64,000 nucleotides of DNA from Pseudomonas gingeri (GTDB lineage Bacteria > Pseudomonadota > Gammaproteobacteria > Pseudomonadales > Pseudomonadaceae): the NCBI RefSeq assembly GCF_013385425.1, contig NZ_JACAQA010000005.1:518652-582651 (forward strand), in the 5' to 3' direction. Shown piece after piece: positions 1-64,000 of this stretch (positions are counted from its first letter, which is position 1; every line of letters begins with the position of its first letter). A program made the translations under genes and the position numbers. A model generated the notes under the pieces. The model saw nothing but the letters and a program-made list of their open reading frames with translations, was not told where the DNA came from and ran no database searches.

Positions 1-380
1 GGCGGATCAATGACAGCCAGCACAGTGACTGGGTCGGCGAAGGCCTGGCTCAGTATTACGCGATCGAGTTGTTGCGCCGTGCCGGTGGGATGAGCGAGGA
101 ACGTTACCAGGCGTTGCAGGTGCGCTTGACCCGGCTCAGTCGCAAGGTCGGCACATTGCGGGGGGAACAGGTGGACAGGGCGACGGTGGCACGGGCGGTG
201 TTGCTGTTGCAGGAGCTGGATCGCGAGATTCGCCAGCAGACCGATGGCAAGCGTTCCCTCGATGATGTCAGCCGGGCGGCGATGCGCCTGGATACCGTCA
301 GCACCGAGGAATTTATCCAGCTGTGCGAAAGCGTGATGGGTGAGCCGTCGAAGGTGCTGGCGAGCGGGCTGCTGAAGTAA
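1..380 (+). CDS. C-terminal fragment of a probable zinc metallopeptidase
   Basis: The gene enters from the left edge; the reading frame is open from base 3 to the TAA at 378-380. The visible part (about 125 residues) begins with a WVGEGLAQYY stretch. In M1/M61-type gluzincins a glutamate in a W-x-x-EG-type motif is the third zinc ligand, so a peptidase of that kind is plausible. The rest is a helical, charged C-terminal domain. The HExxH motif would lie outside the window, so the family call is inference. It ends 3 bases from the stop of the convergent methyltransferase gene. Confidence 0.5.
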   Translation, partial: RINDSQHSDWVGEGLAQYYAIELLRRAGGMSEERYQALQVRLTRLSRKVGTLRGEQVDRATVARAVLLLQELDREIRQQTDGKRSLDDVSRAAMRLDTVSTEEFIQLCESVMGEPSKVLASGLLK

Positions 381-383
381 AGC

Positions 384-851
384 CTAGAACTTCGGACCGG
401 AACGGGTGTTGTTACCCTTGGCCAGGCGGTCGTACAGCACCACATTGACCGTCGCCGCCAGGTTCATGCAACCGGTGGTCGGGATATACACCACGTCTTC
501 GCACCAGTCGCGGATGTCCTTGTCCAGCGAGCCGTCTTCCGGGCCGAAGATATACAGCGCCCGATCCGGATGGGTGTATTCGGGCAACGAGCGCGCACCT
601 TCTACCAGTTCGACGGCCACTGGCACGCAGCCCAGGGGCAGGATTTTCTTCAGGTCGTCGATGCCGATCAGCGGAATGTCCTGGTGGACTTTCTTGGTGT
701 CGGTGACAAAGTCCCGCGCCCGCTCGTAGCGTTTGCCGGTGTAGAACACCGAAGCCACGCCGTAGCAGCCAGCCGCACGCATCACCGAGCCGACGTTCTC
801 CGGTGACTTGGGGTTATACAAACCAATGCAGCTGTACCTTTTGTTTGCCAC
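384..851 (-). CDS. SpoU/TrmH-family RNA 2'-O-methyltransferase
   Basis: This is a 155-residue single-domain SPOUT methyltransferase, the size of TrmL-like enzymes without an extra RNA-binding domain. The family motifs are in order: NPKSPENVGSVMRAA at residues 13-27 (motif 1, with the conserved N and R), IFGPEDGSL at 101-109 (motif 2) and MNLAATVNVVLYDR at 129-142 (motif 3), which form the knotted SAM site. It should methylate a ribose 2'-OH of tRNA or rRNA in the cytoplasm; the exact nucleotide cannot be told. The start is GTG at 849-851 with GGAAGG upstream. It appears monocistronic. Confidence 0.85.
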   Translation of the reverse strand: MANKRYSCIGLYNPKSPENVGSVMRAAGCYGVASVFYTGKRYERARDFVTDTKKVHQDIPLIGIDDLKKILPLGCVPVAVELVEGARSLPEYTHPDRALYIFGPEDGSLDKDIRDWCEDVVYIPTTGCMNLAATVNVVLYDRLAKGNNTRSGPKF

Positions 852-899
852 GAGCCGGGTGCCTTCCAGGAAAAAGACGCGATTATACCGGCATCTCCG

Positions 900-1607
900 T
901 CAGCTCGTGGTGTCGGGATAGTTCGAAGGGAACAGCGCCCGTCGGGTTTGCTCGTCGTTGACTTGCTTGAAGGCGTGGCTCTTGCCCACTTGGCGGGCGC
1001 GGGCCACGGCTGGCCGCGCGTCGATGCGCTGGAACCAGGCCGACAGATGGGGGTAGGCCGCCAATGGCGATTCTTCGCCTTTGAGCACGCGGGCAGCCCG
1101 ATCGATCCAGCCCCAGGCCGAGATGTCGGCAATCGTATAGCTGTCACCGACGATATAGCTGCGCCCGGCCAGGTGCCGGTCAAGTACCCGGTAGTGCCGC
1201 TCGGCTTCACGGCGATAACGATTGATGGCGTAAGGGATGCTTTCCGGGGCCGAGTGCTGGAAGTGCACCGCCTGGCCGGAAAATGGTCCCAGGCCCGTGC
1301 CGATAAACATCATCCACGACAGCAGTTCGCCCCGATCGCCGGGTTCACCGCCGAGCAGTCCGGTCTTTTCACTCAGGTACAGCAGGATCGCGTTCGAGTC
1401 GAACACCCGGACTTCGCGGCCGTTCGGGCCTTCGGTATCGAGGATTGCCGGAACCTTGCCGTTGGGATTGATTGCCAGGAACTCCGGGCTGTGCTGCTCG
1501 CCCTTGCTGGTATCGACCGGAACCAGCTCGTAGGGCAGCGCCGTTTCTTCAAGAAACAGGGCGACTTTGGCCGGATTGGGCGTCGGGTGGAAAAAGAAAC
1601 GGATCAT
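900..1607 (-). CDS. Glutathione S-transferase (YfcG/YghU-like, nu class)
   Basis: This 235-residue protein has an N-terminal thioredoxin-like domain (FFFHPTPNPAKVALFLEE, then NPNGKVPAILD and a SNAILLYLSEK glutathione-binding loop) and an all-helical C-terminal domain with APESIPYAINRY and YTIADISAW. Such proteins bind glutathione or glutathione disulphide and act as disulphide oxidoreductases in the cytosol. I chose the ATG at 1605-1607 because AGGA lies just upstream and the protein then starts directly with beta-strand 1; a longer frame to 1676 adds an unrelated leader. It is divergent from the TetR gene and resembles the second GST at 2337, suggesting shared control and a duplication. Confidence 0.85.
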   Translation of the reverse strand: MIRFFFHPTPNPAKVALFLEETALPYELVPVDTSKGEQHSPEFLAINPNGKVPAILDTEGPNGREVRVFDSNAILLYLSEKTGLLGGEPGDRGELLSWMMFIGTGLGPFSGQAVHFQHSAPESIPYAINRYRREAERHYRVLDRHLAGRSYIVGDSYTIADISAWGWIDRAARVLKGEESPLAAYPHLSAWFQRIDARPAVARARQVGKSHAFKQVNDEQTRRALFPSNYPDTTS

Positions 1608-1646
1608 GTCGAAAGGTCCTGGCAGATGTTTTGGATCGAGTGTTAT

Positions 1647-1676
1647 AAAATAGGACGAAACGCTGGCGCGTGGCAA
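1647..1676 (-). promoter_or_regulatory. Probable sigma-70 promoter of the GST gene
   Basis: On the minus strand a -35 element TTGCCA (1671-1676) and a -10 element TATTTT (1647-1652) are 18 bases apart, about 40 bases before the GST start codon. It lies in the divergent region shared with the TetR gene, a usual place for autoregulation by a TetR protein. Called by eye. Confidence 0.45.
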
Positions 1677-1733
1677 TCGTCGTTTGTTTCAACGAATATC
1701 TGCGCTACTTCAATTTGAATCCATGTGTGAGTT

Positions 1734-2315
1734 ATGGCGCGACCAAGAGAATTTGACGAGGCCAGGGCAATGGAGGCGGCGATCCGCTGCTTCTGGGCCC
1801 GTGGCTACGAGGCCACCTCCGTACGGGATCTGGCGCTGGCCATGGGGATTACCGGGGCCAGCCTGTACAACGCCTTCGGTGACAAGCGCGCGCTCTTCGG
1901 CCTGGCCCTCGATCACTACATCAAGCGCGGCTTCTGCGAGCGTTCCGTGCGCCTGGAGCAGCAACTGCCGCCCCGCGAAGCCATCCAGACGTTCTTCAAC
2001 GAGATCATCGAACTGTCCCTGAGCGATCCTGAGCACAAGGGCTGTTTCATCGTCAACGCGGCCCTTGAGGTGGCGCCCCACGATCCGGAGTTCAAGGCGG
2101 TACTGGCCAAGGTCCAGGAGGGGATGGAGAGCTTTTTCCGGCGCTGTATCAGTGCCGGCCAGGCCCAGGGCAGCATCAATGCGTCACAGCCGGCGGAGGA
2201 TCTGGCGCGTATGTGCCTGGCGGTGCTGATGGGACTGCGGGTGCTGGCCCGCTCAAGGCCGGAACGGGAATTGCTGGAAGGGCTGGTGCGACCGGTCTTT
2301 GGGTTATTGAAATAG
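1734..2315 (+). CDS. TetR/AcrR-family transcriptional regulator
   Basis: This 193-residue protein has an N-terminal three-helix DNA-binding domain (about residues 8-55). It contains the typical AAIRCFWARGYEATSVRDLA and MGITGASLYNAFGDKRALF segments, the second carrying the recognition helix. The rest is a helical ligand-binding and dimer domain with a CFIVNAALE segment common in this family. It lies between two glutathione transferase genes, divergent from one and 21 bases ahead of the other, so it probably represses both and responds to an electrophile. The effector is unknown. The Shine-Dalgarno sequence before the ATG is weak. Confidence 0.9.
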   Translation: MARPREFDEARAMEAAIRCFWARGYEATSVRDLALAMGITGASLYNAFGDKRALFGLALDHYIKRGFCERSVRLEQQLPPREAIQTFFNEIIELSLSDPEHKGCFIVNAALEVAPHDPEFKAVLAKVQEGMESFFRRCISAGQAQGSINASQPAEDLARMCLAVLMGLRVLARSRPERELLEGLVRPVFGLLK

Positions 2316-2336
2316 TGCGTCTACGAGGGGAATCGC

Positions 2337-3038
2337 ATGATTGAGCTCTACTACTGGGCTACGCCAAACGGCCACAAGATCACAATGTTCCTGGAGGAGG
2401 CGGGTCTTGAGTACCGTATCCATCCCGTGGATATCGGCGCCGGCGACCAGTTCAAGCCGGAGTTCCTGGCGTTTTCGCCGAACAACCGCATGCCGGCGAT
2501 CATCGACACCGCGCCCGCCGATGACGGCGAGCCGATCACGGTGTTCGAGTCGGGGGCGATCCTGCTGTACCTGGCGGAAAAGACCGGGCAGTTCCTGCCC
2601 GCCGATGTGCGTGGGCGCAAGACCGTGACCGAGTGGCTGTTCTGGCAGATGGGCGGCCTGGGGCCGATGGCCGGGCAGAATCACCATTTCGGGCTGTATG
2701 CGCCGGAAAAAATACCCTACGCCATCAACCGTTATGTCAATGAGACCAACCGTCTCTACGGTGTGCTCGACCGTCGGTTGCAAGGGCGTGAGTTCATTGC
2801 TGGCGAGCATTATTCGATCGCCGACATGGCCTGCTATCCCTGGGTAGCGCCGTGGCAGCGTCAGCAACAGAATATCGAGGATTTCCCGGATCTGAGTCGC
2901 TGGCTCCACGCTATCGAACAACGTCCGGCGACATTGCGCGCCTATGCCCGGGGGGAGCCGTATTCGCGGCGTGCCACGGAGACGGAAGACGGCAAGAAAA
3001 TCCTCTTCGGCCAGACCGCCAAGGGCCCGGCCGCCTGA
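2337..3038 (+). CDS. Glutathione S-transferase (YfcG-like, nu class)
   Basis: This 233-residue protein begins IELYYWATPNGHKITMFLEE and continues with the nu-class pattern: NNRMPAIID, then SGAILLYLAEKTGQFLP for glutathione contact, then GGLGPMAGQNHHF, APEKIPYAINRY and YSIADMACYPWV in the helical domain. E. coli YfcG is a disulphide-bond reductase of this class. AGGGG precedes the ATG. It is probably co-transcribed with the TetR gene 21 bases upstream. The stretch APE-x-IPYAINRY is shared with the divergent GST, so the two are probably old paralogues. Confidence 0.9.
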   Translation: MIELYYWATPNGHKITMFLEEAGLEYRIHPVDIGAGDQFKPEFLAFSPNNRMPAIIDTAPADDGEPITVFESGAILLYLAEKTGQFLPADVRGRKTVTEWLFWQMGGLGPMAGQNHHFGLYAPEKIPYAINRYVNETNRLYGVLDRRLQGREFIAGEHYSIADMACYPWVAPWQRQQQNIEDFPDLSRWLHAIEQRPATLRAYARGEPYSRRATETEDGKKILFGQTAKGPAA

Positions 3039-3050
3039 GGCTCAACCCGG

Positions 3051-3980
3051 TTAGTGCGGGCGAGAGCTCGCTTGCTCGCGCAGCACCGGGACGAATTGGT
3101 GTTGCACCAGGCGCTCGATCAATTCGACATCGGCCTCGGGGCTGAGGTCTTTCGCGCTGCCAGAGGTGCCGGTGGCCTCCAGCTCCAGCACGCTGTCTGG
3201 TGTCTTCTGCAGCAGCAGATAGTCGGCGCCGCAATTGCCGCAGAACACATGGTCGCCTGCGCGGTGCGCGCGCTTGAGTACCACCGTCGGTCCGCACATG
3301 CCGCAGTGCCGCAGGGGAATGCCCTGGTCGGTATGGCCGATGATCGGGCTCAAGACACCCGGCTCCCCCAACTCGATAAACAAGGCGCCGAAGTGCGCAT
3401 CGAACTGGCTCCCCAGGTTCTTGCCGATGATCTGCAATGCCTGTGCCTGCGGCATGCCCGCACGATAGGGGCGGGTGCTGGTCATGGCATCAAAGGCGTC
3501 GCAGATACCGACGATGCTCGCCAGGTGCGGAATCTCGCCGGCCTTGAGCCCCAGGGGATAACCCCGGCCATCCGGCATTTCGTGGTGCAGGCGCACGGCA
3601 TCTTCCACCAGCGTGGCCAGGGGGTGGGCATGCAGCAGCCTGAAGCCGATATCGGGGTGGGTCTTGATCACGGCGTACTCCTCGTCGCTCAAGGGGCCGG
3701 GCTTGCGCAGCACAGCGTCGGGAATACCAACCTTGCCCAGGTCATGGACAAAACCGCCCAGGGCGATCCGCGCCACTTCCTCCACCGCGAAGCCGGCTTT
3801 TTTCGCCAGCAACTCGCAAAACTGCGCCACTCGCCACAGATGTCCGCCGGTATAGGGATCACGCGCCTCCACCACCCAGGCCATCACCAACAGGCTCGAC
3901 AACAACTCCTGTTCCGGACGCGAAACCTGCGCCGGTTGGCGGGCGCCCAGCAGATTTTGAATCAGTTGGTTCAGTTTCAT
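3051..3980 (-). CDS. HD-GYP domain protein with C-terminal zinc ribbon
   Basis: This 309-residue protein has a full HD-GYP domain at about residues 28-190: GGHLWR (H47), HD at 79-80 within HDLGKVGIPD, HHE at 132-134 followed by DGRGYP, and DAFDAMTS at 161. This family hydrolyses cyclic di-GMP. The tail has two CxxC pairs (C226/C229 and C247/C250), a zinc-ribbon pattern. No receiver or membrane segment is seen, so it is a cytosolic stand-alone enzyme. I chose the ATG at 3978-3980; a GTG at 4023-4025 would add 15 residues. It is divergent from a chemoreceptor gene. Confidence 0.85.
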   Translation of the reverse strand: MKLNQLIQNLLGARQPAQVSRPEQELLSSLLVMAWVVEARDPYTGGHLWRVAQFCELLAKKAGFAVEEVARIALGGFVHDLGKVGIPDAVLRKPGPLSDEEYAVIKTHPDIGFRLLHAHPLATLVEDAVRLHHEMPDGRGYPLGLKAGEIPHLASIVGICDAFDAMTSTRPYRAGMPQAQALQIIGKNLGSQFDAHFGALFIELGEPGVLSPIIGHTDQGIPLRHCGMCGPTVVLKRAHRAGDHVFCGNCGADYLLLQKTPDSVLELEATGTSGSAKDLSPEADVELIERLVQHQFVPVLREQASSRPH

Positions 3981-4090
3981 CGAAGACGCTCTCGGTACAG
4001 GAATAAAGGAGGAAGTCGCATACACTGGTACTTTGCCCTGTTGAGAAGGTATAGGGCTTTAAATTACAAACGTTTGAAAAAATCTTGGCC

Positions 4091-4118
4091 TTGTGTTTTA
4101 GATCGTTCGATTTAGAAT
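4091..4118 (+). promoter_or_regulatory. Probable promoter of the chemoreceptor gene
   Basis: TTGTGT at 4091-4096 and TAGAAT at 4113-4118 are separated by 16 bases, giving a reasonable sigma-70 promoter about 75 bases before the chemoreceptor ATG. Called by eye. Confidence 0.4.
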
Positions 4119-4193
4119 GCCTGGCATCTCGACGTGCCTCAAGGCATTTGGCGCATTGCCTCGCCGGTTGACGGCTTCACAGGAGAGTTCGTT

Positions 4194-6119
4194 ATGGTCG
4201 CTGACTGGTTGATGGGCGCTTCGGTACGTCGCAAGTTGACCCTGGGGTTTGGCATCGTGTTGCTGCTCACGGCGCTGCTGAGTGCGATTGCCTGGTACAG
4301 CATCGGGCAACTGACGATGCGCAGCGAGGCGTTGGTGGACAGTGTCTCGCTGGACACCCAGATCGCCGCCGTGCGCCTGCAGGAAAACGAATTCGACCGC
4401 ACCGGGCAAAGCGCGGCGGTGGATGCCTATGCCGGGCAGATGCAGGCGTTGTATGCCGGTGTCGACAAGCTGCAGATGAGCCTGGAAACCGACGCACAGA
4501 CGACTCTCACACGTATCCGCGAGGTGGCCCGGGCCTATCAACAGAGTTTTGCCGAGTTCGTCGCGGCCCGACGCCAGGCCCGGGAAGCGGAAAAGGCCAT
4601 GGTGCCGGTGATGGAGACTATCGCCGAGCAGTTGACGCGTTTGCGTACCCAACTCTTCCAGCAGATGCGCAGCGATCCGGCGGTCACCATCGATCAGGCG
4701 CAGGCGGTGGCCGAGCTGCAATGGCTGATGGCGCAATTGCGCGATCAGGTGCGTTTGTATATCGCCGATCCACAACCCGAGGCGCAGTTGCGCGTTTCGC
4801 AGATGGCCGACCGCATTCGCGTGCAGGGCAACGACTTGTACGGGCAACTGCCGGGTGATGCTTTGCAGACACCCTTGCTGGGCGCGTTGCAGGCGGCGGT
4901 GATCTACCAGGATCGGGTCGTGGACTTCAGCGCCAGCGTGCTCAAGAGCCAGCAGGCCAAGCAGGCGATGCTGGCGCAGGCGGGTGACTTGCAGCAACTG
5001 AGTGCAGCGGTCTATCAACTGCAACTACAGGGACGCGCTCACGATGTACGGATGGCCCGTGGCGAGCTGCTGCTGGCGGGCGGGTTGGCGCTGTTGCTGG
5101 GCTTGCTGTCCGCCTGGGCCATGACCCGGCAGATCGTTCCGCCGCTCAAGCGGACCCTGACCCTGGCCCGGCAGATCGCCTCGGGCGACCTGACCGGTAA
5201 CCTGGAAAGCCATCGGCGTGACGAACTGGGGCAGATGATGACGGCCATGCGGGAAATGGCCGGGCACCTACGCCAACTGATCGGCAGCATCGGCGCAGGC
5301 ACGCGTCAACTGACCCAGGCCGCCGAAGGCTTGTCGACGATCACCGCCCATAGCAGCGCGGGAGTCTCGCAGCAGCGCCAGCAGACCGAAGAGGTTGCCG
5401 GCGCCATGGGTGAAATGGTCGACAGTGCCCAGCATATCGCCCGTAACGCGCAGCAGGCCTCGGAGGCGGCGCAGGCGGCCGAGCGGCGCAGCGTCGAGGG
5501 CAACCGCGTGGTGACCCAGGCGATCGAGCACTTTGAAGCCTTGGTACTCAACGTCGATCGTTCCGCCCTGGCGATGGAGCGTCTGCGTGAAGACGGTGAA
5601 CGTATCGGCGGGGTGTTCGGGGTGATCCGCGAGGTGGCGGAGCAGACCAATCTACTGGCCCTCAACGCCGCCATCGAAGCGGCTCGCGCAGGTGACGCCG
5701 GGCGGGGCTTTGCAGTGGTGGCCGATGAGGTGCGGGCGCTGGCCCAGCGTACCCAGCGTTCCACCGAGGAAATCGAGGGGTTGATCGCGGCCCTGCATGG
5801 CGGTACCGAACAGGCCACGGCGATCATGCGCCAGAGCCAGGACATGAGCCTGTCCAGTGTGATCCTGGCCCGTGAGGCCGGTGGCGTGCTCAGTGAAATT
5901 CGCCAGTCGGCGTCGTTGATCCAGTCGATGAACTCACAGATTGCCACGGCTGCCGATCAGCAAACCCGCGCCTGCGAACAGATCAGCGGCAATCTGGCCC
6001 GCGTGCGCGATATCGCCGACGAATCGGCGCAGTCAAGTGCCCGCACGGCGACGGCGAGCCTTGAACTGTCGCGCCTGGGTGGCGACCTGAACGTGCTGGT
6101 TCAGCGATTCACGGTGTAG
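4194..6119 (+). CDS. Methyl-accepting chemotaxis protein
   Basis: This is a 641-residue inner-membrane chemoreceptor. A membrane segment at about residues 13-35 is followed by a roughly 255-residue, largely helical periplasmic domain, a second membrane segment at about 290-311, a HAMP linker and a cytoplasmic signalling hairpin. The hairpin tip reads [20 protein letters not shown] followed by [21 protein letters not shown], the CheA/CheW contact region. The size of the sensor domain fits the helical bimodular (HBM) type known from McpS, which binds organic acids; that is inference. The ATG at 4194 has AGGAGA 7 bases upstream; a longer frame starting at 4134 lacks this. Confidence 0.92.
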
Positions 6120-6122
6120 CTT

Positions 6123-6497
6123 TTACTCGTCTTTCTTCATCAACCCGGCCAGCGCCGCGAACGGGTTGTGGGTGGCCTTGGCGATCTTCGGGCTGCTCAG
6201 GGAGCCGTCGCCGAAGTATTGCTGGTCGGTGTAGCGCGAGTGCTCGTTGTCATGGCAGAACAGGCACAGCAGTTCCCAGTTGGAACCGTCCTGCGGGTTG
6301 TTGTCATGGTTGTGGTCGCGGTGGTGCACGGTAAGCTCGCTCAGGCGCTTGCCGGAAAATTCACGGGCGCAGCGACCACACACGTGCGGATACATCTTCA
6401 GCGCCTTGTCGCGATAGCCCATCTCTTTATCGCGTTTCGCATCGGCCAGGATGCGGTCCAGCTTGGCGGTATGGGAGGGAGGGTTGGCCGAACTCAT
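6123..6497 (-). CDS. yajD: YajD-family HNH nuclease
   Basis: This 124-residue protein has CGRCAREF near residue 40, LTVHHRDHNHDNNPQDG and then LLCLFCHDNEH. This is the Cys4-zinc plus HHxxxH HNH fold of YajD. The family is annotated as putative nuclease, and its cellular role is not established. The gene is convergent with the chemoreceptor gene, with 3 bases between the stops, and is probably monocistronic. Confidence 0.85.
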   Translation of the reverse strand: MSSANPPSHTAKLDRILADAKRDKEMGYRDKALKMYPHVCGRCAREFSGKRLSELTVHHRDHNHDNNPQDGSNWELLCLFCHDNEHSRYTDQQYFGDGSLSSPKIAKATHNPFAALAGLMKKDE

Positions 6498-6547
6498 GGG
6501 GTCACCTTGTCGAATAGGTTAATGACGGTTATGCGGCAAAGTTTAGC

Positions 6548-7234
6548 TCAGTTCTTGAGCTTCTCGGCGATCCAGATGGTGTGGCGCGTGCCCTTGTTGC
6601 CGTGGGCATAGACCTGGACTTCCTCGGCCTTGAAGCCGGCCTTGCGCAGCTTGTCGCTGAAGTGGCTGTCGGCGCTGGCCGACCACACCGCCAGCACGCC
6701 CTTGGGCCGCAGGGCCTTGGCACAGGCGCTCAGGCCGCCCGCCGAGTAGAGCCAGCTGTTGGCTCTCTGGGTCAGGCCTTCGGGGCCGTTGTCGACATCG
6801 AGCATGATCGCATCAAAGCCGTTGGGCTCGGCCTGCAGGACCTTGGCCACGTCTTCCAGGCGGATCACCGTGCGCGGGTCATCCAGCGGCCGGCCGGCTT
6901 TTTCCCCCAGCGGACCGCGGTTCCATTCGACGACGCCGGGCACCAGTTCCGCGACCACGACTTCGGCGGTCTTGCCCAGGTGCTTGAGGGCCGCGGCCAG
7001 GGTGAAGCCCATGCCGAGGCCGCCGATCAGCACCCGCGATTGCGGCCGGCCGGCGACCTTGCGGCAGGGAATTTCCGCCAGGGCATCTTCGGAGCCGTGC
7101 ATGCGGGTGTTCATCAATTGCCCGCCGTCACCGCCCTGGATCTTGATCACGAAGTCTTCGCCATACTCGAACAGGCACAGGGCACCGCCGTTTTCAGGAA
7201 TCGGAGCGGTGTCCAGCAGAACGAAACGTTTCAT
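6548..7234 (-). CDS. Spermidine-synthase-like methyltransferase-fold protein
   Basis: This 228-residue protein has a Rossmann SAM-binding core: VLIGGLGMGFTLAAAL is motif I, VVVAELVPGVVEWNRG follows as the acidic loop, and FDAIMLDVDNGPEGL is the next strand and active-site loop. This matches the spermidine synthase/PMT superfamily, but the polyamine-binding set is not obvious and the substrate is unknown. I chose the ATG at 7232-7234 (MKRFVLLDTA), since the longer frame to 7585 runs antisense to the small secreted protein gene and is shadow sequence. Confidence 0.75.
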   Translation of the reverse strand: MKRFVLLDTAPIPENGGALCLFEYGEDFVIKIQGGDGGQLMNTRMHGSEDALAEIPCRKVAGRPQSRVLIGGLGMGFTLAAALKHLGKTAEVVVAELVPGVVEWNRGPLGEKAGRPLDDPRTVIRLEDVAKVLQAEPNGFDAIMLDVDNGPEGLTQRANSWLYSAGGLSACAKALRPKGVLAVWSASADSHFSDKLRKAGFKAEEVQVYAHGNKGTRHTIWIAEKLKN

Positions 7235-7316
7235 GGAAATCTCATTGGGAGGGGCAAAATAGCCGCGTTGCGAGTAGCCTGATGGCAGACAGAGAAGTCT
7301 GGCAACGGAGCCATTG

Positions 7317-7616
7317 ATGAAACGCGCTATTGTAGCGGTCATTGCATTGACCGCGCTTACCATTACCACGGTACGGGCCGAGGATCTCTCGCCGATACCG
7401 GTCACGCCGAAACCGGGAGCGCCGAGCACGGCCACCCCGACGCCGTCCCCGCAGATCACCCCGCGCACACCGCCAAAACCCGGCGAGCCGCTGCCCAGCA
7501 TCGAGTTGCCGCAGCCGCCCAAGGACCAGACCCAACCGGGTCCGGAACAGAACGACAAGACGGACAAGAACGATAAAAGCGACAAGACGGATAAGGCGAA
7601 GGAGACCTCCAGCTAG
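7317..7616 (+). CDS. Small exported proline-rich protein with Asp/Lys repeat tail
   Basis: This 99-residue protein starts with a clear Sec signal peptide (MKRAIVAVIALTALTITTVRA, cleavage expected after the final Ala). A proline-rich middle with TP, PSP and PPKP runs follows, then a C-terminal tail of repeated DK units (DKTDKNDKSDKTDKAK). No fold is expected; it looks like a disordered periplasmic or cell-wall linker. The start follows ACGGAG by 6 bases. Its stop overlaps by 4 bases the stop of the opposing cyclic-nucleotide-binding gene. Function not recognised. Confidence 0.65.
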   Translation: MKRAIVAVIALTALTITTVRAEDLSPIPVTPKPGAPSTATPTPSPQITPRTPPKPGEPLPSIELPQPPKDQTQPGPEQNDKTDKNDKSDKTDKAKETSS

Positions 7617-8086
7617 ATCTGTTGCGAGAGCAGTTGGCCGTCCGCCATGCGCAGTCGCCTGGACAGCGCAATGGCGATGGCACGGATGATCTTGGCGGCG
7701 ATCTTCGGCGCATCGTTGAGCATCTTTTCCAGGGAATCCTTGCCCAGGTTGAGCAACTGGCAATCACTGGCGGCCACGCAACTGGCCGAGCGCCGCTCGC
7801 CATCGAGCACCGCCATCTCGCCAAAGGCTCTACCGGCGCGCAGGGTGGCGATCACCACCGGTTGACCCTCGGCGTTGCTCTTCTGCACATTCACGCTGCC
7901 GTAGTGAATGATGCACATGAAGGTCCCGGCATCCCCCTCATTGAAGATGGCTTCGCCCTTGGCGACGCTGCTGATGCTGAAATAGCCGGCAGCGGCGAGG
8001 CAATCCGCCGGCAGCAGGCTGGCGAACAAACCGCTGTCCATCAGCATGTCGCGGATTTCGTTATTCAGTAAGGTCGGTTCTGACAT
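7613..8086 (-). CDS. Stand-alone cyclic-nucleotide-binding domain protein
   Basis: This 157-residue protein consists mainly of one Crp-type cyclic nucleotide-binding domain: GEAIFNEGDAGTFMCIIHYGSVNV, then RAGRAFGEMAVLDGERRSASCVA. The second segment has the FGEMA...RSAS phosphate-binding cassette. A C-terminal helix follows, and there is no helix-turn-helix or other effector domain. It therefore probably senses a nucleotide and acts through protein contact. Neighbours give no clear partner. Confidence 0.8.
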   Translation of the reverse strand: MSEPTLLNNEIRDMLMDSGLFASLLPADCLAAAGYFSISSVAKGEAIFNEGDAGTFMCIIHYGSVNVQKSNAEGQPVVIATLRAGRAFGEMAVLDGERRSASCVAASDCQLLNLGKDSLEKMLNDAPKIAAKIIRAIAIALSRRLRMADGQLLSQQI

Positions 8087-8133
8087 GGCTCACGGTCTTT
8101 TCTTGTTGCCTGTTGTTCTGTGCGGGCATTAAA

Positions 8134-8169
8134 GCCCGGCGGCCCAGGGTTAAGACAAGGGGGCCGGGC
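8134..8169 (-). terminator. Weak hairpin after the oligopeptidase B gene
   Basis: GCCCGGC and GCCGGGC arms (7 bp) flank a loop of about 22 bases, and on the minus strand TTTAAT follows. It lies just after the stop of ptrB. The long loop and short T run make it a weak candidate. Confidence 0.3.
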
Positions 8170-8177
8170 AGAGTTCC

Positions 8178-10229
8178 TCAGACCAGGCCGAGAACCTTGA
8201 ACACGAAGGCGTATTCGAGGGCTACGTCACGTAATCCCTGATAACGACCGCTCATGCCACCATGGCCAGCGTCCAGTTCGGTCTTGAGCAAGAGTAGATG
8301 CTCGTCGGTTTTCGTGGCGCGCAGTTTCGCTACCCACTTGGCCGCTTCCCAGTATTGCACGCGACTGTCGTTGTAGCCGGCGATCACCAGGGCGGCCGGG
8401 TAGGCCTGGGCGCGGACGTTTTCATACGGTGCGTAGGCCTTGATCCGCGCGTACACCTCGGGCTCCTCGGGGTTGCCCCATTCGTCGTATTCGGTGACGG
8501 TCAGCGGCAGGTCCGGGTCGAGCATGGTGTTCAGCACATCGACGAACGGCACTTCGGCGATGGCGGCCTGGAACAGCTCCGGGCGCTGGTTGAGCACGGC
8601 ACCGATCAACAGGCCGCCGGCACTGCCGCCGCTGATGGCCAGTTGTTTCGAGGTGGTCAGGCCTTCGGCGATCAGGTGCTCGGCGCAGGCGATAAAGTCG
8701 TCGAAGGTGTTCTGCTTGTGCGCCTGCTTGCCGGCGCGATACCAGGCTTCACCCAGTTCGCCGCCGCCACGCACATGGGCGATGGCGAAGGCCATGCCGC
8801 GTTCCAGCAGGCTCAGGCGGGCGTGGGAAAACCACGGATCGAGGCTTTCGCCGTAGGCGCCGTAGCCGTAGAGATAGAGCGGGGTGGCCTGGCCTTGCAG
8901 TTCGCGCTTGACCACCAGGCTGATGGGTACCTGGGTACCGTCCGCGGCGGTGGCCCAGAGACGCTGGCTGACGTAGGCGTCGGGGTCGAAATCGCCCAGC
9001 ACCGGGGTCTGCTTGAGGACGCTCTGTTCGCCGCTGGCCAGGGTCAGTTGGCGGATCTGGGCCGGCCGATTGAGGGCCTCGTAACGCAGGCGGATGGTCT
9101 GGCTGGTGAATTCCAGGCTGTCCTGCACGTAGAGGCTGTAGGCGGCATCCGGCAGGTGCACGCGATAGCTCGGCAGGCCCTGGGGGCGCACTTCGATGAT
9201 CGGCAAGCCACCTTCACGCAGGCTCAGGCACAGGGCCGAGGCGTTCAGGGTCAGGCCTTCGAGCATCACCTGGTCGTCGTGGGGCACCAGTAATTGCCAG
9301 TCGTCGCGGCCCGGTACGCCATGGTCCGGGGCGTGGAACAGGGCGAAGTTGATGCCGTCCTGGTTGCTGCGGATAAACCAGCTCCACTGTTCCTGGTGCT
9401 GGCCGTGGTCGACGAAGTACTCGTGGCCTTCGACCCGTGGCGCCAGGCAGGTAAAGGCCTGGGTCGGGGTATCGGCGTCCAGGGCCCAGGCTTCGCTGGT
9501 GGTCTTGCTGTTGAGCAGCACCACCAGTTGGCGTTCGGAACTGCTGCGGTAGCAGTGCAGGAAGAAGCGCCCGTCGGCTTCGTGCAGGACTTCCTCGGCC
9601 GTGCTGTCGCCGAGGCGGTGGCGGTACAGCTTGTGGGGCCGATGGGTGTCGTCCAGTTCGGCAAAAAACAGCGTCTGGCTGTCGTTGGCCCAGGTCATGC
9701 TGCCATCGCAGTCCTCGAACGGCAGTTCGCTGACCGCGCCGCTGTCGAGCTCCTTGACGTACAGGCGATAGACTTCTTCGCCGCTGGTGTCGAGGCTGTA
9801 GGCCAGGCGTTGGTGATCCGGGCTGACGCTGAAGGCACCGAGGGAGAAGAAGCCGCCCTTGGCCAGTATGTTGGGGTCGAGCAGCAGGGTTTCGGCGCTT
9901 TCATCCACCGTCAGACTGCCATCGGCCGGACGCGGGCAGCGGTAATGCCGCGGGTATTCGTCGCCGGCGGTGGTGCGGGTGTAGTACAGGAACGGTCCCC
10001 AGGGCGAGGGCAGGGACAGGTCGGTTTCGAGAATCCGCGCCTTGATCTCCTCGAACAGGCTTTCGCGCAGTTTGCCTTGATCGGCCAGTTGCGCTTCCTG
10101 GTAGCTGTTTTCGGCCTTGAGGTAGTCGAGCACGGCATCGCTGTCGCGTTCCTGCAACCAGGCGTAAGGGTCCGCGCCCGCGTCGCGGCGGGCAATCGGG
10201 GCGCTGTTGACGTTGCTATCGAAGGACAT
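8178..10229 (-). CDS. ptrB: Oligopeptidase B (S9A serine peptidase)
   Basis: This 683-residue protein has the family layout: an N-terminal segment with DPYAWLQERDS, a beta-propeller in the middle and a C-terminal alpha/beta hydrolase domain. The catalytic serine is in ISGGSAGGLL (near residue 535), the aspartate in AGYNDSRVQYWE (near 619) and the histidine in DAGHGGMSGRYQ (near 654). It cleaves after Lys and Arg in small peptides, usually in the cytosol; no signal peptide is seen. The ATG at 10227-10229 has GAGAG about 6 bases upstream and is preferred to a TTG two codons earlier. Confidence 0.93.
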   Translation of the reverse strand: MSFDSNVNSAPIARRDAGADPYAWLQERDSDAVLDYLKAENSYQEAQLADQGKLRESLFEEIKARILETDLSLPSPWGPFLYYTRTTAGDEYPRHYRCPRPADGSLTVDESAETLLLDPNILAKGGFFSLGAFSVSPDHQRLAYSLDTSGEEVYRLYVKELDSGAVSELPFEDCDGSMTWANDSQTLFFAELDDTHRPHKLYRHRLGDSTAEEVLHEADGRFFLHCYRSSSERQLVVLLNSKTTSEAWALDADTPTQAFTCLAPRVEGHEYFVDHGQHQEQWSWFIRSNQDGINFALFHAPDHGVPGRDDWQLLVPHDDQVMLEGLTLNASALCLSLREGGLPIIEVRPQGLPSYRVHLPDAAYSLYVQDSLEFTSQTIRLRYEALNRPAQIRQLTLASGEQSVLKQTPVLGDFDPDAYVSQRLWATAADGTQVPISLVVKRELQGQATPLYLYGYGAYGESLDPWFSHARLSLLERGMAFAIAHVRGGGELGEAWYRAGKQAHKQNTFDDFIACAEHLIAEGLTTSKQLAISGGSAGGLLIGAVLNQRPELFQAAIAEVPFVDVLNTMLDPDLPLTVTEYDEWGNPEEPEVYARIKAYAPYENVRAQAYPAALVIAGYNDSRVQYWEAAKWVAKLRATKTDEHLLLLKTELDAGHGGMSGRYQGLRDVALEYAFVFKVLGLV

Positions 10230-10318
10230 GGGCAACTCTCTGTTGGCTGATCGCTGACGGCGGGGCAGCCGGACCGGCGAAAAGCCGTTATCATAAGCGT
10301 CTACTTGCCAGCCTTGCC

Positions 10319-10819
10319 ATGGACACCATGACCGAGAACGACTATTTGATCGCCTGGGGCTGCTACGCCTTCGCCGCCTTGGGCTGCTTGTTGGTGTGGT
10401 TTCGCCTGACCCGCTGGATCTGGCGCTGGCTGCGGGAGCCGCTGCGGGTGGTGATGGCGGTGCTGCTGTTCAGCCCGACCATTATCGACCCGGTGAAGGA
10501 AAAATTCGCCCCGGCGGTGGCCATTACAGCCCTGGACCTGATGTTCAAGGTCGGCAACAACGCCTGGCGCGCGGTTTCCGATCTGTTCATGTACCTGATG
10601 ATCGCCGTGGGCGTCTATCTGCTCTTCGCGCTGATCCGCTGGCCCATCGAGCGCTCCATCAAGGCCCGTCGCCCGCAGCCCGTCGCGGCCGGCACTGTCC
10701 CGGCGACCGAGCCCGAGGAAGACGATCAACCGTTCAGCGCAGCCGAGCGCAACGAGCGTTTTGGCCGTCAGCCGCCGACCGGTGGCAATGGTCGCCCGCG
10801 GGTCGAACCGCGTCTGTAA
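10319..10819 (+). CDS. Conserved inner-membrane protein of unknown function
   Basis: This 166-residue protein has an N-terminal membrane segment (YLIAWGCYAFAALGCLLVWF), then WRWLREPLRVVMAVLLFSP and a third hydrophobic helix (LFMYLMIAVGVYLLFALI). A cytoplasmic, charged, proline-rich tail of about 55 residues follows. A second ATG at 10328 could also serve as start. It lies 32 bases ahead of the amidotransferase gene and may share its transcript. I do not recognise a function. Confidence 0.7.
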   Translation: MDTMTENDYLIAWGCYAFAALGCLLVWFRLTRWIWRWLREPLRVVMAVLLFSPTIIDPVKEKFAPAVAITALDLMFKVGNNAWRAVSDLFMYLMIAVGVYLLFALIRWPIERSIKARRPQPVAAGTVPATEPEEDDQPFSAAERNERFGRQPPTGGNGRPRVEPRL

Positions 10820-10851
10820 GCGCGTCACTGCATTGAAGCGAGAGTCCGAGC

Positions 10852-11628
10852 ATGTGTGAATTGTTGGGCATGAGCGCCAATGTACCGACCGATATCGTTT
10901 TCAGCTTTACCGGCCTGATGCAGCGCGGGGGGCGTACCGGCCCCCATCGTGACGGCTGGGGCATCGCCTTCTACGAAGGCCGTGGCTTGCGGCTGTTCCA
11001 GGACCCGGCGGCGAGCTGCGAGTCCGAGGTCGCGAACCTGGTGCAGCGTTACCCGATCAAGAGCGAAGTGGTGATCGGGCATATCCGCCAGGCCAATGTC
11101 GGCAAGGTCTGCCTGTCCAATACCCATCCCTTTGTCCGTGAACTGTGGGGCCGCAACTGGTGTTTCGCCCATAATGGCCAGTTGGCGGACTTCCAGCCGC
11201 CGACCAGCTTTTATCGTCCGGTAGGCGATACCGACAGCGAAGCGGCCTTCTGCGACCTGCTCAACCGTGTGCGCCAGGCCTTTCCGGAGCCGGTGGACAT
11301 CGAAGTACTGCTGCCGTCCCTGGTCCAGGCTTGTGCCGAATATCGCGCTAAGGGCGTGTTCAACTGCCTGCTCAGCGACGGCGACTGGCTGTTCTGCTAT
11401 TGCTCGACCAAGTTGGCGCAAATCACCCGGCGCGCGCCGTTCGGGCCGGCGCGGTTGAAGGATGTCGATGTGATCGTCGACTTCCAGGCCGAAACCACGC
11501 CCAATGACGTGGTGACGGTGATCGCCACCGAACCTTTGACCGAAAACGAAACCTGGACCCGCTACGAACCGGGCCAATGGAGTCTGTGGCGACGCGGTGA
11601 ATGCGTCAGCCAGGGCCAAACCGAATAA
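10852..11628 (+). CDS. Class II glutamine amidotransferase (YafJ-like)
   Basis: This 258-residue protein begins MCELLGMSAN, so Cys2 becomes the N-terminal nucleophile after methionine removal, as in Ntn-type glutaminases. Further family marks are HRDGWGIAFYEG, VVIGHIRQAN, FAHNGQL and PVGDTDSEAAF. Stand-alone YafJ-like proteins hydrolyse glutamine or gamma-glutamyl amides; the acceptor is unknown. It is followed 11 bases later by the DUF2937 gene, which suggests one operon. Confidence 0.85.
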   Translation: MCELLGMSANVPTDIVFSFTGLMQRGGRTGPHRDGWGIAFYEGRGLRLFQDPAASCESEVANLVQRYPIKSEVVIGHIRQANVGKVCLSNTHPFVRELWGRNWCFAHNGQLADFQPPTSFYRPVGDTDSEAAFCDLLNRVRQAFPEPVDIEVLLPSLVQACAEYRAKGVFNCLLSDGDWLFCYCSTKLAQITRRAPFGPARLKDVDVIVDFQAETTPNDVVTVIATEPLTENETWTRYEPGQWSLWRRGECVSQGQTE

Positions 11629-11639
11629 GGAAGTCCGTT

Positions 11640-12173
11640 ATGTGGTTGAGTTACCTGCGGCTGATTCTGTTTACCCTGGGGCTGTTGATCGGTGTCCAGG
11701 TACCGGGTTTTATCAATGACTATGCCAAGCGGGTCGAAGCGCATCTGATAGAAGCGCAGACCAACCTCCAGGGTTTCCAGAAGACCGCCGAGCAGTTCTT
11801 CAACGGTGATCTGCAGGCCTTGGTGGCGCATTATCGCGCCAGTGACGACCCGGTGTTCCGCAGCGATGCCGATAGCCTTGGCAACTTGCTCACCCGTCAG
11901 CGCCTGCTGGACGACCAGTTCCAGGCGATGCAGGGCCCCTGGTACAAACGCGCGTTACAGGTGGCGTATGCGGCCGATCCGGATATCCGCCAGGAAACCT
12001 TGCAGGGCTACACCTACCAGGTCCTGTTGTCGCCCGAGGCGATCGGCTGGGCGATGGGCGCGGCGCTGTTGTTCTCGTTCGTGATCGAAGGCTTCTTCCG
12101 CCTGGTGGATTGGGTGGTGCTGGGCGGCAAGCGCCAGCGTGAACGCCTGGCGCGGCGCGAACGAGGTTATTGA
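11640..12173 (+). CDS. DUF2937 family membrane protein
   Basis: This 177-residue protein has an N-terminal membrane helix (YLRLILFTLGLLIGVQV), a mostly helical periplasmic stretch of about 120 residues and a second membrane helix near the end (IGWAMGAALLFSFVIEGFF). A basic tail with KRQRERLARRERG follows. This is the DUF2937 layout; its function is not established. AAGG precedes the ATG at 11640. The last 7 bases overlap the end of the opposing LysR gene. Confidence 0.8.
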   Translation: MWLSYLRLILFTLGLLIGVQVPGFINDYAKRVEAHLIEAQTNLQGFQKTAEQFFNGDLQALVAHYRASDDPVFRSDADSLGNLLTRQRLLDDQFQAMQGPWYKRALQVAYAADPDIRQETLQGYTYQVLLSPEAIGWAMGAALLFSFVIEGFFRLVDWVVLGGKRQRERLARRERGY

Positions 12174-13099
12174 CCGGGGAGGGCGGGCTTGCTCAGGACC
12201 ACATACTGCTCGCCCATCTTGTCCGCATAGCTGTGCAAGACCTCCTGGCACAGCGCGACAATTTCCTCCACCAACTCCACGCCGACCCGCCAGGACACCA
12301 CCACTTCCAGGTTCGGCGGGCGGACGTCCAAGGCCAGCAAGGTCAACTCGCCGCGCATCAGCTCTTCGCGCACCAGCACCGACGGCAGGGCGCCGATACC
12401 GAAACCATCACGCAATAGCCGGGTAATCGCCGACACCGAGTTGACGCAGTTCAGCCGCGGCGTCGGCACGCCATGGACCTGCATCAGGCCCAGGATTTCC
12501 TGATGCGGCCGCGAGTTTTTCGAGAAGGTCACGATGCGCTCCCGGGCGATCTCGGCCAGGCTTGCGTATTCGCGGTTATAGATCGAGTTGCTGGCCACCA
12601 CCCAGCCCATCGGGTGGCTGATCAGCTTCAGGCTGCGAATCGATTCCTGGCGCAACAGGTCGGTTTGCAGCACCAGGTCGAGAAAACCTTTTTGCAGCTG
12701 ATCGCAGAGGTTCAGCGCGGTATCGGCCACCAGTTCGATTTCCACCAGCGGAAAACGATCCGACATCTGCGCCACCAACGGGCTGAGCCAGGTATGGATG
12801 ACCGTGTCCATCACCCCGATGCGCAGGCGCCCGACCTTGGTCGAACTGATCTCGATGGCATGCTTGAGGGCCTGCATGGTGTCCATCATCTGCTCGGCAT
12901 AGTCGAGCACCTTGAGCCCTTCGGGAGTCAGGCTGACGCCGCGTGAATCGCGCAGGAACAGCTTCACCCCGAGCTCACCTTCGAGCACCGCGATACGGCT
13001 GGAAATGGACGCCTGGGTGGTGAAGAGCTTGTCCGCCGTCAGGCGAAAACTCTTCAGTCGTGCTACCCAGACGAAGGTCTCGAGAAATTTGAGGTTCAT
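12167..13099 (-). CDS. LysR-family regulator, probably of the pxp operon
   Basis: This 310-residue protein has an N-terminal winged helix (about residues 1-62: KFLETFVWVARLKSFRLTA, then TTQASISSRIAVLEGELG) and a substrate-binding-like effector domain (GRLRIGVMDTVIHTW onward). It is divergent from the MFS-pxpABC unit with about 158 bases between the starts, the usual place of a LysR activator for a catabolic operon. 5-oxoproline or a derivative would be the expected effector; this is inference from position. Confidence 0.88.
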   Translation of the reverse strand: MNLKFLETFVWVARLKSFRLTADKLFTTQASISSRIAVLEGELGVKLFLRDSRGVSLTPEGLKVLDYAEQMMDTMQALKHAIEISSTKVGRLRIGVMDTVIHTWLSPLVAQMSDRFPLVEIELVADTALNLCDQLQKGFLDLVLQTDLLRQESIRSLKLISHPMGWVVASNSIYNREYASLAEIARERIVTFSKNSRPHQEILGLMQVHGVPTPRLNCVNSVSAITRLLRDGFGIGALPSVLVREELMRGELTLLALDVRPPNLEVVVSWRVGVELVEEIVALCQEVLHSYADKMGEQYVVLSKPALPGQ

Positions 13100-13257
13100 G
13101 CAATCAACTTTTTCTTATGCCAGGGCAGGACTTTAATTAGTTGGACGCAGAGGGCACGGCCAACGAAAAATGGCCTTCGACCGGTCAGGCACGATAAGCC
13201 TATGCCCCGCTGGTCGCCAGAACAATACCAATAAGTTTTATGCGGAGAACTTCCCCC

Positions 13258-14544
13258 ATGACTACGCCAGGCTCGCTGGATGTCACCCAAGCCGAGGGCC
13301 CACCCGGTCCGTTCACTTGGTATCGCAACCTCGATCAGCAGGAGCGTCGTACGTTCTGGAGTTGCAAGATCGGTTACGGCCTGGATGGCATGGACACCCA
13401 GATGCTCAGTTTCGTCATCCCGACGTTGATCGCCCTCTGGGGCCTCACCACCGGCCAGGCCGGGCTGATTTCCACCAGTACCCTGATTGCCTCGGCCCTT
13501 GGTGGCTGGATCGCCGGGATTCTCTCCGACCGCATCGGCCGGGTACGCACCTTGCAACTGACGGTGCTCTGGTTCGCCGTGTTCACCTTTCTCTGCGGCT
13601 TTGCCCAGAACTACCACCAGTTGCTGGTGGCCCGGACCTTGATGGGCTTCGGTTTCGGCGGGGAATGGACCGCCGGTGCGGTGCTGATGGGCGAGGTGAT
13701 CCGCGCCAAGGATCGCGGCAAGGCGGTCGGCATGGTGCAATCGGGCTGGGCCCTGGGCTGGGGTTTGACCGCGATCCTCTATGCATTGTTGTTTTCCCTG
13801 CTGCCGCCCGAGGACGCCTGGCGTGCCCTGTTCGTGTTGGGCATCGTGCCGGCGATTTTTGTGATTTTCGTTCGGCGCCTGGTCAAGGACCCGGAGGTCT
13901 ATCGCCAGGCCAAGAACCAGGAAGCCCCGAGCAACCCGACGCACTTCTACGAGATCTTTGCCCCGGGCATGCTCAGTACGACCCTGCGGGCTTCCCTGTT
14001 GACCACCGGCGCGCTGGGTGGTTATTACGCCATCACCGCCTGGTTGCCGACCTATCTGAAGACCGAGCGCGGCCTGAGCGTACTCGGCACGGGCGGTTAC
14101 CTGGCCATGGTGATCGCCGGTTCCTACATCGGTTATGTGATCAGCGCGTACCTGACCGATCTGCTGGGGCGCAAGAAGAACTTCATCCTGTTCGCCGTCG
14201 GCTCCTTCATTATCGTGCTGTTGTACACCCAGCTGCAGGTCAGCAACGAAGTCATGCTCTGGCTGGGCTTGCCCCTGGGCTTTTTCGCCTCGGGGATTTT
14301 CAGCGGCATGGGCGCGTTTCTCACCGAACTGTTCCCTACGCGGATTCGCGGTTCGGGCCAAGGTTTTTGCTACAACATCGGGCGGGCATTGGCGGCGTTT
14401 TTTCCGCTGCTGATCGGCCTGCTCAGCCAGAAAGTGTCCTTGAGCCTGGGGATCGGCGCTTTTGCCGCCGTGTCCTACGGCGTGGTGATTCTCGCGGCCC
14501 TGAGCCTGCCGGAAACCCGTGGCAAGGAACTCGAAGCGCAGTAA
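13258..14544 (+). CDS. MFS transporter, probable 5-oxoproline (pyroglutamate) importer
   Basis: This is a 428-residue, twelve-helix major facilitator protein. The loop 2-3 signature appears as GILSDRIGRVRTL and its repeat in the second half as YLTDLLGRKKNF. GYGLDGMDTQ in helix 1 and RTLMGFGFGGEWTAG in helix 4-5 resemble the organic acid/aromatic acid carrier group. It sits directly before pxpA (63 bases), so import of pyroglutamate is the simplest reading. The ATG at 13258 follows GGAG by 10 bases. Substrate is inferred from context only. Confidence 0.85.
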   Translation: MTTPGSLDVTQAEGPPGPFTWYRNLDQQERRTFWSCKIGYGLDGMDTQMLSFVIPTLIALWGLTTGQAGLISTSTLIASALGGWIAGILSDRIGRVRTLQLTVLWFAVFTFLCGFAQNYHQLLVARTLMGFGFGGEWTAGAVLMGEVIRAKDRGKAVGMVQSGWALGWGLTAILYALLFSLLPPEDAWRALFVLGIVPAIFVIFVRRLVKDPEVYRQAKNQEAPSNPTHFYEIFAPGMLSTTLRASLLTTGALGGYYAITAWLPTYLKTERGLSVLGTGGYLAMVIAGSYIGYVISAYLTDLLGRKKNFILFAVGSFIIVLLYTQLQVSNEVMLWLGLPLGFFASGIFSGMGAFLTELFPTRIRGSGQGFCYNIGRALAAFFPLLIGLLSQKVSLSLGIGAFAAVSYGVVILAALSLPETRGKELEAQ

Positions 14545-14607
14545 TCTGTGGGTATTTGCGAAAAGTCCCACATTAAGAAAAGTTAAAAGCCCACAGGAGC
14601 AACCACC

Positions 14608-15360
14608 GTGAGCCGCTTGTTATTGAATTGCGATATCGGCGAAAGCTATGGCAACTGGACCATGGGTCTGGATGCGCAGGTCATGCCGTTTATCGATTGC
14701 GCCAATGTGGCCTGCGGTTATCACGCGGGCGATCCGAGCATCATGCGCAAGACGGTGACGCTGGCCCTGGCCAACGATGTGCGTATCGGGGCCCATCCGG
14801 CCTATCCCGATCTGGTGGGGTTCGGCCGCCGCTCCATGGCCTGCACGCCCCAGGAAATCCAGGATCTGCTGCATTACCAGATCGGCGCGCTGGACGGCAT
14901 CTGCCGGGCGCAGGGCGCCCGGGTCAGTTACGTCAAGCCCCACGGCGCGATGTACAACGACATGATGGCCAATCCCGAGCAACTGCGGGCGGTGATCCAG
15001 GCGATTGCCGCCTACGGCGGGGACCTGCCGTTGATGCTGCTGGCGATGCGCGACAACAGCGCGGCCCAGGCCCTGGGCGATGAATACGGCGTCGAGTTGT
15101 GGTTCGAGGCTTTTGCCGATCGTGCCTACGACAGCGCCGGGCGCCTGGTCTCCCGGCAGTTGCCCGGTGCCGTGCATCACGAGCCTGAACGGATCGTCGA
15201 GCAGGCCCTGACCATTGCCCGTGGTGACAACCTTATCGCCAGCGATGGCAGTGCGCTGCGCCTGCAGGCCAATACCCTGTGCGTGCACGGCGACAACGCC
15301 AGTTCGGTGGCTGCGGTGCAGCGTATCCGCGAGGCCCTGGATCGGCAGCCCGCCGTATGA
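14608..15360 (+). CDS. pxpA: 5-oxoprolinase subunit PxpA
   Basis: This 250-residue LamB/YcsF-family protein begins [28 protein letters not shown] follows, then [26 protein letters not shown] and [15 protein letters not shown]. PxpA works with PxpBC to hydrolyse 5-oxo-L-proline to glutamate with ATP in the cytosol. The start is GTG with AGGAG 8 bases upstream. The stop overlaps the pxpB start (ATGA), so the genes are translationally coupled. Confidence 0.93.
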
Positions 15361-16061
15361 AGCCACGGATCGAAGTGGTCGGGATCGACTGTCTGATGGT
15401 GCGGCTGTTCGAGGTGATCGCCGAGGAAAACATGCCGTGGATGCTCGCCGCCGGCGAGCGTTTGCGGGCAGGATTTGCCGGGCACCTGATCGACCTGGTG
15501 CCGTCCTATACCACCTTGATGGTGCATTACGACCTGCTGGCGTTGAGCCCGTCCCAGGCCCGGGAGCTGATTGCCGAGGCCTTGACCGATCTGACCCCGA
15601 GCAGCGGGGCTGACGGTCAATGCCATGTGTTGCCGGTGTGGTACGACCCGAGTGTCGGTCCGGAGCTGGGCTTGTTGGCCGAACGCAGCGGCTGGTCGGT
15701 CAGCGAGGTGATTCGCCGTCACAGCGAGCGCGAGTATCAAGTGTTCGCCTTGGGTTTTGCCCCGGGGTTCGCCTTTATGGGATTGGTCGACGAACGACTG
15801 GCCGCGCCGCGGATCAGCACGCCGCGCAAGCGGGTGGCGGCGGGGAGCGTGGGCATTGCCGAGCGCCAGACCGCGGCTTACCCGGTGGTTTCCCCGGGGG
15901 GCTGGAACCTGATCGGGCGGACACCGAGCAAACTGTTCGACCGTGAACGTGACGGTTATAGCCTGATGCAGCCGGGCGATACGGTGCGTTTTGCCGCGAT
16001 CGATCACGCTGAATTCATTACGTTGGGCGGCGATGACACGCCGCTGGAGGGCTTGGCATGA
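15357..16061 (+). CDS. pxpB: 5-oxoprolinase subunit PxpB (KipI-like)
   Basis: This 234-residue protein carries the KipI/PxpB marks [48 protein letters not shown], and [16 protein letters not shown]. Together with PxpC it forms the ATP-using part of prokaryotic 5-oxoprolinase. It overlaps pxpA by 4 bases at the start (15357-15360) and pxpC by 4 bases at the end. Confidence 0.93.
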
Positions 16062-16975
16062 GCCATCTGTCGATCGAGGCGAGTACACCTCTGTGCCTGT
16101 TGCAGGATGCGGGGCGGTTTGGCGTGCGTCATCTGGGCGTGACCCAGGGCGGTGCGCTGGATTGGGTATCGATGTTCTGGGCCAACCATCTGCTGGGCAA
16201 TGCGCCGGACGCCGCGGTGGTGGAAGTGACCTTGGGCGGGCTGACGCTGGTGGCTGAGGAGGATTGCTGCCTGGCCCTGGCCGGTGCCGATCTCGGCGCG
16301 CGGGTGGATGGTCAGGCGTTGGCACCCTGGTGCAGTTTTGTCTTGAGGAAAGGCCAGCGTCTGCAATTGACGCAGCCGTTGTCGGGGGCGCGGGCGTATC
16401 TGGCGGCGCCGGGTGGTTTTATCGCGCCGCAGGTCCTTGGCAGTGCCGCTTGTGTGGTTCGTGAGGAACTCGGTGGGCTGGATGGTATGGGGCGGCCCTT
16501 GGCCAAGGGTGGGCGTTTGGAGTATCGCGGGGAGGCGTCGACGCCGAGAGGATTGTCAGGGGCGCAGGTGCCGGATTTCAGTTCCAGTGCGCCGTTGCAG
16601 GTGGTGCTCGGGGCGCAGATCGGTGAGTTCAGCGGGCAAAGTCTGTTCGATGCATTCAACAGTGTCTGGACCCTGGACAGTCGCGCCGATCGCATGGGGA
16701 TTAGGCTGTTGGGGCCGGAGTTGAAGTACCAGGGCGAGCCGATGATTTCCGAGGGCATTCCCCTGGGAGCGATCCAGGTGCCGCCGGATGGGCAGCCGAT
16801 TGTATTGCTCAACGACCGGCAGACCATTGGTGGTTATCCACGTTTGGGGGCGTTGACGCCATTGTCGCTGGCGCGATTGGCGCAATGTCTGCCAGGGACC
16901 CAGATCAGGCTGGCGCCGGTGGTGCAGGAGACGGCGCATCGGCAGCAGGTCGAATTCATGCGCCGGTTCGCCTGA
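16058..16975 (+). CDS. pxpC: 5-oxoprolinase subunit PxpC (KipA-like)
   Basis: This 305-residue protein has the family patterns LLQDAGRFGVRHLGVTQGGALD near the start, LPG-type beta-rich core with AYLAAPGG, and GEPMISEGIPLGAIQVPPDG followed by LLNDRQTIGGYPRLG. In databases it is often called biotin-dependent carboxylase-like. With PxpA and PxpB it hydrolyses 5-oxoproline. It is the last gene of the operon; a REPIN starts 12 bases after its stop. Confidence 0.93.
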   Translation: MSHLSIEASTPLCLLQDAGRFGVRHLGVTQGGALDWVSMFWANHLLGNAPDAAVVEVTLGGLTLVAEEDCCLALAGADLGARVDGQALAPWCSFVLRKGQRLQLTQPLSGARAYLAAPGGFIAPQVLGSAACVVREELGGLDGMGRPLAKGGRLEYRGEASTPRGLSGAQVPDFSSSAPLQVVLGAQIGEFSGQSLFDAFNSVWTLDSRADRMGIRLLGPELKYQGEPMISEGIPLGAIQVPPDGQPIVLLNDRQTIGGYPRLGALTPLSLARLAQCLPGTQIRLAPVVQETAHRQQVEFMRRFA

Positions 16976-16986
16976 CACCGCCCCCC

Positions 16987-17086
16987 TGTAGGAGCGAGCT
17001 TGCTCGCGATGGTAGCCCAGGCACCGTGGGGGATCAGGTGCCCCGCGTCATCGTTAACGACCATCGCGAGCAAGCTCGCTCCTACA
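16987..17086. repeat. REPIN: two inverted REP sequences (GAGCTTGCTCGC type)
   Basis: A REP unit TGTAGGAGCGAGCTTGCTCG (16987 onward to 17010) and its inverted copy (17063-17086) flank a 52-base centre. Each REP can form its own hairpin, and the pair can form one long hairpin. This is the standard doublet of Pseudomonas fluorescens-group genomes, moved by RAYT transposases elsewhere in the chromosome. It lies between the convergent ends of pxpC and the VWA gene. Confidence 0.9.
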
Positions 17087-17117
17087 GGGATCGTGCGTCG
17101 GACCGGTCGATGCGGTT

Positions 17118-18296
17118 CTACTTGGACAGAAACCGCATTCCTTCCTCCAACCCGCGCAAGGTCAGCGGATACATCTGGTCCTCCACGAGATCCCGAACGA
17201 TCCCGGTCGACGCGGTGTAATTCCAGGTGTCCTTGGGATAAGGGTTGATCCAGACAAGCTTCTTGTACTTGGCCATGAAGCGTTGCATCCACACATAACC
17301 GGCTTCTTCGTTCCAGTGCTCGACGCTGCCGCCGGCCTGGGTGATTTCATAGGGGGCCATGGCCGCATCGCCGACGAAAATCACTTTGTAGTCGGCCCCG
17401 TACTTGTGCAGCAGGTCCTGGGTCGACGTGCTTTCCGAACCCCGCCGCAGGTTGTTCTTCCACACTGACTCATAGATGAAGTTGTGGAAGTAGAAGTACT
17501 CCAGGTGCTTGAACTCGGTCTTGCAGGCCGAGAACAACTCCTCGCAGATCTTCACATGGGCGTCCATCGAGCCGCCGATATCGAACAACAGCAGCAACTT
17601 GATGGTGTTGCGTCGCTCCGGGCGCATCTGGATATTCAGCAATCCGGCATCGCGAGCGGTGTGGTCGATGGTGCCATCGATATCCAGTTCTTCCGCCGCG
17701 CCCTGGCGCGCGAACTTGCGCAGGCGACGCAAGGCGATCTTGATATTGCGCGTGCCCAGTTCGACCTGGTCGTCGAGGTTCTTGTACTCGCGCTGGTCCC
17801 AGACCTTGACCGCCTTGCCCTGGCGCTGGCCGGCGTCGCCGACGCGAATGCCTTCGGGGTTGAAACCGCCCGAGCCGAACGGGCTGGTACCGCCGGTGCC
17901 GATCCATTTGTTGCCGCCGGCGTGGCGTTCCTTCTGTTCTTCCAGGCGCTTCTTGAACTCCTCGATCAGCTTGTCCAGGCCGCCGAGGGACTGGATCTGC
18001 GCGCGTTCCTCGGCGCTCAGTGAGCGTTCGAATTCCTTGCGCAACCATTCTTCGGGAATCAAGGCCTGAAGATGGTCGTCGAGTTTTTCCAGGCCATTGA
18101 AGTAGGCGCCGAAAGCCCGGTCGAATTTGTCGAAATGCCGCTCGTCCTTCACCAGGATCGCCCGGGCGAGGTAGTAGAACTCGTCCATATCGGCGAAGGT
18201 CACGCGCTGTTTCAGTGCGTTGATCAGATCGAGCAGTTCGCGCACCGACACCGGAACCTTGGCGGCGCGCATTTCATTGAACAGGTTGAGCAGCAT
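17118..18296 (-). CDS. VWA (CoxE-like) domain protein
   Basis: This 392-residue soluble protein has a charged helical N-terminal half, a glycine-rich linker (GGNKWIGTGGTSPFGSGGFN) and a C-terminal von Willebrand A domain. The domain has a metal-ion site DIGGSMD (D-x-G-x-S) and a later VGDAAMAPYE. The gene follows the MoxR-type ATPase gene by 35 bases. MoxR/VWA pairs act as chaperone-like maturation or stress systems in other bacteria; the client here is unknown. Confidence 0.88.
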   Translation of the reverse strand: MLLNLFNEMRAAKVPVSVRELLDLINALKQRVTFADMDEFYYLARAILVKDERHFDKFDRAFGAYFNGLEKLDDHLQALIPEEWLRKEFERSLSAEERAQIQSLGGLDKLIEEFKKRLEEQKERHAGGNKWIGTGGTSPFGSGGFNPEGIRVGDAGQRQGKAVKVWDQREYKNLDDQVELGTRNIKIALRRLRKFARQGAAEELDIDGTIDHTARDAGLLNIQMRPERRNTIKLLLLFDIGGSMDAHVKICEELFSACKTEFKHLEYFYFHNFIYESVWKNNLRRGSESTSTQDLLHKYGADYKVIFVGDAAMAPYEITQAGGSVEHWNEEAGYVWMQRFMAKYKKLVWINPYPKDTWNYTASTGIVRDLVEDQMYPLTLRGLEEGMRFLSK

Positions 18297-18331
18297 GGCA
18301 ATCGCCCCCGCTTTTGTTGAAAAAAGCGAAC

Positions 18332-19177
18332 TCAGCGGCTGCCGCGACGGCTCATGAACGCCAGGCGTTCAAGCAGCTGCACGTCCTGTTCGTTCTTCAC
18401 CAGGGCACCGGCCAGGGGCGGAATGGCCTTGGTCGGATCACGCTCGCGCAGCACCGCTTCGCCGATATTGTCGGCCATCAGCAGTTTCAGCCAGTCCACC
18501 AGTTCCGAGGTCGAGGGCTTTTTCTTCAGGCCCGGGACCTTGCGCACGTCGAAGAACACGTCGAGGGCTTCGCTGACCAGGTCCTTCTTGATGTTCGGAT
18601 AATGCACGTCGACGATCTTCTGCAGGGTGACGCGGTCCGGGAAGGCGATGTAGTGGAAGAAGCAGCGGCGCAGGAAGGCGTCCGGCAGCTCTTTCTCGTT
18701 GTTGGAGGTGATGATGATGATCGGGCGTTTTTTCGCCTTGATGGTTTCATCGATCTCGTAGACGTAGAACTCCATCTTGTCGAGTTCTTGCAGCAGGTCG
18801 TTGGGGAACTCGATGTCGGCCTTGTCGATTTCGTCGATCAGCAGGATCACCCGCTCTTCGGATTCGAAGGCCTCCCACAGCTTGCCCTTTTTCAGGTAAT
18901 TGCGAACGTCGTGGACCTTTTCGTTGCCCAGCTGCGAGTCGCGCAGGCGGCTGACCGCGTCGTACTCGTAGAGACCCTGGTGCGCCTTGGTGGTGGACTT
19001 GATGTGCCAGGTGATCAGCTTGGCGCCAAAGGATTCGGCCAGTTGCTCGGCCAGCATGGTCTTGCCGGTGCCGGGTTCGCCCTTGACCAGCAGCGGACGC
19101 TCCAGGGTGATGGCGGCATTCACGGCCAGCTTCAGGTCATCGGTGGCAACGTAGGCCTGGGTGCCTTCGAACTTCAT
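18332..19177 (-). CDS. MoxR-family AAA+ ATPase
   Basis: This 281-residue protein contains Walker A GEPGTGKTML, Walker B VILLIDEIDKAD, sensor 1 IIIITSNNEKELPDAFLRRC with the arginine finger, and a C-terminal lid. It probably remodels proteins together with the VWA product of the next gene. The ATG at 19175-19177 follows GAGGAA by about 6 bases and is better than the TTG two codons earlier. Confidence 0.9.
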   Translation of the reverse strand: MKFEGTQAYVATDDLKLAVNAAITLERPLLVKGEPGTGKTMLAEQLAESFGAKLITWHIKSTTKAHQGLYEYDAVSRLRDSQLGNEKVHDVRNYLKKGKLWEAFESEERVILLIDEIDKADIEFPNDLLQELDKMEFYVYEIDETIKAKKRPIIIITSNNEKELPDAFLRRCFFHYIAFPDRVTLQKIVDVHYPNIKKDLVSEALDVFFDVRKVPGLKKKPSTSELVDWLKLLMADNIGEAVLRERDPTKAIPPLAGALVKNEQDVQLLERLAFMSRRGSR

Positions 19178-19317
19178 CTGCAATTCCTCGGACGATAACG
19201 CCGGCCGGTTTGGGGCGGGCGGAAAAAAATCATCCCTGACTATAACGCGGCGCCCGGTCGAGTGTGAACGCAGACGGCTTATTCAGTCTCTGAATGGGGC
19301 GTCAGATCCTGACCCGG

Positions 19318-20406
19318 TCAGGGCTTCTGGCCAGTCGTCGGCTGCGGTTGTTCGTAACGAGCATTGAAGGCCTGGATAAATCCATTGTGCAAAATCTGCA
19401 AAAAGGCCTGGAACGCGCTGATATCCTGCTGGTGAACGCTACCACTGAGTTCCACGCGGGTGGCGAACTGGTTTTTCTGCTGGTTCTTCAACAGGGTTTC
19501 GCCGGTACCGACGAGAGCCTCCCACACCGAGCGCAAGATGCTCTTGTCCGGGTTCTCGACGTCCTGTTGCCAGTTGAATACCTCGACATCATGCAGCAAT
19601 GGCTTGATATAGCCGGTGAGCTGGCCTTTATGGGCCTGGGCCTCGATCACCAGGTCGCCGCTGCCGGCGTTGAAATCGAATTTGCCGTAGGCCGAAGCGA
19701 AGTCGTTGACGCGCCGCAATTCAATGCCAGTGGCCCGCAGGCGGAATTCGAAATCCTCGAAATTGCTCAGCGGATCGAAGGTGGCGTTGGTTTCCAGGGG
19801 CGCTTGCCCGAGCAACAAGGCCTTGCCCTCGAAACGGGCGTCGCGGTGGTCCTTGAGGTCGACGACGTTGGTCAGGTTGTAGAGGTTGGCATTGACCTGG
19901 GTGGCCTGCAGGTTGACCACCGGTTTGGAATTGAAGTTACGGAAGGTGATATGCCCGTCAGTGATGCGCACCTCATTGAGGGTGATGGGCAGCAGTTTGC
20001 CCAACTGAGCCTGCCAGTCGGTGCCTTGACCGGTCTGGGATGCCTGTTTGTTGTTGGCGCCGCCGTCGACGAAGTTCAGTTCCGGTTTGACGAACAGCAC
20101 CTGTGCCACCACCGCATGGTTCTCCCACAGGGATTTCCAGCTCACCGACAGGTCGATCAATGGCGCCTTGACGAACGGCACGGGCACCTTGCCGGTGACC
20201 TTGACGATCTCCAGGCCGTTGATCTTGTAGGCGCCGCGCCACAGGGCCAGGTCGACATCCGTCACCTGGCCGCGGTAATCGCCCATATCGGCGAGTTTTT
20301 CATTCAAATAGTGACGCACCAGGGAAGGCAGGGCCAGGTCCAGGACCACCAGCAGCAGGGCCAGGCTCGCCAGTCCCCACAATGGCCAGCTGTAACGACG
20401 TTTCAT
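19318..20406 (-). CDS. DUF748 / AsmA-like envelope protein
   Basis: This 362-residue protein has an N-terminal membrane anchor (WPLWGLASLALLLVVLDLALP) and a large periplasmic part of repeating beta-strand units. Examples are DVDLALWRGAYKINGLEIVK, PLIDLSVSWKSLWENHAVVA and ELNFVDGG, as in DUF748, a relative of the AsmA/TamB bridge proteins. Family members are suspected of a role in the outer membrane or lipid transport. I start at the ATG at 20404-20406; a longer frame into cysK is not credible. It is divergent from cysK. Confidence 0.8.
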   Translation of the reverse strand: MKRRYSWPLWGLASLALLLVVLDLALPSLVRHYLNEKLADMGDYRGQVTDVDLALWRGAYKINGLEIVKVTGKVPVPFVKAPLIDLSVSWKSLWENHAVVAQVLFVKPELNFVDGGANNKQASQTGQGTDWQAQLGKLLPITLNEVRITDGHITFRNFNSKPVVNLQATQVNANLYNLTNVVDLKDHRDARFEGKALLLGQAPLETNATFDPLSNFEDFEFRLRATGIELRRVNDFASAYGKFDFNAGSGDLVIEAQAHKGQLTGYIKPLLHDVEVFNWQQDVENPDKSILRSVWEALVGTGETLLKNQQKNQFATRVELSGSVHQQDISAFQAFLQILHNGFIQAFNARYEQPQPTTGQKP

Positions 20407-20535
20407 GGTGGTGTCCCGAAGGTTGTCTATAGGCGATGGACCCCCGGCAACGCTATACGTTCGCCATGACTGGACGCCCGCCAGCTCGGGGCATACCCTT
20501 GAAAGCCAACTCACCGTTGCCCAAAGGACCCCGTC

Positions 20536-21510
<975 letters not shown>

Positions 21511-21745
21511 GCCGGGTAGCGCCGCGCTCGGTTTGGAGGGCAGGGGCAGAATCCGCTGATCTGGATCAGCTACCGTTCAGCGGTTTCCTGTTAAACAGAT
21601 GCTTTATTGCCGGATCGGCAACGTTGAATCTGTGAAGGCATGGGTTTTTCCCGGCGCCGGTAATGTTTATCATGGCCGGCTGCCACGTCGGGTGAGTCAA
21701 GTTGTACAGGCCACGCGTGCGTTGCCCATTTTCGAGGAGTGTTGA

Positions 21746-22684
21746 ATGACCTTTTCCTTTGCCGCCAAGGCCGCAGTCCTGCTGCTGTTCCTGGGCAGTA
21801 CGCTTTACGTGCATCTGCGCGGCAAGGCGCGGTTGCCCCTGTTGCGCCAATTCGTCAACCATTCCGCCGCGTTCGCGCCGTACAACGCCTTGATGTACCT
21901 GTTTTCCAGTGTACCGTCCAAGCCTTACCTGGACCGCAGCAAGTTTCCCGAGCTGGATGTGCTCAAGGACAACTGGGAAGTGATCCGCGAAGAGGCCATG
22001 CATCTGTTTGATGAGGGCTATATCCGCGCCGCCGAGAAGAACAACGACGCCGGTTTCGGCTCGTTCTTCAAGAAGGGCTGGAAGCGCTTCTATCTCAAGT
22101 GGTACGACAAGGCCCTGCCGTCGGCCGAACTGCTCTGCCCGAAAACCGTGGCACTGGTGAACTCGATCCCCAACGTCAAGGGCGCGATGTTCGCCCTGTT
22201 GCCGGGTGGCAGTCACCTCAACCCGCACCGTGACCCGTTTGCCGGTTCCCTGCGTTATCACCTGGGGTTGTCCACGCCGAACTCTGACGATTGCCGGATT
22301 TTCGTCGATGGTCAGGTCTACGCCTGGCGCGACGGTGAAGACGTGATGTTCGACGAGACCTACGTGCACTGGGTCAAGAATGAAACCGAGCAGACCCGGG
22401 TTATTCTGTTCTGCGATATCGAGCGTCCGCTGAGCAGCCGCTTCATGACTGCGGTCAACCGCCGGGTCAGCGCCTTCCTCGGCCGCGCCACCGCGCCGCA
22501 GAACCTCGATGATGAGCGGGTCGGCGGGATCAACCAGGCTTATGCCTGGAGCAAGCGCTTCAGCGACAGCATCAGCGGTGTGGTCAAGCGTTTCAAGCGT
22601 GCCAATCCGAAGGCTTATCGCGCCATGCGCCCAGTGCTGGCGGTAGTGGTGTTCGCCGCCCTCGGCTATTGGCTGTTCGGCTGA
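21746..22684 (+). CDS. lpxO: Lipid A 2-hydroxylase-like Fe(II)/2-oxoglutarate dioxygenase
   Basis: This 312-residue protein belongs to the aspartyl/asparaginyl beta-hydroxylase family. It has a membrane helix near the N-terminus (residues 5-22), then the dioxygenase core with H161 and D163 in LNPHRDPFAGSLRYHLGL, H208 in FDETYVHWVKN and an arginine after it (TRVILF). A C-terminal hydrophobic segment completes the LpxO layout. LpxO hydroxylates the 2-position of the secondary acyl chain of lipid A on the cytoplasmic side of the inner membrane. GAGGAG precedes the ATG. Confidence 0.87.
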   Translation: MTFSFAAKAAVLLLFLGSTLYVHLRGKARLPLLRQFVNHSAAFAPYNALMYLFSSVPSKPYLDRSKFPELDVLKDNWEVIREEAMHLFDEGYIRAAEKNNDAGFGSFFKKGWKRFYLKWYDKALPSAELLCPKTVALVNSIPNVKGAMFALLPGGSHLNPHRDPFAGSLRYHLGLSTPNSDDCRIFVDGQVYAWRDGEDVMFDETYVHWVKNETEQTRVILFCDIERPLSSRFMTAVNRRVSAFLGRATAPQNLDDERVGGINQAYAWSKRFSDSISGVVKRFKRANPKAYRAMRPVLAVVVFAALGYWLFG

Positions 22685-22688
22685 CCTG

Positions 22689-22718
22689 TTGCAATTGCGA
22701 CCGGGCGCTGGTTATAGT
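22689..22718 (+). promoter_or_regulatory. Probable sigma-70 promoter
   Basis: TTGCAA (22689-22694) and TATAGT (22713-22718) stand 18 bases apart directly after the lpxO stop codon. A transcript from here would begin near 22725 and cross a possible 54-codon gene before the EamA gene. Confidence 0.45.
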
Positions 22719-22768
22719 CGGCGCTCGGTGTTTCAACCGATTCACCTCCCTCAGCAAAAGATCAGCCC

Positions 22769-22933
22769 ATGCCGGTTTCCTTTCTCAATGCGGTAGTCGA
22801 TTCAGCGCTCAACGCTGTGGTCGTGCCGTGCGGGAACCAACAGCCTGCGCAGATCAGTCATTACCCCCCACCTGTCAGTAGCACGCCGGTGTACGCAGTC
22901 GTATCACCGCCGGATGTTGGCGTTTCGGGCTGA
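22769..22933 (+). CDS. Possible 54-residue small protein
   Basis: An ATG at 22769 opens a 54-codon frame ending at TGA 22931-22933. The product starts MPVSFLNAVVDSALNAVVVP, contains QISHYPPPVSSTPVY and is rich in Val, Pro and Ser. A good promoter lies about 50 bases upstream, but the ribosome-binding site is weak. It fills most of an otherwise empty 348-base gap between lpxO and the EamA gene. No family recognised. It could also be non-coding leader sequence. Confidence 0.3.
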   Translation: MPVSFLNAVVDSALNAVVVPCGNQQPAQISHYPPPVSSTPVYAVVSPPDVGVSG

Positions 22934-23032
22934 TCAGCAGCGTTTGCTGTTCCCCTGTGCCCGCCTGAAAAAAACTACTGAATGTTCAGCCTTGGGCTGA
23001 ATCGGCTTTTGCCTGAATCACGGGTGGTATCC

Positions 23033-23896
23033 ATGTTGGCTTTTTCCAAACAATCCGCAACCGCGGCGGCCTCGACGAGTCTGTTTGTCCTGCTCTGGAG
23101 TAGTGGGGCGATTTTCTCCAAGTGGGGCTTGGCGCATGCTTCGCCGTTCGCTTTTCTGTTGATCCGTTTTTCCATCGCCCTGTTGGGGTTGGTGGTGTTG
23201 GTGCCATTGCTCAAGTTCAAGCTGCCGCGGATGGGCAAGCCGTTGTTCTACGCGGCGGCGACCGGGCTGGTGCTGCTGGGGGCCTATCAGATTTTCTATC
23301 TGCTGGCCCTGGACCTGAAGGTCACGCCCGGGGTCATGGCGACGATCATGGGGGTACAGCCGATCCTGACCGCGGTGCTGATGGAGCGGCAGCGTTCCTG
23401 GAGCCGGATGTTCGGCTTGGGGCTGGGGTTGGCGGGGCTGATCCTGGTGGTTTACCAGGGGATCGGTTTGGCCGGGATGTCCCTGGCCGGGATGCTGTTC
23501 GGATTGTTGGCCCTGGCCAGCATGACCTTGGGCTCGATCATGCAGAAACGTATCACCGATAACCCTCTGGGCACGCTGCCGGTGCAGTATCTGGCCGGGT
23601 TACTGCTGTGCGGGGCTTTCGTACCGTTCCAGCCGTTCCACTTTGAAACCGGCAGCGGTTTTATCCTGCCGGTGCTGTGGATGGGGCTGGTGGTCTCGGT
23701 GCTGGCGACCTTGTTGCTGTATCGGCTGATTGCCCGGGGGAATCTGGTCAATGTCACCAGTCTGTTCTACCTGGTGCCGGCGGTGACGGCGGTGATGGAT
23801 TACCTGATCTTCGGTAATCGCTTGGCGGCGCTGAGCATGCTGGGGATGGGGCTGATTATCGTCGGGTTGGTGTTTGTGTTTCGCAAGGCTGGCTAA
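23033..23896 (+). CDS. EamA-family (DMT) transporter
   Basis: This 287-residue protein has ten hydrophobic helices in two EamA repeats, beginning TSLFVLLWSSGAIFSKWGLA in repeat 1. GVMATIMGVQPILTAVLMER ends repeat 1 and NVTSLFYLVPAVTAVMDYLI repeat 2. Such proteins export amino acids or metabolites; the substrate cannot be told. I prefer the ATG at 23033 over one at 22982, which has no ribosome-binding site. Confidence 0.85.
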   Translation: MLAFSKQSATAAASTSLFVLLWSSGAIFSKWGLAHASPFAFLLIRFSIALLGLVVLVPLLKFKLPRMGKPLFYAAATGLVLLGAYQIFYLLALDLKVTPGVMATIMGVQPILTAVLMERQRSWSRMFGLGLGLAGLILVVYQGIGLAGMSLAGMLFGLLALASMTLGSIMQKRITDNPLGTLPVQYLAGLLLCGAFVPFQPFHFETGSGFILPVLWMGLVVSVLATLLLYRLIARGNLVNVTSLFYLVPAVTAVMDYLIFGNRLAALSMLGMGLIIVGLVFVFRKAG

Positions 23897-23947
23897 ACGC
23901 TGAGAGTCGGTGCAGTAGCCGAGTGCTGCTGCGCCGGTTATGGCCCC

Positions 23948-24198
23948 TTCGCGGGCAAGCCCTGCTCCTACAGTTTGGTGTCGAACACACATTTCGCATA
24001 CGGCATAAACCTGTAGGAGCAGGGCTTGCCCGCGAAGCTTTTAGCGATCTTGAGGGCCCCTTCGCTGGCAAGCCAGGCTCCTACAGGTCCATGGCGTGCA
24101 CAAAATCTGTATCCGACGCCGAACTGTAGGAGCAGGGCTTGCCCGCGAAGCTTTTGGCGGTCTTGAGGGCCCCCTCGCGAGCACGTTCTGCTCCTGCA
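23948..24198. repeat. Cluster of five REP elements (CAGGGCTTGCCCGCGAA type)
   Basis: REP units alternate in orientation: minus at 23948-23972, plus at 24012-24037, minus at 24061-24085, plus at 24125-24150 and a degenerate minus unit at 24175-24198. The plus units read TGTAGGAGCAGGGCTTGCCC then GCGAAG. The two plus-minus pairs share nearly the same spacer (AAGCTTTT-GCG-TCTTGAGGGCCCC, with two A/G differences), so this piece was duplicated. The cluster occupies nearly all of the 332-base gap between two convergent EamA genes, which holds no gene. Confidence 0.88.
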
Positions 24199-24228
24199 GC
24201 AATGACGTCAGTCGGCATAACGCAACAT

Positions 24229-25140
24229 TTAGCGGTCAGCCACACTGACCGCTTTCAACGCTGCCCCTGGTTTCAACACCAGCCAAAGGGCCAGCGCAAT
24301 CAACACCCCGCCATACACATGGGCCATCGACAGCGGTTCGTCGAGAAACAACGCCCCCCACAACACCCCGAACGCCGGGATCATGAAGGTCACGGTCATC
24401 GACTTGACCGGGCCGATATCGCTGATCAGCTTGAAATACATGATGTAGGCGAACGCCGTACACACCAGGCCCAACCCCAGCAGCGACAGCCAGACACTTA
24501 TCCCGCCCCAGTTGGCCGGCGGATGGGTGATAGCGCTGTAACCGAAGAACGGCAGGATCACCAGGGTCGCGCCGAACATGCTGCCCATGGCCGAAAGCCG
24601 TGGATCGAGGCCGCCTTGATGGTCGAGCCAGCGACGGGTCAGGAAACCGGCGAAACCGTAACTGGTGGTGGCCAGCAGGCAGGCCGCAGCCCCCATCAGC
24701 AATTCCAGGTTAAAGGTCACCGGCCCGGCACGGGTCAGTACCGCCACCCCGAACAACCCGAGGAAGATCCCCACCAGCTTGTTCAGGCTCAGTTTTTCAT
24801 GGAAGAACAAGCCGCCAATCAGCACGCCCATCAGCGGGGTGGTGGCGTTGAAGATCGACGAATAGCCGGCCGGCAGCACTTGCGCCGCCACCGAATACAA
24901 TGTCGCCGGCAACCCGGAGTTGATCACGCCGAGCATCAGGCAGACCTTGAACTTGCCTTTGAAGTCCCAGTTGACGCGCATCAGCGTGAGGATCACCAGC
25001 AAGCCGACAGCGGCAATCGAAACACGGAAAAAGGCGGTGGGAAAGGCCCCGAGCACCGGAGCAATGATCCGCATGAACAGGAAACTGGCGCCCCAGACGG
25101 CGGCCAGCATGAACATGCGCAGAATATCGACGGGTCTCAC
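24229..25140 (-). CDS. EamA-family (DMT) transporter
   Basis: This 303-residue, ten-helix protein begins at the GTG 25138-25140 with AGGAAG upstream. Repeat 1 has [19 protein letters not shown] and [20 protein letters not shown], and repeat 2 has [20 protein letters not shown]. It is a probable exporter of amino acids or other metabolites. It is only distantly similar to the EamA protein at 23033. A much longer frame on this strand (to 25662) runs antisense to aceK and is not real. Confidence 0.83.
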
Positions 25141-25284
25141 GGTGGCTTCCTTGGCAGGGTAGGGCGGGCAAGTGTCACCGCATGTAACTGGCAAGGCAAT
25201 GGTTGCGTTGCCCGAGGGTTGGCCTCTAAGCTCAAGCGAGTCGCGAACAGAACAACTTCGAACAAACAGCGCAGGGGTTCCACT

Positions 25285-27006
25285 ATGCCGCAGCCATGGC
25301 CGGCCGCTGATATCGCTCGCATGATCCTCGATGGCTTCGATGATTACCGTGAGCACTTTCGCCAGATCACCGATGGTGCCCGCAGCCGTTTCGAAGGCGC
25401 GCGCTGGCAGGAAGGGCAGGTGGCTTCGGCGGCGCGGATCAACCTGTATGAAGAGAAGGTCGGCGAGGTCAATGCCCGGCTGCGCGCCGGTTTCGATGAA
25501 AGTACCTTGCTCGATGTCACGCTCTGGCCCCTGGTGAAAAGCGCCTATATCAGCCTGATCGACCTGCGTTTCGACGATGAACTGGCGGAGACCTGGTACA
25601 ACTCGACCTTTTGCGGCCTGTTCAGCCACGACCTGATCAGCGACGGCTGCATGTTTATCCACACCACCCGGCCCTCCCTACGCCGGGCGCGGGCGGCGCA
25701 GACCCGGATCTATCGGCCCCAGGGCGAATTGTCCGGCATGCTCGAACAGATCTTCGCCGACTACAGCTTCAGCGAGGCCTACGCCGATTTGCCGGGAGAC
25801 CTGCGGCGCCTGGAAGCCCGGTTGCGGGAGAATCTGCCGGACTGGGTGTGCAAGGACCCGGAGTTGAGCGTCGAACTGTTCTCCTCGGTGCTCTACCGCA
25901 ACAAGGGCGCCTACCTGGTGGGGCGCATCTACACCCATGATGAACAATGGCCGTTGGTGATCCCGTTGTTGCACCGCGAAGGACATGGCATCCAGATCGA
26001 CGCGCTGATCACCGACGAAGCCGAGGTGTCGATCATCTTTTCCTTCACCCGCTCCTATTTCATGGTGGATGTGCCGGTGCCGGCGGAGTTCGTCGGCTTT
26101 CTCAAGCGCATTCTGCCGGGCAAGCATATTGCCGAGCTGTACACCTCCATCGGTTTCTACAAGCACGGCAAGTCCGAGTTCTACCGGGCACTGATCAATC
26201 ACCTGGCCAACACCGACGACCGTTTCATCATGGCCCCGGGCGTGCGTGGCATGGTCATGAGCGTGTTTACCCTGCCGGGCTTCAACACTGTGTTCAAGAT
26301 CATCAAGGACCGCTTTTCACCGTCGAAGAACGTCGACCGCGCCACGGTGATCGAAAAGTACCGTCTGGTGAAAAGCGTCGACCGGGTCGGGCGCATGGCC
26401 GACACCCAGGAGTTCGCCGACTTCCGCTTTCCCTTGAGCAAGTTCGAGCCGGCGTGCCTGGAAGAGTTGCTGGAGGTGGCCGCGTCCACGGTGCAGGTCG
26501 AAGGAGACACGGTGCTGATTCGCCACTGCTGGACCGAACGGCGCATGACCCCGCTGAACCTGTACCTGGAAAATGCCAATGACGCCCAGGTTCGCGAGGC
26601 GCTGGAGGATTATGGCCAGGCGATCAAGCAACTGGCCGCGGCGAATATCTTCCCCGGCGACATGCTGCTGAAGAACTTCGGTGTCACCCGCCATGGCCGT
26701 GTGGTGTTCTACGACTACGACGAAATCTGCTTCCTCACCGAGGCCAACTTCCGGCACATTCCCGCGCCGCGCACGCCCGAGGATGAAATGGCCTCGGAGC
26801 CCTGGTATTCCATCGGGCCACTGGACGTGTTCCCCGAGGAGTTCCCGCCCTTCCTGTTTGCCGACATGGCGCAGCGCCGACTGTTCGACCAGTTGCATGG
26901 CGAGTTGTACAACGCCGACTACTGGAAAGGCCTGCAAGAGGCGATTCGGGCGGGCAAAGTGATCGACGTGTTTCCCTATCGGCGCAAGGATTGGAGCAAC
27001 GAATAA
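25285..27006 (+). CDS. aceK: Isocitrate dehydrogenase kinase/phosphatase
   Basis: This 573-residue protein has the AceK layout: an N-terminal regulatory domain and a C-terminal kinase-like domain. The C-terminal domain contains [20 protein letters not shown] and [14 protein letters not shown], the catalytic-loop and DYD metal segments. It phosphorylates and dephosphorylates isocitrate dehydrogenase, steering carbon into the glyoxylate shunt on acetate or fatty acids. The ATG at 25285 follows CAGGGG; an open frame extending upstream to 24139 is an artefact crossing the opposing EamA gene. aceA and aceB are not adjacent, as is usual in Pseudomonas. Confidence 0.95.
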
Positions 27007-27103
27007 CCCGTTGGGGTGGTTCGGCAACGCAGTTGGCATCATTTTTCGGCGCAAATCTGCGACAATCCGCGCCTGCCTAAAATAGACGACCTTTGCGTAC
27101 CTG

Positions 27104-30100
27104 ATGACTGACGAATCGCCCGCTATCGACCAGCTGCTGAAAAACCTCGACCAGGCCATGATTGCCGACCGCCACCGGTTGCGGCGGCAGTTGCTCGAGT
27201 TGCGCAAAAAGCCCGACGAAAGCAAGTTGGCCCAGTGGGTCGAGCGGATGCAGGCGTCCTGCGCCCAGGTCACGGCCCGGGCCAAGAGCGTGCCGTTGAT
27301 TCGTTATGACGACAGCCTGCCCATCGCCGCCAAGCGTGACGAGATCAAGGAAGCGTTGCTCAAGCACCAGGTGCTGATCATCGCCGGCGAAACCGGCTCG
27401 GGTAAAACCACCCAGTTGCCGAAGATCTGCCTGGAAATCGGCCGTGGCCAGCATGGCCTGATCGGCCACACCCAGCCACGCCGGATCGCCGCGCGCAGTG
27501 TCGCGAGCCGGGTCGCCGACGAGTTGGCCACGCCCCTGGGCGCACTGGTCGGTTATCAGGTGCGCTTCGAGGACCAGAGCGAGGCCAATACCCTGGTCAA
27601 GCTGATGACCGACGGTATCCTCCTGGCGGAAACCCAGAACGACCGCTACCTGGAACGCTACGACACGATCATCGTCGACGAGGCCCACGAGCGCAGCCTG
27701 AATATCGATTTCCTGCTGGGCTACCTGAAAACCCTGCTGCCCCGGCGCCCGGACCTGAAGGTCATCATCACCTCGGCGACCATCGACCTGGAGCGATTTT
27801 CCAAACACTTCAACGATGCACCCATTGTCGAAGTGTCCGGACGGACTTTCCCGGTGGACACCTGGTATCGCCCGTTGACCTCGCAACAGGATGAAGAGGG
27901 CAACAGCGTCGAGGAAGACTTGAGCGTCGACCAGGCGATTATCGCCACCCTCGACGAGATCGCCGCCTTCGAGCGCAGCGAGCGCAAGAGCCCGGGCGAT
28001 GTGCTGGTGTTCCTGCCCGGCGAGCGGGAGATTCGCGACGCCGCGGACATGCTGCGCAAGGCCCAGCTCAAGCACACTGAAATCCTTCCTTTATATGCGC
28101 GCCTGTCGCCGGCCGAGCAGCAACGGATTTTCCAGTCCCATCCGGGGCGCAGGGTCGTGCTGGCGACCAACGTCGCGGAAACCTCGCTGACCGTGCCGGG
28201 TATCCGTTATGTGATCGACAGCGGTACGGCACGCATCAGCCGCTACAGCTACCGCGCCAAGGTCCAGCGCCTGCCGATCGAAGCGGTGTCCCAGGCCAGC
28301 GCCAACCAGCGCAAGGGCCGTTGCGGCCGGGTCGAGCCGGGTATCTGCATTCGCCTGTACAGCGAGGACGACTTCAACGGCCGTCCGGAATTTACCGACC
28401 CGGAGATCCTGCGCACCAACCTTGCGGCGGTGATCCTGCAGATGCTGCACCTGCGGCTCGGTGAAATCACGGCGTTTCCGTTTATCGAACCGCCGGACGG
28501 CAAGGCCATCAGCGACGGTTTCAACCTGCTGCAGGAGCTCTCGGCGGTCACCCGCGAGAACCAGCTGACCCCGTTGGGCCGTCAACTGGCGCGCCTGCCG
28601 GTGGACCCGCGCATGGGCCGCATGTTGCTGGAGGCGGCCACCCTCGGCAGTCTGCAGGAAGTGTTGATCGTCGCCAGCGCCATGTCGGTGCAGGACCCGC
28701 GTGAGCGTCCGCCCGAGCGCCAGCAGGCCGCCGACCAGGCCCACGCGCAGTGGAAGGACGTGGATTCGGATTTCGCCGGGTTGATCAATGTCTGGCGCGG
28801 TTTCGAGGAACAGCGCCAGGCCCTCGGCGCCAGTGCGTTGCGCAATTGGTGCCGGAAGAATTTCCTCAATTACCTGCGGATGCGCGAATGGCGTGATTCC
28901 CATCGGCAATTGGGCCTGATCTGCCGCGACCTGCAGTTGAGCGTCAACAAGGAGCCGGCGGACTATCCCAAGCTGCACAAGGCGGTGTTGTCCGGGTTGC
29001 TCAGCCAGATCGGCCAGAAGACCGAAGACGGCGACTATCTGGGCGCCCGCCAGCGGCGTTTCTGGGTCCACCCGTCCTCGGGCCTGGGCCGCAAGCGTCC
29101 GCAATGGCTGATGGCCGCCGAACTGGTGGAAACCACCAAGCTCTATGCGCGGATGGTCGCCAAGATCGAGCCGGACTGGATCGAGCCCCTGGCCGGGCAC
29201 CTGATCAAGAAGAACCACTTCGAGCCCCATTGGGAGAAGAAGCGCGGCCAGGTCGTGGCCTTCGAGCAGATCACCCTGTTCGGCCTGATCGTGGTCGGCC
29301 GCCGTCCGGTGCACTTCGGTCCCATCGAGCCGGTCGCTTCCCGCGAGCTGTTTATCCGCGAAGGCTTGGTGCGCGGCGAGATTCAATCGAAAGCCCGGTG
29401 CCTGAGCGCCAACCAGCAATTGCTCGAACAACTCGACGAGCTGGAGGCCAAGGCCCGCCGTCGCGATATCCTGGCCGATGAAGAAACCCTGTTCGCCTTC
29501 TACGACGCGCGCCTGCCGGCGGAGATTCACCAGACCGCGACCTTCGACAGCTGGTACCGGGTCAACAGCCAGAAAGACCCGCAACTGTTGATCATGCGCG
29601 AAGAGGATGTCCTCGCCCGCGAAGCCAGTGAAGTCACCGCCGCGCACTATCCGGATACCCTGCACCTGGGCGACCTGGCCCTGGCCTTGAGTTATCACTT
29701 CGAGCCCAACCATCCGCGTGATGGCGTCACCCTGCGGGTGCCGGCGCCGCTGCTGCCGGCCTTGCCCGGCGAGCGTCTGGAGTGGCTGGTGCCGGGGGTG
29801 ATCGAAGCCAAGTGCATCGCCCTGGTGCGCAACCTGCCCAAGGCCTTGCGCAAGAACTTCGTGCCGGTGCCGGATTTCGTCAAGGCGGCGTTGCAACGGA
29901 TCGAGTTTGCCGAGGGCTCCTTGCCCCAGACCCTGGGCCGCGAGCTGCTGCGCATGACCGGCGCGCGGGTCAGCGATGAAGCCTGGGCCGAAGCGGCGCA
30001 GCAGGTGGAAAGCCACCTGCGGATGAACCTGGAAATCGTCGACGCCCAGGGCAAGTTCCTCGGCGAAGGTCGTGATCTGGCCGAGTTGACGGCGCGCTTT

Positions 30101-31015
30101 GCCGAAGCCAGCCAGGCGGCCCTGGCCGTGCCGCAGACGGCGAAAAGCCAACAGCCGGTGCAGGCGAAGGAATTCGCCACGGTGGCCCAGAGCACCCAGC
30201 AGAAGATCGCCGGGCTGTCGATGACGGTATACCCGGCGCTGGTTGAAGAGGGCGGTACGGTCAAGGAAGGGCGTTTCTCCACCCCGGCCGAAGCCGAGTT
30301 CCAGCATCGCCGGGCCTTGCAGCGCCTGCTGCTGCAGCAGTTGGCCGAGCCGGCGAAATTTCTTCGTGGCAAGTTGCCGGGCCTGACCGAACTGGGTTTG
30401 CTCTATCGCGAACTGGGTCGGGTCGAGGCGCTGGTCGAAGATATCCTGCTGGCGAGCCTCGACAGCTGCGTGCTGGAAGGTGAGGACAACCTGCCGCGCG
30501 ATGGCGTCGGGCTGGCGTCCCTGGCCGAACGCAAGCGCGGTGCCTGGACCGAGCATGCCGAACGCCTGGCGCGCCTGACGTTGGAGACCCTCAAGCTCTG
30601 GCACGGTCTGCAAAAACGCTTCAAGGGCAAGATCGACCTGGCCCAGGCAGTGGCACTCAATGACATCAAGCAGCAACTGAGCCAGCTGGTTTATCCCGGT
30701 TTCGTCCGGCAGACGCCGGGTGTCTGGCTCAAGGAGCTGCCGCGTTACCTCAAGGCCATTGAGCTGCGCCTGGAAAAATTGCCGTCCCAGGTGCAGAAGG
30801 ACCGGGTCTGGAGCACTGAGCTGGCTGGACTTTGGGCCCAATACCAGGCGCGCGCGGCCAAGCATGCCCAGGAAGGCAAGCGCGATCCGCAACTGGAGCT
30901 GTATCGCTGGTGGCTGGAAGAGTATCGGGTGTCGCTGTTTGCCCAGCAGTTGGGGACCAAGGCACCGATTTCGGACAAGCGCCTGAGCAAGCAATGGAGC
31001 CAGGTGGAAGCCTGA
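27104..31015 (+). CDS. hrpA: ATP-dependent RNA helicase HrpA
   Basis: This 1303-residue DEAH-box helicase has Walker A GETGSGKTT at residues 95-103, DEAH at 192-195, SAT near 228, and a second RecA domain with VATNVAETSLTVPGIRYVID and QRKGRCGRVEPG (motif VI). A winged-helix/ratchet and OB region and the long HrpA-specific C-terminal domain follow. The full length matches E. coli HrpA (about 1300). HrpA has been implicated in rescue of stalled or collided ribosomes and in mRNA processing. No strong Shine-Dalgarno sequence precedes the ATG. Confidence 0.95.
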   Translation: MTDESPAIDQLLKNLDQAMIADRHRLRRQLLELRKKPDESKLAQWVERMQASCAQVTARAKSVPLIRYDDSLPIAAKRDEIKEALLKHQVLIIAGETGSGKTTQLPKICLEIGRGQHGLIGHTQPRRIAARSVASRVADELATPLGALVGYQVRFEDQSEANTLVKLMTDGILLAETQNDRYLERYDTIIVDEAHERSLNIDFLLGYLKTLLPRRPDLKVIITSATIDLERFSKHFNDAPIVEVSGRTFPVDTWYRPLTSQQDEEGNSVEEDLSVDQAIIATLDEIAAFERSERKSPGDVLVFLPGEREIRDAADMLRKAQLKHTEILPLYARLSPAEQQRIFQSHPGRRVVLATNVAETSLTVPGIRYVIDSGTARISRYSYRAKVQRLPIEAVSQASANQRKGRCGRVEPGICIRLYSEDDFNGRPEFTDPEILRTNLAAVILQMLHLRLGEITAFPFIEPPDGKAISDGFNLLQELSAVTRENQLTPLGRQLARLPVDPRMGRMLLEAATLGSLQEVLIVASAMSVQDPRERPPERQQAADQAHAQWKDVDSDFAGLINVWRGFEEQRQALGASALRNWCRKNFLNYLRMREWRDSHRQLGLICRDLQLSVNKEPADYPKLHKAVLSGLLSQIGQKTEDGDYLGARQRRFWVHPSSGLGRKRPQWLMAAELVETTKLYARMVAKIEPDWIEPLAGHLIKKNHFEPHWEKKRGQVVAFEQITLFGLIVVGRRPVHFGPIEPVASRELFIREGLVRGEIQSKARCLSANQQLLEQLDELEAKARRRDILADEETLFAFYDARLPAEIHQTATFDSWYRVNSQKDPQLLIMREEDVLAREASEVTAAHYPDTLHLGDLALALSYHFEPNHPRDGVTLRVPAPLLPALPGERLEWLVPGVIEAKCIALVRNLPKALRKNFVPVPDFVKAALQRIEFAEGSLPQTLGRELLRMTGARVSDEAWAEAAQQVESHLRMNLEIVDAQGKFLGEGRDLAELTARFAEASQAALAVPQTAKSQQPVQAKEFATVAQSTQQKIAGLSMTVYPALVEEGGTVKEGRFSTPAEAEFQHRRALQRLLLQQLAEPAKFLRGKLPGLTELGLLYRELGRVEALVEDILLASLDSCVLEGEDNLPRDGVGLASLAERKRGAWTEHAERLARLTLETLKLWHGLQKRFKGKIDLAQAVALNDIKQQLSQLVYPGFVRQTPGVWLKELPRYLKAIELRLEKLPSQVQKDRVWSTELAGLWAQYQARAAKHAQEGKRDPQLELYRWWLEEYRVSLFAQQLGTKAPISDKRLSKQWSQVEA

Positions 31016-31029
31016 TGCAGGTTTTTATG

Positions 31030-31053
31030 GCCGGGCTCCCAGGGGCCCGGTTG
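31030..31053 (+). terminator. Hairpin after hrpA, possible terminator
   Basis: CCGGGC and GCCCGG arms close over a short loop 15 bases past the hrpA stop, followed by TTGTGCTCCTTTG. The T run is broken, so termination may be weak. Confidence 0.4.
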
Positions 31054-31189
31054 TGCTCCTTTGATCTCGGCCCTAGGGCCAAATCCCAATGTTTATGGCA
31101 CACTTGGCGGCTATAAATGCCGATTCCATGGTTTGAGCGCTGCTTGCCCGACCAGGACGGAAGAAAACGACTCCAGGCCCTTTGCCGTT

Positions 31190-31218
31190 TTGACGGGATT
31201 GGCCCTTTTACGTATTGG
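31190..31218 (+). promoter_or_regulatory. Probable promoter of the beta-ketodecanoyl-ACP synthase gene
   Basis: TTGACG (31190-31195) and TATTGG (31213-31218) are 17 bases apart. The expected start of transcription, near 31225, lies inside the 20-base dyad described next. Confidence 0.45.
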
Positions 31219-31233
31219 TACGAATGTGCCAAT
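31214..31233. promoter_or_regulatory. Operator-like dyad over the -10 region
   Basis: The 20-base site ATTGGTACGAATGTGCCAAT has 8-base arms ATTGGTAC and GTGCCAAT with one mismatch. It covers the -10 element and the predicted transcription start, the position expected for a repressor site. It does not match the PsrA consensus. The regulator is unknown. Confidence 0.45.
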
Positions 31234-31265
31234 GCCTTCTGCCTGAACAGAATAGAGGAACGAGC

Positions 31266-32387
31266 GTGCATAACGTCGTCATCAGCGGCACCGGCCTGTA
31301 CACCCCGGCCAACAGCATTTCCAACGAGGAGCTGGTGCAGTCTTTCAACAGCTATGTGCAGCAGTTCAACCTCGAAAACGCCGCTGCCATCGAGCGCGGC
31401 GAAGTTCAGGCGCTGATCGAGTCGAGTGCCGCGTTCATCGAGAAAGCGTCCGGTATCAAGAGCCGTTTTGTCATGGACAAGGATGGCATTCTCGATCCCC
31501 AGCGCATGCGCCCACGCCTGCCCGAGCGTTCCAACGACGAGTGGTCGATCCTCTGCCAGATGGCCATCGGTGCCGCCGAACAGGCCCTGCAACGCGCGGG
31601 CAAGACCGCCGCGGACATCGACGGCGTCATCGTCGCCTGCTCGAACCTGCAACGGGCTTACCCGGCGGTGGCCATCGAGGTCCAGGAAGCCCTCGGTATC
31701 CAGGGCTTCGGCTTCGACATGAACGTCGCCTGTTCCTCGGCGACCTTCGGTATCCAGACCGCCAGCAACAGCATTCAATTGGGCCAGGCCCGGGCGATCC
31801 TGATGGTCAACCCGGAAATCTGCACCGGCCACCTGAACTTCCGCGACCGTGACAGCCATTTCATTTTCGGTGATGCGGCGACGGCGGTGGTGGTGGAGCG
31901 GGCAGACCTGGCGACCTCGCCTTATCAGTTCGAGATTGTCGGCACCAAGCTGCTGACCCAGTTCTCCAATAACATCCGCAACAACTTCGGTTTCCTCAAC
32001 CGCGCGGCGGAAGAGGGCATCGGTGCCCCGGACAAGCTGTTTGTCCAGGAAGGTCGCAAGGTGTTCCGTGACGTCTGCCCGATGGTGGCCGAACTCATTG
32101 CCGCGCATCTGCAGGAAAACCAGCTGAACATCGGCGATGTGAAGCGCTTCTGGCTGCACCAGGCCAACCTCAGCATGAACCATCTGATCGTCAAGAAGCT
32201 GCTGGGCCGTGAGGCCACGGAAGCAGAGGCGCCGGTGATTCTCGACACTTACGCCAACACCAGCTCTGCAGGTTCGGTGATTGCGTTCCACAAGAACCAG
32301 GACGATCTGGCGACGGGTTCGCTGGCCGTGCTCAGTTCGTTCGGCGCCGGTTATTCGATCGGTAGCGTGATCCTGCGCAAGCGTTGA
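31266..32387 (+). CDS. Beta-ketodecanoyl-ACP synthase (FabH-like KAS III)
   Basis: This 373-residue thiolase-fold enzyme has the KAS III triad: C156 in NVACSSATFG, H298 in WLHQANLSMN and N331 in DTYANTSSAG. It is longer than FabH (about 317) because of an insert near residues 30-95. Sequence and length match what I recall of P. aeruginosa PA3286. PA3286 condenses octanoyl-CoA with malonyl-ACP to give beta-ketodecanoyl-ACP and so shunts beta-oxidation intermediates into fatty acid synthesis. The start is GTG after AGAGGAA. As in P. aeruginosa, an ECF sigma gene follows. Confidence 0.88.
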   Translation: MHNVVISGTGLYTPANSISNEELVQSFNSYVQQFNLENAAAIERGEVQALIESSAAFIEKASGIKSRFVMDKDGILDPQRMRPRLPERSNDEWSILCQMAIGAAEQALQRAGKTAADIDGVIVACSNLQRAYPAVAIEVQEALGIQGFGFDMNVACSSATFGIQTASNSIQLGQARAILMVNPEICTGHLNFRDRDSHFIFGDAATAVVVERADLATSPYQFEIVGTKLLTQFSNNIRNNFGFLNRAAEEGIGAPDKLFVQEGRKVFRDVCPMVAELIAAHLQENQLNIGDVKRFWLHQANLSMNHLIVKKLLGREATEAEAPVILDTYANTSSAGSVIAFHKNQDDLATGSLAVLSSFGAGYSIGSVILRKR

Positions 32388-32397
32388 TCGGCGCCCT

Positions 32398-32428
32398 CCC
32401 GTCTGGCATCGTGTGCGCGCCAGGCGGG
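32398..32428 (+). terminator. Hairpin after the KAS III gene
   Basis: CCCGTCTGGC and GCCAGGCGGG form a 10-bp stem with one G-T pair over an 11-base loop, 11 bases past the stop. Few T residues follow, so it may be a weak or factor-aided terminator. Confidence 0.5.
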
Positions 32429-32557
32429 AAGGGGGGCTTCCTTGTTCCGATGCGTTTCAGGGAGCGATCGCTATTCTCGTGTTGAACATGGGGATGGAGC
32501 AGCGGCAAAAAAACTGATGCTCTATGACGTCCCGGAAATCCGAACGCGAGGTTGTGA

Positions 32558-33169
32558 ATGGCGGCAATGGACGATAGTCAACTGCTCGAACGCTTGCTGG
32601 CAGGCGAACAACGGGCTTACAAGGAGTTGGTCAGCACCTACCAGAGCGCGATGCGCGCGGTGGCCTATGCCATTGTCGGCAGTCGCCAGGCCGATGAAGC
32701 GGTCCAGGATGCCTGGCTGGCCGTGGTGCGCAACCTGGCGGGCTTCCAGGGACGTTCCAGTCTCAAGACCTGGCTGTTGACCATCACCGCCAACGCGGCG
32801 AAGAATCGCTACAAGCAGAACCGCCGCGAAGTGCTGCTCGATGACCTGCCGTCGCCCCACGGCACCATCGGCGACGAACGCTTTGCCGCTGACGGCCACT
32901 GGGCACTGGCTCCCCACGCCTGGCATGAGGACACTCCCGAAGCCCTGCTCAGCGAGGATGAACTGCGTCAGTGCCTGGAGCACACGCTGTTGAGTTTGTC
33001 CGAGTTGCAGAGCAGTGTCTTGTTGTTGCGCGAACGCCAGGGGTTGGAGTTGGAGGAGATCTGTAATCTTCTGGGGATCTCGCTCTCCAATGTCAGGGTG
33101 CTGCTGCACAGGGCACGCTTGAAAGTTTTCGCGACCGTGGAGCATTTTGAGGAGACCGGCGAATGCTGA
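32558..33169 (+). CDS. ECF-family RNA polymerase sigma factor
   Basis: This 203-residue protein has region 2 at about residues 20-80 (AYKELVSTYQSAMRAVAYAI, ADEAVQDAWLAVVRNLAGF, then SSLKTWLLTITANAAKNR). A roughly 50-residue acidic linker follows, then region 4 near the C-terminus (LLSLSELQSSVLLLRERQ, EICNLLGISLSNVRVLLHRARLK). It directs RNA polymerase to a small stress-type regulon. It overlaps the anti-sigma gene by 7 bases, which implies translational coupling. It corresponds by position to P. aeruginosa PA3285. Confidence 0.92.
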   Translation: MAAMDDSQLLERLLAGEQRAYKELVSTYQSAMRAVAYAIVGSRQADEAVQDAWLAVVRNLAGFQGRSSLKTWLLTITANAAKNRYKQNRREVLLDDLPSPHGTIGDERFAADGHWALAPHAWHEDTPEALLSEDELRQCLEHTLLSLSELQSSVLLLRERQGLELEEICNLLGISLSNVRVLLHRARLKVFATVEHFEETGEC

Positions 33170-33402
33170 CCTGCAAGGAACAAGTGGCACGTTCCAGCGA
33201 CTATCTCGATGGCCAGCTGAGCTTTCGGGAGCGCCTGATGGTGCGCCATCACTTGATGTTCTGCCCCAACTGCCGGCGTTTTATCCGTCAGATGCGCTTG
33301 ATGCAGGCCACCCTGAAGCATATGCCCGAACCGCCGGTCGAAAATCTCGAGGCCTTGTCCGCCCAGTTGGCGGCTCAGCGCCAGGATGCTGGAAAACCAT
33401 AG
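33163..33402 (+). CDS. Zinc-finger anti-sigma factor
   Basis: This 79-residue soluble protein has the zf-HC2 zinc-binding pattern of small anti-sigma factors: C4, then H30-x3-C34-x2-C37 in RHHLMFCPNCRRF. No membrane segment is present, so the signal would be cytosolic, possibly thiol oxidation or metal change releasing the sigma factor, as in ZAS proteins. It overlaps the sigma gene. A hairpin terminator follows. Confidence 0.85.
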   Translation: MLTCKEQVARSSDYLDGQLSFRERLMVRHHLMFCPNCRRFIRQMRLMQATLKHMPEPPVENLEALSAQLAAQRQDAGKP

Positions 33403-33428
33403 TTCTAAAAAGCCATTATTTTTCTGCC

Positions 33429-33451
33429 AAAGCCCCGTAAACCGGGGCTTT
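33429..33451 (+). terminator. Terminator after the sigma/anti-sigma pair
   Basis: AAAGCCCCG and CGGGGCTTT form a strong stem with a short loop, followed by a mixed GCGATTATTTG. It closes the two-gene unit 27 bases after the anti-sigma stop. Confidence 0.65.
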
Positions 33452-33647
33452 GCGATTATTTGTGCCTGTCGGAAAAAGTTCCGCTGTCACAAAACCTTAA
33501 TCGACCAGAAACCGCTCTGAAATAACCCCACGCCAAGATTCCCTCCCAACAAAGCAGGTCAGGCCCCGGCAATGGCTGCGCACCCGCGTGATGGCAACGG
33601 ACGCCACAAATAGACCCGAAAAAGTTTGAATCCAGAGGAGCGAAACA

Positions 33648-35027
33648 ATGAACAAGTGCACCTTGGCCCTGGCAGTGGCCGTAGGGGTTTTGTCCCAGCA
33701 GGCGTACGCCGATGGGCAAGCTGATGCGAAAGGTTTTATCGATGGCGCTACGTCGACCCTGGGTCTGCGTAACTTCTACATCAACACCGATAACCGTAGC
33801 GGCAAGCCCGCTCAGAACCTGAACTCGGAATGGGGCCAAGGCTTCGATCTGCGCTTCAACTCCGGTTACACCCAAGGCACCGTAGGTTTCGGTCTGGATG
33901 TCATGGCTCTGGAAGCTATCCGTCTGGACACCGGTGGTGGTACCAACGGCGCGAGCAAAACCTCCGCTGGCGGCACTGTATTCCCGACCGAAGCCACCAA
34001 CGGCAACAATGCCAAGGCAGTCAATGATTTCGGTAGCCTGGGCCTGACCGGTAAAGTCCGCGTTTCGCAGACCGAACTGAAGATCGGTACCCTGCTGCCG
34101 AACAACCCGGTGATCAAGTACAACGATGGTCGTCTGCTGCCACAAACCTTCACCGGTGGCCAGATCACTTCGAACGAGATCAAGGATCTGACCCTGACCC
34201 TCGGTCAGGTCGAGAAAGCCAAGGGCCGTAACTCGAGCAACGACGAAGATCTGTCGATTGCCGGTGCCAACGCCAGCTCGAACTACTCCCAGGGTACTGC
34301 GGGCCGGTTCAGCAACAAGTTCCAGTACGCCGGTGCCGACTACAAGATCACCAAGGACCTGGTCGCTTCGTACTACTTCGGCGAGCTGAAAGATTTCTAC
34401 TCGCAGAACTTCCTGGGTCTGGTACACAACTGGGCCATCGGTCCGGGCGTGCTGAAAAGCGACCTGCGTTACTATCGTAGCCGCGACAACGGTGCCAACG
34501 GTAACACCTCTGCTTACTACACCACTGGTTACTTCCCTGATAACGCACCTGTGACCAAGGGCAAGGTCGATAATGACCTGTACAGCTATCTAGCCCTGTA
34601 CTCGGTTTCCGGTCACACCTTCGGCGCTGGTTATCAGTACACCAAAGGCGACAGCGACTTCCCATGGTTGAACCAGGGTGACGGCTCGTCCAACAGCACC
34701 ATCACCGACATGCAGATCCAGAAGTTCGCCCGTGCCGGCGAGCGTACCTGGCAAGCTCGTTACGCCTATGACTTCGCCAAGGTCGGCGTACCTGGCCTGA
34801 CCGCCGGTATCATCTACCTGCATGGCGACAATATTCAGAACACCGCAGGCAACCAGAGCGAGTGGGAACGCGATATCAGCCTGTCCTACGTGATTCCTGA
34901 AGGCCCCCTCAAGAACCTCGGCTTCGCCTGGAAAAACGCCATGTGGCGTACCAACACCATCGTTGCTTCCAGCGGCGACCAGGACGAAAACCGTCTGATC
35001 GTCAGCTACTCGATTCCACTGTTGTAA
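33648..35027 (+). CDS. OprD-family outer-membrane porin
   Basis: This 459-residue protein has a signal peptide ending AYA at about residue 22, then DGQADAKGFIDGATSTLGLR, the typical OprD-family start. KIGTLLPNNPVIKYNDGRLL precedes the loop that constricts the pore, and the C-terminus IVSYSIPLL ends in a hydrophobic strand. These are 18-strand channels for amino acids, peptides or organic acids; the substrate group cannot be assigned. The A-rich AACAATGAACAA around the start resembles Hfq/Crc target sites, so catabolite control is possible. A strong terminator follows. Confidence 0.92.
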   Translation: MNKCTLALAVAVGVLSQQAYADGQADAKGFIDGATSTLGLRNFYINTDNRSGKPAQNLNSEWGQGFDLRFNSGYTQGTVGFGLDVMALEAIRLDTGGGTNGASKTSAGGTVFPTEATNGNNAKAVNDFGSLGLTGKVRVSQTELKIGTLLPNNPVIKYNDGRLLPQTFTGGQITSNEIKDLTLTLGQVEKAKGRNSSNDEDLSIAGANASSNYSQGTAGRFSNKFQYAGADYKITKDLVASYYFGELKDFYSQNFLGLVHNWAIGPGVLKSDLRYYRSRDNGANGNTSAYYTTGYFPDNAPVTKGKVDNDLYSYLALYSVSGHTFGAGYQYTKGDSDFPWLNQGDGSSNSTITDMQIQKFARAGERTWQARYAYDFAKVGVPGLTAGIIYLHGDNIQNTAGNQSEWERDISLSYVIPEGPLKNLGFAWKNAMWRTNTIVASSGDQDENRLIVSYSIPLL

Positions 35028-35042
35028 GCTCCGCTCTTTTGG

Positions 35043-35080
35043 CGCCCCGCTCGACGCTCTGTCGCGCGGGGCGTTTTTTT
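35043..35080 (+). terminator. Rho-independent terminator of the porin gene
   Basis: CGCCCCGC and GCGGGGCG arms enclose a loop of about 14 bases and are followed by seven T residues, 16 bases after the porin stop. Confidence 0.85.
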
Positions 35081-35340
35081 GTCTGGCTTTTGGACGCGCC
35101 CAGGGGTTCTGTCCGTGCGCGATACCTGCCCTCAAAGCCCTCGGTCAAACAGCCCGGCCGCTGTTCTGTAACCTTCTGGAATGGTGTTCCCAGGCGACTT
35201 TCAAGTCCAATGAAATAGTTTTTAAGATTCCCTTCCCGGCGGACTTTCAGACCGCTATCGGTTTTCCGCTCTACCTGTCGCCCTTCCTGCCACACATGCG
35301 CGATACTCGCTCTGCATGTTGCACCTGCCTGGGGATATCG
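35081..35340. other. Gene-free stretch before the acyltransferase-like gene
   Basis: This 260-base stretch completes a gap of 313 bases between the porin and the next gene. I see no open frame with a ribosome-binding site and no strong promoter. Two near-repeats occur: GCGCGATAC at about 35117 and 35299, and GACTTTCA preceded by GGCG at about 35194 and 35241. Their meaning is unclear. Confidence 0.4.
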
Positions 35341-36465
35341 ATGCCGTTACAACGTCTGCAAAGCCTCTCTGAGGTCGCTGCCGAGCAATGGGATGCGCTG
35401 GTGCCCGACGGCCAGCCATTCCTCAGCCATGGGTTCCTGAGTGCCTTGGAAGACAGCGGCAGCCTCGGTCCGCACTCGGGCTGGCAGCCGGAGCATCTGT
35501 TGCATGTGGAGGACGGTCGGCTGCTGGCGGCCTTGCCGAGTTATCGCAAATGGCATTCCTATGGCGAGTACGTGTTCGATCATGGCTGGGCCGAGGCCTG
35601 CGAGCGCGCGGGCATCGCCTACTACCCCAAGCTGTTGACCGCCGTGCCATTCAGTCCGGTGGGCGGCGCGCGGCTGCTGGCGGCCAAGGCCGAAGACGGT
35701 TTCGAGTTGCTGGCCGCCTTGCCGGGTTATCTGGAGATCGAAGAGCTTTCCAGCGCCCATATCAACTTCACCGATGCCCTGGCCGATGCCGCCCTGGGCG
35801 AACAACCCGGCTGGTTGCTGCGTTACGGTTGCCAGTTTCATTGGCAGAACCGCGGCTACCGGGATTTCCAGGACTTCCTCGATACCCTGAGTTCGCGCAA
35901 GCGCAAGCAGATGCGCAAGGAGCGCGAGCAGGTCGGCGGACAGGGCTTCGATTTCCAATGGCTGGAAGGCCGCGAGTTGAGCGAGGCCCAGTGGGACTTC
36001 GTCTACGCCTGTTATGCCAATACCTATGCGGTGCGACGCCAGACGCCCTACCTGACCCGGGAATTCTTCAGCCTGCTGGCCGAGCGCATGCCCGAGTCGA
36101 TCCGCGTGGTCCTGGCCAAGCAGGGCGGGCGGCCCGTGGCCATGGCTTTCAGCCTGATCGGCGGCGACAGTTTCTACGGACGTTACTGGGGCTGCCTGGC
36201 GGAGTTCGACCGGCTGCATTTCGAGACCTGCTTCTACCAGGGCATGGACTACGCCATCGCCCAGGGTTTGCAACGCTTCGATGCCGGTGCCCAGGGCGAG
36301 CACAAGTTGATTCGCGGTTTCGAGCCGGTGATCACCCACTCCTGGCATTACCTGCGTCATCCGGGGTTGCGCACGGCGGTGAAGGATTTCCTTGCACAGG
36401 AACGGGTGGGCATCCTGGCCTATGCCGAAGAGGCGAAGGCGGCACTGCCTTACCGGCAGGCCTGA
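35341..36465 (+). CDS. GNAT/FemX-like acyltransferase (COG3146 type)
   Basis: This 374-residue protein matches the peptidogalycan biosynthesis/recognition family with a FemX-like GNAT fold: DGQPFLSHGFLSALEDSGSL near the start, then RKRKQMRKEREQV and YYGRYWGC-like FYGRYWGCLAEFDRLHFE, and DAGAQGEHKLIRGFEPV at the end. The family is thought to transfer aminoacyl or acyl groups; the substrate is not known. The ATG at 35341 follows GGGGAT. It is convergent with the ABC exporter gene. Confidence 0.8.
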   Translation: MPLQRLQSLSEVAAEQWDALVPDGQPFLSHGFLSALEDSGSLGPHSGWQPEHLLHVEDGRLLAALPSYRKWHSYGEYVFDHGWAEACERAGIAYYPKLLTAVPFSPVGGARLLAAKAEDGFELLAALPGYLEIEELSSAHINFTDALADAALGEQPGWLLRYGCQFHWQNRGYRDFQDFLDTLSSRKRKQMRKEREQVGGQGFDFQWLEGRELSEAQWDFVYACYANTYAVRRQTPYLTREFFSLLAERMPESIRVVLAKQGGRPVAMAFSLIGGDSFYGRYWGCLAEFDRLHFETCFYQGMDYAIAQGLQRFDAGAQGEHKLIRGFEPVITHSWHYLRHPGLRTAVKDFLAQERVGILAYAEEAKAALPYRQA

Positions 36466-36502
36466 TGGGTCAACCGCCCCCTTCCGAGGGCGATGGTGAC
36501 GT

Positions 36503-38335
36503 TCAATCGATACCGACAAACCCGCCGGTCTGGTGCTGCCACAGGCGTGCATATAGGCCGCCATGGGCCAACAGCTCGGCATGACTGCCGGTTTCGGCAA
36601 TCCGGCCATTTTCCAGGACCACCAGGCGGTCCATGCGGGCAATGGTCGACAGACGGTGGGCAATGGCGATCACGGTCTTGCCTTCCATCAGGGTTTCCAG
36701 GCTTTCCTGGATCGCCGCTTCCACTTCCGAATCCAGGGCCGAGGTCGCTTCGTCCATGATCAGGATCGGCGCGTCCTTGAGCAGGACCCGGGCAATCGCG
36801 ACGCGCTGGCGCTGGCCACCGGAGAGTTTCACCCCGCGCTCGCCGACATGGGCGTCGAAGCCGGTGCGGCCCTCGGCATCCGACAGCAGCGGGATGAACT
36901 CATCGGCCCGGGCCTTGCGCACCGCCTCCCAGAGTTCGGCGTCGCTGGCATCGGGTTTGCCGTAGAGCAGGTTGTCGCGGATCGAACGGTGCAGCAGCGA
37001 AGTGTCCTGGGTAATCATGCCGATGCGTTCGCGCAGGCTTTCCTGGGCGACTTCGGCAATGTCCTGGCCATCCACCAGGATCCGCCCGCCTTGCAGGTCA
37101 TAGAGCCGCAGCAGCAGGTTGACCAGGGTCGACTTGCCGGCCCCCGACGGACCGATCAGGCCGATTTTCTCCCCCGGACGAATCGTCAGGTTGAGGTCGC
37201 TGATCACCCCGCTGCGTTTGCCGTAGTGGAAGTCCACATGCTCGAAGCGCACCTCGCCCTGGGTGACCCGCAGGCGCGGCGCCTGCTCGCGGTCGGTGAC
37301 GCTGACCGGTTGGGCGATGGTCTGCAGGCCGTCCTGGACCATGCCGATATTTTCGAAAATGCCGTTGACCACCCACATGATCCAACCGGACATGTTGACG
37401 ATACGGATCACCAAACCGGTGGCCAGGGCAATGGCGCCGACCGAGATCAGCGACTGGGTCCACAGCCACAGCGCGAGGCCCGTGGTGGTGACGATCAGCA
37501 GGCCGTTGAGGCTGGTGATGACGACGTCCATGCTGGTCACCACGCGGGCCGCCAGTTGGGTTTTTTCGGTCTGCTCCACCAGGGCATCACGGGCGTATTG
37601 CTGCTCGAAACGGGTGTGGGCAAACAGCTTCAGGGTGGTGATATTGGTGTAGCCGTCGACGATCCGGCCCATGAGTTTGGAACGGGCTTCGGAGGAAATC
37701 ACCGAGCGCGCCTTCACCCGTGGCACGAAGTAGTACAGCGCGCCGATGTAGCAGGCGATCCAGATCAGCAGCGGGATCATCAGGCGCCAGTCGGCCTCGA
37801 CGAACAGCACCAGGGAGCTGATGACGTAGATCAGCACATGCCAGATGGCATCGACGGCCTGGACGGCGGAGTCACGCAGCGAGTTGCCGGTCTGCATGAT
37901 GCGCTGGGCGATGCGTCCGGCGAAATCGTTCTGGAAGAAGTTGAGGCTCTGCCTGAGTACATAGCTGTGGTTTTGCCAGCGAATCAGGCTGGTCATGCCG
38001 GGGCTGATGGTCTGGTGCACCAGCAGGTCGTGCAGGCCGAAGAAGATCGGCCGCAGGATCAGGGCGACCACGGCCATCCACAGCAGTTCGCGGCCATGGA
38101 CCTGGAAGAATTCGGTATTGGGCGTGCCCTGGGCCAGGTCGATGATCCGGCTCAGGTAGCTGAACAGCGCCACTTCGATCAGCGCGGCGAACAAGCCCAC
38201 GATCAACAGTGCGGCGAAGCTTGGCCAGACCTGGCGCAGGTAATACAGGTAGAAGGGCAGGACAGTGTTTGGCGGAGCGGCAGTGGGGGCGTCGCGGAAA
38301 ATATCGATCAGTTGTTCAAAACGACGATAGAGCAT
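36503..38335 (-). CDS. ABC exporter, fused membrane and ATPase domains
   Basis: This 610-residue half-transporter has a type 1 exporter membrane domain (six helices, about residues 40-340) and an ATPase domain with GPSGAGKSTL (Walker A), LSGGQRQRVAIARVL (signature) and ILIMDEATSALD (Walker B), plus AHRLSTI. It acts as a dimer and probably exports a lipid or drug. Position and neighbours match P. aeruginosa PA3228, linked in the literature to antibiotic tolerance. It follows ppiA by 85 bases with a strong hairpin between. Confidence 0.9.
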   Translation of the reverse strand: MLYRRFEQLIDIFRDAPTAAPPNTVLPFYLYYLRQVWPSFAALLIVGLFAALIEVALFSYLSRIIDLAQGTPNTEFFQVHGRELLWMAVVALILRPIFFGLHDLLVHQTISPGMTSLIRWQNHSYVLRQSLNFFQNDFAGRIAQRIMQTGNSLRDSAVQAVDAIWHVLIYVISSLVLFVEADWRLMIPLLIWIACYIGALYYFVPRVKARSVISSEARSKLMGRIVDGYTNITTLKLFAHTRFEQQYARDALVEQTEKTQLAARVVTSMDVVITSLNGLLIVTTTGLALWLWTQSLISVGAIALATGLVIRIVNMSGWIMWVVNGIFENIGMVQDGLQTIAQPVSVTDREQAPRLRVTQGEVRFEHVDFHYGKRSGVISDLNLTIRPGEKIGLIGPSGAGKSTLVNLLLRLYDLQGGRILVDGQDIAEVAQESLRERIGMITQDTSLLHRSIRDNLLYGKPDASDAELWEAVRKARADEFIPLLSDAEGRTGFDAHVGERGVKLSGGQRQRVAIARVLLKDAPILIMDEATSALDSEVEAAIQESLETLMEGKTVIAIAHRLSTIARMDRLVVLENGRIAETGSHAELLAHGGLYARLWQHQTGGFVGID

Positions 38336-38378
38336 GGGTTCTGACGCCCGTCAGGCGGGCTCTCCTTGAAGATGAAGC

Positions 38379-38415
38379 GGCGCAAGCCAGAGGCACCCGG
38401 CCTGTGGCTTGCGCC
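38379..38415 (-). terminator. Strong hairpin between ppiA and the ABC gene
   Basis: Perfect 11-bp arms GGCGCAAGCCA and TGGCTTGCGCC enclose 15 bases, 5 bases after the ppiA stop. No T run follows on the minus strand, so it may be an attenuator or an RNA-stabilising element instead of a full terminator. Confidence 0.5.
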
Positions 38416-38420
38416 TGCCA

Positions 38421-38987
38421 TTAGTCGATCCGCTTGGCCGACTTGATATACACCGGGTCCGACGGCACGTCCGACATGCCCTGCTTGGTGGTGGTCGGCG
38501 AGTTGACGATGATATCGACCACCTCCATGCCCTTGACCACCTTGGCGAAGACCGCATAACCGGCATCGCGGCCCGGGTCGAGGAAGTCATTGTCCTTCAC
38601 GTTGATGAAGAATTGGCTGGTGGCCGAGTTCGGGTCCGAGGTGCGGGCCATCGACAAGCTGCCGCGCACGTTGTGCAGGCCGTTGCTGGCTTCATTCTTG
38701 ATCGGCGCCTGGGTCGGCTTTTGCGACATTTGCGCGGTGAAACCGCCGCCCTGGACCATGAAGCCCGGAATCACCCGGTGGAAGATGGTGTTGTTATAGA
38801 AACCACTGTCCACGTAGGCGAGGAAGTTCTTGGTGCTGATCGGCGCATGCACCGGGTCCAGCTCGATTTCAATGGTGCCGTTGGTGGTCACCAGTTCTAC
38901 ATGGGGCGCCTTGGCGGCATCGGTGGCGGCCATCAGGTTGGCGGCGAACAGGACGGAGCCGGTGAACAGGGCGATTTTTTTCAGCAT
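38421..38987 (-). CDS. ppiA: Periplasmic peptidyl-prolyl cis-trans isomerase A
   Basis: This 188-residue cyclophilin has a signal peptide ([19 protein letters not shown]). Its catalytic core has [39 protein letters not shown] and [17 protein letters not shown] and Q of the proline pocket are present. It speeds prolyl isomerisation of exported proteins in the periplasm. It starts 3 bases after the stop of the hydrolase gene, so the two are one operon. This matches P. aeruginosa PA3227. Confidence 0.93.
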
Positions 38988-38990
38988 GGT

Positions 38991-39794
38991 TCAGTGATCC
39001 TGGGTGGTGGTTTCGACTGCGGTTAGAAACTCAAGCAGGGTTTGGTTGAAGACCTGGGGTTGATCCAGCGGCGTGGCGTGGCGTGAGTCGGCGATCACCA
39101 CCAGACGCGCATCGGGAATCAGTTTGACATAGCTTTCCTTCAACGCGACCGGTGTGTAGTCATGGTCGGCGCTGACGATCAGGGTTGGACAGGCAATCCG
39201 TGAAAGTTGTTCCTGGACACCCCAGCCGACGATGGCGTCGAAGCTGGCGAGATAAGCACGTTTGTCGTTTCTTGCCCAGCGCTCGGTCATCTTGCGCCGC
39301 AATTCTGCCTGCTCGGGTTTTGGGAACAGCATCACGCTCAAGGCCTTGCCGATGCGCTTCGGACCCAGCAGCCGGGCCAGGCTCCAGCGCTTGGCCCATT
39401 GCAGGTAGTCGCCGGGCTTGCGGACCTTGACTTCGGGCGCGCTGTTAACCACGCACAAGCTCTTGAACATTTGCGGCTGATCCACTGCCAGTTGGAAACT
39501 GATCATCCCGCCCATGGACAGGCCCACCAGGTGCGGAGGGTCCAGTTTCAGGTGTTCGATCAGGGCCGTTACATCGGCGCTGAACCCAGCGATGCTGTAG
39601 CGCTGGCGAGGCTTGTCGGAGCGACCGTGGCCGCGCATGTCCATGACGATTACCCGGTGCTGCGCTGACAATGCCGGTATCTGCATTTCCCAGTCGAGGG
39701 TGCTGGACCCCAGGCCATGTATCAGCAACACCGGTGTGCCCTGGCCGTATTCCTCATAGTGCAGCGTACAACCTTCGTGTTCGAAATAGGCCAT
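38991..39794 (-). CDS. Alpha/beta hydrolase
   Basis: This 267-residue protein has the full fold: oxyanion HGLGSSTLDW near residue 26, nucleophile S93 in VGLSMGGM, acid in VSADHDYTP and histidine in ADSRHATPLDQP. It is cytosolic with a carboxyl-ester type active site, but its substrate is unknown. It is the first gene of the hydrolase-ppiA-(ABC) unit and lies 14 bases downstream of the LysR gene, so all may be co-transcribed. It corresponds to P. aeruginosa PA3226. Confidence 0.88.
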   Translation of the reverse strand: MAYFEHEGCTLHYEEYGQGTPVLLIHGLGSSTLDWEMQIPALSAQHRVIVMDMRGHGRSDKPRQRYSIAGFSADVTALIEHLKLDPPHLVGLSMGGMISFQLAVDQPQMFKSLCVVNSAPEVKVRKPGDYLQWAKRWSLARLLGPKRIGKALSVMLFPKPEQAELRRKMTERWARNDKRAYLASFDAIVGWGVQEQLSRIACPTLIVSADHDYTPVALKESYVKLIPDARLVVIADSRHATPLDQPQVFNQTLLEFLTAVETTTQDH

Positions 39795-39808
39795 CGGTCA
39801 ACGTCCTG

Positions 39809-40732
39809 TCAGGCTTGCTGGGGAGCGGCGAAGGGGGCGTCCAGCGGCGCGGTGTCGAAGGTGCGCAGCAGTTCGATGAGAATCTGCGTGGCCGGCCCCA
39901 GGGGTTTGTCCTTGTTCGAGTACAGGTAGAAGGTCGGGTGGCGGCTGCCGCCCTGATCCAACGGTAGCACCTTGAGCAGGCCTTCCCGGATTTCCCGTTC
40001 GATCATGTGTCGCGGCAGCCAGGCAAAGCCCAGGCCGTTGCCGATAAAGGTGGCGGCGGTGGCCAGGCTGCCGACGGTCCAGCGCTGCTCGGCACCGAGC
40101 CAGCCGACATCGCGCGGTTGCTGGCGGCCGGAGTCACGGATCACCACCTGCAGCTGGCTTTCCAGGTCCTGGAAGGTCAAGGTGCGTTGCAGGCGGTGCA
40201 GGGCGTGTTCCGGGTGGGCGACGGCGACGAACTCCACCGCACTCATCTCGGTGCCCAGGTAACCGGGGATATTGAAGCCGCTGATGGCCAGGTCCGCGAC
40301 GCCTTCGAGGAGGACTTCCTCCACCCCCGACAGCACTTCTTCGCGCAGGCGCACCCGGCAACCGCGGCTCTGCGGCATGAACGCGGTCAGCGCCCGGACC
40401 AGGCGGGCATTGGGGTAGGCGGCGTCCACCACCAGGCGCACTTCGGCTTCCCAGCCCTGCTCCATATGGTGGGCCAGGTCTTCCAGCTGGCTGGCCTGTT
40501 TCACCAGTTGCCGGGAGCGCCGCAGCAGCACGCCGCCGGCCTCGGTGAGCACGGCTTTGCGCCCGTCGATGCGCAATAGCGGCACCCCGAGCTGATCCTG
40601 CATGCGGGCCACGGTATAGCTGACGGACGACTGCGAACGATGCAGGGCTTCGGCGGCCTGGGCGAAGCCGCCGTGATCGACCACGGCCTGCAGCGTTCGC
40701 CATTGATCAAGGGTCACGCGGGGCGCTTTCAA
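39809..40732 (-). CDS. LysR-family regulator (PA3225-like)
   Basis: This 307-residue protein starts at a TTG (40730-40732) with AGAGGAA 7 bases upstream; the longer frame to 40813 overlaps the divergent small gene and is less likely. The winged helix (VTLDQWRTLQAVVDHGGFAQ, RSQSSVSYTVARMQ) is followed by the effector domain. By synteny it is the counterpart of P. aeruginosa PA3225, reported to influence mexAB-oprM and the neighbouring ABC exporter. Control of the local operon is the likely role here. Confidence 0.85.
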   Translation of the reverse strand: MKAPRVTLDQWRTLQAVVDHGGFAQAAEALHRSQSSVSYTVARMQDQLGVPLLRIDGRKAVLTEAGGVLLRRSRQLVKQASQLEDLAHHMEQGWEAEVRLVVDAAYPNARLVRALTAFMPQSRGCRVRLREEVLSGVEEVLLEGVADLAISGFNIPGYLGTEMSAVEFVAVAHPEHALHRLQRTLTFQDLESQLQVVIRDSGRQQPRDVGWLGAEQRWTVGSLATAATFIGNGLGFAWLPRHMIEREIREGLLKVLPLDQGGSRHPTFYLYSNKDKPLGPATQILIELLRTFDTAPLDAPFAAPQQA

Positions 40733-40781
40733 GTTGGGTTCCTCTTGTCCTAAGCTGGCGGTCCCTAATGGAGACCGCCGA

Positions 40782-41096
40782 ATGAGAAAAATCTGTTGTG
40801 TGTTGCTGGCCATGCTGCCCTTGACGGCATTCGCCTATCCCATCGAGGTCGAAAAACAACTCAACGGCCTGAGCATCGACTACACGACCTTCGATACCGA
40901 TACGGATATCGGTTCCATCCAGGTGAACAACTACGGGAAAACCGACGCGTTGTGCACCGTGGTGTTCCGTAACGGCCCCGAGGCCCCACGGACCCGCAAG
41001 CTCGATCTGCCGGCCGGGAAGAGCAAGAATGCCAGCGCCAAATTCACCCGCAGCATCATCCGGTTGAGCCTGGGACTGACTTGCGTAGCGAAATGA
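40782..41096 (+). CDS. Small periplasmic protein of unknown function (PA3224-like)
   Basis: This 104-residue protein has a signal peptide MRKICCVLLAMLPLTAFAYP, then a short beta-rich domain with two cysteines (LCTVVF and LTCVAK) that could form a disulphide bond. GGAG precedes the ATG. It is divergent from the LysR gene and before azoR, as in P. aeruginosa. Database names in the style of 3-phosphoglycerate kinase seen for relatives are not supported by the sequence. Confidence 0.7.
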   Translation: MRKICCVLLAMLPLTAFAYPIEVEKQLNGLSIDYTTFDTDTDIGSIQVNNYGKTDALCTVVFRNGPEAPRTRKLDLPAGKSKNASAKFTRSIIRLSLGLTCVAK

Positions 41097-41245
41097 CCCC
41101 CCGAGGAGCATTCTGCCAAGCATGCTCCGCCTATCAACAAATTTATAGATAGGTTGTAGTCATTTTTTCGGCTTTTTTATCGGCTAAGTGCTGTTTAATC
41201 TTCACTCCATCGACTTACAGCCCCTAGCGATGGAGCCTACATCCC

Positions 41246-41845
41246 ATGTCCCGCGTACTGATTATCGAAAGCAGCGCCCGCCAGCAAGACTCGGTTTCCC
41301 GCCAGTTGACCCAGCAATTCATCGGTCAATGGCAAGCCGCTCACCCGGCCGATCCGATCACTGTCCGTGATCTGGCAACCGATCCGGTGCCGCATCTGGA
41401 CAGCCACCTGCTGGGCGGCTGGATGAAACCCGTCGAGCAACGTACGGCCATCGAGAAGGCGGCGCTGGAGCGCTCCAACCAGCTGACCGACGAGCTGCTG
41501 GCGGCGGACGTGCTGGTGCTGGCCGCGCCGATGTACAACTTTGCGATCCCGAGCACCCTCAAGGCCTGGCTCGACCATGTGCTGCGGGCCGGCCTGACCT
41601 TCAAGTACACCGACACCGGCCCGCAAGGGCTGCTGGTCGGCAAGCGAGCCTATGTCCTGACCGCGCGCGGCGGGTTGTATGCCGGTGGCACCAACGATCA
41701 TCAGGAACCCTACTTGCGCCAGGTGCTGGCGTTTATCGGTATCCACGACGTCACCTTCATTCATGCCGAAGGCCTGAACATGGGCGGCGACTTCCAGGAA
41801 AAAGGCCTGAACCAGGCCAAGGCGCGGATTGCCCAAGTTGCTTGA
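41246..41845 (+). CDS. azoR: FMN-dependent NADH-azoreductase
   Basis: This 199-residue flavodoxin-fold protein has the FMN phosphate loop ESSARQQDSVSRQL, LAAPMYNFAIPSTLKAWLDH, which contacts the flavin ring, and TARGGLYAGG. It reduces quinones and azo bonds with NADH as a homodimer in the cytosol. Position and sequence fit the PA3223 (azoR3) group. The LysR protein next door may regulate it. Confidence 0.92.
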   Translation: MSRVLIIESSARQQDSVSRQLTQQFIGQWQAAHPADPITVRDLATDPVPHLDSHLLGGWMKPVEQRTAIEKAALERSNQLTDELLAADVLVLAAPMYNFAIPSTLKAWLDHVLRAGLTFKYTDTGPQGLLVGKRAYVLTARGGLYAGGTNDHQEPYLRQVLAFIGIHDVTFIHAEGLNMGGDFQEKGLNQAKARIAQVA

Positions 41846-41960
41846 GGGCTTAATGTTCAGCTAATCGCCGATTGTTTTAGTAGCGACAGTTCTTCAAGTA
41901 ACCCCTTCAAGTTGTACGCGCAGAACCTCCCTTTGCACTGGTTGCTCCCTGAGTGCATGC

Positions 41961-41998
41961 AACCCGATCCGGCCGCCCAGCCCGATCGGGTTTTTTTT
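41961..41998 (+). terminator. Rho-independent terminator
   Basis: AACCCGATC and GATCGGGTT arms with a 14-base loop are followed by eight T residues. It lies 115 bases beyond the azoR stop. That is far for a simple end of azoR, so it could instead end a short independent RNA. Confidence 0.85.
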
Positions 41999-42097
41999 CG
42001 CCTCGGATTCCTTGCGCGGCAGAAAGTCGCTAAGGTCGCGGCCATTCGATGGCAGGCCCGTTCATTTTGTGGGATGGGCGGCAATATGTGAGGGCTT

Positions 42098-42958
42098 ATG
42101 GGTTATCTACTTTTCGTCACGCTGCTCCAGGCGTTTTCCTTCAGCCTGATCGGTGAATACCTGGCCGGTCATGTCGACAGCTACTTTGCCGTGCTGGTGC
42201 GGGTGCTGCTGGCCGGGCTGGTGTTCATTCCCTTGACCCGCTGGCGCCAGGTGGAGCCGGCGTTCATGCGCGGCATGCTGCTGATCGGCGCCTTGCAGTT
42301 CGGCGTCACCTACGTCTGCCTGTACCTGAGCTTCCGGGTGCTGACGGTGCCGGAGGTGCTGCTGTTCACCATCCTTACACCGTTGCACGTGACCCTGATC
42401 GAAGATGCCTTGAACCGACGCTTCAATCCCTGGGCCTTGCTCGCGGCACTGGTGGCGGTGGCCGGTGCGGCGGTGATCCGCTACGACCGGATCAATCCGG
42501 ATTTCTTCATGGGCTTCCTGCTGCTGCAATTGGCCAACTTCACCTATGCCGCCGGACAGGTGCTCTACAAGCACCTGGTGGCGCGTCATCCCAGCGACCT
42601 GCCGCATTACCGGCGTTTCGGCTATTTCTACCTGGGCGCGCTGGCGGTGGCATTGCCGGCGTTCCTGTTGTTCGGCAAGGCCCACTACCTGCCCGAGGGG
42701 CCGCTGCAATGGGGCGTGCTGGTGTTCCTCGGACTGGTCAGCACGGCGCTGGGGATGTATTGGTGGAACAAGGGCGCGTGCCTGGTCAATGGCGCCACGC
42801 TGGCGGTGATGAACAACCTGCATGTGCCGGTGGGGCTGCTGATCAACCTGTTGATCTGGAACCAGCATGAACCCTTGGGGCGATTGTTCTTCGGCGGCCT
42901 GGTGATTCTTGCGGCAGTCTGGATCAGCCGCCTGGGCGCGCGTCCGCTCAAAGCCTAG
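42098..42958 (+). CDS. EamA-type carboxylate/amino-acid/amine transporter
   Basis: This 286-residue protein has ten membrane helices in two halves, with FLLLQLANFTYAAGQVLYKH at the start of half 2 and ALGMYWWNKGACLVNGATLA typical of the group. It lies closer to the YigM/BioP-like branch than to the two EamA proteins at 23-25 kb. The substrate is unknown. Its last four bases overlap the end of the opposing channel gene. Confidence 0.83.
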   Translation: MGYLLFVTLLQAFSFSLIGEYLAGHVDSYFAVLVRVLLAGLVFIPLTRWRQVEPAFMRGMLLIGALQFGVTYVCLYLSFRVLTVPEVLLFTILTPLHVTLIEDALNRRFNPWALLAALVAVAGAAVIRYDRINPDFFMGFLLLQLANFTYAAGQVLYKHLVARHPSDLPHYRRFGYFYLGALAVALPAFLLFGKAHYLPEGPLQWGVLVFLGLVSTALGMYWWNKGACLVNGATLAVMNNLHVPVGLLINLLIWNQHEPLGRLFFGGLVILAAVWISRLGARPLKA

Positions 42959-44253
42959 AGCGCGTGCTCCTGCGGCTCGGGAATATGGCTGGCGCCCAAT
43001 AGCGCCGGCAACATCCCGGCCCGCAGGTCGTTGCCGCTCGGCTGCTGGTACAGGCTCAGGCCGAACTCCGGCAGCACCGCCAGCAGGTAATCGAAAATAT
43101 CCCCCTGGATACGTTCGTAGTCGGCCCAGGCGGTGGTGGAGGTGAAGCAGTAGATCTCCAGCGGCACACCCTGGGCCGTGGCCTGCATCTGGCGGACCAT
43201 GCAGGTCATGTCCGGCTGTACTTCCGGATGACTCTTCAGATACGCCAGGGCGTAGGCGCGAAAGGTCCCCAGGTTGGTCATGCGTCGACGGTTCGCCGCC
43301 ATCGCCGCGACATTGCCCTGGGCTTCGTTCCAGGCCTTGAGCTCGGCCTGCTTGCGAGCGATATAGTCGGTGAGCAGGCGCACCCGGCTCAGCCGCTGTT
43401 CTTCGTCATCGTGGAGGAAACGCACGGCGCCGGCGTCGATGAACAGGCTGCGCTTGATCCGCCGGCCACCGGATTGCTGCATACCGCGCCAGTTGCGGAA
43501 CGACTCGGACATCAGCCGCCAGGTCGGGATCGAGACGATGGTCTTGTCGAAATTCTGCACCTTGACCGTGTGCAGGGTGATGTCCACCACATCGCCGTCG
43601 GCGCCGACCTGGGGCATCTCGATCCAGTCGCCGACCCGCAGCATGTCGTTGCTGGTCAACTGCACGCTGGCAACGAAGGACAGCAGGGTGTCCTTGTAGA
43701 CCAACAGGATCACCGCCGACATGGCGCCCAGGCCCGAGAGCAGCAACAGCGGCGAACGGTCGATCAGCGTGGCGATGATCACAATGGCGCCGAATACGAA
43801 CAGCACCATCTTCGCCAACTGCACATAACCCTTGATCGAGCGCGTGCGCGCATGTTCGGTGCGTGCGTAGATATCCAGCAGGGCATTGAGCAGGGCGCTC
43901 ATGGCCAGTACCTGGAACAGGAAGGTAAAGGCCAGCGCGACATTGCCGAAGAAGATCAGGCCGTTCTTGCTCAGTTCCGGTACCAGGTGCAGGCCGAACT
44001 GGATCACCAGCGAGGGCGTGGTCTGCGCCAGGCGATGGAAGACCTTGTTCTGCAGCAGGTCATTGACCCAGTGCAGCGCCGGCTGGCGCCCGAGCAGACG
44101 GGCGGTATGCAGGATCACATAACGCGCCACCCGGCCGAGCACCAGCGCCACGATCAGCAACAAGGCCAGGCCCAGCCCGGTTTGCAGCAGGGGATGTTGA
44201 TCGAGGGCGCTGAAAAAGTCCTGGGCGCGCAGCCAGAGCTGTTTGATATCCAT
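42955..44253 (-). CDS. MscS-family mechanosensitive channel (YbdG-like)
   Basis: This 432-residue inner-membrane protein has five hydrophobic segments in the N-terminal 200 residues and then the MscS pore and beta domain: LLLLSGLGAMSAVILLVYKD, DMLRVGDWIEMPQVGADGDV and TIVSIPTWRLMSESFRNW. The size, and the insert in the cytoplasmic domain, fit YbdG-type channels that open on hypo-osmotic shock. The ATG at 44251-44253 is chosen because the frame upstream is unrelated and lies in the divergent promoter region. Confidence 0.9.
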   Translation of the reverse strand: MDIKQLWLRAQDFFSALDQHPLLQTGLGLALLLIVALVLGRVARYVILHTARLLGRQPALHWVNDLLQNKVFHRLAQTTPSLVIQFGLHLVPELSKNGLIFFGNVALAFTFLFQVLAMSALLNALLDIYARTEHARTRSIKGYVQLAKMVLFVFGAIVIIATLIDRSPLLLLSGLGAMSAVILLVYKDTLLSFVASVQLTSNDMLRVGDWIEMPQVGADGDVVDITLHTVKVQNFDKTIVSIPTWRLMSESFRNWRGMQQSGGRRIKRSLFIDAGAVRFLHDDEEQRLSRVRLLTDYIARKQAELKAWNEAQGNVAAMAANRRRMTNLGTFRAYALAYLKSHPEVQPDMTCMVRQMQATAQGVPLEIYCFTSTTAWADYERIQGDIFDYLLAVLPEFGLSLYQQPSGNDLRAGMLPALLGASHIPEPQEHAL

Positions 44254-44446
44254 GGGGGATGACGAATCTTCTGAAGGAAATAACTGGGGGATTAGAGCAT
44301 TTAACACTTCAAAGATGACTGTTACAGACAAATCCGCTCACAAAAACAGAGCTGTTTGTCGCGCTTTTCACAAAGAAACTCGGCCTCGGCGCTCGAAACC
44401 GTTACCCTATGCCGCTGATATTTTGTATTTCTTCGAGGTAGCACCC

Positions 44447-45793
44447 GTGTTTTCCGAATTCGCCCTGCACGAACGCCTGCTCAAAGCCGTGGCCGAGCTT
44501 AAATTTGTCGAGCCTACGCCCGTGCAGGCCGCGGCCATTCCACTGGCGTTGCAGGGGCGTGACCTGCGGGTGACGGCGCAAACGGGTAGTGGCAAGACCG
44601 CCGCGTTCGTCCTGCCGATCCTCAATCGCCTGATCGGCCCGGCCAAGGTTCGCGTCAGCATCAAGACCCTGATCCTGCTGCCGACCCGTGAGCTGGCCCA
44701 GCAGACCATCAAGGAAGTCGAGCGTTTCTCCCAGTTCACTTTCATCAAGTCCGGCCTGATCACCGGTGGTGAAGACTTCAAGGTCCAGGCCGCCATGCTG
44801 CGCAAGGTGCCGGATATCCTGATCGGCACCCCGGGGCGGATGATCGAGCAACTGAACGCCGGCAACCTGGACTTGAAAGAAGTCGAAGTGCTGGTGCTCG
44901 ACGAAGCCGACCGCATGCTCGACATGGGTTTTGCCGAAGACGTGCAGCGCCTGGTGGACGAATGCACCAACCGCCAGCAGACCATGCTGTTCTCCGCCAC
45001 CACCGGCGGTTCCGGCCTGCGCGACATGATCGCCAAGGTCCTGAACAACCCTGAGCACCTGCAGCTCAATGCGGTCAGCCAACTGAACGACACCACGCGC
45101 CAGCAGATCATCACCGCCGACCACAACCAGCATAAAGAGCAGATCCTCAACTGGTTGCTGGCCAACGAGACCTATCAGAAAGCCATTGTCTTCACCAATA
45201 CCCGGGCCATGGCCGACCGTATCTACGGTCGCCTGGTGGCCCAGGAATACAAGGCTTTCGTCCTGCACGGCGAGAAGGACCAGAAGGACCGCAAGCTGGC
45301 CATCGACCGCCTGAAGCAGGGCGGGGTGAAGATCCTCGTGGCCACCGACGTCGCCGCTCGCGGCCTGGACGTGGACGGCCTGGACATGGTGATCAACTTC
45401 GATATGCCGCGCAGCGGCGACGAATACGTGCACCGTATCGGTCGGACCGGGCGTGCCGGTAACGACGGCCTGGCGATCTCGCTGATCTGCCACGGCGACT
45501 GGAACCTGATGTCGAGCATCGAGCGCTACCTCAAGCAGAGCTTCGAGCGCCGCACCATCAAGGAAGTCAAGGGCACCTATGGCGGGCCGAAGAAGGTCAA
45601 GGCTTCGGGCAAGGCTGTCGGCGTGAAGAAGAAAAAGACCGACGCCAAGGGCGACAAGAAGAAGTCGGCCGCCAAGGCACCGACCAAACGCAAGATCGCC
45701 AACCGGCCGAAGACCGATGCCCTGTCGTTGGTCAGCAAGGACGGTATGGCGCCGCTCAAGCGCCGCAAGCCGGAAGCCCCGGCTGCCGAATAA
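44447..45793 (+). CDS. DEAD-box ATP-dependent RNA helicase
   Basis: This 448-residue protein starts at a GTG with GAGGT upstream. All helicase motifs are present: FVEPTPVQ (Q motif), AQTGSGKT, PTRELAQQ, TPGR, VLDEADRML, FSATTGG, VATDVAARGLD and HRIGRTGRAG. The C-terminal 70 residues are rich in lysine (KKKKTDAKGDKKKSAAK), an RNA-binding tail. It resembles SrmB/RhlE-type helicases that help ribosome assembly, particularly in the cold. A strong terminator follows. Confidence 0.92.
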   Translation: MFSEFALHERLLKAVAELKFVEPTPVQAAAIPLALQGRDLRVTAQTGSGKTAAFVLPILNRLIGPAKVRVSIKTLILLPTRELAQQTIKEVERFSQFTFIKSGLITGGEDFKVQAAMLRKVPDILIGTPGRMIEQLNAGNLDLKEVEVLVLDEADRMLDMGFAEDVQRLVDECTNRQQTMLFSATTGGSGLRDMIAKVLNNPEHLQLNAVSQLNDTTRQQIITADHNQHKEQILNWLLANETYQKAIVFTNTRAMADRIYGRLVAQEYKAFVLHGEKDQKDRKLAIDRLKQGGVKILVATDVAARGLDVDGLDMVINFDMPRSGDEYVHRIGRTGRAGNDGLAISLICHGDWNLMSSIERYLKQSFERRTIKEVKGTYGGPKKVKASGKAVGVKKKKTDAKGDKKKSAAKAPTKRKIANRPKTDALSLVSKDGMAPLKRRKPEAPAAE

Positions 45794-45840
45794 CCCGCTA
45801 TCGGTTGCGTGAAAACGCAGTGAAGCGGTTGCTCTCCCAC

Positions 45841-45875
45841 CAATGCCCCGACTTGTCGGGGCATTGGCGTTTTTG
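45841..45875 (+). terminator. Rho-independent terminator of the helicase gene
   Basis: CAATGCCCCGAC and its exact inverse (45841-45866) with a very short loop are followed by GCGTTTTTG. Confidence 0.85.
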
Positions 45876-46043
45876 TGGGGCGATGCTTGCGCAGCTGCCC
45901 TTCAAATAGTGAAGGGCGGTAGTGGCACTTTGCTAAAAAACGGCAGTCAGATGGGAACTTCAACAACGACGCTCTGGTATTATTTCGCGCTCACGTTGGC
46001 AGGATGATGGAGCCCTGGAAGGCTCCGTATAGGGAATATGCTC

Positions 46044-47171
46044 ATGAACTACCTCGAACGCTCCATGTCTGCCTTGCGCTCCATCGGCATCACTTTCCCG
46101 GACCAGAATGCTCCCGTGCTGGCACTGCTGGACAAGGTATCGGTGTATGACGCCACCCGCGTCACCGCCATCGCCGCCACGCTGCAACAGTCCACGGTGT
46201 TCAATGCCGTGGTCCGCGACAAGTTGCAGAGCATGGACGTCAGCACCCGTTATGCCGATATCGCCGCCAGCTTCGATTCGATCCAGGCCGATGCCCGGCA
46301 GATGATGGAATGGATGGCCGACGGCAAGCTGCAATTCTCCGAGCGCATCCAACTGGGCTGGATGAATATGCGCCGCGGTTCGATCCCGGATCGCTTCGAG
46401 AGCATTCGCAAGAACTACCTGGATGTGGCGAAGTCGGCCAATGAGCAGATCCAGCTGGAAACCCTGATTCTCGAAGCCTATCAGGACTATCGCCTGGCGA
46501 TGAAAACGGCCGAGATAGATGCCTGCGAAGTGCAGAAAATCGCCCAGGCGAAGATGGATAGCGGGCGCCAGGGCCTGACCGAGGCCGGCGCGGCCCTGGA
46601 GGGTGCCGAGCTGGAAGCGACCGAACGGGCCAAGCTCGAACTGGCACGGGATGTCGCCTTGCGCGACCTGCAGGACGAGGACAAACGTTACCAGATCATC
46701 ACCGATATCGCCGATCAGTTGAAGACCGCCTACAACGCGGCCGAGCTGGTGTTTGCGCGCCTGAGCCAGTACCACAGCGTGAAAGAGCGGCTGTACCAGC
46801 GTGCCGTGAGCTTTTTCGCCACCAACGAAATCGTCCTGACCGGCCTGGCAGCGGGCTTTACTTCGTCCGGCGGGCTGGCCGAAGTGACCAACACCCTGAA
46901 TGCGATGAACCAGGGGATCAACTCCAGCCTGGAGATCCAGGCCAAGGTCGGCGGCGAGCAGCTGAATGCGGCGTTGAAGGCCGGCTACGGCTCGACCCTG
47001 AAGGCCAGCTCGGTCAAGGCCCTGGCCGATGCCGTGGTGGACTTCCAGGCCAGCAGCCTGAGTCTGATCCAGGAACTGCGCAAGGAGTCCTCGGCGGCGG
47101 CGGCGGAAATCGAGTCGATCACCGAGGACAGCAAGCGTCGCTTCAGCGCGCTCCTGCAAAAGGGGATCTGA
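46044..47171 (+). CDS. Helical coiled-coil protein, first gene of an unknown cluster
   Basis: This 375-residue, almost wholly helical protein has no signal peptide. Long coiled-coil stretches lie at about residues 130-235, and a small-residue-rich helix pair follows near 275-310 (IVLTGLAAGFTSSGGLAEVT). Low-level resemblance to TelA-type toxic-anion-resistance proteins is possible but not proven; relatives in Pseudomonas carry the uninformative name cell surface protein. The ATG at 46044 is 8 bases after AGGGA and is preferred to one at 46038. The next gene starts 2 bases after the stop, so the genes are coupled. Confidence 0.75.
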   Translation: MNYLERSMSALRSIGITFPDQNAPVLALLDKVSVYDATRVTAIAATLQQSTVFNAVVRDKLQSMDVSTRYADIAASFDSIQADARQMMEWMADGKLQFSERIQLGWMNMRRGSIPDRFESIRKNYLDVAKSANEQIQLETLILEAYQDYRLAMKTAEIDACEVQKIAQAKMDSGRQGLTEAGAALEGAELEATERAKLELARDVALRDLQDEDKRYQIITDIADQLKTAYNAAELVFARLSQYHSVKERLYQRAVSFFATNEIVLTGLAAGFTSSGGLAEVTNTLNAMNQGINSSLEIQAKVGGEQLNAALKAGYGSTLKASSVKALADAVVDFQASSLSLIQELRKESSAAAAEIESITEDSKRRFSALLQKGI

Positions 47172-47172
47172 A

Positions 47173-48420
47173 GTGAGCAACGTTGTCTCCCTCACCGAGC
47201 AGATGGGGGCCATGGCGCTGATCGACGAGATGCGTTTCAGCCAGGCCGAACTGCAGAAACAGCTGGACCTGCCCAAGCATCGCCTGCGGGTGGCCGAGCA
47301 GATCCGTGAGTTTTACCGGGCCAAGGGCATCGAGGTGGAGGATGCCCTGGTCGAAGAGGGCGTTCGCAACTTCTTCGCCAACCGCCTGACGTATCAGGCT
47401 CCGGCAACTTTCGGCTCGATGACCCGGCTGCTGGCACGGGTCTATATCACTCGTGGACGCTGGCTGCTGCCTACGGTAGGTGTCCTGGGAGTTGGGTTGT
47501 GGGTGCTGTTGGTTGCGCCGTCGGTCTCGGAGTTTTCTGCTCAGGCGTCGCTGAGCGCAGCACAGGGTCGAGTGGATGAGGCTAGGGCGCTGGTTGCAAG
47601 CCATGCCGGGCAGCGTGAGCAGTTGGAAAAGCGTGTCTCCACGCTGAAGGCCGATGGGCTTGTGGCGAATTTGCCGGCGGCGCGGCAGGTATTTGAACAG
47701 ACCGGGCCGGTGCTGGAGACCGCGCGTGCAGCAGAACGGATCACGCTGCCGGTGCACGTCACGGAACAGAGTTACAAAGAGGACTCCAAGCTGGCCGCCT
47801 CGGCGGTCAAGAGCCTGAAGAAGGACAGTGCCGACATGAAGGCACTGGCGACTCAGCTGGATGCGCTGAGCGCGCAAACGGACACGATCAGGCCCTGGTT
47901 GACGAAGCTGCAGGATGCGCAGGAACAAGTGCGCAAGATGGGCTTGAGCAACGCCGATGCCGGGCAGTTCCAACCGCTGTTTGCCAAGGTCGATCAGGCC
48001 GTCAAGGTCATGGATGCGACGGCCGCCGAACAGGGATTGAAGGAGGTTGAGCAACTGCGGGCGATAGCGGCGACACCCTTGACCCTGGAAGTGGTCAGCC
48101 GTACCGGCGAGAAGTCGATGGTTGAGCGCAATTTCGATCCGACCGGGGGCAAGTCCTGGTACCTGCTGGCCGAGGCGCTCGACGCCTCGGGCAATGTCGT
48201 CCCGTTGCCCATCACCAGTGTCGAGACCGGGGAGCGGCGTTATGCCTCGATATTTGGCGTGCGGGTCAATCAGGCCACCTACCAGGCGGCCAAGAATGAC
48301 AAGCAGGCGGATGGCCTTGTCGATGATCGCCTGATGGGGAAAAAGGCGGCCAACTCGCTGTCCTTTACGTTCGTCAAAGGACCGGTCAAAACCAAACCTG
48401 ATTACATCCTGGAGTGGTAA
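47173..48420 (+). CDS. Membrane-anchored coiled-coil protein (DUF6384-like)
   Basis: This 415-residue protein starts at GTG with AGGGG upstream. A cytoplasmic N-terminal domain of about 90 residues (EQMGAMALIDEMRFSQAELQ, then REFYRAKGIEVEDALVEEG) is followed by one membrane helix at about 97-115 (WLLPTVGVLGVGLWVLLVAP). A long coiled coil runs from 120 to 300 and a beta-rich C-terminal domain (TLEVVSRTGEKSMVERNFDP onward) ends the protein. The coiled coil and last domain should be periplasmic. The stop shares a base with the next start (TAATG). Function unknown. Confidence 0.75.
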   Translation: MSNVVSLTEQMGAMALIDEMRFSQAELQKQLDLPKHRLRVAEQIREFYRAKGIEVEDALVEEGVRNFFANRLTYQAPATFGSMTRLLARVYITRGRWLLPTVGVLGVGLWVLLVAPSVSEFSAQASLSAAQGRVDEARALVASHAGQREQLEKRVSTLKADGLVANLPAARQVFEQTGPVLETARAAERITLPVHVTEQSYKEDSKLAASAVKSLKKDSADMKALATQLDALSAQTDTIRPWLTKLQDAQEQVRKMGLSNADAGQFQPLFAKVDQAVKVMDATAAEQGLKEVEQLRAIAATPLTLEVVSRTGEKSMVERNFDPTGGKSWYLLAEALDASGNVVPLPITSVETGERRYASIFGVRVNQATYQAAKNDKQADGLVDDRLMGKKAANSLSFTFVKGPVKTKPDYILEW

Positions 48421-49784
48421 TGAACGCGAGCCGCATAGAAGCTTCCATCCGCGACAACTCCCGGAACCTGGAGGCACAGCTGCGCCAACTGCAGCTCGAG
48501 TTGTCCGCTGCCCACGATCAGGAGTTGCGCCTGCAGCAGGGGCTCGGCAACGCCTTTCCGCATATCGCCAATTATCAGCTGTCCGGCGGTGCCCCGCTGT
48601 CTGTCGAGGTTCAGCGTTTGCTCGACCAGCGCGAGCAGGCGGAGGCCGCTTTGCGTCAGGAGCTGGCGCAGGTGGAGGAGGGCATTGCCGGGCAGTTGCA
48701 GGTGATCTCGGGCTTGGCCGAGGCGCTTGAGACCCAGGTGGCGGACCTTGATCAGCAAGTCGAGCAGGACCTCCGGGCCCAGCAGCAGGCCGCCTTGATC
48801 AGCGAGGCCGACGAGCAGTCCTACAAGGAACTGCGCGATGAATGTCGGCTCAAGCTCCAGGCATTCCAGGCCGACCCGCTTTATGTCTATCTGCGCGACC
48901 GCGGATTCGGTACCGAGGGTTATGTCGGTCGGTTTGTCTGGCGCGGGCTGGACCGTTGGGTGGCGCGACTGTGCAATTTCACCCAGAACAGTGCCGCCGA
49001 GCGCACGCTGCTGGCCATGCAGCGGGCCAATGAAGCAGTTGGCAAGGAGCGTCAGGCAAATCGGGCGGCCCAGGAGGCCGAGCGCGCGCGGCTGCATCAA
49101 CGTGCCCTGTCCGCCAGCGATCTGCCGGTCTTGCAAGAGCGTCAGCGGCAAGCGCAGCAGGCGCTGGAAGCGGGCAAGGCGCAGGCCAATGCGCTCCATC
49201 AGCGCCTGGCGCCCTACGTCAGCAAGCGTGACGAGGGTTTCGCCAAGGCCTCCGAGCTGTTGTCCCGGCAACTGGCCGAGATGAATGACCTGACCCTGGA
49301 GCAACTGGCCGGACAGACCCAGGGTGCGCAGGATGACGAGCTGGTGCGCAGGGTACGTGATCTGCGCGCTGAGCTGGAGGTGTTGCGGTTGCGCGTGCCT
49401 TCTCTGGAGCGGCAGTGCCGGGACGCCGAGGCCAGCTATGAGCTGGCCAAGCAACTGGAGCGTACGTTGCAGTCAGGGGGACTCATCAGTTCCCGCTACG
49501 ACTATCAGAACGTGGATCTTGATGGCTTGCTCGTCGGGTTCATGCGGGGCGCCCTGTCGCTCTCCCAGGTGGTGAGTGAGGTGGACAATAACCGCGAGTT
49601 CATCAGGGTTGCTCCCAGCCCGAGCAGCAGTGCCCGTTCGAGCAGCAGTCGGAGCCGCGGTTCGCACAGCAGTTCGGGCAGCTTCTTTGGGGGCGGTTCG
49701 TCGGGCGGTTCCAGTTCCGCTAGCTCGTCCGGTTCTTCCAGCTCAGGGAGTGGCGGCGGGTTCTCCACCAGCGACAGTCTCTAG
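48420..49784 (+). CDS. Coiled-coil protein with Ser/Gly-rich tail
   Basis: This 454-residue protein has dense coiled coils at about residues 1-150 and 190-355 around a small globular part with VYLRDRGFGTEGYVGRFVWR and DRWVARLCNF. It ends in a low-complexity tail (398-454) made almost only of Ser and Gly with FFGGGSSGG and GSGGGFSTSDSL. Such tails occur on TPM/YgcG-type envelope proteins. No signal peptide or membrane helix is visible. It overlaps the previous gene by one base and ends just before a strong terminator. Confidence 0.72.
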   Translation: MNASRIEASIRDNSRNLEAQLRQLQLELSAAHDQELRLQQGLGNAFPHIANYQLSGGAPLSVEVQRLLDQREQAEAALRQELAQVEEGIAGQLQVISGLAEALETQVADLDQQVEQDLRAQQQAALISEADEQSYKELRDECRLKLQAFQADPLYVYLRDRGFGTEGYVGRFVWRGLDRWVARLCNFTQNSAAERTLLAMQRANEAVGKERQANRAAQEAERARLHQRALSASDLPVLQERQRQAQQALEAGKAQANALHQRLAPYVSKRDEGFAKASELLSRQLAEMNDLTLEQLAGQTQGAQDDELVRRVRDLRAELEVLRLRVPSLERQCRDAEASYELAKQLERTLQSGGLISSRYDYQNVDLDGLLVGFMRGALSLSQVVSEVDNNREFIRVAPSPSSSARSSSSRSRGSHSSSGSFFGGGSSGGSSSASSSGSSSSGSGGGFSTSDSL

Positions 49785-49808
49785 ATCGAAAGGTCTGACG
49801 GAACAAGG

Positions 49809-49842
49809 ACGGGGCAGCACAGGCTGCCCCGTGTCGTTTCTC
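49809..49842 (+). terminator. Terminator closing the three-gene cluster
   Basis: Perfect 10-bp arms ACGGGGCAGC and GCTGCCCCGT with an ACAG loop are followed by GTCGTTTCT, 24 bases after the stop of the third gene. It separates the cluster from the small gene at 49981. Confidence 0.7.
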
Positions 49843-49980
49843 CCGGGCTCGATCGGCCAGGCGTCGGGCGGTTTCCGCCCAATGGTCATCCGTGGGTGCA
49901 AACCGGCTGAACCGTCATGGCCGACACTACTCTATCCTTATGCAGGGCTTCTCACTCTCACACGTGAAGGGTTAATCAGG

Positions 49981-50373
49981 ATGACGACTTACAACTGGGA
50001 ACTGATCGAACGTTTGCTCCATGAGGTGCAGAACAGCGCCGGTCATAGCTTCGCCCCCCGGGCCTACGCCGAGGAGCACGCCACGGCCCAGGCCGCGCAG
50101 GGACAGGCGACGGGCAATCTCGATGACCTGAAGGCGCTGGCGGCCGATTACGAACGGCTGCTGCTCAAGCACGACTATATCGAGAGCCGCCCGGAGGACG
50201 AGGGCGGTAATGGCGAGAACTTTATCCTTACGCCGCGTGGCTCTGCCCTGTTGAGCCTGCTTGACAGCAGCATTCCCGGCAACGATCACCCTTTGCAGGT
50301 ACTCGACGAGCAGGTTGATGCGCTGGACCCGGCCACCTTCGATCAGTTGGCCGCCAAGGTGCAGATCGCCTGA
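49981..50373 (+). CDS. Small winged-helix-like protein (DUF2513-like)
   Basis: This 130-residue protein starts NWELIERLLHEVQNSAGHSF and has LAADYERLLLKHDYIESRP followed by NFILTPRGSALLSLLD. This resembles the helix-turn-helix and wing of DUF2513-type proteins, in which the phrase LTPRG marks the wing. It could bind DNA or protein. A terminator separates it from the upstream cluster, so it should have its own promoter in the 196-base gap, which otherwise holds no gene. Confidence 0.65.
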   Translation: MTTYNWELIERLLHEVQNSAGHSFAPRAYAEEHATAQAAQGQATGNLDDLKALAADYERLLLKHDYIESRPEDEGGNGENFILTPRGSALLSLLDSSIPGNDHPLQVLDEQVDALDPATFDQLAAKVQIA

Positions 50374-50402
50374 GCCCCGGGCCAACAGACGACGGCTTTT
50401 GC

Positions 50403-51272
50403 TCAACCGCCCTGAGCGGTTTTCAGGCATTTGAGCTGCGAGAAGTCCTGGCGCATTTCGTCGATCTTCTTCAGTAGCCGCGTCCGTTGGTCGGCGTTGC
50501 TCTCGGCCATCAGCGCCACCAGCAGGCTGCGGGTGGCCTGCTCCGCACGCTCGTGAGCCTGGCGGTACTCGGTGGTCCACAGGCTGTCCTGATCTTGCAG
50601 CAACTGTTCGATCCGTTGCGGGAAGTCCGCGCGCTGACGCTGTTCGACCGCCTCGCTCAACTGCATCTGCCAGTTCATCCGGTTGGCCACCCATAGCCGG
50701 TTCTGTTCGCCGAGGCTGGTGGACCAGGCGGTGATGCGCTGTTGCTGGCTCAGGCTCAATGGCCCCAGCCAGCCCTTGAGGCGCTTGCTCATGCGCTCGG
50801 CGCGGTCGCGGATCTGTTCGTCGACGGGCGGGGTCACGTACTCCGCTCGATGTTCACGCTGATCCTTGGCAAAAGCCTGGCTCATCTCGCTTACCTGTTG
50901 ATCGCTCAGGCCCCGCAGCAACTCGACCGCCGAGGGCGTGACGGTGCGCGTGACCTGGGCAATCGCCTGGCGGGCCTCGGCGGTGCGGGCCTGCACGTTG
51001 GCATCGGTGACCTGACGGGTTTCGACCATCTGCTGCACGCGCTCGAGCCAGTCCAGGTAGTCCGGCAGTTGCGTGGTGCAATGCCAGTGCAGGTGCTCCT
51101 TGAGGCGTTCGCGGAACCAGTCTTTCTGCCCGCGGTTCATGTCCACGTAGTCGCCGAGGGTCCAGGGAATGATCACATCGAGGTTGCGGTAGGCCAGGCC
51201 TGCCCGCGAGCAGGCGCCGATGGTCAGGCTCAGGAGCAGCAACCAGAAGAGGGAGGTCAGCCGGTACGACAT
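50403..51272 (-). CDS. DUF6279-like lipoprotein
   Basis: This 289-residue protein has a lipoprotein signal peptide: hydrophobic LFWLLLLSLTIGAC with the lipobox ending in C21. The mature part is helical and charged with no membrane segment, so it should be attached to the outer (or inner) membrane facing the periplasm. Family members match DUF6279; the role is unknown. The ATG at 51270-51272 follows AGGA by 7 bases. It is convergent with the winged-helix gene. The 219 bases before it hold nothing recognisable. Confidence 0.8.
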   Translation of the reverse strand: MSYRLTSLFWLLLLSLTIGACSRAGLAYRNLDVIIPWTLGDYVDMNRGQKDWFRERLKEHLHWHCTTQLPDYLDWLERVQQMVETRQVTDANVQARTAEARQAIAQVTRTVTPSAVELLRGLSDQQVSEMSQAFAKDQREHRAEYVTPPVDEQIRDRAERMSKRLKGWLGPLSLSQQQRITAWSTSLGEQNRLWVANRMNWQMQLSEAVEQRQRADFPQRIEQLLQDQDSLWTTEYRQAHERAEQATRSLLVALMAESNADQRTRLLKKIDEMRQDFSQLKCLKTAQGG

Positions 51273-51491
51273 GGATGAATCCTGATGGGGGCATCTCTCC
51301 ATGGAACGCTTCTGCGGCCAGTGGTTCAACCGCTCAATGGTTTCCATCGATGACCATGGCGGCTGATACGGGCGCAAGGGGATTTGTGCACGGGTGATCG
51401 GCGCGGTATCTGCAATGGGGGCGGGAGTGTTGCTTCAGCCCTGCGCCTTGAGGTTCAAAGCGCAGAGTGGCTTGGGTGTTGCGCGGGGGAA

Positions 51492-51680
51492 TTACTTTTT
51501 GCCGAGGGTGATCTGTTTCGACGGGCCGAAAGTCTGGCCGCTGACGCCTTTGGCAATTTGCTGGATCTCGCCGCCGGATTTCAGGAAAGCCGCAATTTGC
51601 TCGTTGATCGAATCGCTGGTCTCAACGGCTGGAGCGGGCTTTGCTTTGCTGTTCGATGCTTTTACGCGCATGGCGGCCAT
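51492..51680 (-). CDS. Small basic protein with an FLxxGG-x-I motif
   Basis: This 62-residue protein has a basic, disordered N-terminus (RVKASNSKAKPAP), then a helix and turn INEQIAAFLKSGGEIQQIAK and a basic C-terminus. The FLKSGGEIQQI segment resembles the core of SutA, the Pseudomonas RNA-polymerase-binding small protein (FLARGGKVQEI as I recall it), but the acidic SutA N-terminus is absent. AGG lies 4 bases before the ATG. Function not known. Confidence 0.6.
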   Translation of the reverse strand: MAAMRVKASNSKAKPAPAVETSDSINEQIAAFLKSGGEIQQIAKGVSGQTFGPSKQITLGKK

Positions 51681-52027
51681 TAACCTGTGTAGATATTAAC
51701 TGGATCGATCATTCTACCTGAAAGACTTGACAATTGCTTGATAAATATCCAGGGCAAAGGTAGTGGGGTATTCGCCAAGACGTGGTGGGGGCCTTGTTAT
51801 TATTGGCTAAGCTACTGTTTTGACTCGTAACCCGGCCTCGATATTTTCCACGCGAGGGTCGAATTTCGAGGGCGAGCACAGTCGTCGGTCTGACGAACGG
51901 ACCTGTTTCTGTCGGCAACCCCTTGAAAATCAAGCCTTGCAGCGGGCTTTTCAGCCGGGGGCAAGCGCTGTGAAACAGCGTCGTCAAACTCGGGTAGAAT
52001 GCCAGCCACGCAATGAGGGTATTGGAA
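51681..52027. other. Gene-free divergent region before cvfB
   Basis: These 347 bases lie between the small basic protein and CvfB starts. A TTGACA at about 51726 has no matching -10 element at the right distance. TAGAAT at 51995-52000 could be the -10 element of cvfB. No gene with a ribosome-binding site is seen. Confidence 0.4.
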
Positions 52028-52864
52028 ATGGCTTTAGTCGGGCGTTATAACAGCTTGCAAGTGGTTAAACACACTAATTTCGGTTTGTATCTGGACGGCG
52101 GCGCGGACGGCGAGATTCTTCTACCCAACCGTTATATCCCCAAGGATATTCCCAGTGAAGATGAAGACTGGCTGAATGTTTTCATTTATCTGGACAGTGC
52201 TGACAAGTTGATTGCCACCACGGAAAAACCCAAAGTTCAGGTCGGTGAATTCGCCAGTCTCAAAGTCAAGGAAGTTAACAGTATTGGTGTGTTCCTCGAT
52301 TGGGGTTTGCCCAAGGATCTGCTGTTGCCGTATTCCGAAGAGAAGCGCCAGTTGAGCGCCGGCGACTATTGCGTGGTGCATGTCTACCTCGACAAGCATA
52401 CCCGTCGCATCACCGCCACGGCCCGCCTGGATCGCTACCTGGACAAGACTCCGGCCAGCTACACGCCCGGCCAGGAAGTCGACCTGCTGGTGGCCGAAGC
52501 TACCGACATGGGTTTCAAGGCGATCATCAACAACAAGCATTGGGGGCTGATTCACAAGAACGAAGTGTTCAAGTTCCTGCGGGCCGGCAAAGAGGAAAAG
52601 GGCTTTATCAAGGAGATCCGCGCCGACGGCAAGATCAGCCTGAGCCTGCAACCCGTTGGCGAAGAAGCTTCCGGTAGCCTGAACAGCAAGATCCTCGCCA
52701 AGTTGCGTGAAAACAACGGGGTGCTGGCGGTCAGCGACAAGAGCGATCCGACCGTGATCAGCGGTTTGTTCGGGGTCAGCAAAGGCAACTTCAAGAAAGC
52801 CATTGGCGCGCTCTACAAGCAAGGGCAGATTGTGATCCATGCCGATCGCATCGAATTGAGCTGA
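52028..52864 (+). CDS. CvfB-like S1 RNA-binding protein
   Basis: This 278-residue protein has S1-type beta-barrel repeats (YNSLQVVKHTNFGLYLDGGA at the start, VKEVNSIGVFLDWGLPKDLL and VAEATDMGFKAIINNKHWGL). A C-terminal winged helix contains TVISGLFGVSKGNFKKAIGA and GQIVIHADRIEL. This is the CvfB layout. CvfB binds RNA and affects virulence genes in staphylococci; in Pseudomonas the role is unstudied. The ATG at 52028 follows GAGGG. Confidence 0.87.
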   Translation: MALVGRYNSLQVVKHTNFGLYLDGGADGEILLPNRYIPKDIPSEDEDWLNVFIYLDSADKLIATTEKPKVQVGEFASLKVKEVNSIGVFLDWGLPKDLLLPYSEEKRQLSAGDYCVVHVYLDKHTRRITATARLDRYLDKTPASYTPGQEVDLLVAEATDMGFKAIINNKHWGLIHKNEVFKFLRAGKEEKGFIKEIRADGKISLSLQPVGEEASGSLNSKILAKLRENNGVLAVSDKSDPTVISGLFGVSKGNFKKAIGALYKQGQIVIHADRIELS

Positions 52865-52890
52865 GTGTGGATGTTGCCCGGGCTGACGTC

Positions 52891-52961
52891 ATCGCCGGCA
52901 AGCCAGCTCCCACAATAATCGCGTTTCAGCGTGATTCTGTAGGCGCCGGCTTGCTGGCGAT
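52891..52961. repeat. REPIN: inverted REP pair (CGGCTTGCTGGCGA type)
   Basis: A minus-oriented REP at 52891-52914 (ATCGCCGGCAAGCCAGCTCC then CACA) faces a plus-oriented REP at 52938-52961 (TGTAGGCGCCGGCTTGCTGG then CGAT) across 23 bases. It sits 26 bases after the cvfB stop, between convergent genes. Confidence 0.85.
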
Positions 52962-53001
52962 GGACTGCGTAGCTGTCCTGCCTGTCGCAACCCTGCAAGG
53001 C

Positions 53002-54180
53002 TCAGCGTCGCACCAGGGCCACCCCGGGCGCTGCGGCCGCCACCGGCCGCAACACCACCAGTCCCGCCAGTACCAGGCCGCTGCCCGCCACGATCAAGGC
53101 CGGTTGCAGGCCACCGCTGAAGTGGCTGCTCAAGGCCGCGAGCAACGGCCCGCAGAGCTGGCCGATGGCGAAACAGGCGGTCAGCCACCCGGCATTGCGA
53201 TGGGTGGCGTGCGGCGCCAGTTCCCGCGAGCGCTGCATGACCAACTGCATGCAGGCCAGGAACGGCGTACCGCAGAGAATCACCCCCAGCACCAGCCCCA
53301 GGCCGCTCGACAACAGGCAGGCGAAGACCCCGGCGGCCTGCAGCCAGAGCGTCACCATCAACCAGCGACGGGTACTGTCGGGTTTGGCGCGCCGCAGGCT
53401 CACCAGCACCACGCCAAGGGCCGCGACCAAGCCGAAGCCGGGCCAGAACAGATCGGCCTGCCATTGCCCGTGGAAGCGCGCACTGGCCATCTGCGAAAGA
53501 AAGGTCGCCGGAATGATGTAGCCCAGGCCGTACAAGGCATAGACCAGGCCCAGATGACCGATGGATTGCTGTTCTGTGTCCACGATCACGGGTGCGGCTG
53601 TGGTTGTGGCCACGGGTGTGGCGCTCGGCAGCGGCAGGAAGGGCAGGATCAACAGCAACATCAGCAGGCCGACGCCGGCGTACACCAGCCACAGGGTCGA
53701 CGAATTCTCTCCCAGCAGGTTCGAGCCCAGCGCCAGCAAGCCGGTGAGCACGATGCCCAGGCCGGGACCGGCAAACACCCAGGCACCCAGGCGTGGACGG
53801 CCGACGGCATGGGCCAGCGGCTGGCTCAGGCTGGTGATCATGACCACTACCCAGGCACTTGCCACCCCGGTGCCGAAGCGCAACAGCCAGTGTGACCAGA
53901 ACCCATGGGCCCAGTACGAGGCCAGGGTCAACAGCACGCATAACCACAGGCCGGCGAGCAGGCGCAGGCGGACATGGTGCGCGCGCCGGGCGAACATGGC
54001 GTCCACCGCGCCCAGCAGGTAGCCCAGGTAATTGGCGGCGGCGATCAGGCCGCCGGCGGTCAGGTCGATCTGGCCTTCGCTGATCAGGTGCGGCAGTTGC
54101 GGGGTCAGGGCAAAGCGGCCCACCCCCATGGCCATCATCAGGGCGATAAAGCAGGCGGTTAAACGAATCAGAGGTGACAT
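53002..54180 (-). CDS. YbfB/YjiJ-family MFS transporter
   Basis: This 392-residue, twelve-helix protein has the YbfB/YjiJ start AMGVGRFALTPQLPHLISEG and GGLIAAANYLGYLLGA. The middle has GHLGLVYALYGLGYIIPATFLSQMA. Members of this family are uncharacterised exporters. It is divergent from a LysR gene with 103 bases between the starts, so it is the likely target of that regulator. Confidence 0.87.
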   Translation of the reverse strand: MSPLIRLTACFIALMMAMGVGRFALTPQLPHLISEGQIDLTAGGLIAAANYLGYLLGAVDAMFARRAHHVRLRLLAGLWLCVLLTLASYWAHGFWSHWLLRFGTGVASAWVVVMITSLSQPLAHAVGRPRLGAWVFAGPGLGIVLTGLLALGSNLLGENSSTLWLVYAGVGLLMLLLILPFLPLPSATPVATTTAAPVIVDTEQQSIGHLGLVYALYGLGYIIPATFLSQMASARFHGQWQADLFWPGFGLVAALGVVLVSLRRAKPDSTRRWLMVTLWLQAAGVFACLLSSGLGLVLGVILCGTPFLACMQLVMQRSRELAPHATHRNAGWLTACFAIGQLCGPLLAALSSHFSGGLQPALIVAGSGLVLAGLVVLRPVAAAAPGVALVRR

Positions 54181-54283
54181 GGCGTCATTTCCCGGCAGAG
54201 GACTATGACCGTCAGGCTAGGATCGATTGACTTTCTTTAAAAATGAATAATAGTGAGTAACTTGTTCAGTTTTGGAGAGGGTC

Positions 54284-55186
54284 ATGGAGTTCAGCCAATT
54301 GCGGATCTTCCACGCGGTCGCCGAGGAGGGTTCCATCACTCGCGCCGCCGAGCGCCTGCACCGGGTGCCGTCGAACCTGTCCACGCGCATCAGGCAGCTC
54401 GAGGAGCAATTGGGGGTCGAACTGTTCCTGCGTGAACGTCAGCGCCTGCAACTGTCTCCGGCCGGCAAGGTCCTGCTCGATTACTCGAACCGGCTGTTTT
54501 CGCTGCATGACGAGGCCCAGGCTGCCGTGCGTGGCGGGCAACCGGCGGGGGACTTCGTGCTGGGCACCATGTACAGCACCGCGGCGATTTACCTGCCGTC
54601 GATGCTGGCGCGTTATCACCGCACCTATCCCGAAGTGAACCTGCAGGTGCAGTCCGCGCCCAGCGGCGAATTACTCGAAGGGCTGGTCTCCGGGCGCCTG
54701 GATGCCGCCCTGGTGGATGGCCCGCTGCAGTTGGCGGGGCTCGACGGCCTTGCATTCTGCGATGAAACCCTGGTGCTGATCGCACCGGCCGATCACCCGC
54801 CGGTGCGCAGTGCCCTGGAAGTACAGGGGCAGCCGGTTTTCACCTTTCGCCGCGGCTGTGCCTACCGCCTGCGCCTGGAGGCCTGGTTCGGCCACTATCA
54901 CGCGGCCATGGGCCGGGCCATCGAGATCGAGTCCTATCCCGGAATGCTCGCCTGTGTCACCGCCGGCTCCGGCGTGGCGATGATGTCCGAGTCGATGCTG
55001 GCCAGCCTGCCCGGGCGGGAAAGCGTGTCGGTGCATCGGCTGGTCGAGCCTTTTGCCAGCGCCACCACCTGGCTGATGTGGCGCAAAGGCATGGTCGGCG
55101 CCAACCTGGCGGCCTGGATCGAGCTGCAGAAAAGCGCCTTGCTGCCCCTGGCGGACAGTGCCGAAGGGCTCCGCGCGTCGGCTTGA
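54284..55186 (+). CDS. LysR-family regulator (PtrR-like)
   Basis: This 300-residue protein begins MEFSQLRIFHAVAEEGSITR with recognition helix RVPSNLSTRIRQLEEQLG, a sequence pattern like PtrR, the putrescine-utilisation regulator. The effector domain follows from GDFVLGTMYSTAAIYLP. It probably controls the divergent MFS gene. By order it is the counterpart of P. aeruginosa PA1413. The ATG at 54284 follows GGAGAGGG. Confidence 0.85.
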   Translation: MEFSQLRIFHAVAEEGSITRAAERLHRVPSNLSTRIRQLEEQLGVELFLRERQRLQLSPAGKVLLDYSNRLFSLHDEAQAAVRGGQPAGDFVLGTMYSTAAIYLPSMLARYHRTYPEVNLQVQSAPSGELLEGLVSGRLDAALVDGPLQLAGLDGLAFCDETLVLIAPADHPPVRSALEVQGQPVFTFRRGCAYRLRLEAWFGHYHAAMGRAIEIESYPGMLACVTAGSGVAMMSESMLASLPGRESVSVHRLVEPFASATTWLMWRKGMVGANLAAWIELQKSALLPLADSAEGLRASA

Positions 55187-55197
55187 AGCGTTTTGCC

Positions 55198-55211
55198 ATG
55201 ATTTAAATCAA
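55198..55211. promoter_or_regulatory. ANR/FNR-type box
   Basis: ATGATTTAAATCAA differs from the ANR consensus TTGAT-N4-ATCAA in one base. A TATGAT at 55253-55258 would serve as the -10 element, placing the box near -60, a position used for class I activation. The small gene at 55313 is the likely target, giving induction at low oxygen. Confidence 0.65.
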
Positions 55212-55312
55212 AGATCCTGCTGCAAGGGACAGCATTGCGTAGGACTTAGGGCTATGATCTGTGTGAAGCGGCTACAGAATCCCGTCGCTCGCATTACCCT
55301 GAAGGGGGCTAT

Positions 55313-55438
55313 ATGAAAGACAAACTGCAAACCTGGCTCCATGACCTCGGTGTTGCCCTGGGTCTGATCGAACCGCCACTGCAGCCGGTACCTATTCGTA
55401 CCGACGATGATCGCCGTCGCCGCCAGCCGCGTCGCTAA
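55313..55438 (+). CDS. PA1414-family small protein / possible SicX-type RNA locus
   Basis: AGGGGG precedes an ATG that opens a 41-codon frame: DKLQTWLHDLGVALGLIEPP, then a proline/basic tail with DDDRRRRQPRR. This looks like the PA1414 family as I recall it, and the gene order around it (LysR before; SSS, NCS1, NTF2-like, guanidinobutyrase and LysR after) matches PA1413-PA1422. In P. aeruginosa this locus produces the oxygen-responsive small RNA SicX, so the RNA may be the active product. An ANR box lies upstream. No clear terminator was found. Confidence 0.65.
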   Translation: MKDKLQTWLHDLGVALGLIEPPLQPVPIRTDDDRRRRQPRR

Positions 55439-55495
55439 GCGCCCACGGGCCGGCAACAGGGTTCAGCGCTCTTCGCCGTGCCGTGTTGGCGAAGT

Positions 55496-55747
55496 TCAGT
55501 GCCTGGCGATTTTCTCCAGGAAACGACTCAAGTCGTTGACCGTGACCGCTTCCTTGAGCAAGCGGTCTTCCTCTTCGGTAAACGCCGTCAGATCAAACTC
55601 ATCTTCAAGATGGAACATCAGGTCTTCAATGTCCTGGGTGTCGAATCCTAATCCCTGCAAACTCTGATCGTCAGCGAACGCCTGGTGGTCGTCGAGCCGT
55701 TGGCTGACGAAATCATGCACGCTCTTGCGAATATCGGCTCTTTTCAT
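55496..55747 (-). CDS. Acyl-carrier-like protein lacking the attachment serine
   Basis: This 83-residue, four-helix protein aligns with acyl carrier protein: LGFDTQDIEDLMFHLEDEFD stands where AcpP has [20 protein letters not shown], and the final helix is VNDLSRFLEKI. The phosphopantetheine serine is replaced by Thr37, so normal loading is unlikely. It overlaps the upstream carrier-like gene by 4 bases and is translated after it. Partner enzymes are not in the window. Confidence 0.75.
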   Translation of the reverse strand: MKRADIRKSVHDFVSQRLDDHQAFADDQSLQGLGFDTQDIEDLMFHLEDEFDLTAFTEEEDRLLKEAVTVNDLSRFLEKIARH

Positions 55748-56058
55748 GCGCCCGGTCTCCCCGGTTGCCTTTGCGGCAAGGGCCGCGGGAGTGTGCCTGG
55801 GGGAGGGAATCCGGCGGGTTCGGCGGGCCGGGTTTTTTCATAGATAAATCGACTGAGATCGCCAAGGGTGGTGATGCCTATCAGGTCGCGGTTCAGATCC
55901 AGCCGCACATCGAACAGGCACTCAAGGTTGTGGAACAACTCGACGAGATCAAGGGAACAGGTGTTGTCCGTGGCCTTTGACGGATCTTGCGACCATTTCA
56001 GCGACAGTTGTTCTTCAATGGAATGGCAGATTTGCTGATGAATCTCGAGTCTGTTCAT
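55744..56058 (-). CDS. Acyl-carrier-like protein
   Basis: This 104-residue protein has a carrier-protein core: TCSLDLVELFHNLECLFDVR with Ser35 at the phosphopantetheine position (Cys in place of the usual Asp before it), and a last helix LGDLSRFIYE. A proline/arginine-rich tail of about 25 residues follows, which is unusual for carriers. It is the first gene of a two-gene unit with the Thr-variant protein. No synthase, ligase or transferase lies nearby. Confidence 0.75.
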   Translation of the reverse strand: MNRLEIHQQICHSIEEQLSLKWSQDPSKATDNTCSLDLVELFHNLECLFDVRLDLNRDLIGITTLGDLSRFIYEKTRPAEPAGFPPPGTLPRPLPQRQPGRPGA

Positions 56059-56265
56059 AAGAGCCTCGAAGAAGGGTTTCTTATTGTTCGACCCTTTCCT
56101 GGGGCATTGCGATAGTGGCCAAACTACGACACCCGCGATCCTTGTACCTTCCGGTTAATCAAAAAGGTAGTCGCTATAGGCCAGTACAGCACAAGTTTTG
56201 CGCGGGACCTGACCGTTCATCTCCCTGAGCGTGCGCAGGGCGGTCAATGGGGGAAGGCGGCAGGC

Positions 56266-56300
56266 AAAAAAAACGGGTGCGACAACCGACGTCGCACCCG
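56266..56300 (-). terminator. Rho-independent terminator of the SSS transporter gene
   Basis: On the minus strand CGGGTGCGAC and GTCGCACCCG form a perfect 10-bp stem with a 7-base loop, followed by eight T residues, 18 bases after the stop. Confidence 0.9.
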
Positions 56301-56317
56301 CTGAAGTAACCGCGGTA

Positions 56318-57697
56318 TCAGATGGCGCTGGCGACGCCGGCCGGGCGCGGAGACAACAGGCTGACCACGACGAAGCTGATCAGGCCGATGGCCAGGCTGT
56401 AGTAGATCGGGGTATTGGCGTCCAGGCCGTCCTTGATCATGAACACCAGGGCGGTGATGAAGCCCAGGGCCATGCTGGTAATGGCGCCGCTGGTGGTGGC
56501 GGGCTTCCAGAAGATTGCGCCGATCAGCGGAATCAGCATGCCGCCCACCAGCAGGTTGTAGGCCAGGGTCAGGGCGCTGATCACGTCGCTGACCACCAGG
56601 GCGATACCCAGCACGACGATCCCGGTCAGGCAGGTGAACAGGCGGTTGATCCCCAGGCTCGACTGCTTGCCGCCGCGCAGTTTCGGCAGTAGGTCTTCGG
56701 TCAGCACGGTGGAGGCGGCCAGCAGGCCGGCACTGGCGGTGGACATCATGGCCGCCAGGGCCGCGGCGATCACCAGGCCACGAATGCCATCGGGCAGCGA
56801 CTGTTTGACGATGGCGGCAAAGGCATTGTTGACGTTGGCCAGGTCGGGAATCAGCACATGGGCGGCCATGCCGATCAGGGCACAGGCCAGGCCGTAGGCG
56901 ATACAGTAGACCCCGGCGACGCTGCCGGCATACTTCGCGACTTTCTCGTCCTTGGCGGTGAACACCCGTTGCCAGATGTCCTGGCCGATCAGGATGCCGA
57001 AGAAGTAGATCAGGAAGTAGGTGATGATGGTGTCCCAGCCGATGGTGGTGAAGCTGAAGCTGCTCGCCGGCAGCTTGCTCACCAGTTGGTCCCAGCCGCC
57101 GACGCGGTAGAGGCAGATCGGCAACAGGATGAACATCAGGCCCACGGTCTTGATGACGAACTGGACGATATCGGTCAGGGTCAGCGACCACATGCCGCCG
57201 ATGGTCGAGTAGACCACCACCACGCCGCCGCCCAGCAGTACCGAGAGCCAGAACGGCAGGTTGAACAGCACTTGCAGCACGGTGCCGATGGCGAGGATCG
57301 AGGTCACACCGATCATCAGCGCGTAGGCCAGCATGATCACCGCGCTGGCCTGACGGGCCATGGGGTTGTAGCGCTTCTCCAGGACCTGGGTCACGGTGAA
57401 GATCTTCAGTTTAAGCAGCGGTTTGGCGAGGAACAGGTTCAGCGCGATGATGCCGAAACCCAGGGCCGCGCAGAGCCAGAAGCCGGAAATGCCGTGGACA
57501 TAGCCCAGGCGCACGGTGCCGACGGTGGAGGCACCGCCCAGTACCGTGGCGGCCATGGTGCCCATATACAGCGTCGGGCCCAGGTTGCGTCCGGCCACCA
57601 GGTAGTCTTCGTGGGTCTTGGCCTTGCGCATGCCGTAGTAACCGAGCACGAGCATGCCAGCGGCATAAATGAGTACAACCAATAAATCCAAAGCCAT
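56318..57697 (-). CDS. Sodium:solute symporter (SSS family)
   Basis: This 459-residue, about thirteen-helix protein starts ALDLLVVLIYAAGMLVLGYY with GRNLGPTLYMGTMAATVLGG (first sodium-site helix) and LAAMMSTASAGLLAASTVLT (helix with the conserved serines of the sodium site). It probably imports an amino acid, guanidino compound or carboxylate with sodium. It is the last gene of the gbu-linked minus-strand block and matches P. aeruginosa PA1418. The ATG at 57695-57697 is preferred to the frame start at 57736. Confidence 0.9.
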   Translation of the reverse strand: MALDLLVVLIYAAGMLVLGYYGMRKAKTHEDYLVAGRNLGPTLYMGTMAATVLGGASTVGTVRLGYVHGISGFWLCAALGFGIIALNLFLAKPLLKLKIFTVTQVLEKRYNPMARQASAVIMLAYALMIGVTSILAIGTVLQVLFNLPFWLSVLLGGGVVVVYSTIGGMWSLTLTDIVQFVIKTVGLMFILLPICLYRVGGWDQLVSKLPASSFSFTTIGWDTIITYFLIYFFGILIGQDIWQRVFTAKDEKVAKYAGSVAGVYCIAYGLACALIGMAAHVLIPDLANVNNAFAAIVKQSLPDGIRGLVIAAALAAMMSTASAGLLAASTVLTEDLLPKLRGGKQSSLGINRLFTCLTGIVVLGIALVVSDVISALTLAYNLLVGGMLIPLIGAIFWKPATTSGAITSMALGFITALVFMIKDGLDANTPIYYSLAIGLISFVVVSLLSPRPAGVASAI

Positions 57698-57753
57698 GAC
57701 GGCGTGTCTCCGATTATCTTTTTTATGGTCGAGCAAAGTTCAAGGCACATGCT

Positions 57754-57773
57754 GTGGCGAGGGGGCTCGCCAC
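57754..57773. repeat. REP-like hairpin between two transporter genes
   Basis: GTGGCGAG and CTCGCCAC, a perfect 8-bp inverted repeat with a 4-base loop, follow CTG as in the Pseudomonas CTGTGGCGAGGGGGCT REP type. Only half an element remains. It could act as an mRNA barrier between the NCS1 and SSS genes. Confidence 0.6.
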
Positions 57774-57780
57774 GGCAGTA

Positions 57781-59289
57781 TCAGGCCGCCTGGCGCATCC
57801 CGGGCTTCAATGTTTTGCCATCCCGGCTGCGCGCATCCTGCGGTCCATAAACCTCTGCCGTCTCCGGGAACAGGCTGAGCAGCGCCAGGTACATCAGCGA
57901 CGCCAGCCCGAGGGTGATCGGCAGGCTGATGTCGATGCCGTCGGCCAGGTTGCCCAGCGGGCCGACGAACTGCCCCGGCAGGTTGACGAAGCACAGGCCC
58001 ACCAGCGCGCTGGGGATCCAGGCGCCCAGGCCGCGCCAGTTCCAGCCGTGGCTGAACCAGTAGCGCCCGCCGGTTTCGCCGCGGGTGAAGACTTGCAGGT
58101 CATCCGGGCAGTAGTAACCACGACGTACCAGCAGGCCGATGATCATGATCACCATCCACGGGGTGGTGCAGGTGATGATCAGCACGGCGAAGGTCGACAC
58201 GCTCTGCACCAGGTTCGCCGCGAAGCGTCCGATGAAGATAAAGGCAATCGACAGCACGCCGATCAGCAGGGTCGCCTTGACCCGCGACAGCAGTCGTGGG
58301 AACACGCTGGACATGTCCAGTCCGGTGCCATACAGCGAGGTGGTGCCGGTGGACATGCCACCGATCACCGCGATCAGGCACACCGGCAGGAAGAACCAGG
58401 TCGGCGAGACGGCCAGCAGGCCGCCGACATAGTTGTTCGCGGTGATGTAGTCCGGTGCCTTGATCGCCACGATGGTCGCGGTGGCCAGGCCAAACAGGAA
58501 GGGGATCAAGGTGGCGATCTGCGCGGCGATCACCGCCAGCATGATCCGGACTTTCGAGGTTTCGCGGGGGATATAACGCGACCAGTCGCCGAGAAACGCC
58601 CCGAAGGAAATCGGGTTGCTCATGGCCACCAGCGCGGCGCCGATAAAGGCCGCCCAGAAACCGGCCTGACCCATCGCCACGGTTCCGGCGAAGTGACTGT
58701 CGAAGGCCGGTGCAAAGGCAAAGATCCCCAGCAGGAACAACAGGCTTGCGGCCCATACGGCGATGCGGTTGACCCACAGCATGAAGCGGAAGCCGTAGAT
58801 GCATACCGTCAGCACCAGGATCGCGAACAGGCCGTAGGCCAGGCCCAGGGTCAGGTCGGTTTCCGGCATGTCGACCAGCCGCTTGGCGCCGCCGATCAGG
58901 GCATCCCCCGAGCTCCACACCGAGAGCGAGAAGAACGCGATGGCGGTCAACAGCGACAGGAACGAGCCGACGATCCGCCCGTGCACACCGAAGTGCGCCC
59001 CGGAGGACACGGCGTTGTTGGTGCCATTGATCGGACCGAACAGGCCCATGGGCGCGAGGATCAGCGCGCCTAGCACCACGCCCAGGACGATCGCCCAGAC
59101 ACCGGCCTGGAAGGACAGGCCGAAGAGCACCGGGAAACTGCCGAGCACGGCGGTGGCAAAGGTATTCGCACCGCCGAAGATCAGGCGAAACAGGTCGCTG
59201 GGTCGGGCATCGCGTTCGTGGTCGGGGATCTGTTCGACCCCGTTGGTTTCAATGCTGCCAAGGCTTTTTTCATTGTTGTTTTTATTCAT
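57781..59289 (-). CDS. NCS1-family permease (cytosine/purine type)
   Basis: This 502-residue, twelve-helix transporter carries NCS1 features: IFGGANTFATAVLGSFPVLF (helix 1), PMGLFGPINGTNNAVSSGAH, MSNPISFGAFLGDWSRYIP and TCTTPWMVIMIIGLLVRRGY. The family imports nucleobases and related compounds with protons or sodium. In the gbu context (as PA1419) it may carry a guanidino compound, which is inference. The ATG at 59287-59289 follows GGAG by about 6 bases. Confidence 0.9.
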   Translation of the reverse strand: MNKNNNEKSLGSIETNGVEQIPDHERDARPSDLFRLIFGGANTFATAVLGSFPVLFGLSFQAGVWAIVLGVVLGALILAPMGLFGPINGTNNAVSSGAHFGVHGRIVGSFLSLLTAIAFFSLSVWSSGDALIGGAKRLVDMPETDLTLGLAYGLFAILVLTVCIYGFRFMLWVNRIAVWAASLLFLLGIFAFAPAFDSHFAGTVAMGQAGFWAAFIGAALVAMSNPISFGAFLGDWSRYIPRETSKVRIMLAVIAAQIATLIPFLFGLATATIVAIKAPDYITANNYVGGLLAVSPTWFFLPVCLIAVIGGMSTGTTSLYGTGLDMSSVFPRLLSRVKATLLIGVLSIAFIFIGRFAANLVQSVSTFAVLIITCTTPWMVIMIIGLLVRRGYYCPDDLQVFTRGETGGRYWFSHGWNWRGLGAWIPSALVGLCFVNLPGQFVGPLGNLADGIDISLPITLGLASLMYLALLSLFPETAEVYGPQDARSRDGKTLKPGMRQAA

Positions 59290-59310
59290 GATCGCTCCGA
59301 TCACTGCGGT

Positions 59311-59331
59311 GCCCTCGTCTTCCGCGAGGGC
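59311..59331. other. Hairpin between the NTF2-like and NCS1 genes
   Basis: GCCCTCG and CGAGGGC form a 7-bp stem with a 7-base loop. With no T run it is more likely an RNA processing or stability element than a terminator; it could let the two genes differ in expression. Confidence 0.4.
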
Positions 59332-59343
59332 TACCGGGGTTGG

Positions 59344-59754
59344 CTAAGGGGAGGGCATTCCCTGGGGTTTTGCTGACAAATGCTCGTGGCAGGCCAGCCA
59401 TGGGCCTGATTCTCGTTGTTTGCGAAACACAATGGTTTCGCGCTCCTGGCTAAAGAGAAGCTCCCCTTGCATGCGCAGCTCGGTGGCCACGTCATGGATG
59501 AAAATCGCCACATCGCCCTGCAGGCTGACGAAAGCGTTGCTCGAGGTGCACGAAATCACCTCGAAGCCGTCCTCCGCCCGCCAGTTGTCCCACAGCGCCT
59601 GATAGGCATCGCGTGACAGCAAGGGCTGTTCGAGGGTGTAGAAAACGAAGCTGGCATCGGCGCTGAAGGCGCCGAAGTAGGCTTCGCGATCATTGGCGGC
59701 GAAGGCGGCCACCAGCTCGGCGGCGGCCTCGAGTACCTGGTCACGGTCGTTCAT
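59344..59754 (-). CDS. SnoaL/NTF2-like (DUF4440-type) protein
   Basis: This 136-residue, cone-shaped fold protein has VLEAAAELVAAFAANDREAY, SADASFVFYT, VAIFIHDVATELRMQGE and ERETIVFRKQ. The family includes small isomerases, hydratases and binding proteins with a central pocket. It begins 9 bases after gbuA and so is in that operon (PA1420 position). A role in binding a guanidino intermediate is possible but unproven. Confidence 0.8.
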   Translation of the reverse strand: MNDRDQVLEAAAELVAAFAANDREAYFGAFSADASFVFYTLEQPLLSRDAYQALWDNWRAEDGFEVISCTSSNAFVSLQGDVAIFIHDVATELRMQGELLFSQERETIVFRKQRESGPWLACHEHLSAKPQGMPSP

Positions 59755-59763
59755 GGCGACTCC

Positions 59764-60714
59764 TCAGCGGTGGGCCACGCCGGGCAGTACGCAGAGCATC
59801 TCGTACAGCAGGTTGGCGCCGAGCAGCGAGGTGTTGCCGGTGGTGTCGTAGGGTGGCGAGACTTCCACCAGGTCGCAGCCGACCAGGTCCAGGCCCTGGC
59901 AACCGCGGACGATCTCGATCGCCTGGATGGTGGTCAGGCCGCCGATTTCCGGGGTGCCGGTACCGGGCGCCCAGGCCGGGTCGATGCCGTCGATGTCGAA
60001 GCTCAGGTACACCGGGCCGCCACCGACTTTTTCGCGCACTTCAGCCATCAGCGGGGCGAGGGATTTGTGCCAGCACTCTTCGGCCTGGACCACCCGGAAG
60101 CCCTGCTTGCGGCTCCAGTTGAAGTCTTCGGCGGTGTAGCCCTGGGCGCGCAGGCCGATCTGGACCACCCGGTCGCAGTCCAGCAGGCCTTCTTCCACGG
60201 CGCGGCGGAAGGTGGTGCCGTGGGCGATTTTCTCGCCGAACATGTGATCGTTGACATCGGCGTGGGCGTCGATGTGCACCAGGCCGACCTTGCCGTGCTT
60301 CTTGTGGATGGCCCGCAGGATCGGCAGGGTGATGGTGTGATCGCCGCCCAGGGTCAGTGGGATGACCGGGTGTTCGAGGATGGCATCGTAGGACTCTTCG
60401 ATGATGCGCACGGCGTCCAGCAGGTTGAAGGTGTTGATCGCCACATCACCGATGTCGGCCACCGACAACGAATCGAAGGGCGCGGCACCGGTGGCCATGT
60501 TGTAGGGGCGGATCATCACCGACTCGGCGCGGATTTCCCGCGGGCCGAAACGGGTCCCGGCGCGCAGCGAGGTGCCGATGTCCAGCGGGATGCCGATGAA
60601 CGCGGCGTCGAGGCCGGCGGCCGATTGCAGGTGCGGGAGGCGCATCATGGTGGCGATACCGCCGAAGCGCGGCATTTCGTTACCGCCCAGTGGTTGGTGA
60701 AGAATCTTGTCCAC
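59764..60714 (-). CDS. gbuA: Guanidinobutyrase (agmatinase-family ureohydrolase)
   Basis: This 316-residue ureohydrolase has both manganese-site motifs: H126 in LGGDHTITLP, D149/H151/D153 in IDAHADVND and D240/D242 in LSFDIDGIDPAWAPGTGTPE. It hydrolyses 4-guanidinobutyrate to GABA and urea, part of arginine catabolism through the dehydrogenase/transaminase routes. Choice of GbuA over agmatinase rests on the adjoining LysR gene and on synteny with PA1421-PA1422. The start is GTG with GAGG upstream. Confidence 0.85.
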   Translation of the reverse strand: MDKILHQPLGGNEMPRFGGIATMMRLPHLQSAAGLDAAFIGIPLDIGTSLRAGTRFGPREIRAESVMIRPYNMATGAAPFDSLSVADIGDVAINTFNLLDAVRIIEESYDAILEHPVIPLTLGGDHTITLPILRAIHKKHGKVGLVHIDAHADVNDHMFGEKIAHGTTFRRAVEEGLLDCDRVVQIGLRAQGYTAEDFNWSRKQGFRVVQAEECWHKSLAPLMAEVREKVGGGPVYLSFDIDGIDPAWAPGTGTPEIGGLTTIQAIEIVRGCQGLDLVGCDLVEVSPPYDTTGNTSLLGANLLYEMLCVLPGVAHR

Positions 60715-60798
60715 GGGTAAGCCTCATCATTTATTTTGGTTATCAGGGGGCGATTCTGCGAAAGGCGCCGGGCGGGAAGAATCGCTGACGGCAAATAG

Positions 60799-60822
60799 TT
60801 AGTTCAGATTTTTCTAAACTAA
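60799..60822. promoter_or_regulatory. Probable GbuR operator dyad
   Basis: Arms TTAGTTCAGA and TCTAAACTAA surround TTTT; they are inverse copies with one mismatch. The site lies between the divergent gbuA and gbuR starts and includes a T-N11-A core, as LysR proteins prefer. It is the best operator candidate in this window. Confidence 0.65.
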
Positions 60823-60880
60823 TGGGAAACTGGGCGGACAGAATTGTTTCCGGCAATGCAGACTTTCCCCAGGAACTCCC

Positions 60881-61774
60881 ATGGCCAACGCTTTACCCGA
60901 CCTCAAACTATTGCGCATCTTCGTCAGCGTGGTCCGGCACCAGGGCTTCGCCAACGCCCAGCAGGAGCTCAATCTATCGACCTCGGCGATCAGCACCTAC
61001 ATGAGCCAGCTGGAAGCGTCCCTGGGCCTGGTCCTGTGTCATCGCGGGCGCGGCGGCTTCAGCCTGACCAGCAAGGGCGAGCTTTTCCATCAGGAAACCC
61101 TGCGCCTGCTGGGTGAGCTCGAAGGTTTCGAGCAATACGCCGCGGCCCTCAAGGGTGAGTTGCGCGGCACCTTGAACCTGGGGGTGATCGATTCCACGGT
61201 CAGCGAGCCGGCGTTGCCCCTGGCCGAGGCCATCGGCGCCTACAGCCAGGAGCACCCGGCCGTGCACCTGCACCTGTCGGTGATGAGTCCCTACGAATTG
61301 CAGCTCGGCGTGCAGGACAATCGTCTCGACCTGGCCATCGGCGCCTTCTCCACGCGCATGAGCGGGCTGGTCTACCAGCCGCTGTACCGTGAGCAGCACT
61401 GGTTGTATTGCAGCAACCGGCATCCGCTGTACAACGAACGGCGTATCCCGGAACAGGTGATTACCCAGCAACGCATGGTCGGACGCGGTTACTGGAGCCA
61501 GGCCGAGCTGGCGCGCCATGGTTTCAAGCACAGCGCGGCGACCGTGGAAAGTATGGAGGCGCAATTGATCCTGGTGCTGTCCGGCGCCTATATCGGCTAC
61601 CTGCCGGAGCACTACGCCCAGCCCTGGGCCGACAAGGGTGACCTGCGGGTATTGCTGCCGGCGACCTTCGGCTACCAGGCGCCGTTTTCCATGATCCTGC
61701 GCCGGGGCCGCAGTCGCGAGCCGTTGATCCAGACCTTTCGTGACCTGCTCAAAGCCCAGCTCAACCAGCCCTGA
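60881..61774 (+). CDS. gbuR: LysR-family regulator of guanidinobutyrate use
   Basis: This 297-residue protein has an N-terminal winged helix (LKLLRIFVSVVRHQGFANAQ, STSAISTYMSQLEASLG) and an effector domain from GTLNLGVIDSTVSEP onward. It is divergent from gbuA with 166 bases between the starts and a strong dyad in that gap. In P. aeruginosa GbuR activates gbuA in response to 4-guanidinobutyrate. AGGAAC precedes the ATG. Confidence 0.87.
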   Translation: MANALPDLKLLRIFVSVVRHQGFANAQQELNLSTSAISTYMSQLEASLGLVLCHRGRGGFSLTSKGELFHQETLRLLGELEGFEQYAAALKGELRGTLNLGVIDSTVSEPALPLAEAIGAYSQEHPAVHLHLSVMSPYELQLGVQDNRLDLAIGAFSTRMSGLVYQPLYREQHWLYCSNRHPLYNERRIPEQVITQQRMVGRGYWSQAELARHGFKHSAATVESMEAQLILVLSGAYIGYLPEHYAQPWADKGDLRVLLPATFGYQAPFSMILRRGRSREPLIQTFRDLLKAQLNQP

Positions 61775-61787
61775 TCGGTATAACTCA

Positions 61788-62411
61788 ATGTCCAGAGCCC
61801 GTTGTGAACGCTGCCTGCGTCCCGAAAGCCACTGCCTGTGCGCACTGATCCCACAGCTGGACAGCCGCACCCGCGTGCTGCTGTTGCAGCATCCCAGCGA
61901 GGTCAACCATGCCTTGAACACCGCCCGGCTGGCGGCATTGGGGTTGACCAATGCCGAGTTGCGGGTGGGTGAGGTTTTCGAGGACCTGCCCCAGTTGCTG
62001 CAACAGCCCGGTTACCAGGCGAAATTGCTGTTCCCGGCAGAGGATGCACAGCCCTTGCAGGTTTATGCGGCCGCACCGAGCGAGTTGCCGCTGTTGCTGG
62101 TGCTGCCCGACGGCACCTGGCGCAAGGCGCGCAAGATGCTCTACCTCAATCCATTGCTGGCGGCGTTGCCACGGGTGACGCTGGGGGCGGGGGCGGTGTC
62201 GCGCTACCGATTGCGCAAGGCGCCGGAGCCGGGCGCGTTGTCGACGCTGGAGGCGATTGTCCAGGCGCTGGAAACCCTTGAGGCACCGGTTTCGTTCGCG
62301 GCGTTGCTGCGGCCGTTCGAAGCACTGATCGAAGGGCAGATTCGGGCGATGGGTGAAGAGACTTTCCTGCGCAACCACGAAAAAAAACGCCCGGCAGTGC
62401 CGGGCGATTGA
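61788..62411 (+). CDS. tapT: tRNA-uridine aminocarboxypropyltransferase (DTW domain)
   Basis: This 207-residue protein has a zinc-binding start (C6, C9, C16, C18 in CERCLRPESHCLC), LQHPSEVNHALNTARLA and the name-giving region LPDGTWRKARKML. TapT (YfiP) uses SAM to make acp3U at position 47 of tRNAs. The gene begins 13 bases after gbuR. Its last 25 bases also hold the terminator of the opposing gene. Confidence 0.88.
   Translation: MSRARCERCLRPESHCLCALIPQLDSRTRVLLLQHPSEVNHALNTARLAALGLTNAELRVGEVFEDLPQLLQQPGYQAKLLFPAEDAQPLQVYAAAPSELPLLLVLPDGTWRKARKMLYLNPLLAALPRVTLGAGAVSRYRLRKAPEPGALSTLEAIVQALETLEAPVSFAALLRPFEALIEGQIRAMGEETFLRNHEKKRPAVPGD
62380..62407 (-). terminator. Terminator inside the 3' end of tapT, for the opposing gene
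   Basis: On the minus strand CGCCCGGCA-CTGCCGGGCG forms a tight stem, followed by eight T residues. It lies 24 bases beyond the stop of the UPF0149 gene and codes on the other strand for the Lys-Lys-Arg-Pro end of TapT. Confidence 0.8.
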
Positions 62412-62430
62412 GTTCATGCCGTCAGCCGAC

Positions 62431-63018
62431 TCAGTGATGACGTGGCTTGAGGATGGCCGGTTTTTCGTCCGGGGCGTTGCACAGCAGGTACAGCGCGGTC
62501 AGGGCTTCCGGGATCTGTACGATCATGTCGTCCATCAGGTTGGCATCGGCGGCGATATCGGCGAACTCGGGTTGTTCGTCGAACAGGCCGGAACCGACCA
62601 TGATCGGCAGGAGCATTTCGCTGACTTCGTCTTCGGCGGTTTCGAACCAGGCCTCTTCACGCAGGAACACGCCTTCCATGAAGCCGATGCACCAGCCGCG
62701 CAGCTCGGAGTCGTCCGGGTCGTCGCCCAGGTCCAGGTCGCACGGCAGCTCGAATTCTTCATCGGACGCCAGCTGGCGAGCGATATGGGCCTTGAGCTGG
62801 ATCAGCGTGGCTTCGATCTCTTCGCGCTGGGCGGCGTCGCTGTAGTGCGGCTCCTCGGCGAACAGGGCGTCGATCCATTCCCGATCGGGGACGATCTCGG
62901 CGCAGATCGACAAGGCGGTCAGGTAGCCGTGGGCGGCGACATAGTCCAGCGCCTCTTCGTGCAGCTCGTCGGCGTCGAGGAAGGCTTGCAGGCGGGTGAG
63001 TTGCTCAGCGAAGGACAT
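62431..63018 (-). CDS. UPF0149/YecA-family protein
   Basis: This 195-residue, acidic, helical protein has FAEQLTRLQAFLDADELHEE near the start, then GYLTALSICAEIVPDREWID, LRGWCIGFMEGVFLREEAWF and QIPEALTALYLLCNAPDEKP, the UPF0149 pattern. No zinc-binding SEC-C tail is present. Function is not established. The ATG at 63016-63018 is chosen because the longer frame to 63087 has no relatives' features. Confidence 0.82.
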   Translation of the reverse strand: MSFAEQLTRLQAFLDADELHEEALDYVAAHGYLTALSICAEIVPDREWIDALFAEEPHYSDAAQREEIEATLIQLKAHIARQLASDEEFELPCDLDLGDDPDDSELRGWCIGFMEGVFLREEAWFETAEDEVSEMLLPIMVGSGLFDEQPEFADIAADANLMDDMIVQIPEALTALYLLCNAPDEKPAILKPRHH

Positions 63019-63270
63019 TGAGGGGCTACCTTGGGAATAAACGATAAGCAATTCTAGGCGTTCTTGAGCCCTCAGGCCAGCAAGCACTGAATTCCCTTAA
63101 CCGACCGGCACCGCCCATTGCCGTCGGACGCTCGGGTATACTGCCGCGTTTTGTGATGCGCTGCTGACCCTCGGGGCCGCTGGGAAATGCCTGCTTACGG
63201 TTTTTTTCGTGAAAACGGTGAATCTTCAGCCAGCCTTTGAACAAGCGTTTCGATGATTTTTGGAGTGGTT

Positions 63271-64000
63271 ATGCTCGAACAGGCTCAACGCGTCCTCAAG
63301 GACATCTTCGGTTACGACAGCTTCCGTGGTCGCCAGGGTGCCATTATTGAGCGCGTGGCCAATGGTGGCGACGCCCTGGTGCTGATGCCGACCGGCGGCG
63401 GCAAGTCGCTGTGCTTCCAGGTTCCGGCGTTGCTGCGCGAGGGCCTGACGGTGGTGGTCTCGCCTTTGATCGCACTGATGGACGACCAGGTGGCGACCCT
63501 CGAGGAACTGGGCGTCGCTGCCGCGGCCTTGAACTCCACGCTGAGCGCCGAACAGCAACGTGACCTGGCGGCACGGATTCGTCGCGGTGAAGTGAAAATG
63601 CTCTACCTGGCCCCCGAGCGCCTGGTGCAGCCGCGTATGCTGTCGTTCCTGCAGAACCTCCAGATCGCCCTGTTCGCCATCGATGAAGCCCACTGCGTAT
63701 CGCAATGGGGCCACGACTTCCGTCCCGAGTACCTGCAACTCGGCCAGTTGGCCGAGCTGTTCCCGGATGTGCCGCGTATCGCCCTGACCGCCACGGCCGA
63801 CAAGCGGACCCGCGAAGAAATCGTCAATCGCCTGCATCTGCAGAATGCCGAGCGCTTCCTCTCCAGCTTCGACCGGCCGAATATCTTCTACCGCATCGTG
63901 CCCAAGGAGCAGCCGCGCAAGCAGCTGCTGGCGTTCCTTTCGCAGCGCCGCAGCGATGCCGGGATTGTCTATTGCCTCTCGCGCAAGAAGGTCGATGAAG
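63271..64000 (+). CDS. recQ: ATP-dependent DNA helicase RecQ (3' end cut by window)
   Basis: The first 243 codons are present, running off the right edge. The RecQ core is clear: FRGRQGAIIERVANGGDALV (motif 0 region), MPTGGGKSLCFQVPALL (Walker A), AIDEAHCVSQWGHDFRPEYL (DEAH plus the RecQ aromatic loop), LTATADKRTREEIV (motif III) and SFDRPNIFYRIV. RecQ unwinds DNA 3' to 5' in recombination and fork repair. GGAG precedes the ATG. Confidence 0.95.
   Translation, partial: MLEQAQRVLKDIFGYDSFRGRQGAIIERVANGGDALVLMPTGGGKSLCFQVPALLREGLTVVVSPLIALMDDQVATLEELGVAAAALNSTLSAEQQRDLAARIRRGEVKMLYLAPERLVQPRMLSFLQNLQIALFAIDEAHCVSQWGHDFRPEYLQLGQLAELFPDVPRIALTATADKRTREEIVNRLHLQNAERFLSSFDRPNIFYRIVPKEQPRKQLLAFLSQRRSDAGIVYCLSRKKVDE

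Follow-up and report, generated by a model that had tools for sequence, protein, structure and literature searches.

Three coupled genes of Pseudomonas gingeri, here g1, g2 and g3, comprise a conserved single-copy hub (g1) and two partners (g2 and g3) that evolve faster, duplicate and shrink. A new observation links the partners: the conserved tip of g3 is retained almost only where g2 retains its C-terminal domain. The trio lies in a window of 64,000 nucleotides (NZ_JACAQA010000005.1, positions 518,652 to 582,651) and stands about an even chance of being a self-contained module, spread by horizontal transfer, whose products form a protein assembly at the inner membrane. The first-pass annotation had described three coupled genes of unknown function with an inner-membrane anchor, a description that holds; no characterised system was found, and only g2 has a named family.

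Locus and gene products

The features are as follows, in window coordinates.

45886..49865, no strand assigned: acquired or lost islet with the trio, missing from a close relative (G006); limits from blastn
46044..47171, plus strand: g1, all-helical hub protein of 375 aa, without known family
47173..48420, plus strand: g2, DUF6384 membrane protein of 415 aa, GTG start
47173..47448, plus strand: g2 N-terminal head, aa 1-92, probably cytoplasmic; retained in short g2 copies
47461..47517, plus strand: g2 membrane segment, aa 97-115, predicted N-in by the positive-inside rule
48073..48417, plus strand: g2 C-terminal beta-rich domain, aa 301-415, ending ILEW
48420..49784, plus strand: g3, 454-aa coiled-coil protein bearing a Ser/Gly tail, without known family
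48840..49049, plus strand: g3 core region, aa 141-210, the portion remaining in mini-g3 copies
49527..49583, plus strand: g3 hydrophobic stretch directly before the tail, aa 370-388 (Kyte-Doolittle (KD) 1.25; up to 2.53 in relatives)
49590..49751, plus strand: g3 Ser/Gly-rich tail, a variable linker, aa 391-444
49752..49781, plus strand: g3 conserved C-terminal tip GGGFSTSDSL (usual ending F; mean pairwise identity 0.65)
49809..49832, plus strand: terminator-like hairpin 3' of g3

The three long co-directional reading frames constitute a real operon. A single base (47172) separates g1 from g2, where two had been claimed, and the TAATG overlap of g2 and g3 is as described (TAA 48418-48420, ATG 48420-48422). 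The start of g1 is the ATG at 46044, where homologues align; another in-frame ATG lies at 46038. Values of dN/dS against four relatives (0.04-0.09 for g1, 0.19-0.41 for g2, 0.14-0.37 for g3) point to purifying selection and thus to genuine genes, and the coupling is above chance because other phyla, plasmids and a phage show the same gene order. The 'strong terminator' proposed downstream is borne out in part: the hairpin is good (10 pairs; -26.1 kcal/mol, z -2.69), but it has only a short T run (GTCGTTTC). A search of 45750-50000 gave no sigma-70-type promoter match.

g1 matches none of the families in the libraries scanned, nor any Pfam family at E<=1. The protein is strongly constrained, with 46 invariant columns across 53 sequences from Pseudomonas, alphaproteobacteria, Nitrospirota MAGs and a jumbo phage, and 31 in an 11-sequence set that includes more diverged plasmid copies. 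Exactly one g1 is present in 94 of 95 loci, although its presence throughout L019-L098 follows from the collection of these loci via g1.

The g2 protein is a clear member of DUF6384 (PF19911; 1.8e-46, 159.1 bits against a curated cut-off of 25), which also matches all 49 members of set A5; this family is itself without known function, goes unmentioned in the literature searched, and does not take in g1 or g3, which fall outside any family scanned. A single membrane segment, as first proposed, is evident at residues 97-115 (KD 2.12), and K/R residues are richer before than after it in 75 of the 85 g2 copies with a clear segment. Membrane anchoring is not universal, since a clear segment is missing from 4 of the 12 short g2 copies that are uncut (L031-L034). 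The predicted beta-rich end domain is likewise upheld, its 10-residue pLDDT blocks ranging from 78 to 98 and mostly reaching at least 94. The head has a mean pairwise identity of 0.43. Against solved-structure sequences g2 gave no match below E 0.036, and a fold search with the whole protein returned generic coiled coils (best Foldseek E 0.049).

For g3 of the window, no Pfam family, the TPM domain included, was matched at E<=1, and the likeness to TPM-type envelope proteins suggested earlier comes down to the low-complexity tail. Strongly hydrophobic segments (KD >=1.6) occur in 10 of 102 g3 copies, in every case directly before the tail and 44-80 aa from the end; the remaining 92, the window copy among them, have no clear membrane segment. 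Matches of g3 to solved structures were coiled coils, apart from a tail match with a FAK-paxillin construct (1.1e-5) that was dismissed as compositional, reflecting low complexity.

Distribution and transfer

Within the genus the trio is found in 16 of 199 genomes, the same 16 carrying g1, g2 and g3 (g2 and g3 scored on the best 8 candidates per genome), and in a sample of the phylum it is present in 2 of 299. Because g1 is highly conserved yet so patchily distributed, the trio must have some specific role, one that is both kept and discarded by selection. At least 532 relatives of g1 were detected in a scan of GTDB representatives, yet g1 and g3 belong to no family scanned; no blastn match to g1 was found in E. 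coli genomes. The three genes lie together in 10 of 10 matching megaplasmids examined: all were recovered by HMM in 9 of 9 plasmid stretches so read (L009-L011, L014-L018 and Rhizobium pRlX5), and the P. aeruginosa PA83 plasmid has the same layout, as judged from annotation. The order g1-g2-g3 is also seen in the jumbo phage phiR1-37; in main-text passages of PMC4848604 consulted for the timing of phage expression, g190-g192 are not named.

Separate occurrence of the genes, which the first-pass annotation had named as counting against its reading, was seen only in one cyanophage, where g2-g3 were present and no g1 was found, and in one lone g3 remnant in genome G347. In the close relative G006 the site is empty: its flanks (L151), separated by 35 bases, align at 94-96% to the window up to 45885 and from 49866 onwards, so the trio was gained or lost as one unit of about 4 kb. 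Extra g2 or g3 copies are present in 14 of 95 loci. Divergence is correlated among the genes (r 0.91-0.94), as would be expected from co-inheritance alone.

The size of the carriers bears on a second reading, in which the trio would serve as a scaffold that positions or segregates very large replicons such as megaplasmids and jumbo phage genomes. All 11 plasmids matching g1 measure 323 kb to 1.39 Mb, the carrier phages are large as well (262 kb with the trio, 209 kb with g2-g3 only), and the phage copy groups in the tree with three megaplasmid copies, albeit on long branches. However, large plasmids are present in these host groups in any case, several copies reside in chromosomal-looking contigs of 2.7-5.5 Mb (L025, L027, L035, L076) and no DNA-binding domain was found in the trio, which leaves this reading improbable.

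Neighbouring genes were collected at 34 of 35 chosen loci, with ORFs picked by length rather than by a gene finder and 13 of 135 candidates removed by hand. In the resulting 122 neighbour proteins each Pfam family appears at most twice, and no conserved partner genes were seen apart from local synteny. A defence island was considered and rejected: 23 PADLOC models match one neighbour protein each, corresponding by their names to about three proteins of the 122. The trio itself had no accepted match among PADLOC 2023 anti-phage models (best window match E 0.0095; g2 and g3 represented by the window copy), and scattered matches of g1 members (1e-5 at best, affecting no more than 4 of 53) were taken as coiled-coil noise. 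The want of conserved neighbours, the coiled coils and the fact that no enzyme domain was found in the trio would suit a surface, shape or niche structure with no part in conflict or stress. Export signs are scarce, however, with a hydrophobic N-terminus in 2 of 94 g1 copies and, among long g3 copies, in 2 of 96 (scored on hydrophobicity), and patchiness in one genus despite the strong constraint on g1 also speaks against such a structure, which is considered unlikely.

Matched retention of g3 tip and g2 end domain

The number of W-ended g2 copies equals that of tipped g3 copies in 81 of 88 loci, as counted by patterns rather than profiles in a set that includes near relatives and from which three contig-cut loci (L060, L077, L097) were dropped. 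The counts are unequal in L015, L037, L038, L039, L045, L049 and L056. L046, scored as having neither, is a real exception because its g3 ends TRTTDNF. An earlier, stricter pattern gave 60 loci with both, 4 with the end domain only, 2 with the tip only and 8 with neither. The Fisher p for the association (3e-9) takes no account of ancestry. Tip and end domain have been lost together in at least two lineages, namely Massilia/Pseudoduganella and a second Pseudomonas site. With this matched loss, genes of 'unknown function' gain a specific pairing that can be tested.

Two side observations concern individual loci: the 'W' calls in L037-L039 look spurious, and L094 may contain a broken frame.

As the first-pass annotation proposed, g1-g3 may combine into a single structure that spans or scaffolds the inner membrane. 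g1 would oligomerise beneath the membrane, recruited by the g2 head, and g3 could act as a bridge via its core. The hydrophobic pre-tail stretch of g3 may enter the membrane, so that tail and tip would reach the g2 C-terminal domain, where the tip would dock. At a guess, the assembly might benefit its host, megaplasmid or phage carrier through membrane integrity or through exclusion of competing elements.

A broader proposal, advanced tentatively and with slightly less than even confidence, is that the trio represents an undescribed class of mobile inner-membrane machine with a near-invariant g1 hub and exchangeable adaptor pairs. The g2 periplasmic domain and the g3 tail and tip would be a matched functional pair that is gained, lost and duplicated together, the pre-tail stretch would bring the tail and tip to or across the membrane, and bacteria, megaplasmids and a jumbo phage would share the machine for conflicts or membrane protection.

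Comparison with known systems

The predicted g1 model (pLDDT 71.5, three helices of more than 50 residues) invites comparison with ClyA/XaxA-type alpha-pore formers, which it would resemble in its long antiparallel helical bundle, similar length and several components. By this account g1 would act inside the cell, restrained by g2 and g3 until a trigger leads it to permeabilise the inner membrane in abortive infection or element conflict. ClyA-like pore-former chains are the first 17 of 50 second-look VIA matches of g1, headed by XaxA (6gy8_A; Z 13.7, 276 residues, 5.1 A), and the patchy, mobile distribution and duplicated partner genes would fit. However, helical bundles often give VIA Z values of 13-14 without kinship, as the tool itself warns, and the best ClyA-like chains in Foldseek (E 0.029-0.066) rank below two chemoreceptor coils. 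The membrane-active part of the ClyA family lies between helices 4 and 5 (PMC6162564), whereas g1 has no clear membrane-inserting hydrophobic segment (a weakly hydrophobic one of maximum KD 1.37 in the window; KD >=1.6 in 2 of 94 copies), although an amphipathic one could be present, and no sequence match to solved chains below E 0.33. With about three of 122 neighbours matching defence models and the trio itself carried by a phage, pore formation is improbable.

The TelA- or PspA-like envelope-stress system guessed at in the first-pass annotation drew no significant profile support and is very unlikely. TelA (PF05816) resembles g1 in being all-helical, of similar length and found in phages. 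In Foldseek against viral models, TelA/tellurite-resistance proteins looked promising at ranks 3, 4, 5 and 22 (E 1.3e-3 to 3.7e-2, TM 0.29-0.40), and on pMPPla107, in whose experimental-evolution work skaA is named (PMC8628069), the trio adjoins StiP-domain, metallophosphoesterase and peptidyl-tRNA hydrolase genes. Yet hhalign linked g1 to TelA with a probability of 2.9% (10.3% in global mode), whereas two TelA subsets were linked at 99% as a positive control; the g1 profiles are of low diversity (Neff 2.5-2.8). The global score of 20.1 exceeds all 30 reversed controls (best 13.2) but is exceeded by one of 29 circularly shifted ones (21.8), so that a very distant tie is conceivable. A value of 96% obtained with -sc 4 was discarded as uncalibrated, its reversed control reaching 44%. 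In a scan of 59 genomes, TelA was missing from all five that carry the trio.

PspA/IM30 (PF04012) is helical and acts at the inner membrane. It differs from the trio in showing no significant profile match to g1, g2 or g3 (hhalign 0.2%, 8.3% and 19.6%, respectively); a PspA of its own is already present in the host, and one match among the 49 members of set A5 (E 0.0027) was taken as coiled-coil noise.

A functional analogy for the end of g3 may be the C-terminal tip of SSB. Tip sequence and partner differ, and binding by the g3 tip is putative, but both proteins would share an architecture in which a low-complexity linker leads to a short conserved C-terminal tip ending in F.

One mobile unit of three genes

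The three genes are co-directional, flanked on one side by a DEAD-box helicase gene and on the other by a small gene, itself followed by a DUF6279 gene.

46044-47171, g1, all-helical protein, 375 aa
47173-48420, g2, DUF6384 membrane protein, GTG start, 415 aa
48420-49784, g3, coiled-coil protein with a Ser/Gly tail, ATG start, 454 aa
49809-49832, hairpin 3' of g3

The close coupling of g1 and g2 described in the first-pass annotation holds, with a single base rather than two between the g1 stop and the g2 GTG. Its TAATG overlap is confirmed, the last base of the g2 TAA being the first of the g3 ATG. Pfam assigns g2 to DUF6384, while g1 and g3 have no Pfam match at E<=1, and nothing credible comes from NCBIfam, PADLOC, or PHROGs. 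No literature mention of 'DUF6384' or 'PF19911', nor a joint one of the label 'merozoite surface protein 3b' and Pseudomonas, was found in a search that most subscription papers lie outside, so absence in print is not proven. The DUF6279 gene (50403-51377, opposite strand, 2.6e-54) lies downstream of the trio and belongs to a family whose function is likewise unknown.

The trio behaves as one unit. A survey of co-occurrence, proposed earlier as a check, finds g1 in 16 of 199 genus genomes (host counted), with strong g2 matches and g3 in exactly these; three additional g2 matches (E 3e-4 to 8e-4) are at chance level, and one further genome, G347, holds a g3 remnant (157-aa frame). In the phylum sample g1 occurs in 2 of 299 genomes, host counted. 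Altogether 95 loci were examined, 80 of them reached via g1 in genome contigs and the rest being plasmid, phage, and viral-contig loci and the window, with phage phiR1-37 counted twice (L012, L103). The plain g1-g2-g3 arrangement is present at 69; others carry additional g2 and/or g3 copies (14), a g2 below 200 aa (5), the order g3-g1-g2 (3), or truncation by contig ends (3), and cyanophage Dfl-JY45 alone has g2-g3 without g1. All ten g2-matching plasmids also match g1, and an eleventh g1-matching plasmid, from Rhizobium, has g2 and g3 detectable by HMM; the eleven span 323 kb to 1.39 Mb. Ten of the eleven (all but the P. silesiensis plasmid) were examined: HMMs recover all three genes in nine, and the tenth, PA83, has the same layout by annotation.

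The trio is also mobile. Genome G006 has 35 bases in place of 45886-49865, between near flanks 94-96% identical, and the site holds ∼0.5 kb in G004 and ∼2.8 kb of different sequence in G016. The latter, past the helicase gene of another Pseudomonas (L152:5455-8219), contains unrelated ORFs, suggesting a possible small insertion hotspot; one ORF resembles a DUF899/thioredoxin-like protein. The GC content of the inserted segment (62.4%) is close to that of the window (61.7%), pointing to an old arrival or a similar donor genome. The nearest g1 is that of Pseudomonas sp. QS1027 (99%), and the window genome is Pseudomonas-type. In the g1 tree, phiR1-37 clusters with three Pseudomonas megaplasmids (100/98, with long branches). 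The midpoint-rooted drawing places two Nitrospirota MAGs, bins that may contain foreign contigs, among proteobacterial rows.

A second Pseudomonas setting (L037-L059) comprises several arrays with additional g2 paralogues, mini-g3 genes, and one g1, near a gene which we take to be eda (KDPG aldolase). Two clinical Pseudomonas megaplasmids (L009, L138) encode a type IV CRISPR csf2 gene ∼5 kb from the trio, the former also a type IIG restriction-methylase gene upstream. A dCTP deaminase gene lies nearby on three others (L011, L017, L018), two of which share StiP-domain and peptidyl-tRNA hydrolase genes.

A conserved hub with changing partners

While g1 is a conserved hub, g2 and g3 change, multiply, and shrink. 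Comparison with four close relatives gives a dN/dS of 0.04-0.09 for g1, 0.19-0.41 for g2, and 0.14-0.37 for g3. Pairwise divergences of the three are correlated (r 0.91-0.94, 66 loci), as co-inheritance alone would give. The hub has 46 invariant columns among 53 sequences, a set excluding more diverged plasmid copies, and is most conserved at residues 191-255 and 256-320 (identity 0.66). Its AlphaFold model is all-helical (pLDDT 71.5), with residues 274-321 unresolved.

The g2 protein (model pLDDT 88.5) consists of a head (identity 0.43), a coil (0.18), and a beta-rich C-terminal end domain (0.42); the head is retained in short copies. Most copies are membrane-anchored, and among 12 uncut copies below 200 aa a clear membrane segment is present in eight and absent from four (L031-L034). 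Lys/Arg are commoner before the segment in 75 of the 85 copies where it is clear, which makes a cytoplasmic head and a periplasmic end domain probable.

The g3 protein has variable coils (0.23-0.24) and a core at aa 141-210 (0.38), which is what remains in mini-copies of 106-135 aa. The Ser/Gly tail (0.30) is followed by a conserved C-terminal decapeptide, the tip (0.65), whose last residue is Phe in 64 and Leu in 14 of 96 long copies. In 69 of the 96, the stretch of highest hydrophobicity starts near the tail, 25-130 aa ahead of the C-end.

Coupling of tip and end domain

A g2 end domain terminating in Trp accompanies a tipped g3, and where the end domain is lost, tail and tip usually are too. 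Across 74 loci with a single g2 and a single g3, 64 have both, eight neither, two the tip only, and none the end domain only; L046, scored as neither, really has a tip-like g3 end. End-domain and tip counts agree in 81 of 88 uncut loci, and five two-set loci (L031, L032, L040, L043, L047) pair one complete and one reduced g2 with one tipped and one tip-less g3. Trp-less g2 proteins ending in ...ITARF, ...SASF/TASF, or ...LDSF occur among L004, L040, L043, L047, L051, L052, L054, and L059, and to judge by these termini it looks as if a tip had been transferred to g2.

The end domain is expected to lie outside, and an export signal is not obvious in g3. The pre-tail hydrophobic stretch is a possible route for the tail to reach the end domain, but no more than 10 of 102 copies have a strong one, in all ten directly ahead of the tail; in the window g3 it is weak (KD 1.25). 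In the g3 proteins of L031, L032, and L045, the tail is immediately preceded by a strong membrane-like segment (KD 1.9-2.5).

Chances seem evenly balanced for an assembly in which g1 would oligomerise beneath the membrane, the g2 head would recruit it, and g3 would act as a bridge through core and tip. Far more speculatively, the benefit might be membrane integrity or competitor exclusion, a guess prompted by retention of the trio on chromosome-like contigs, megaplasmids, and a phage, and by nothing in it looking enzymatic.

Comparison with known systems

An early guess at distant links to TelA or PspA-like stress proteins finds no significant support in profile comparisons. Profile comparison of g1 with TelA gives 2.9%, against 99% between two TelA subsets, and with PspA 0.2%; in global mode the g1-TelA score exceeds 30 of 30 reversed controls and falls below one of 29 shifted controls. 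A defence-island setting is likewise not supported, about three of 122 neighbour proteins matching defence models, and no Pfam family is seen more than twice among the 122. In contrast to the ClyA-like family, as characterised in PMC6162564, g1 shows no clear hydrophobic segment by hydropathy. Its resemblance to ClyA-type pore formers is weak in Foldseek; in structural comparison the first 17 matches are ClyA-type chains (best Z 13.7, 276 residues, 5.1 Å), a level that, according to the tool's own note, helical bundles commonly reach.
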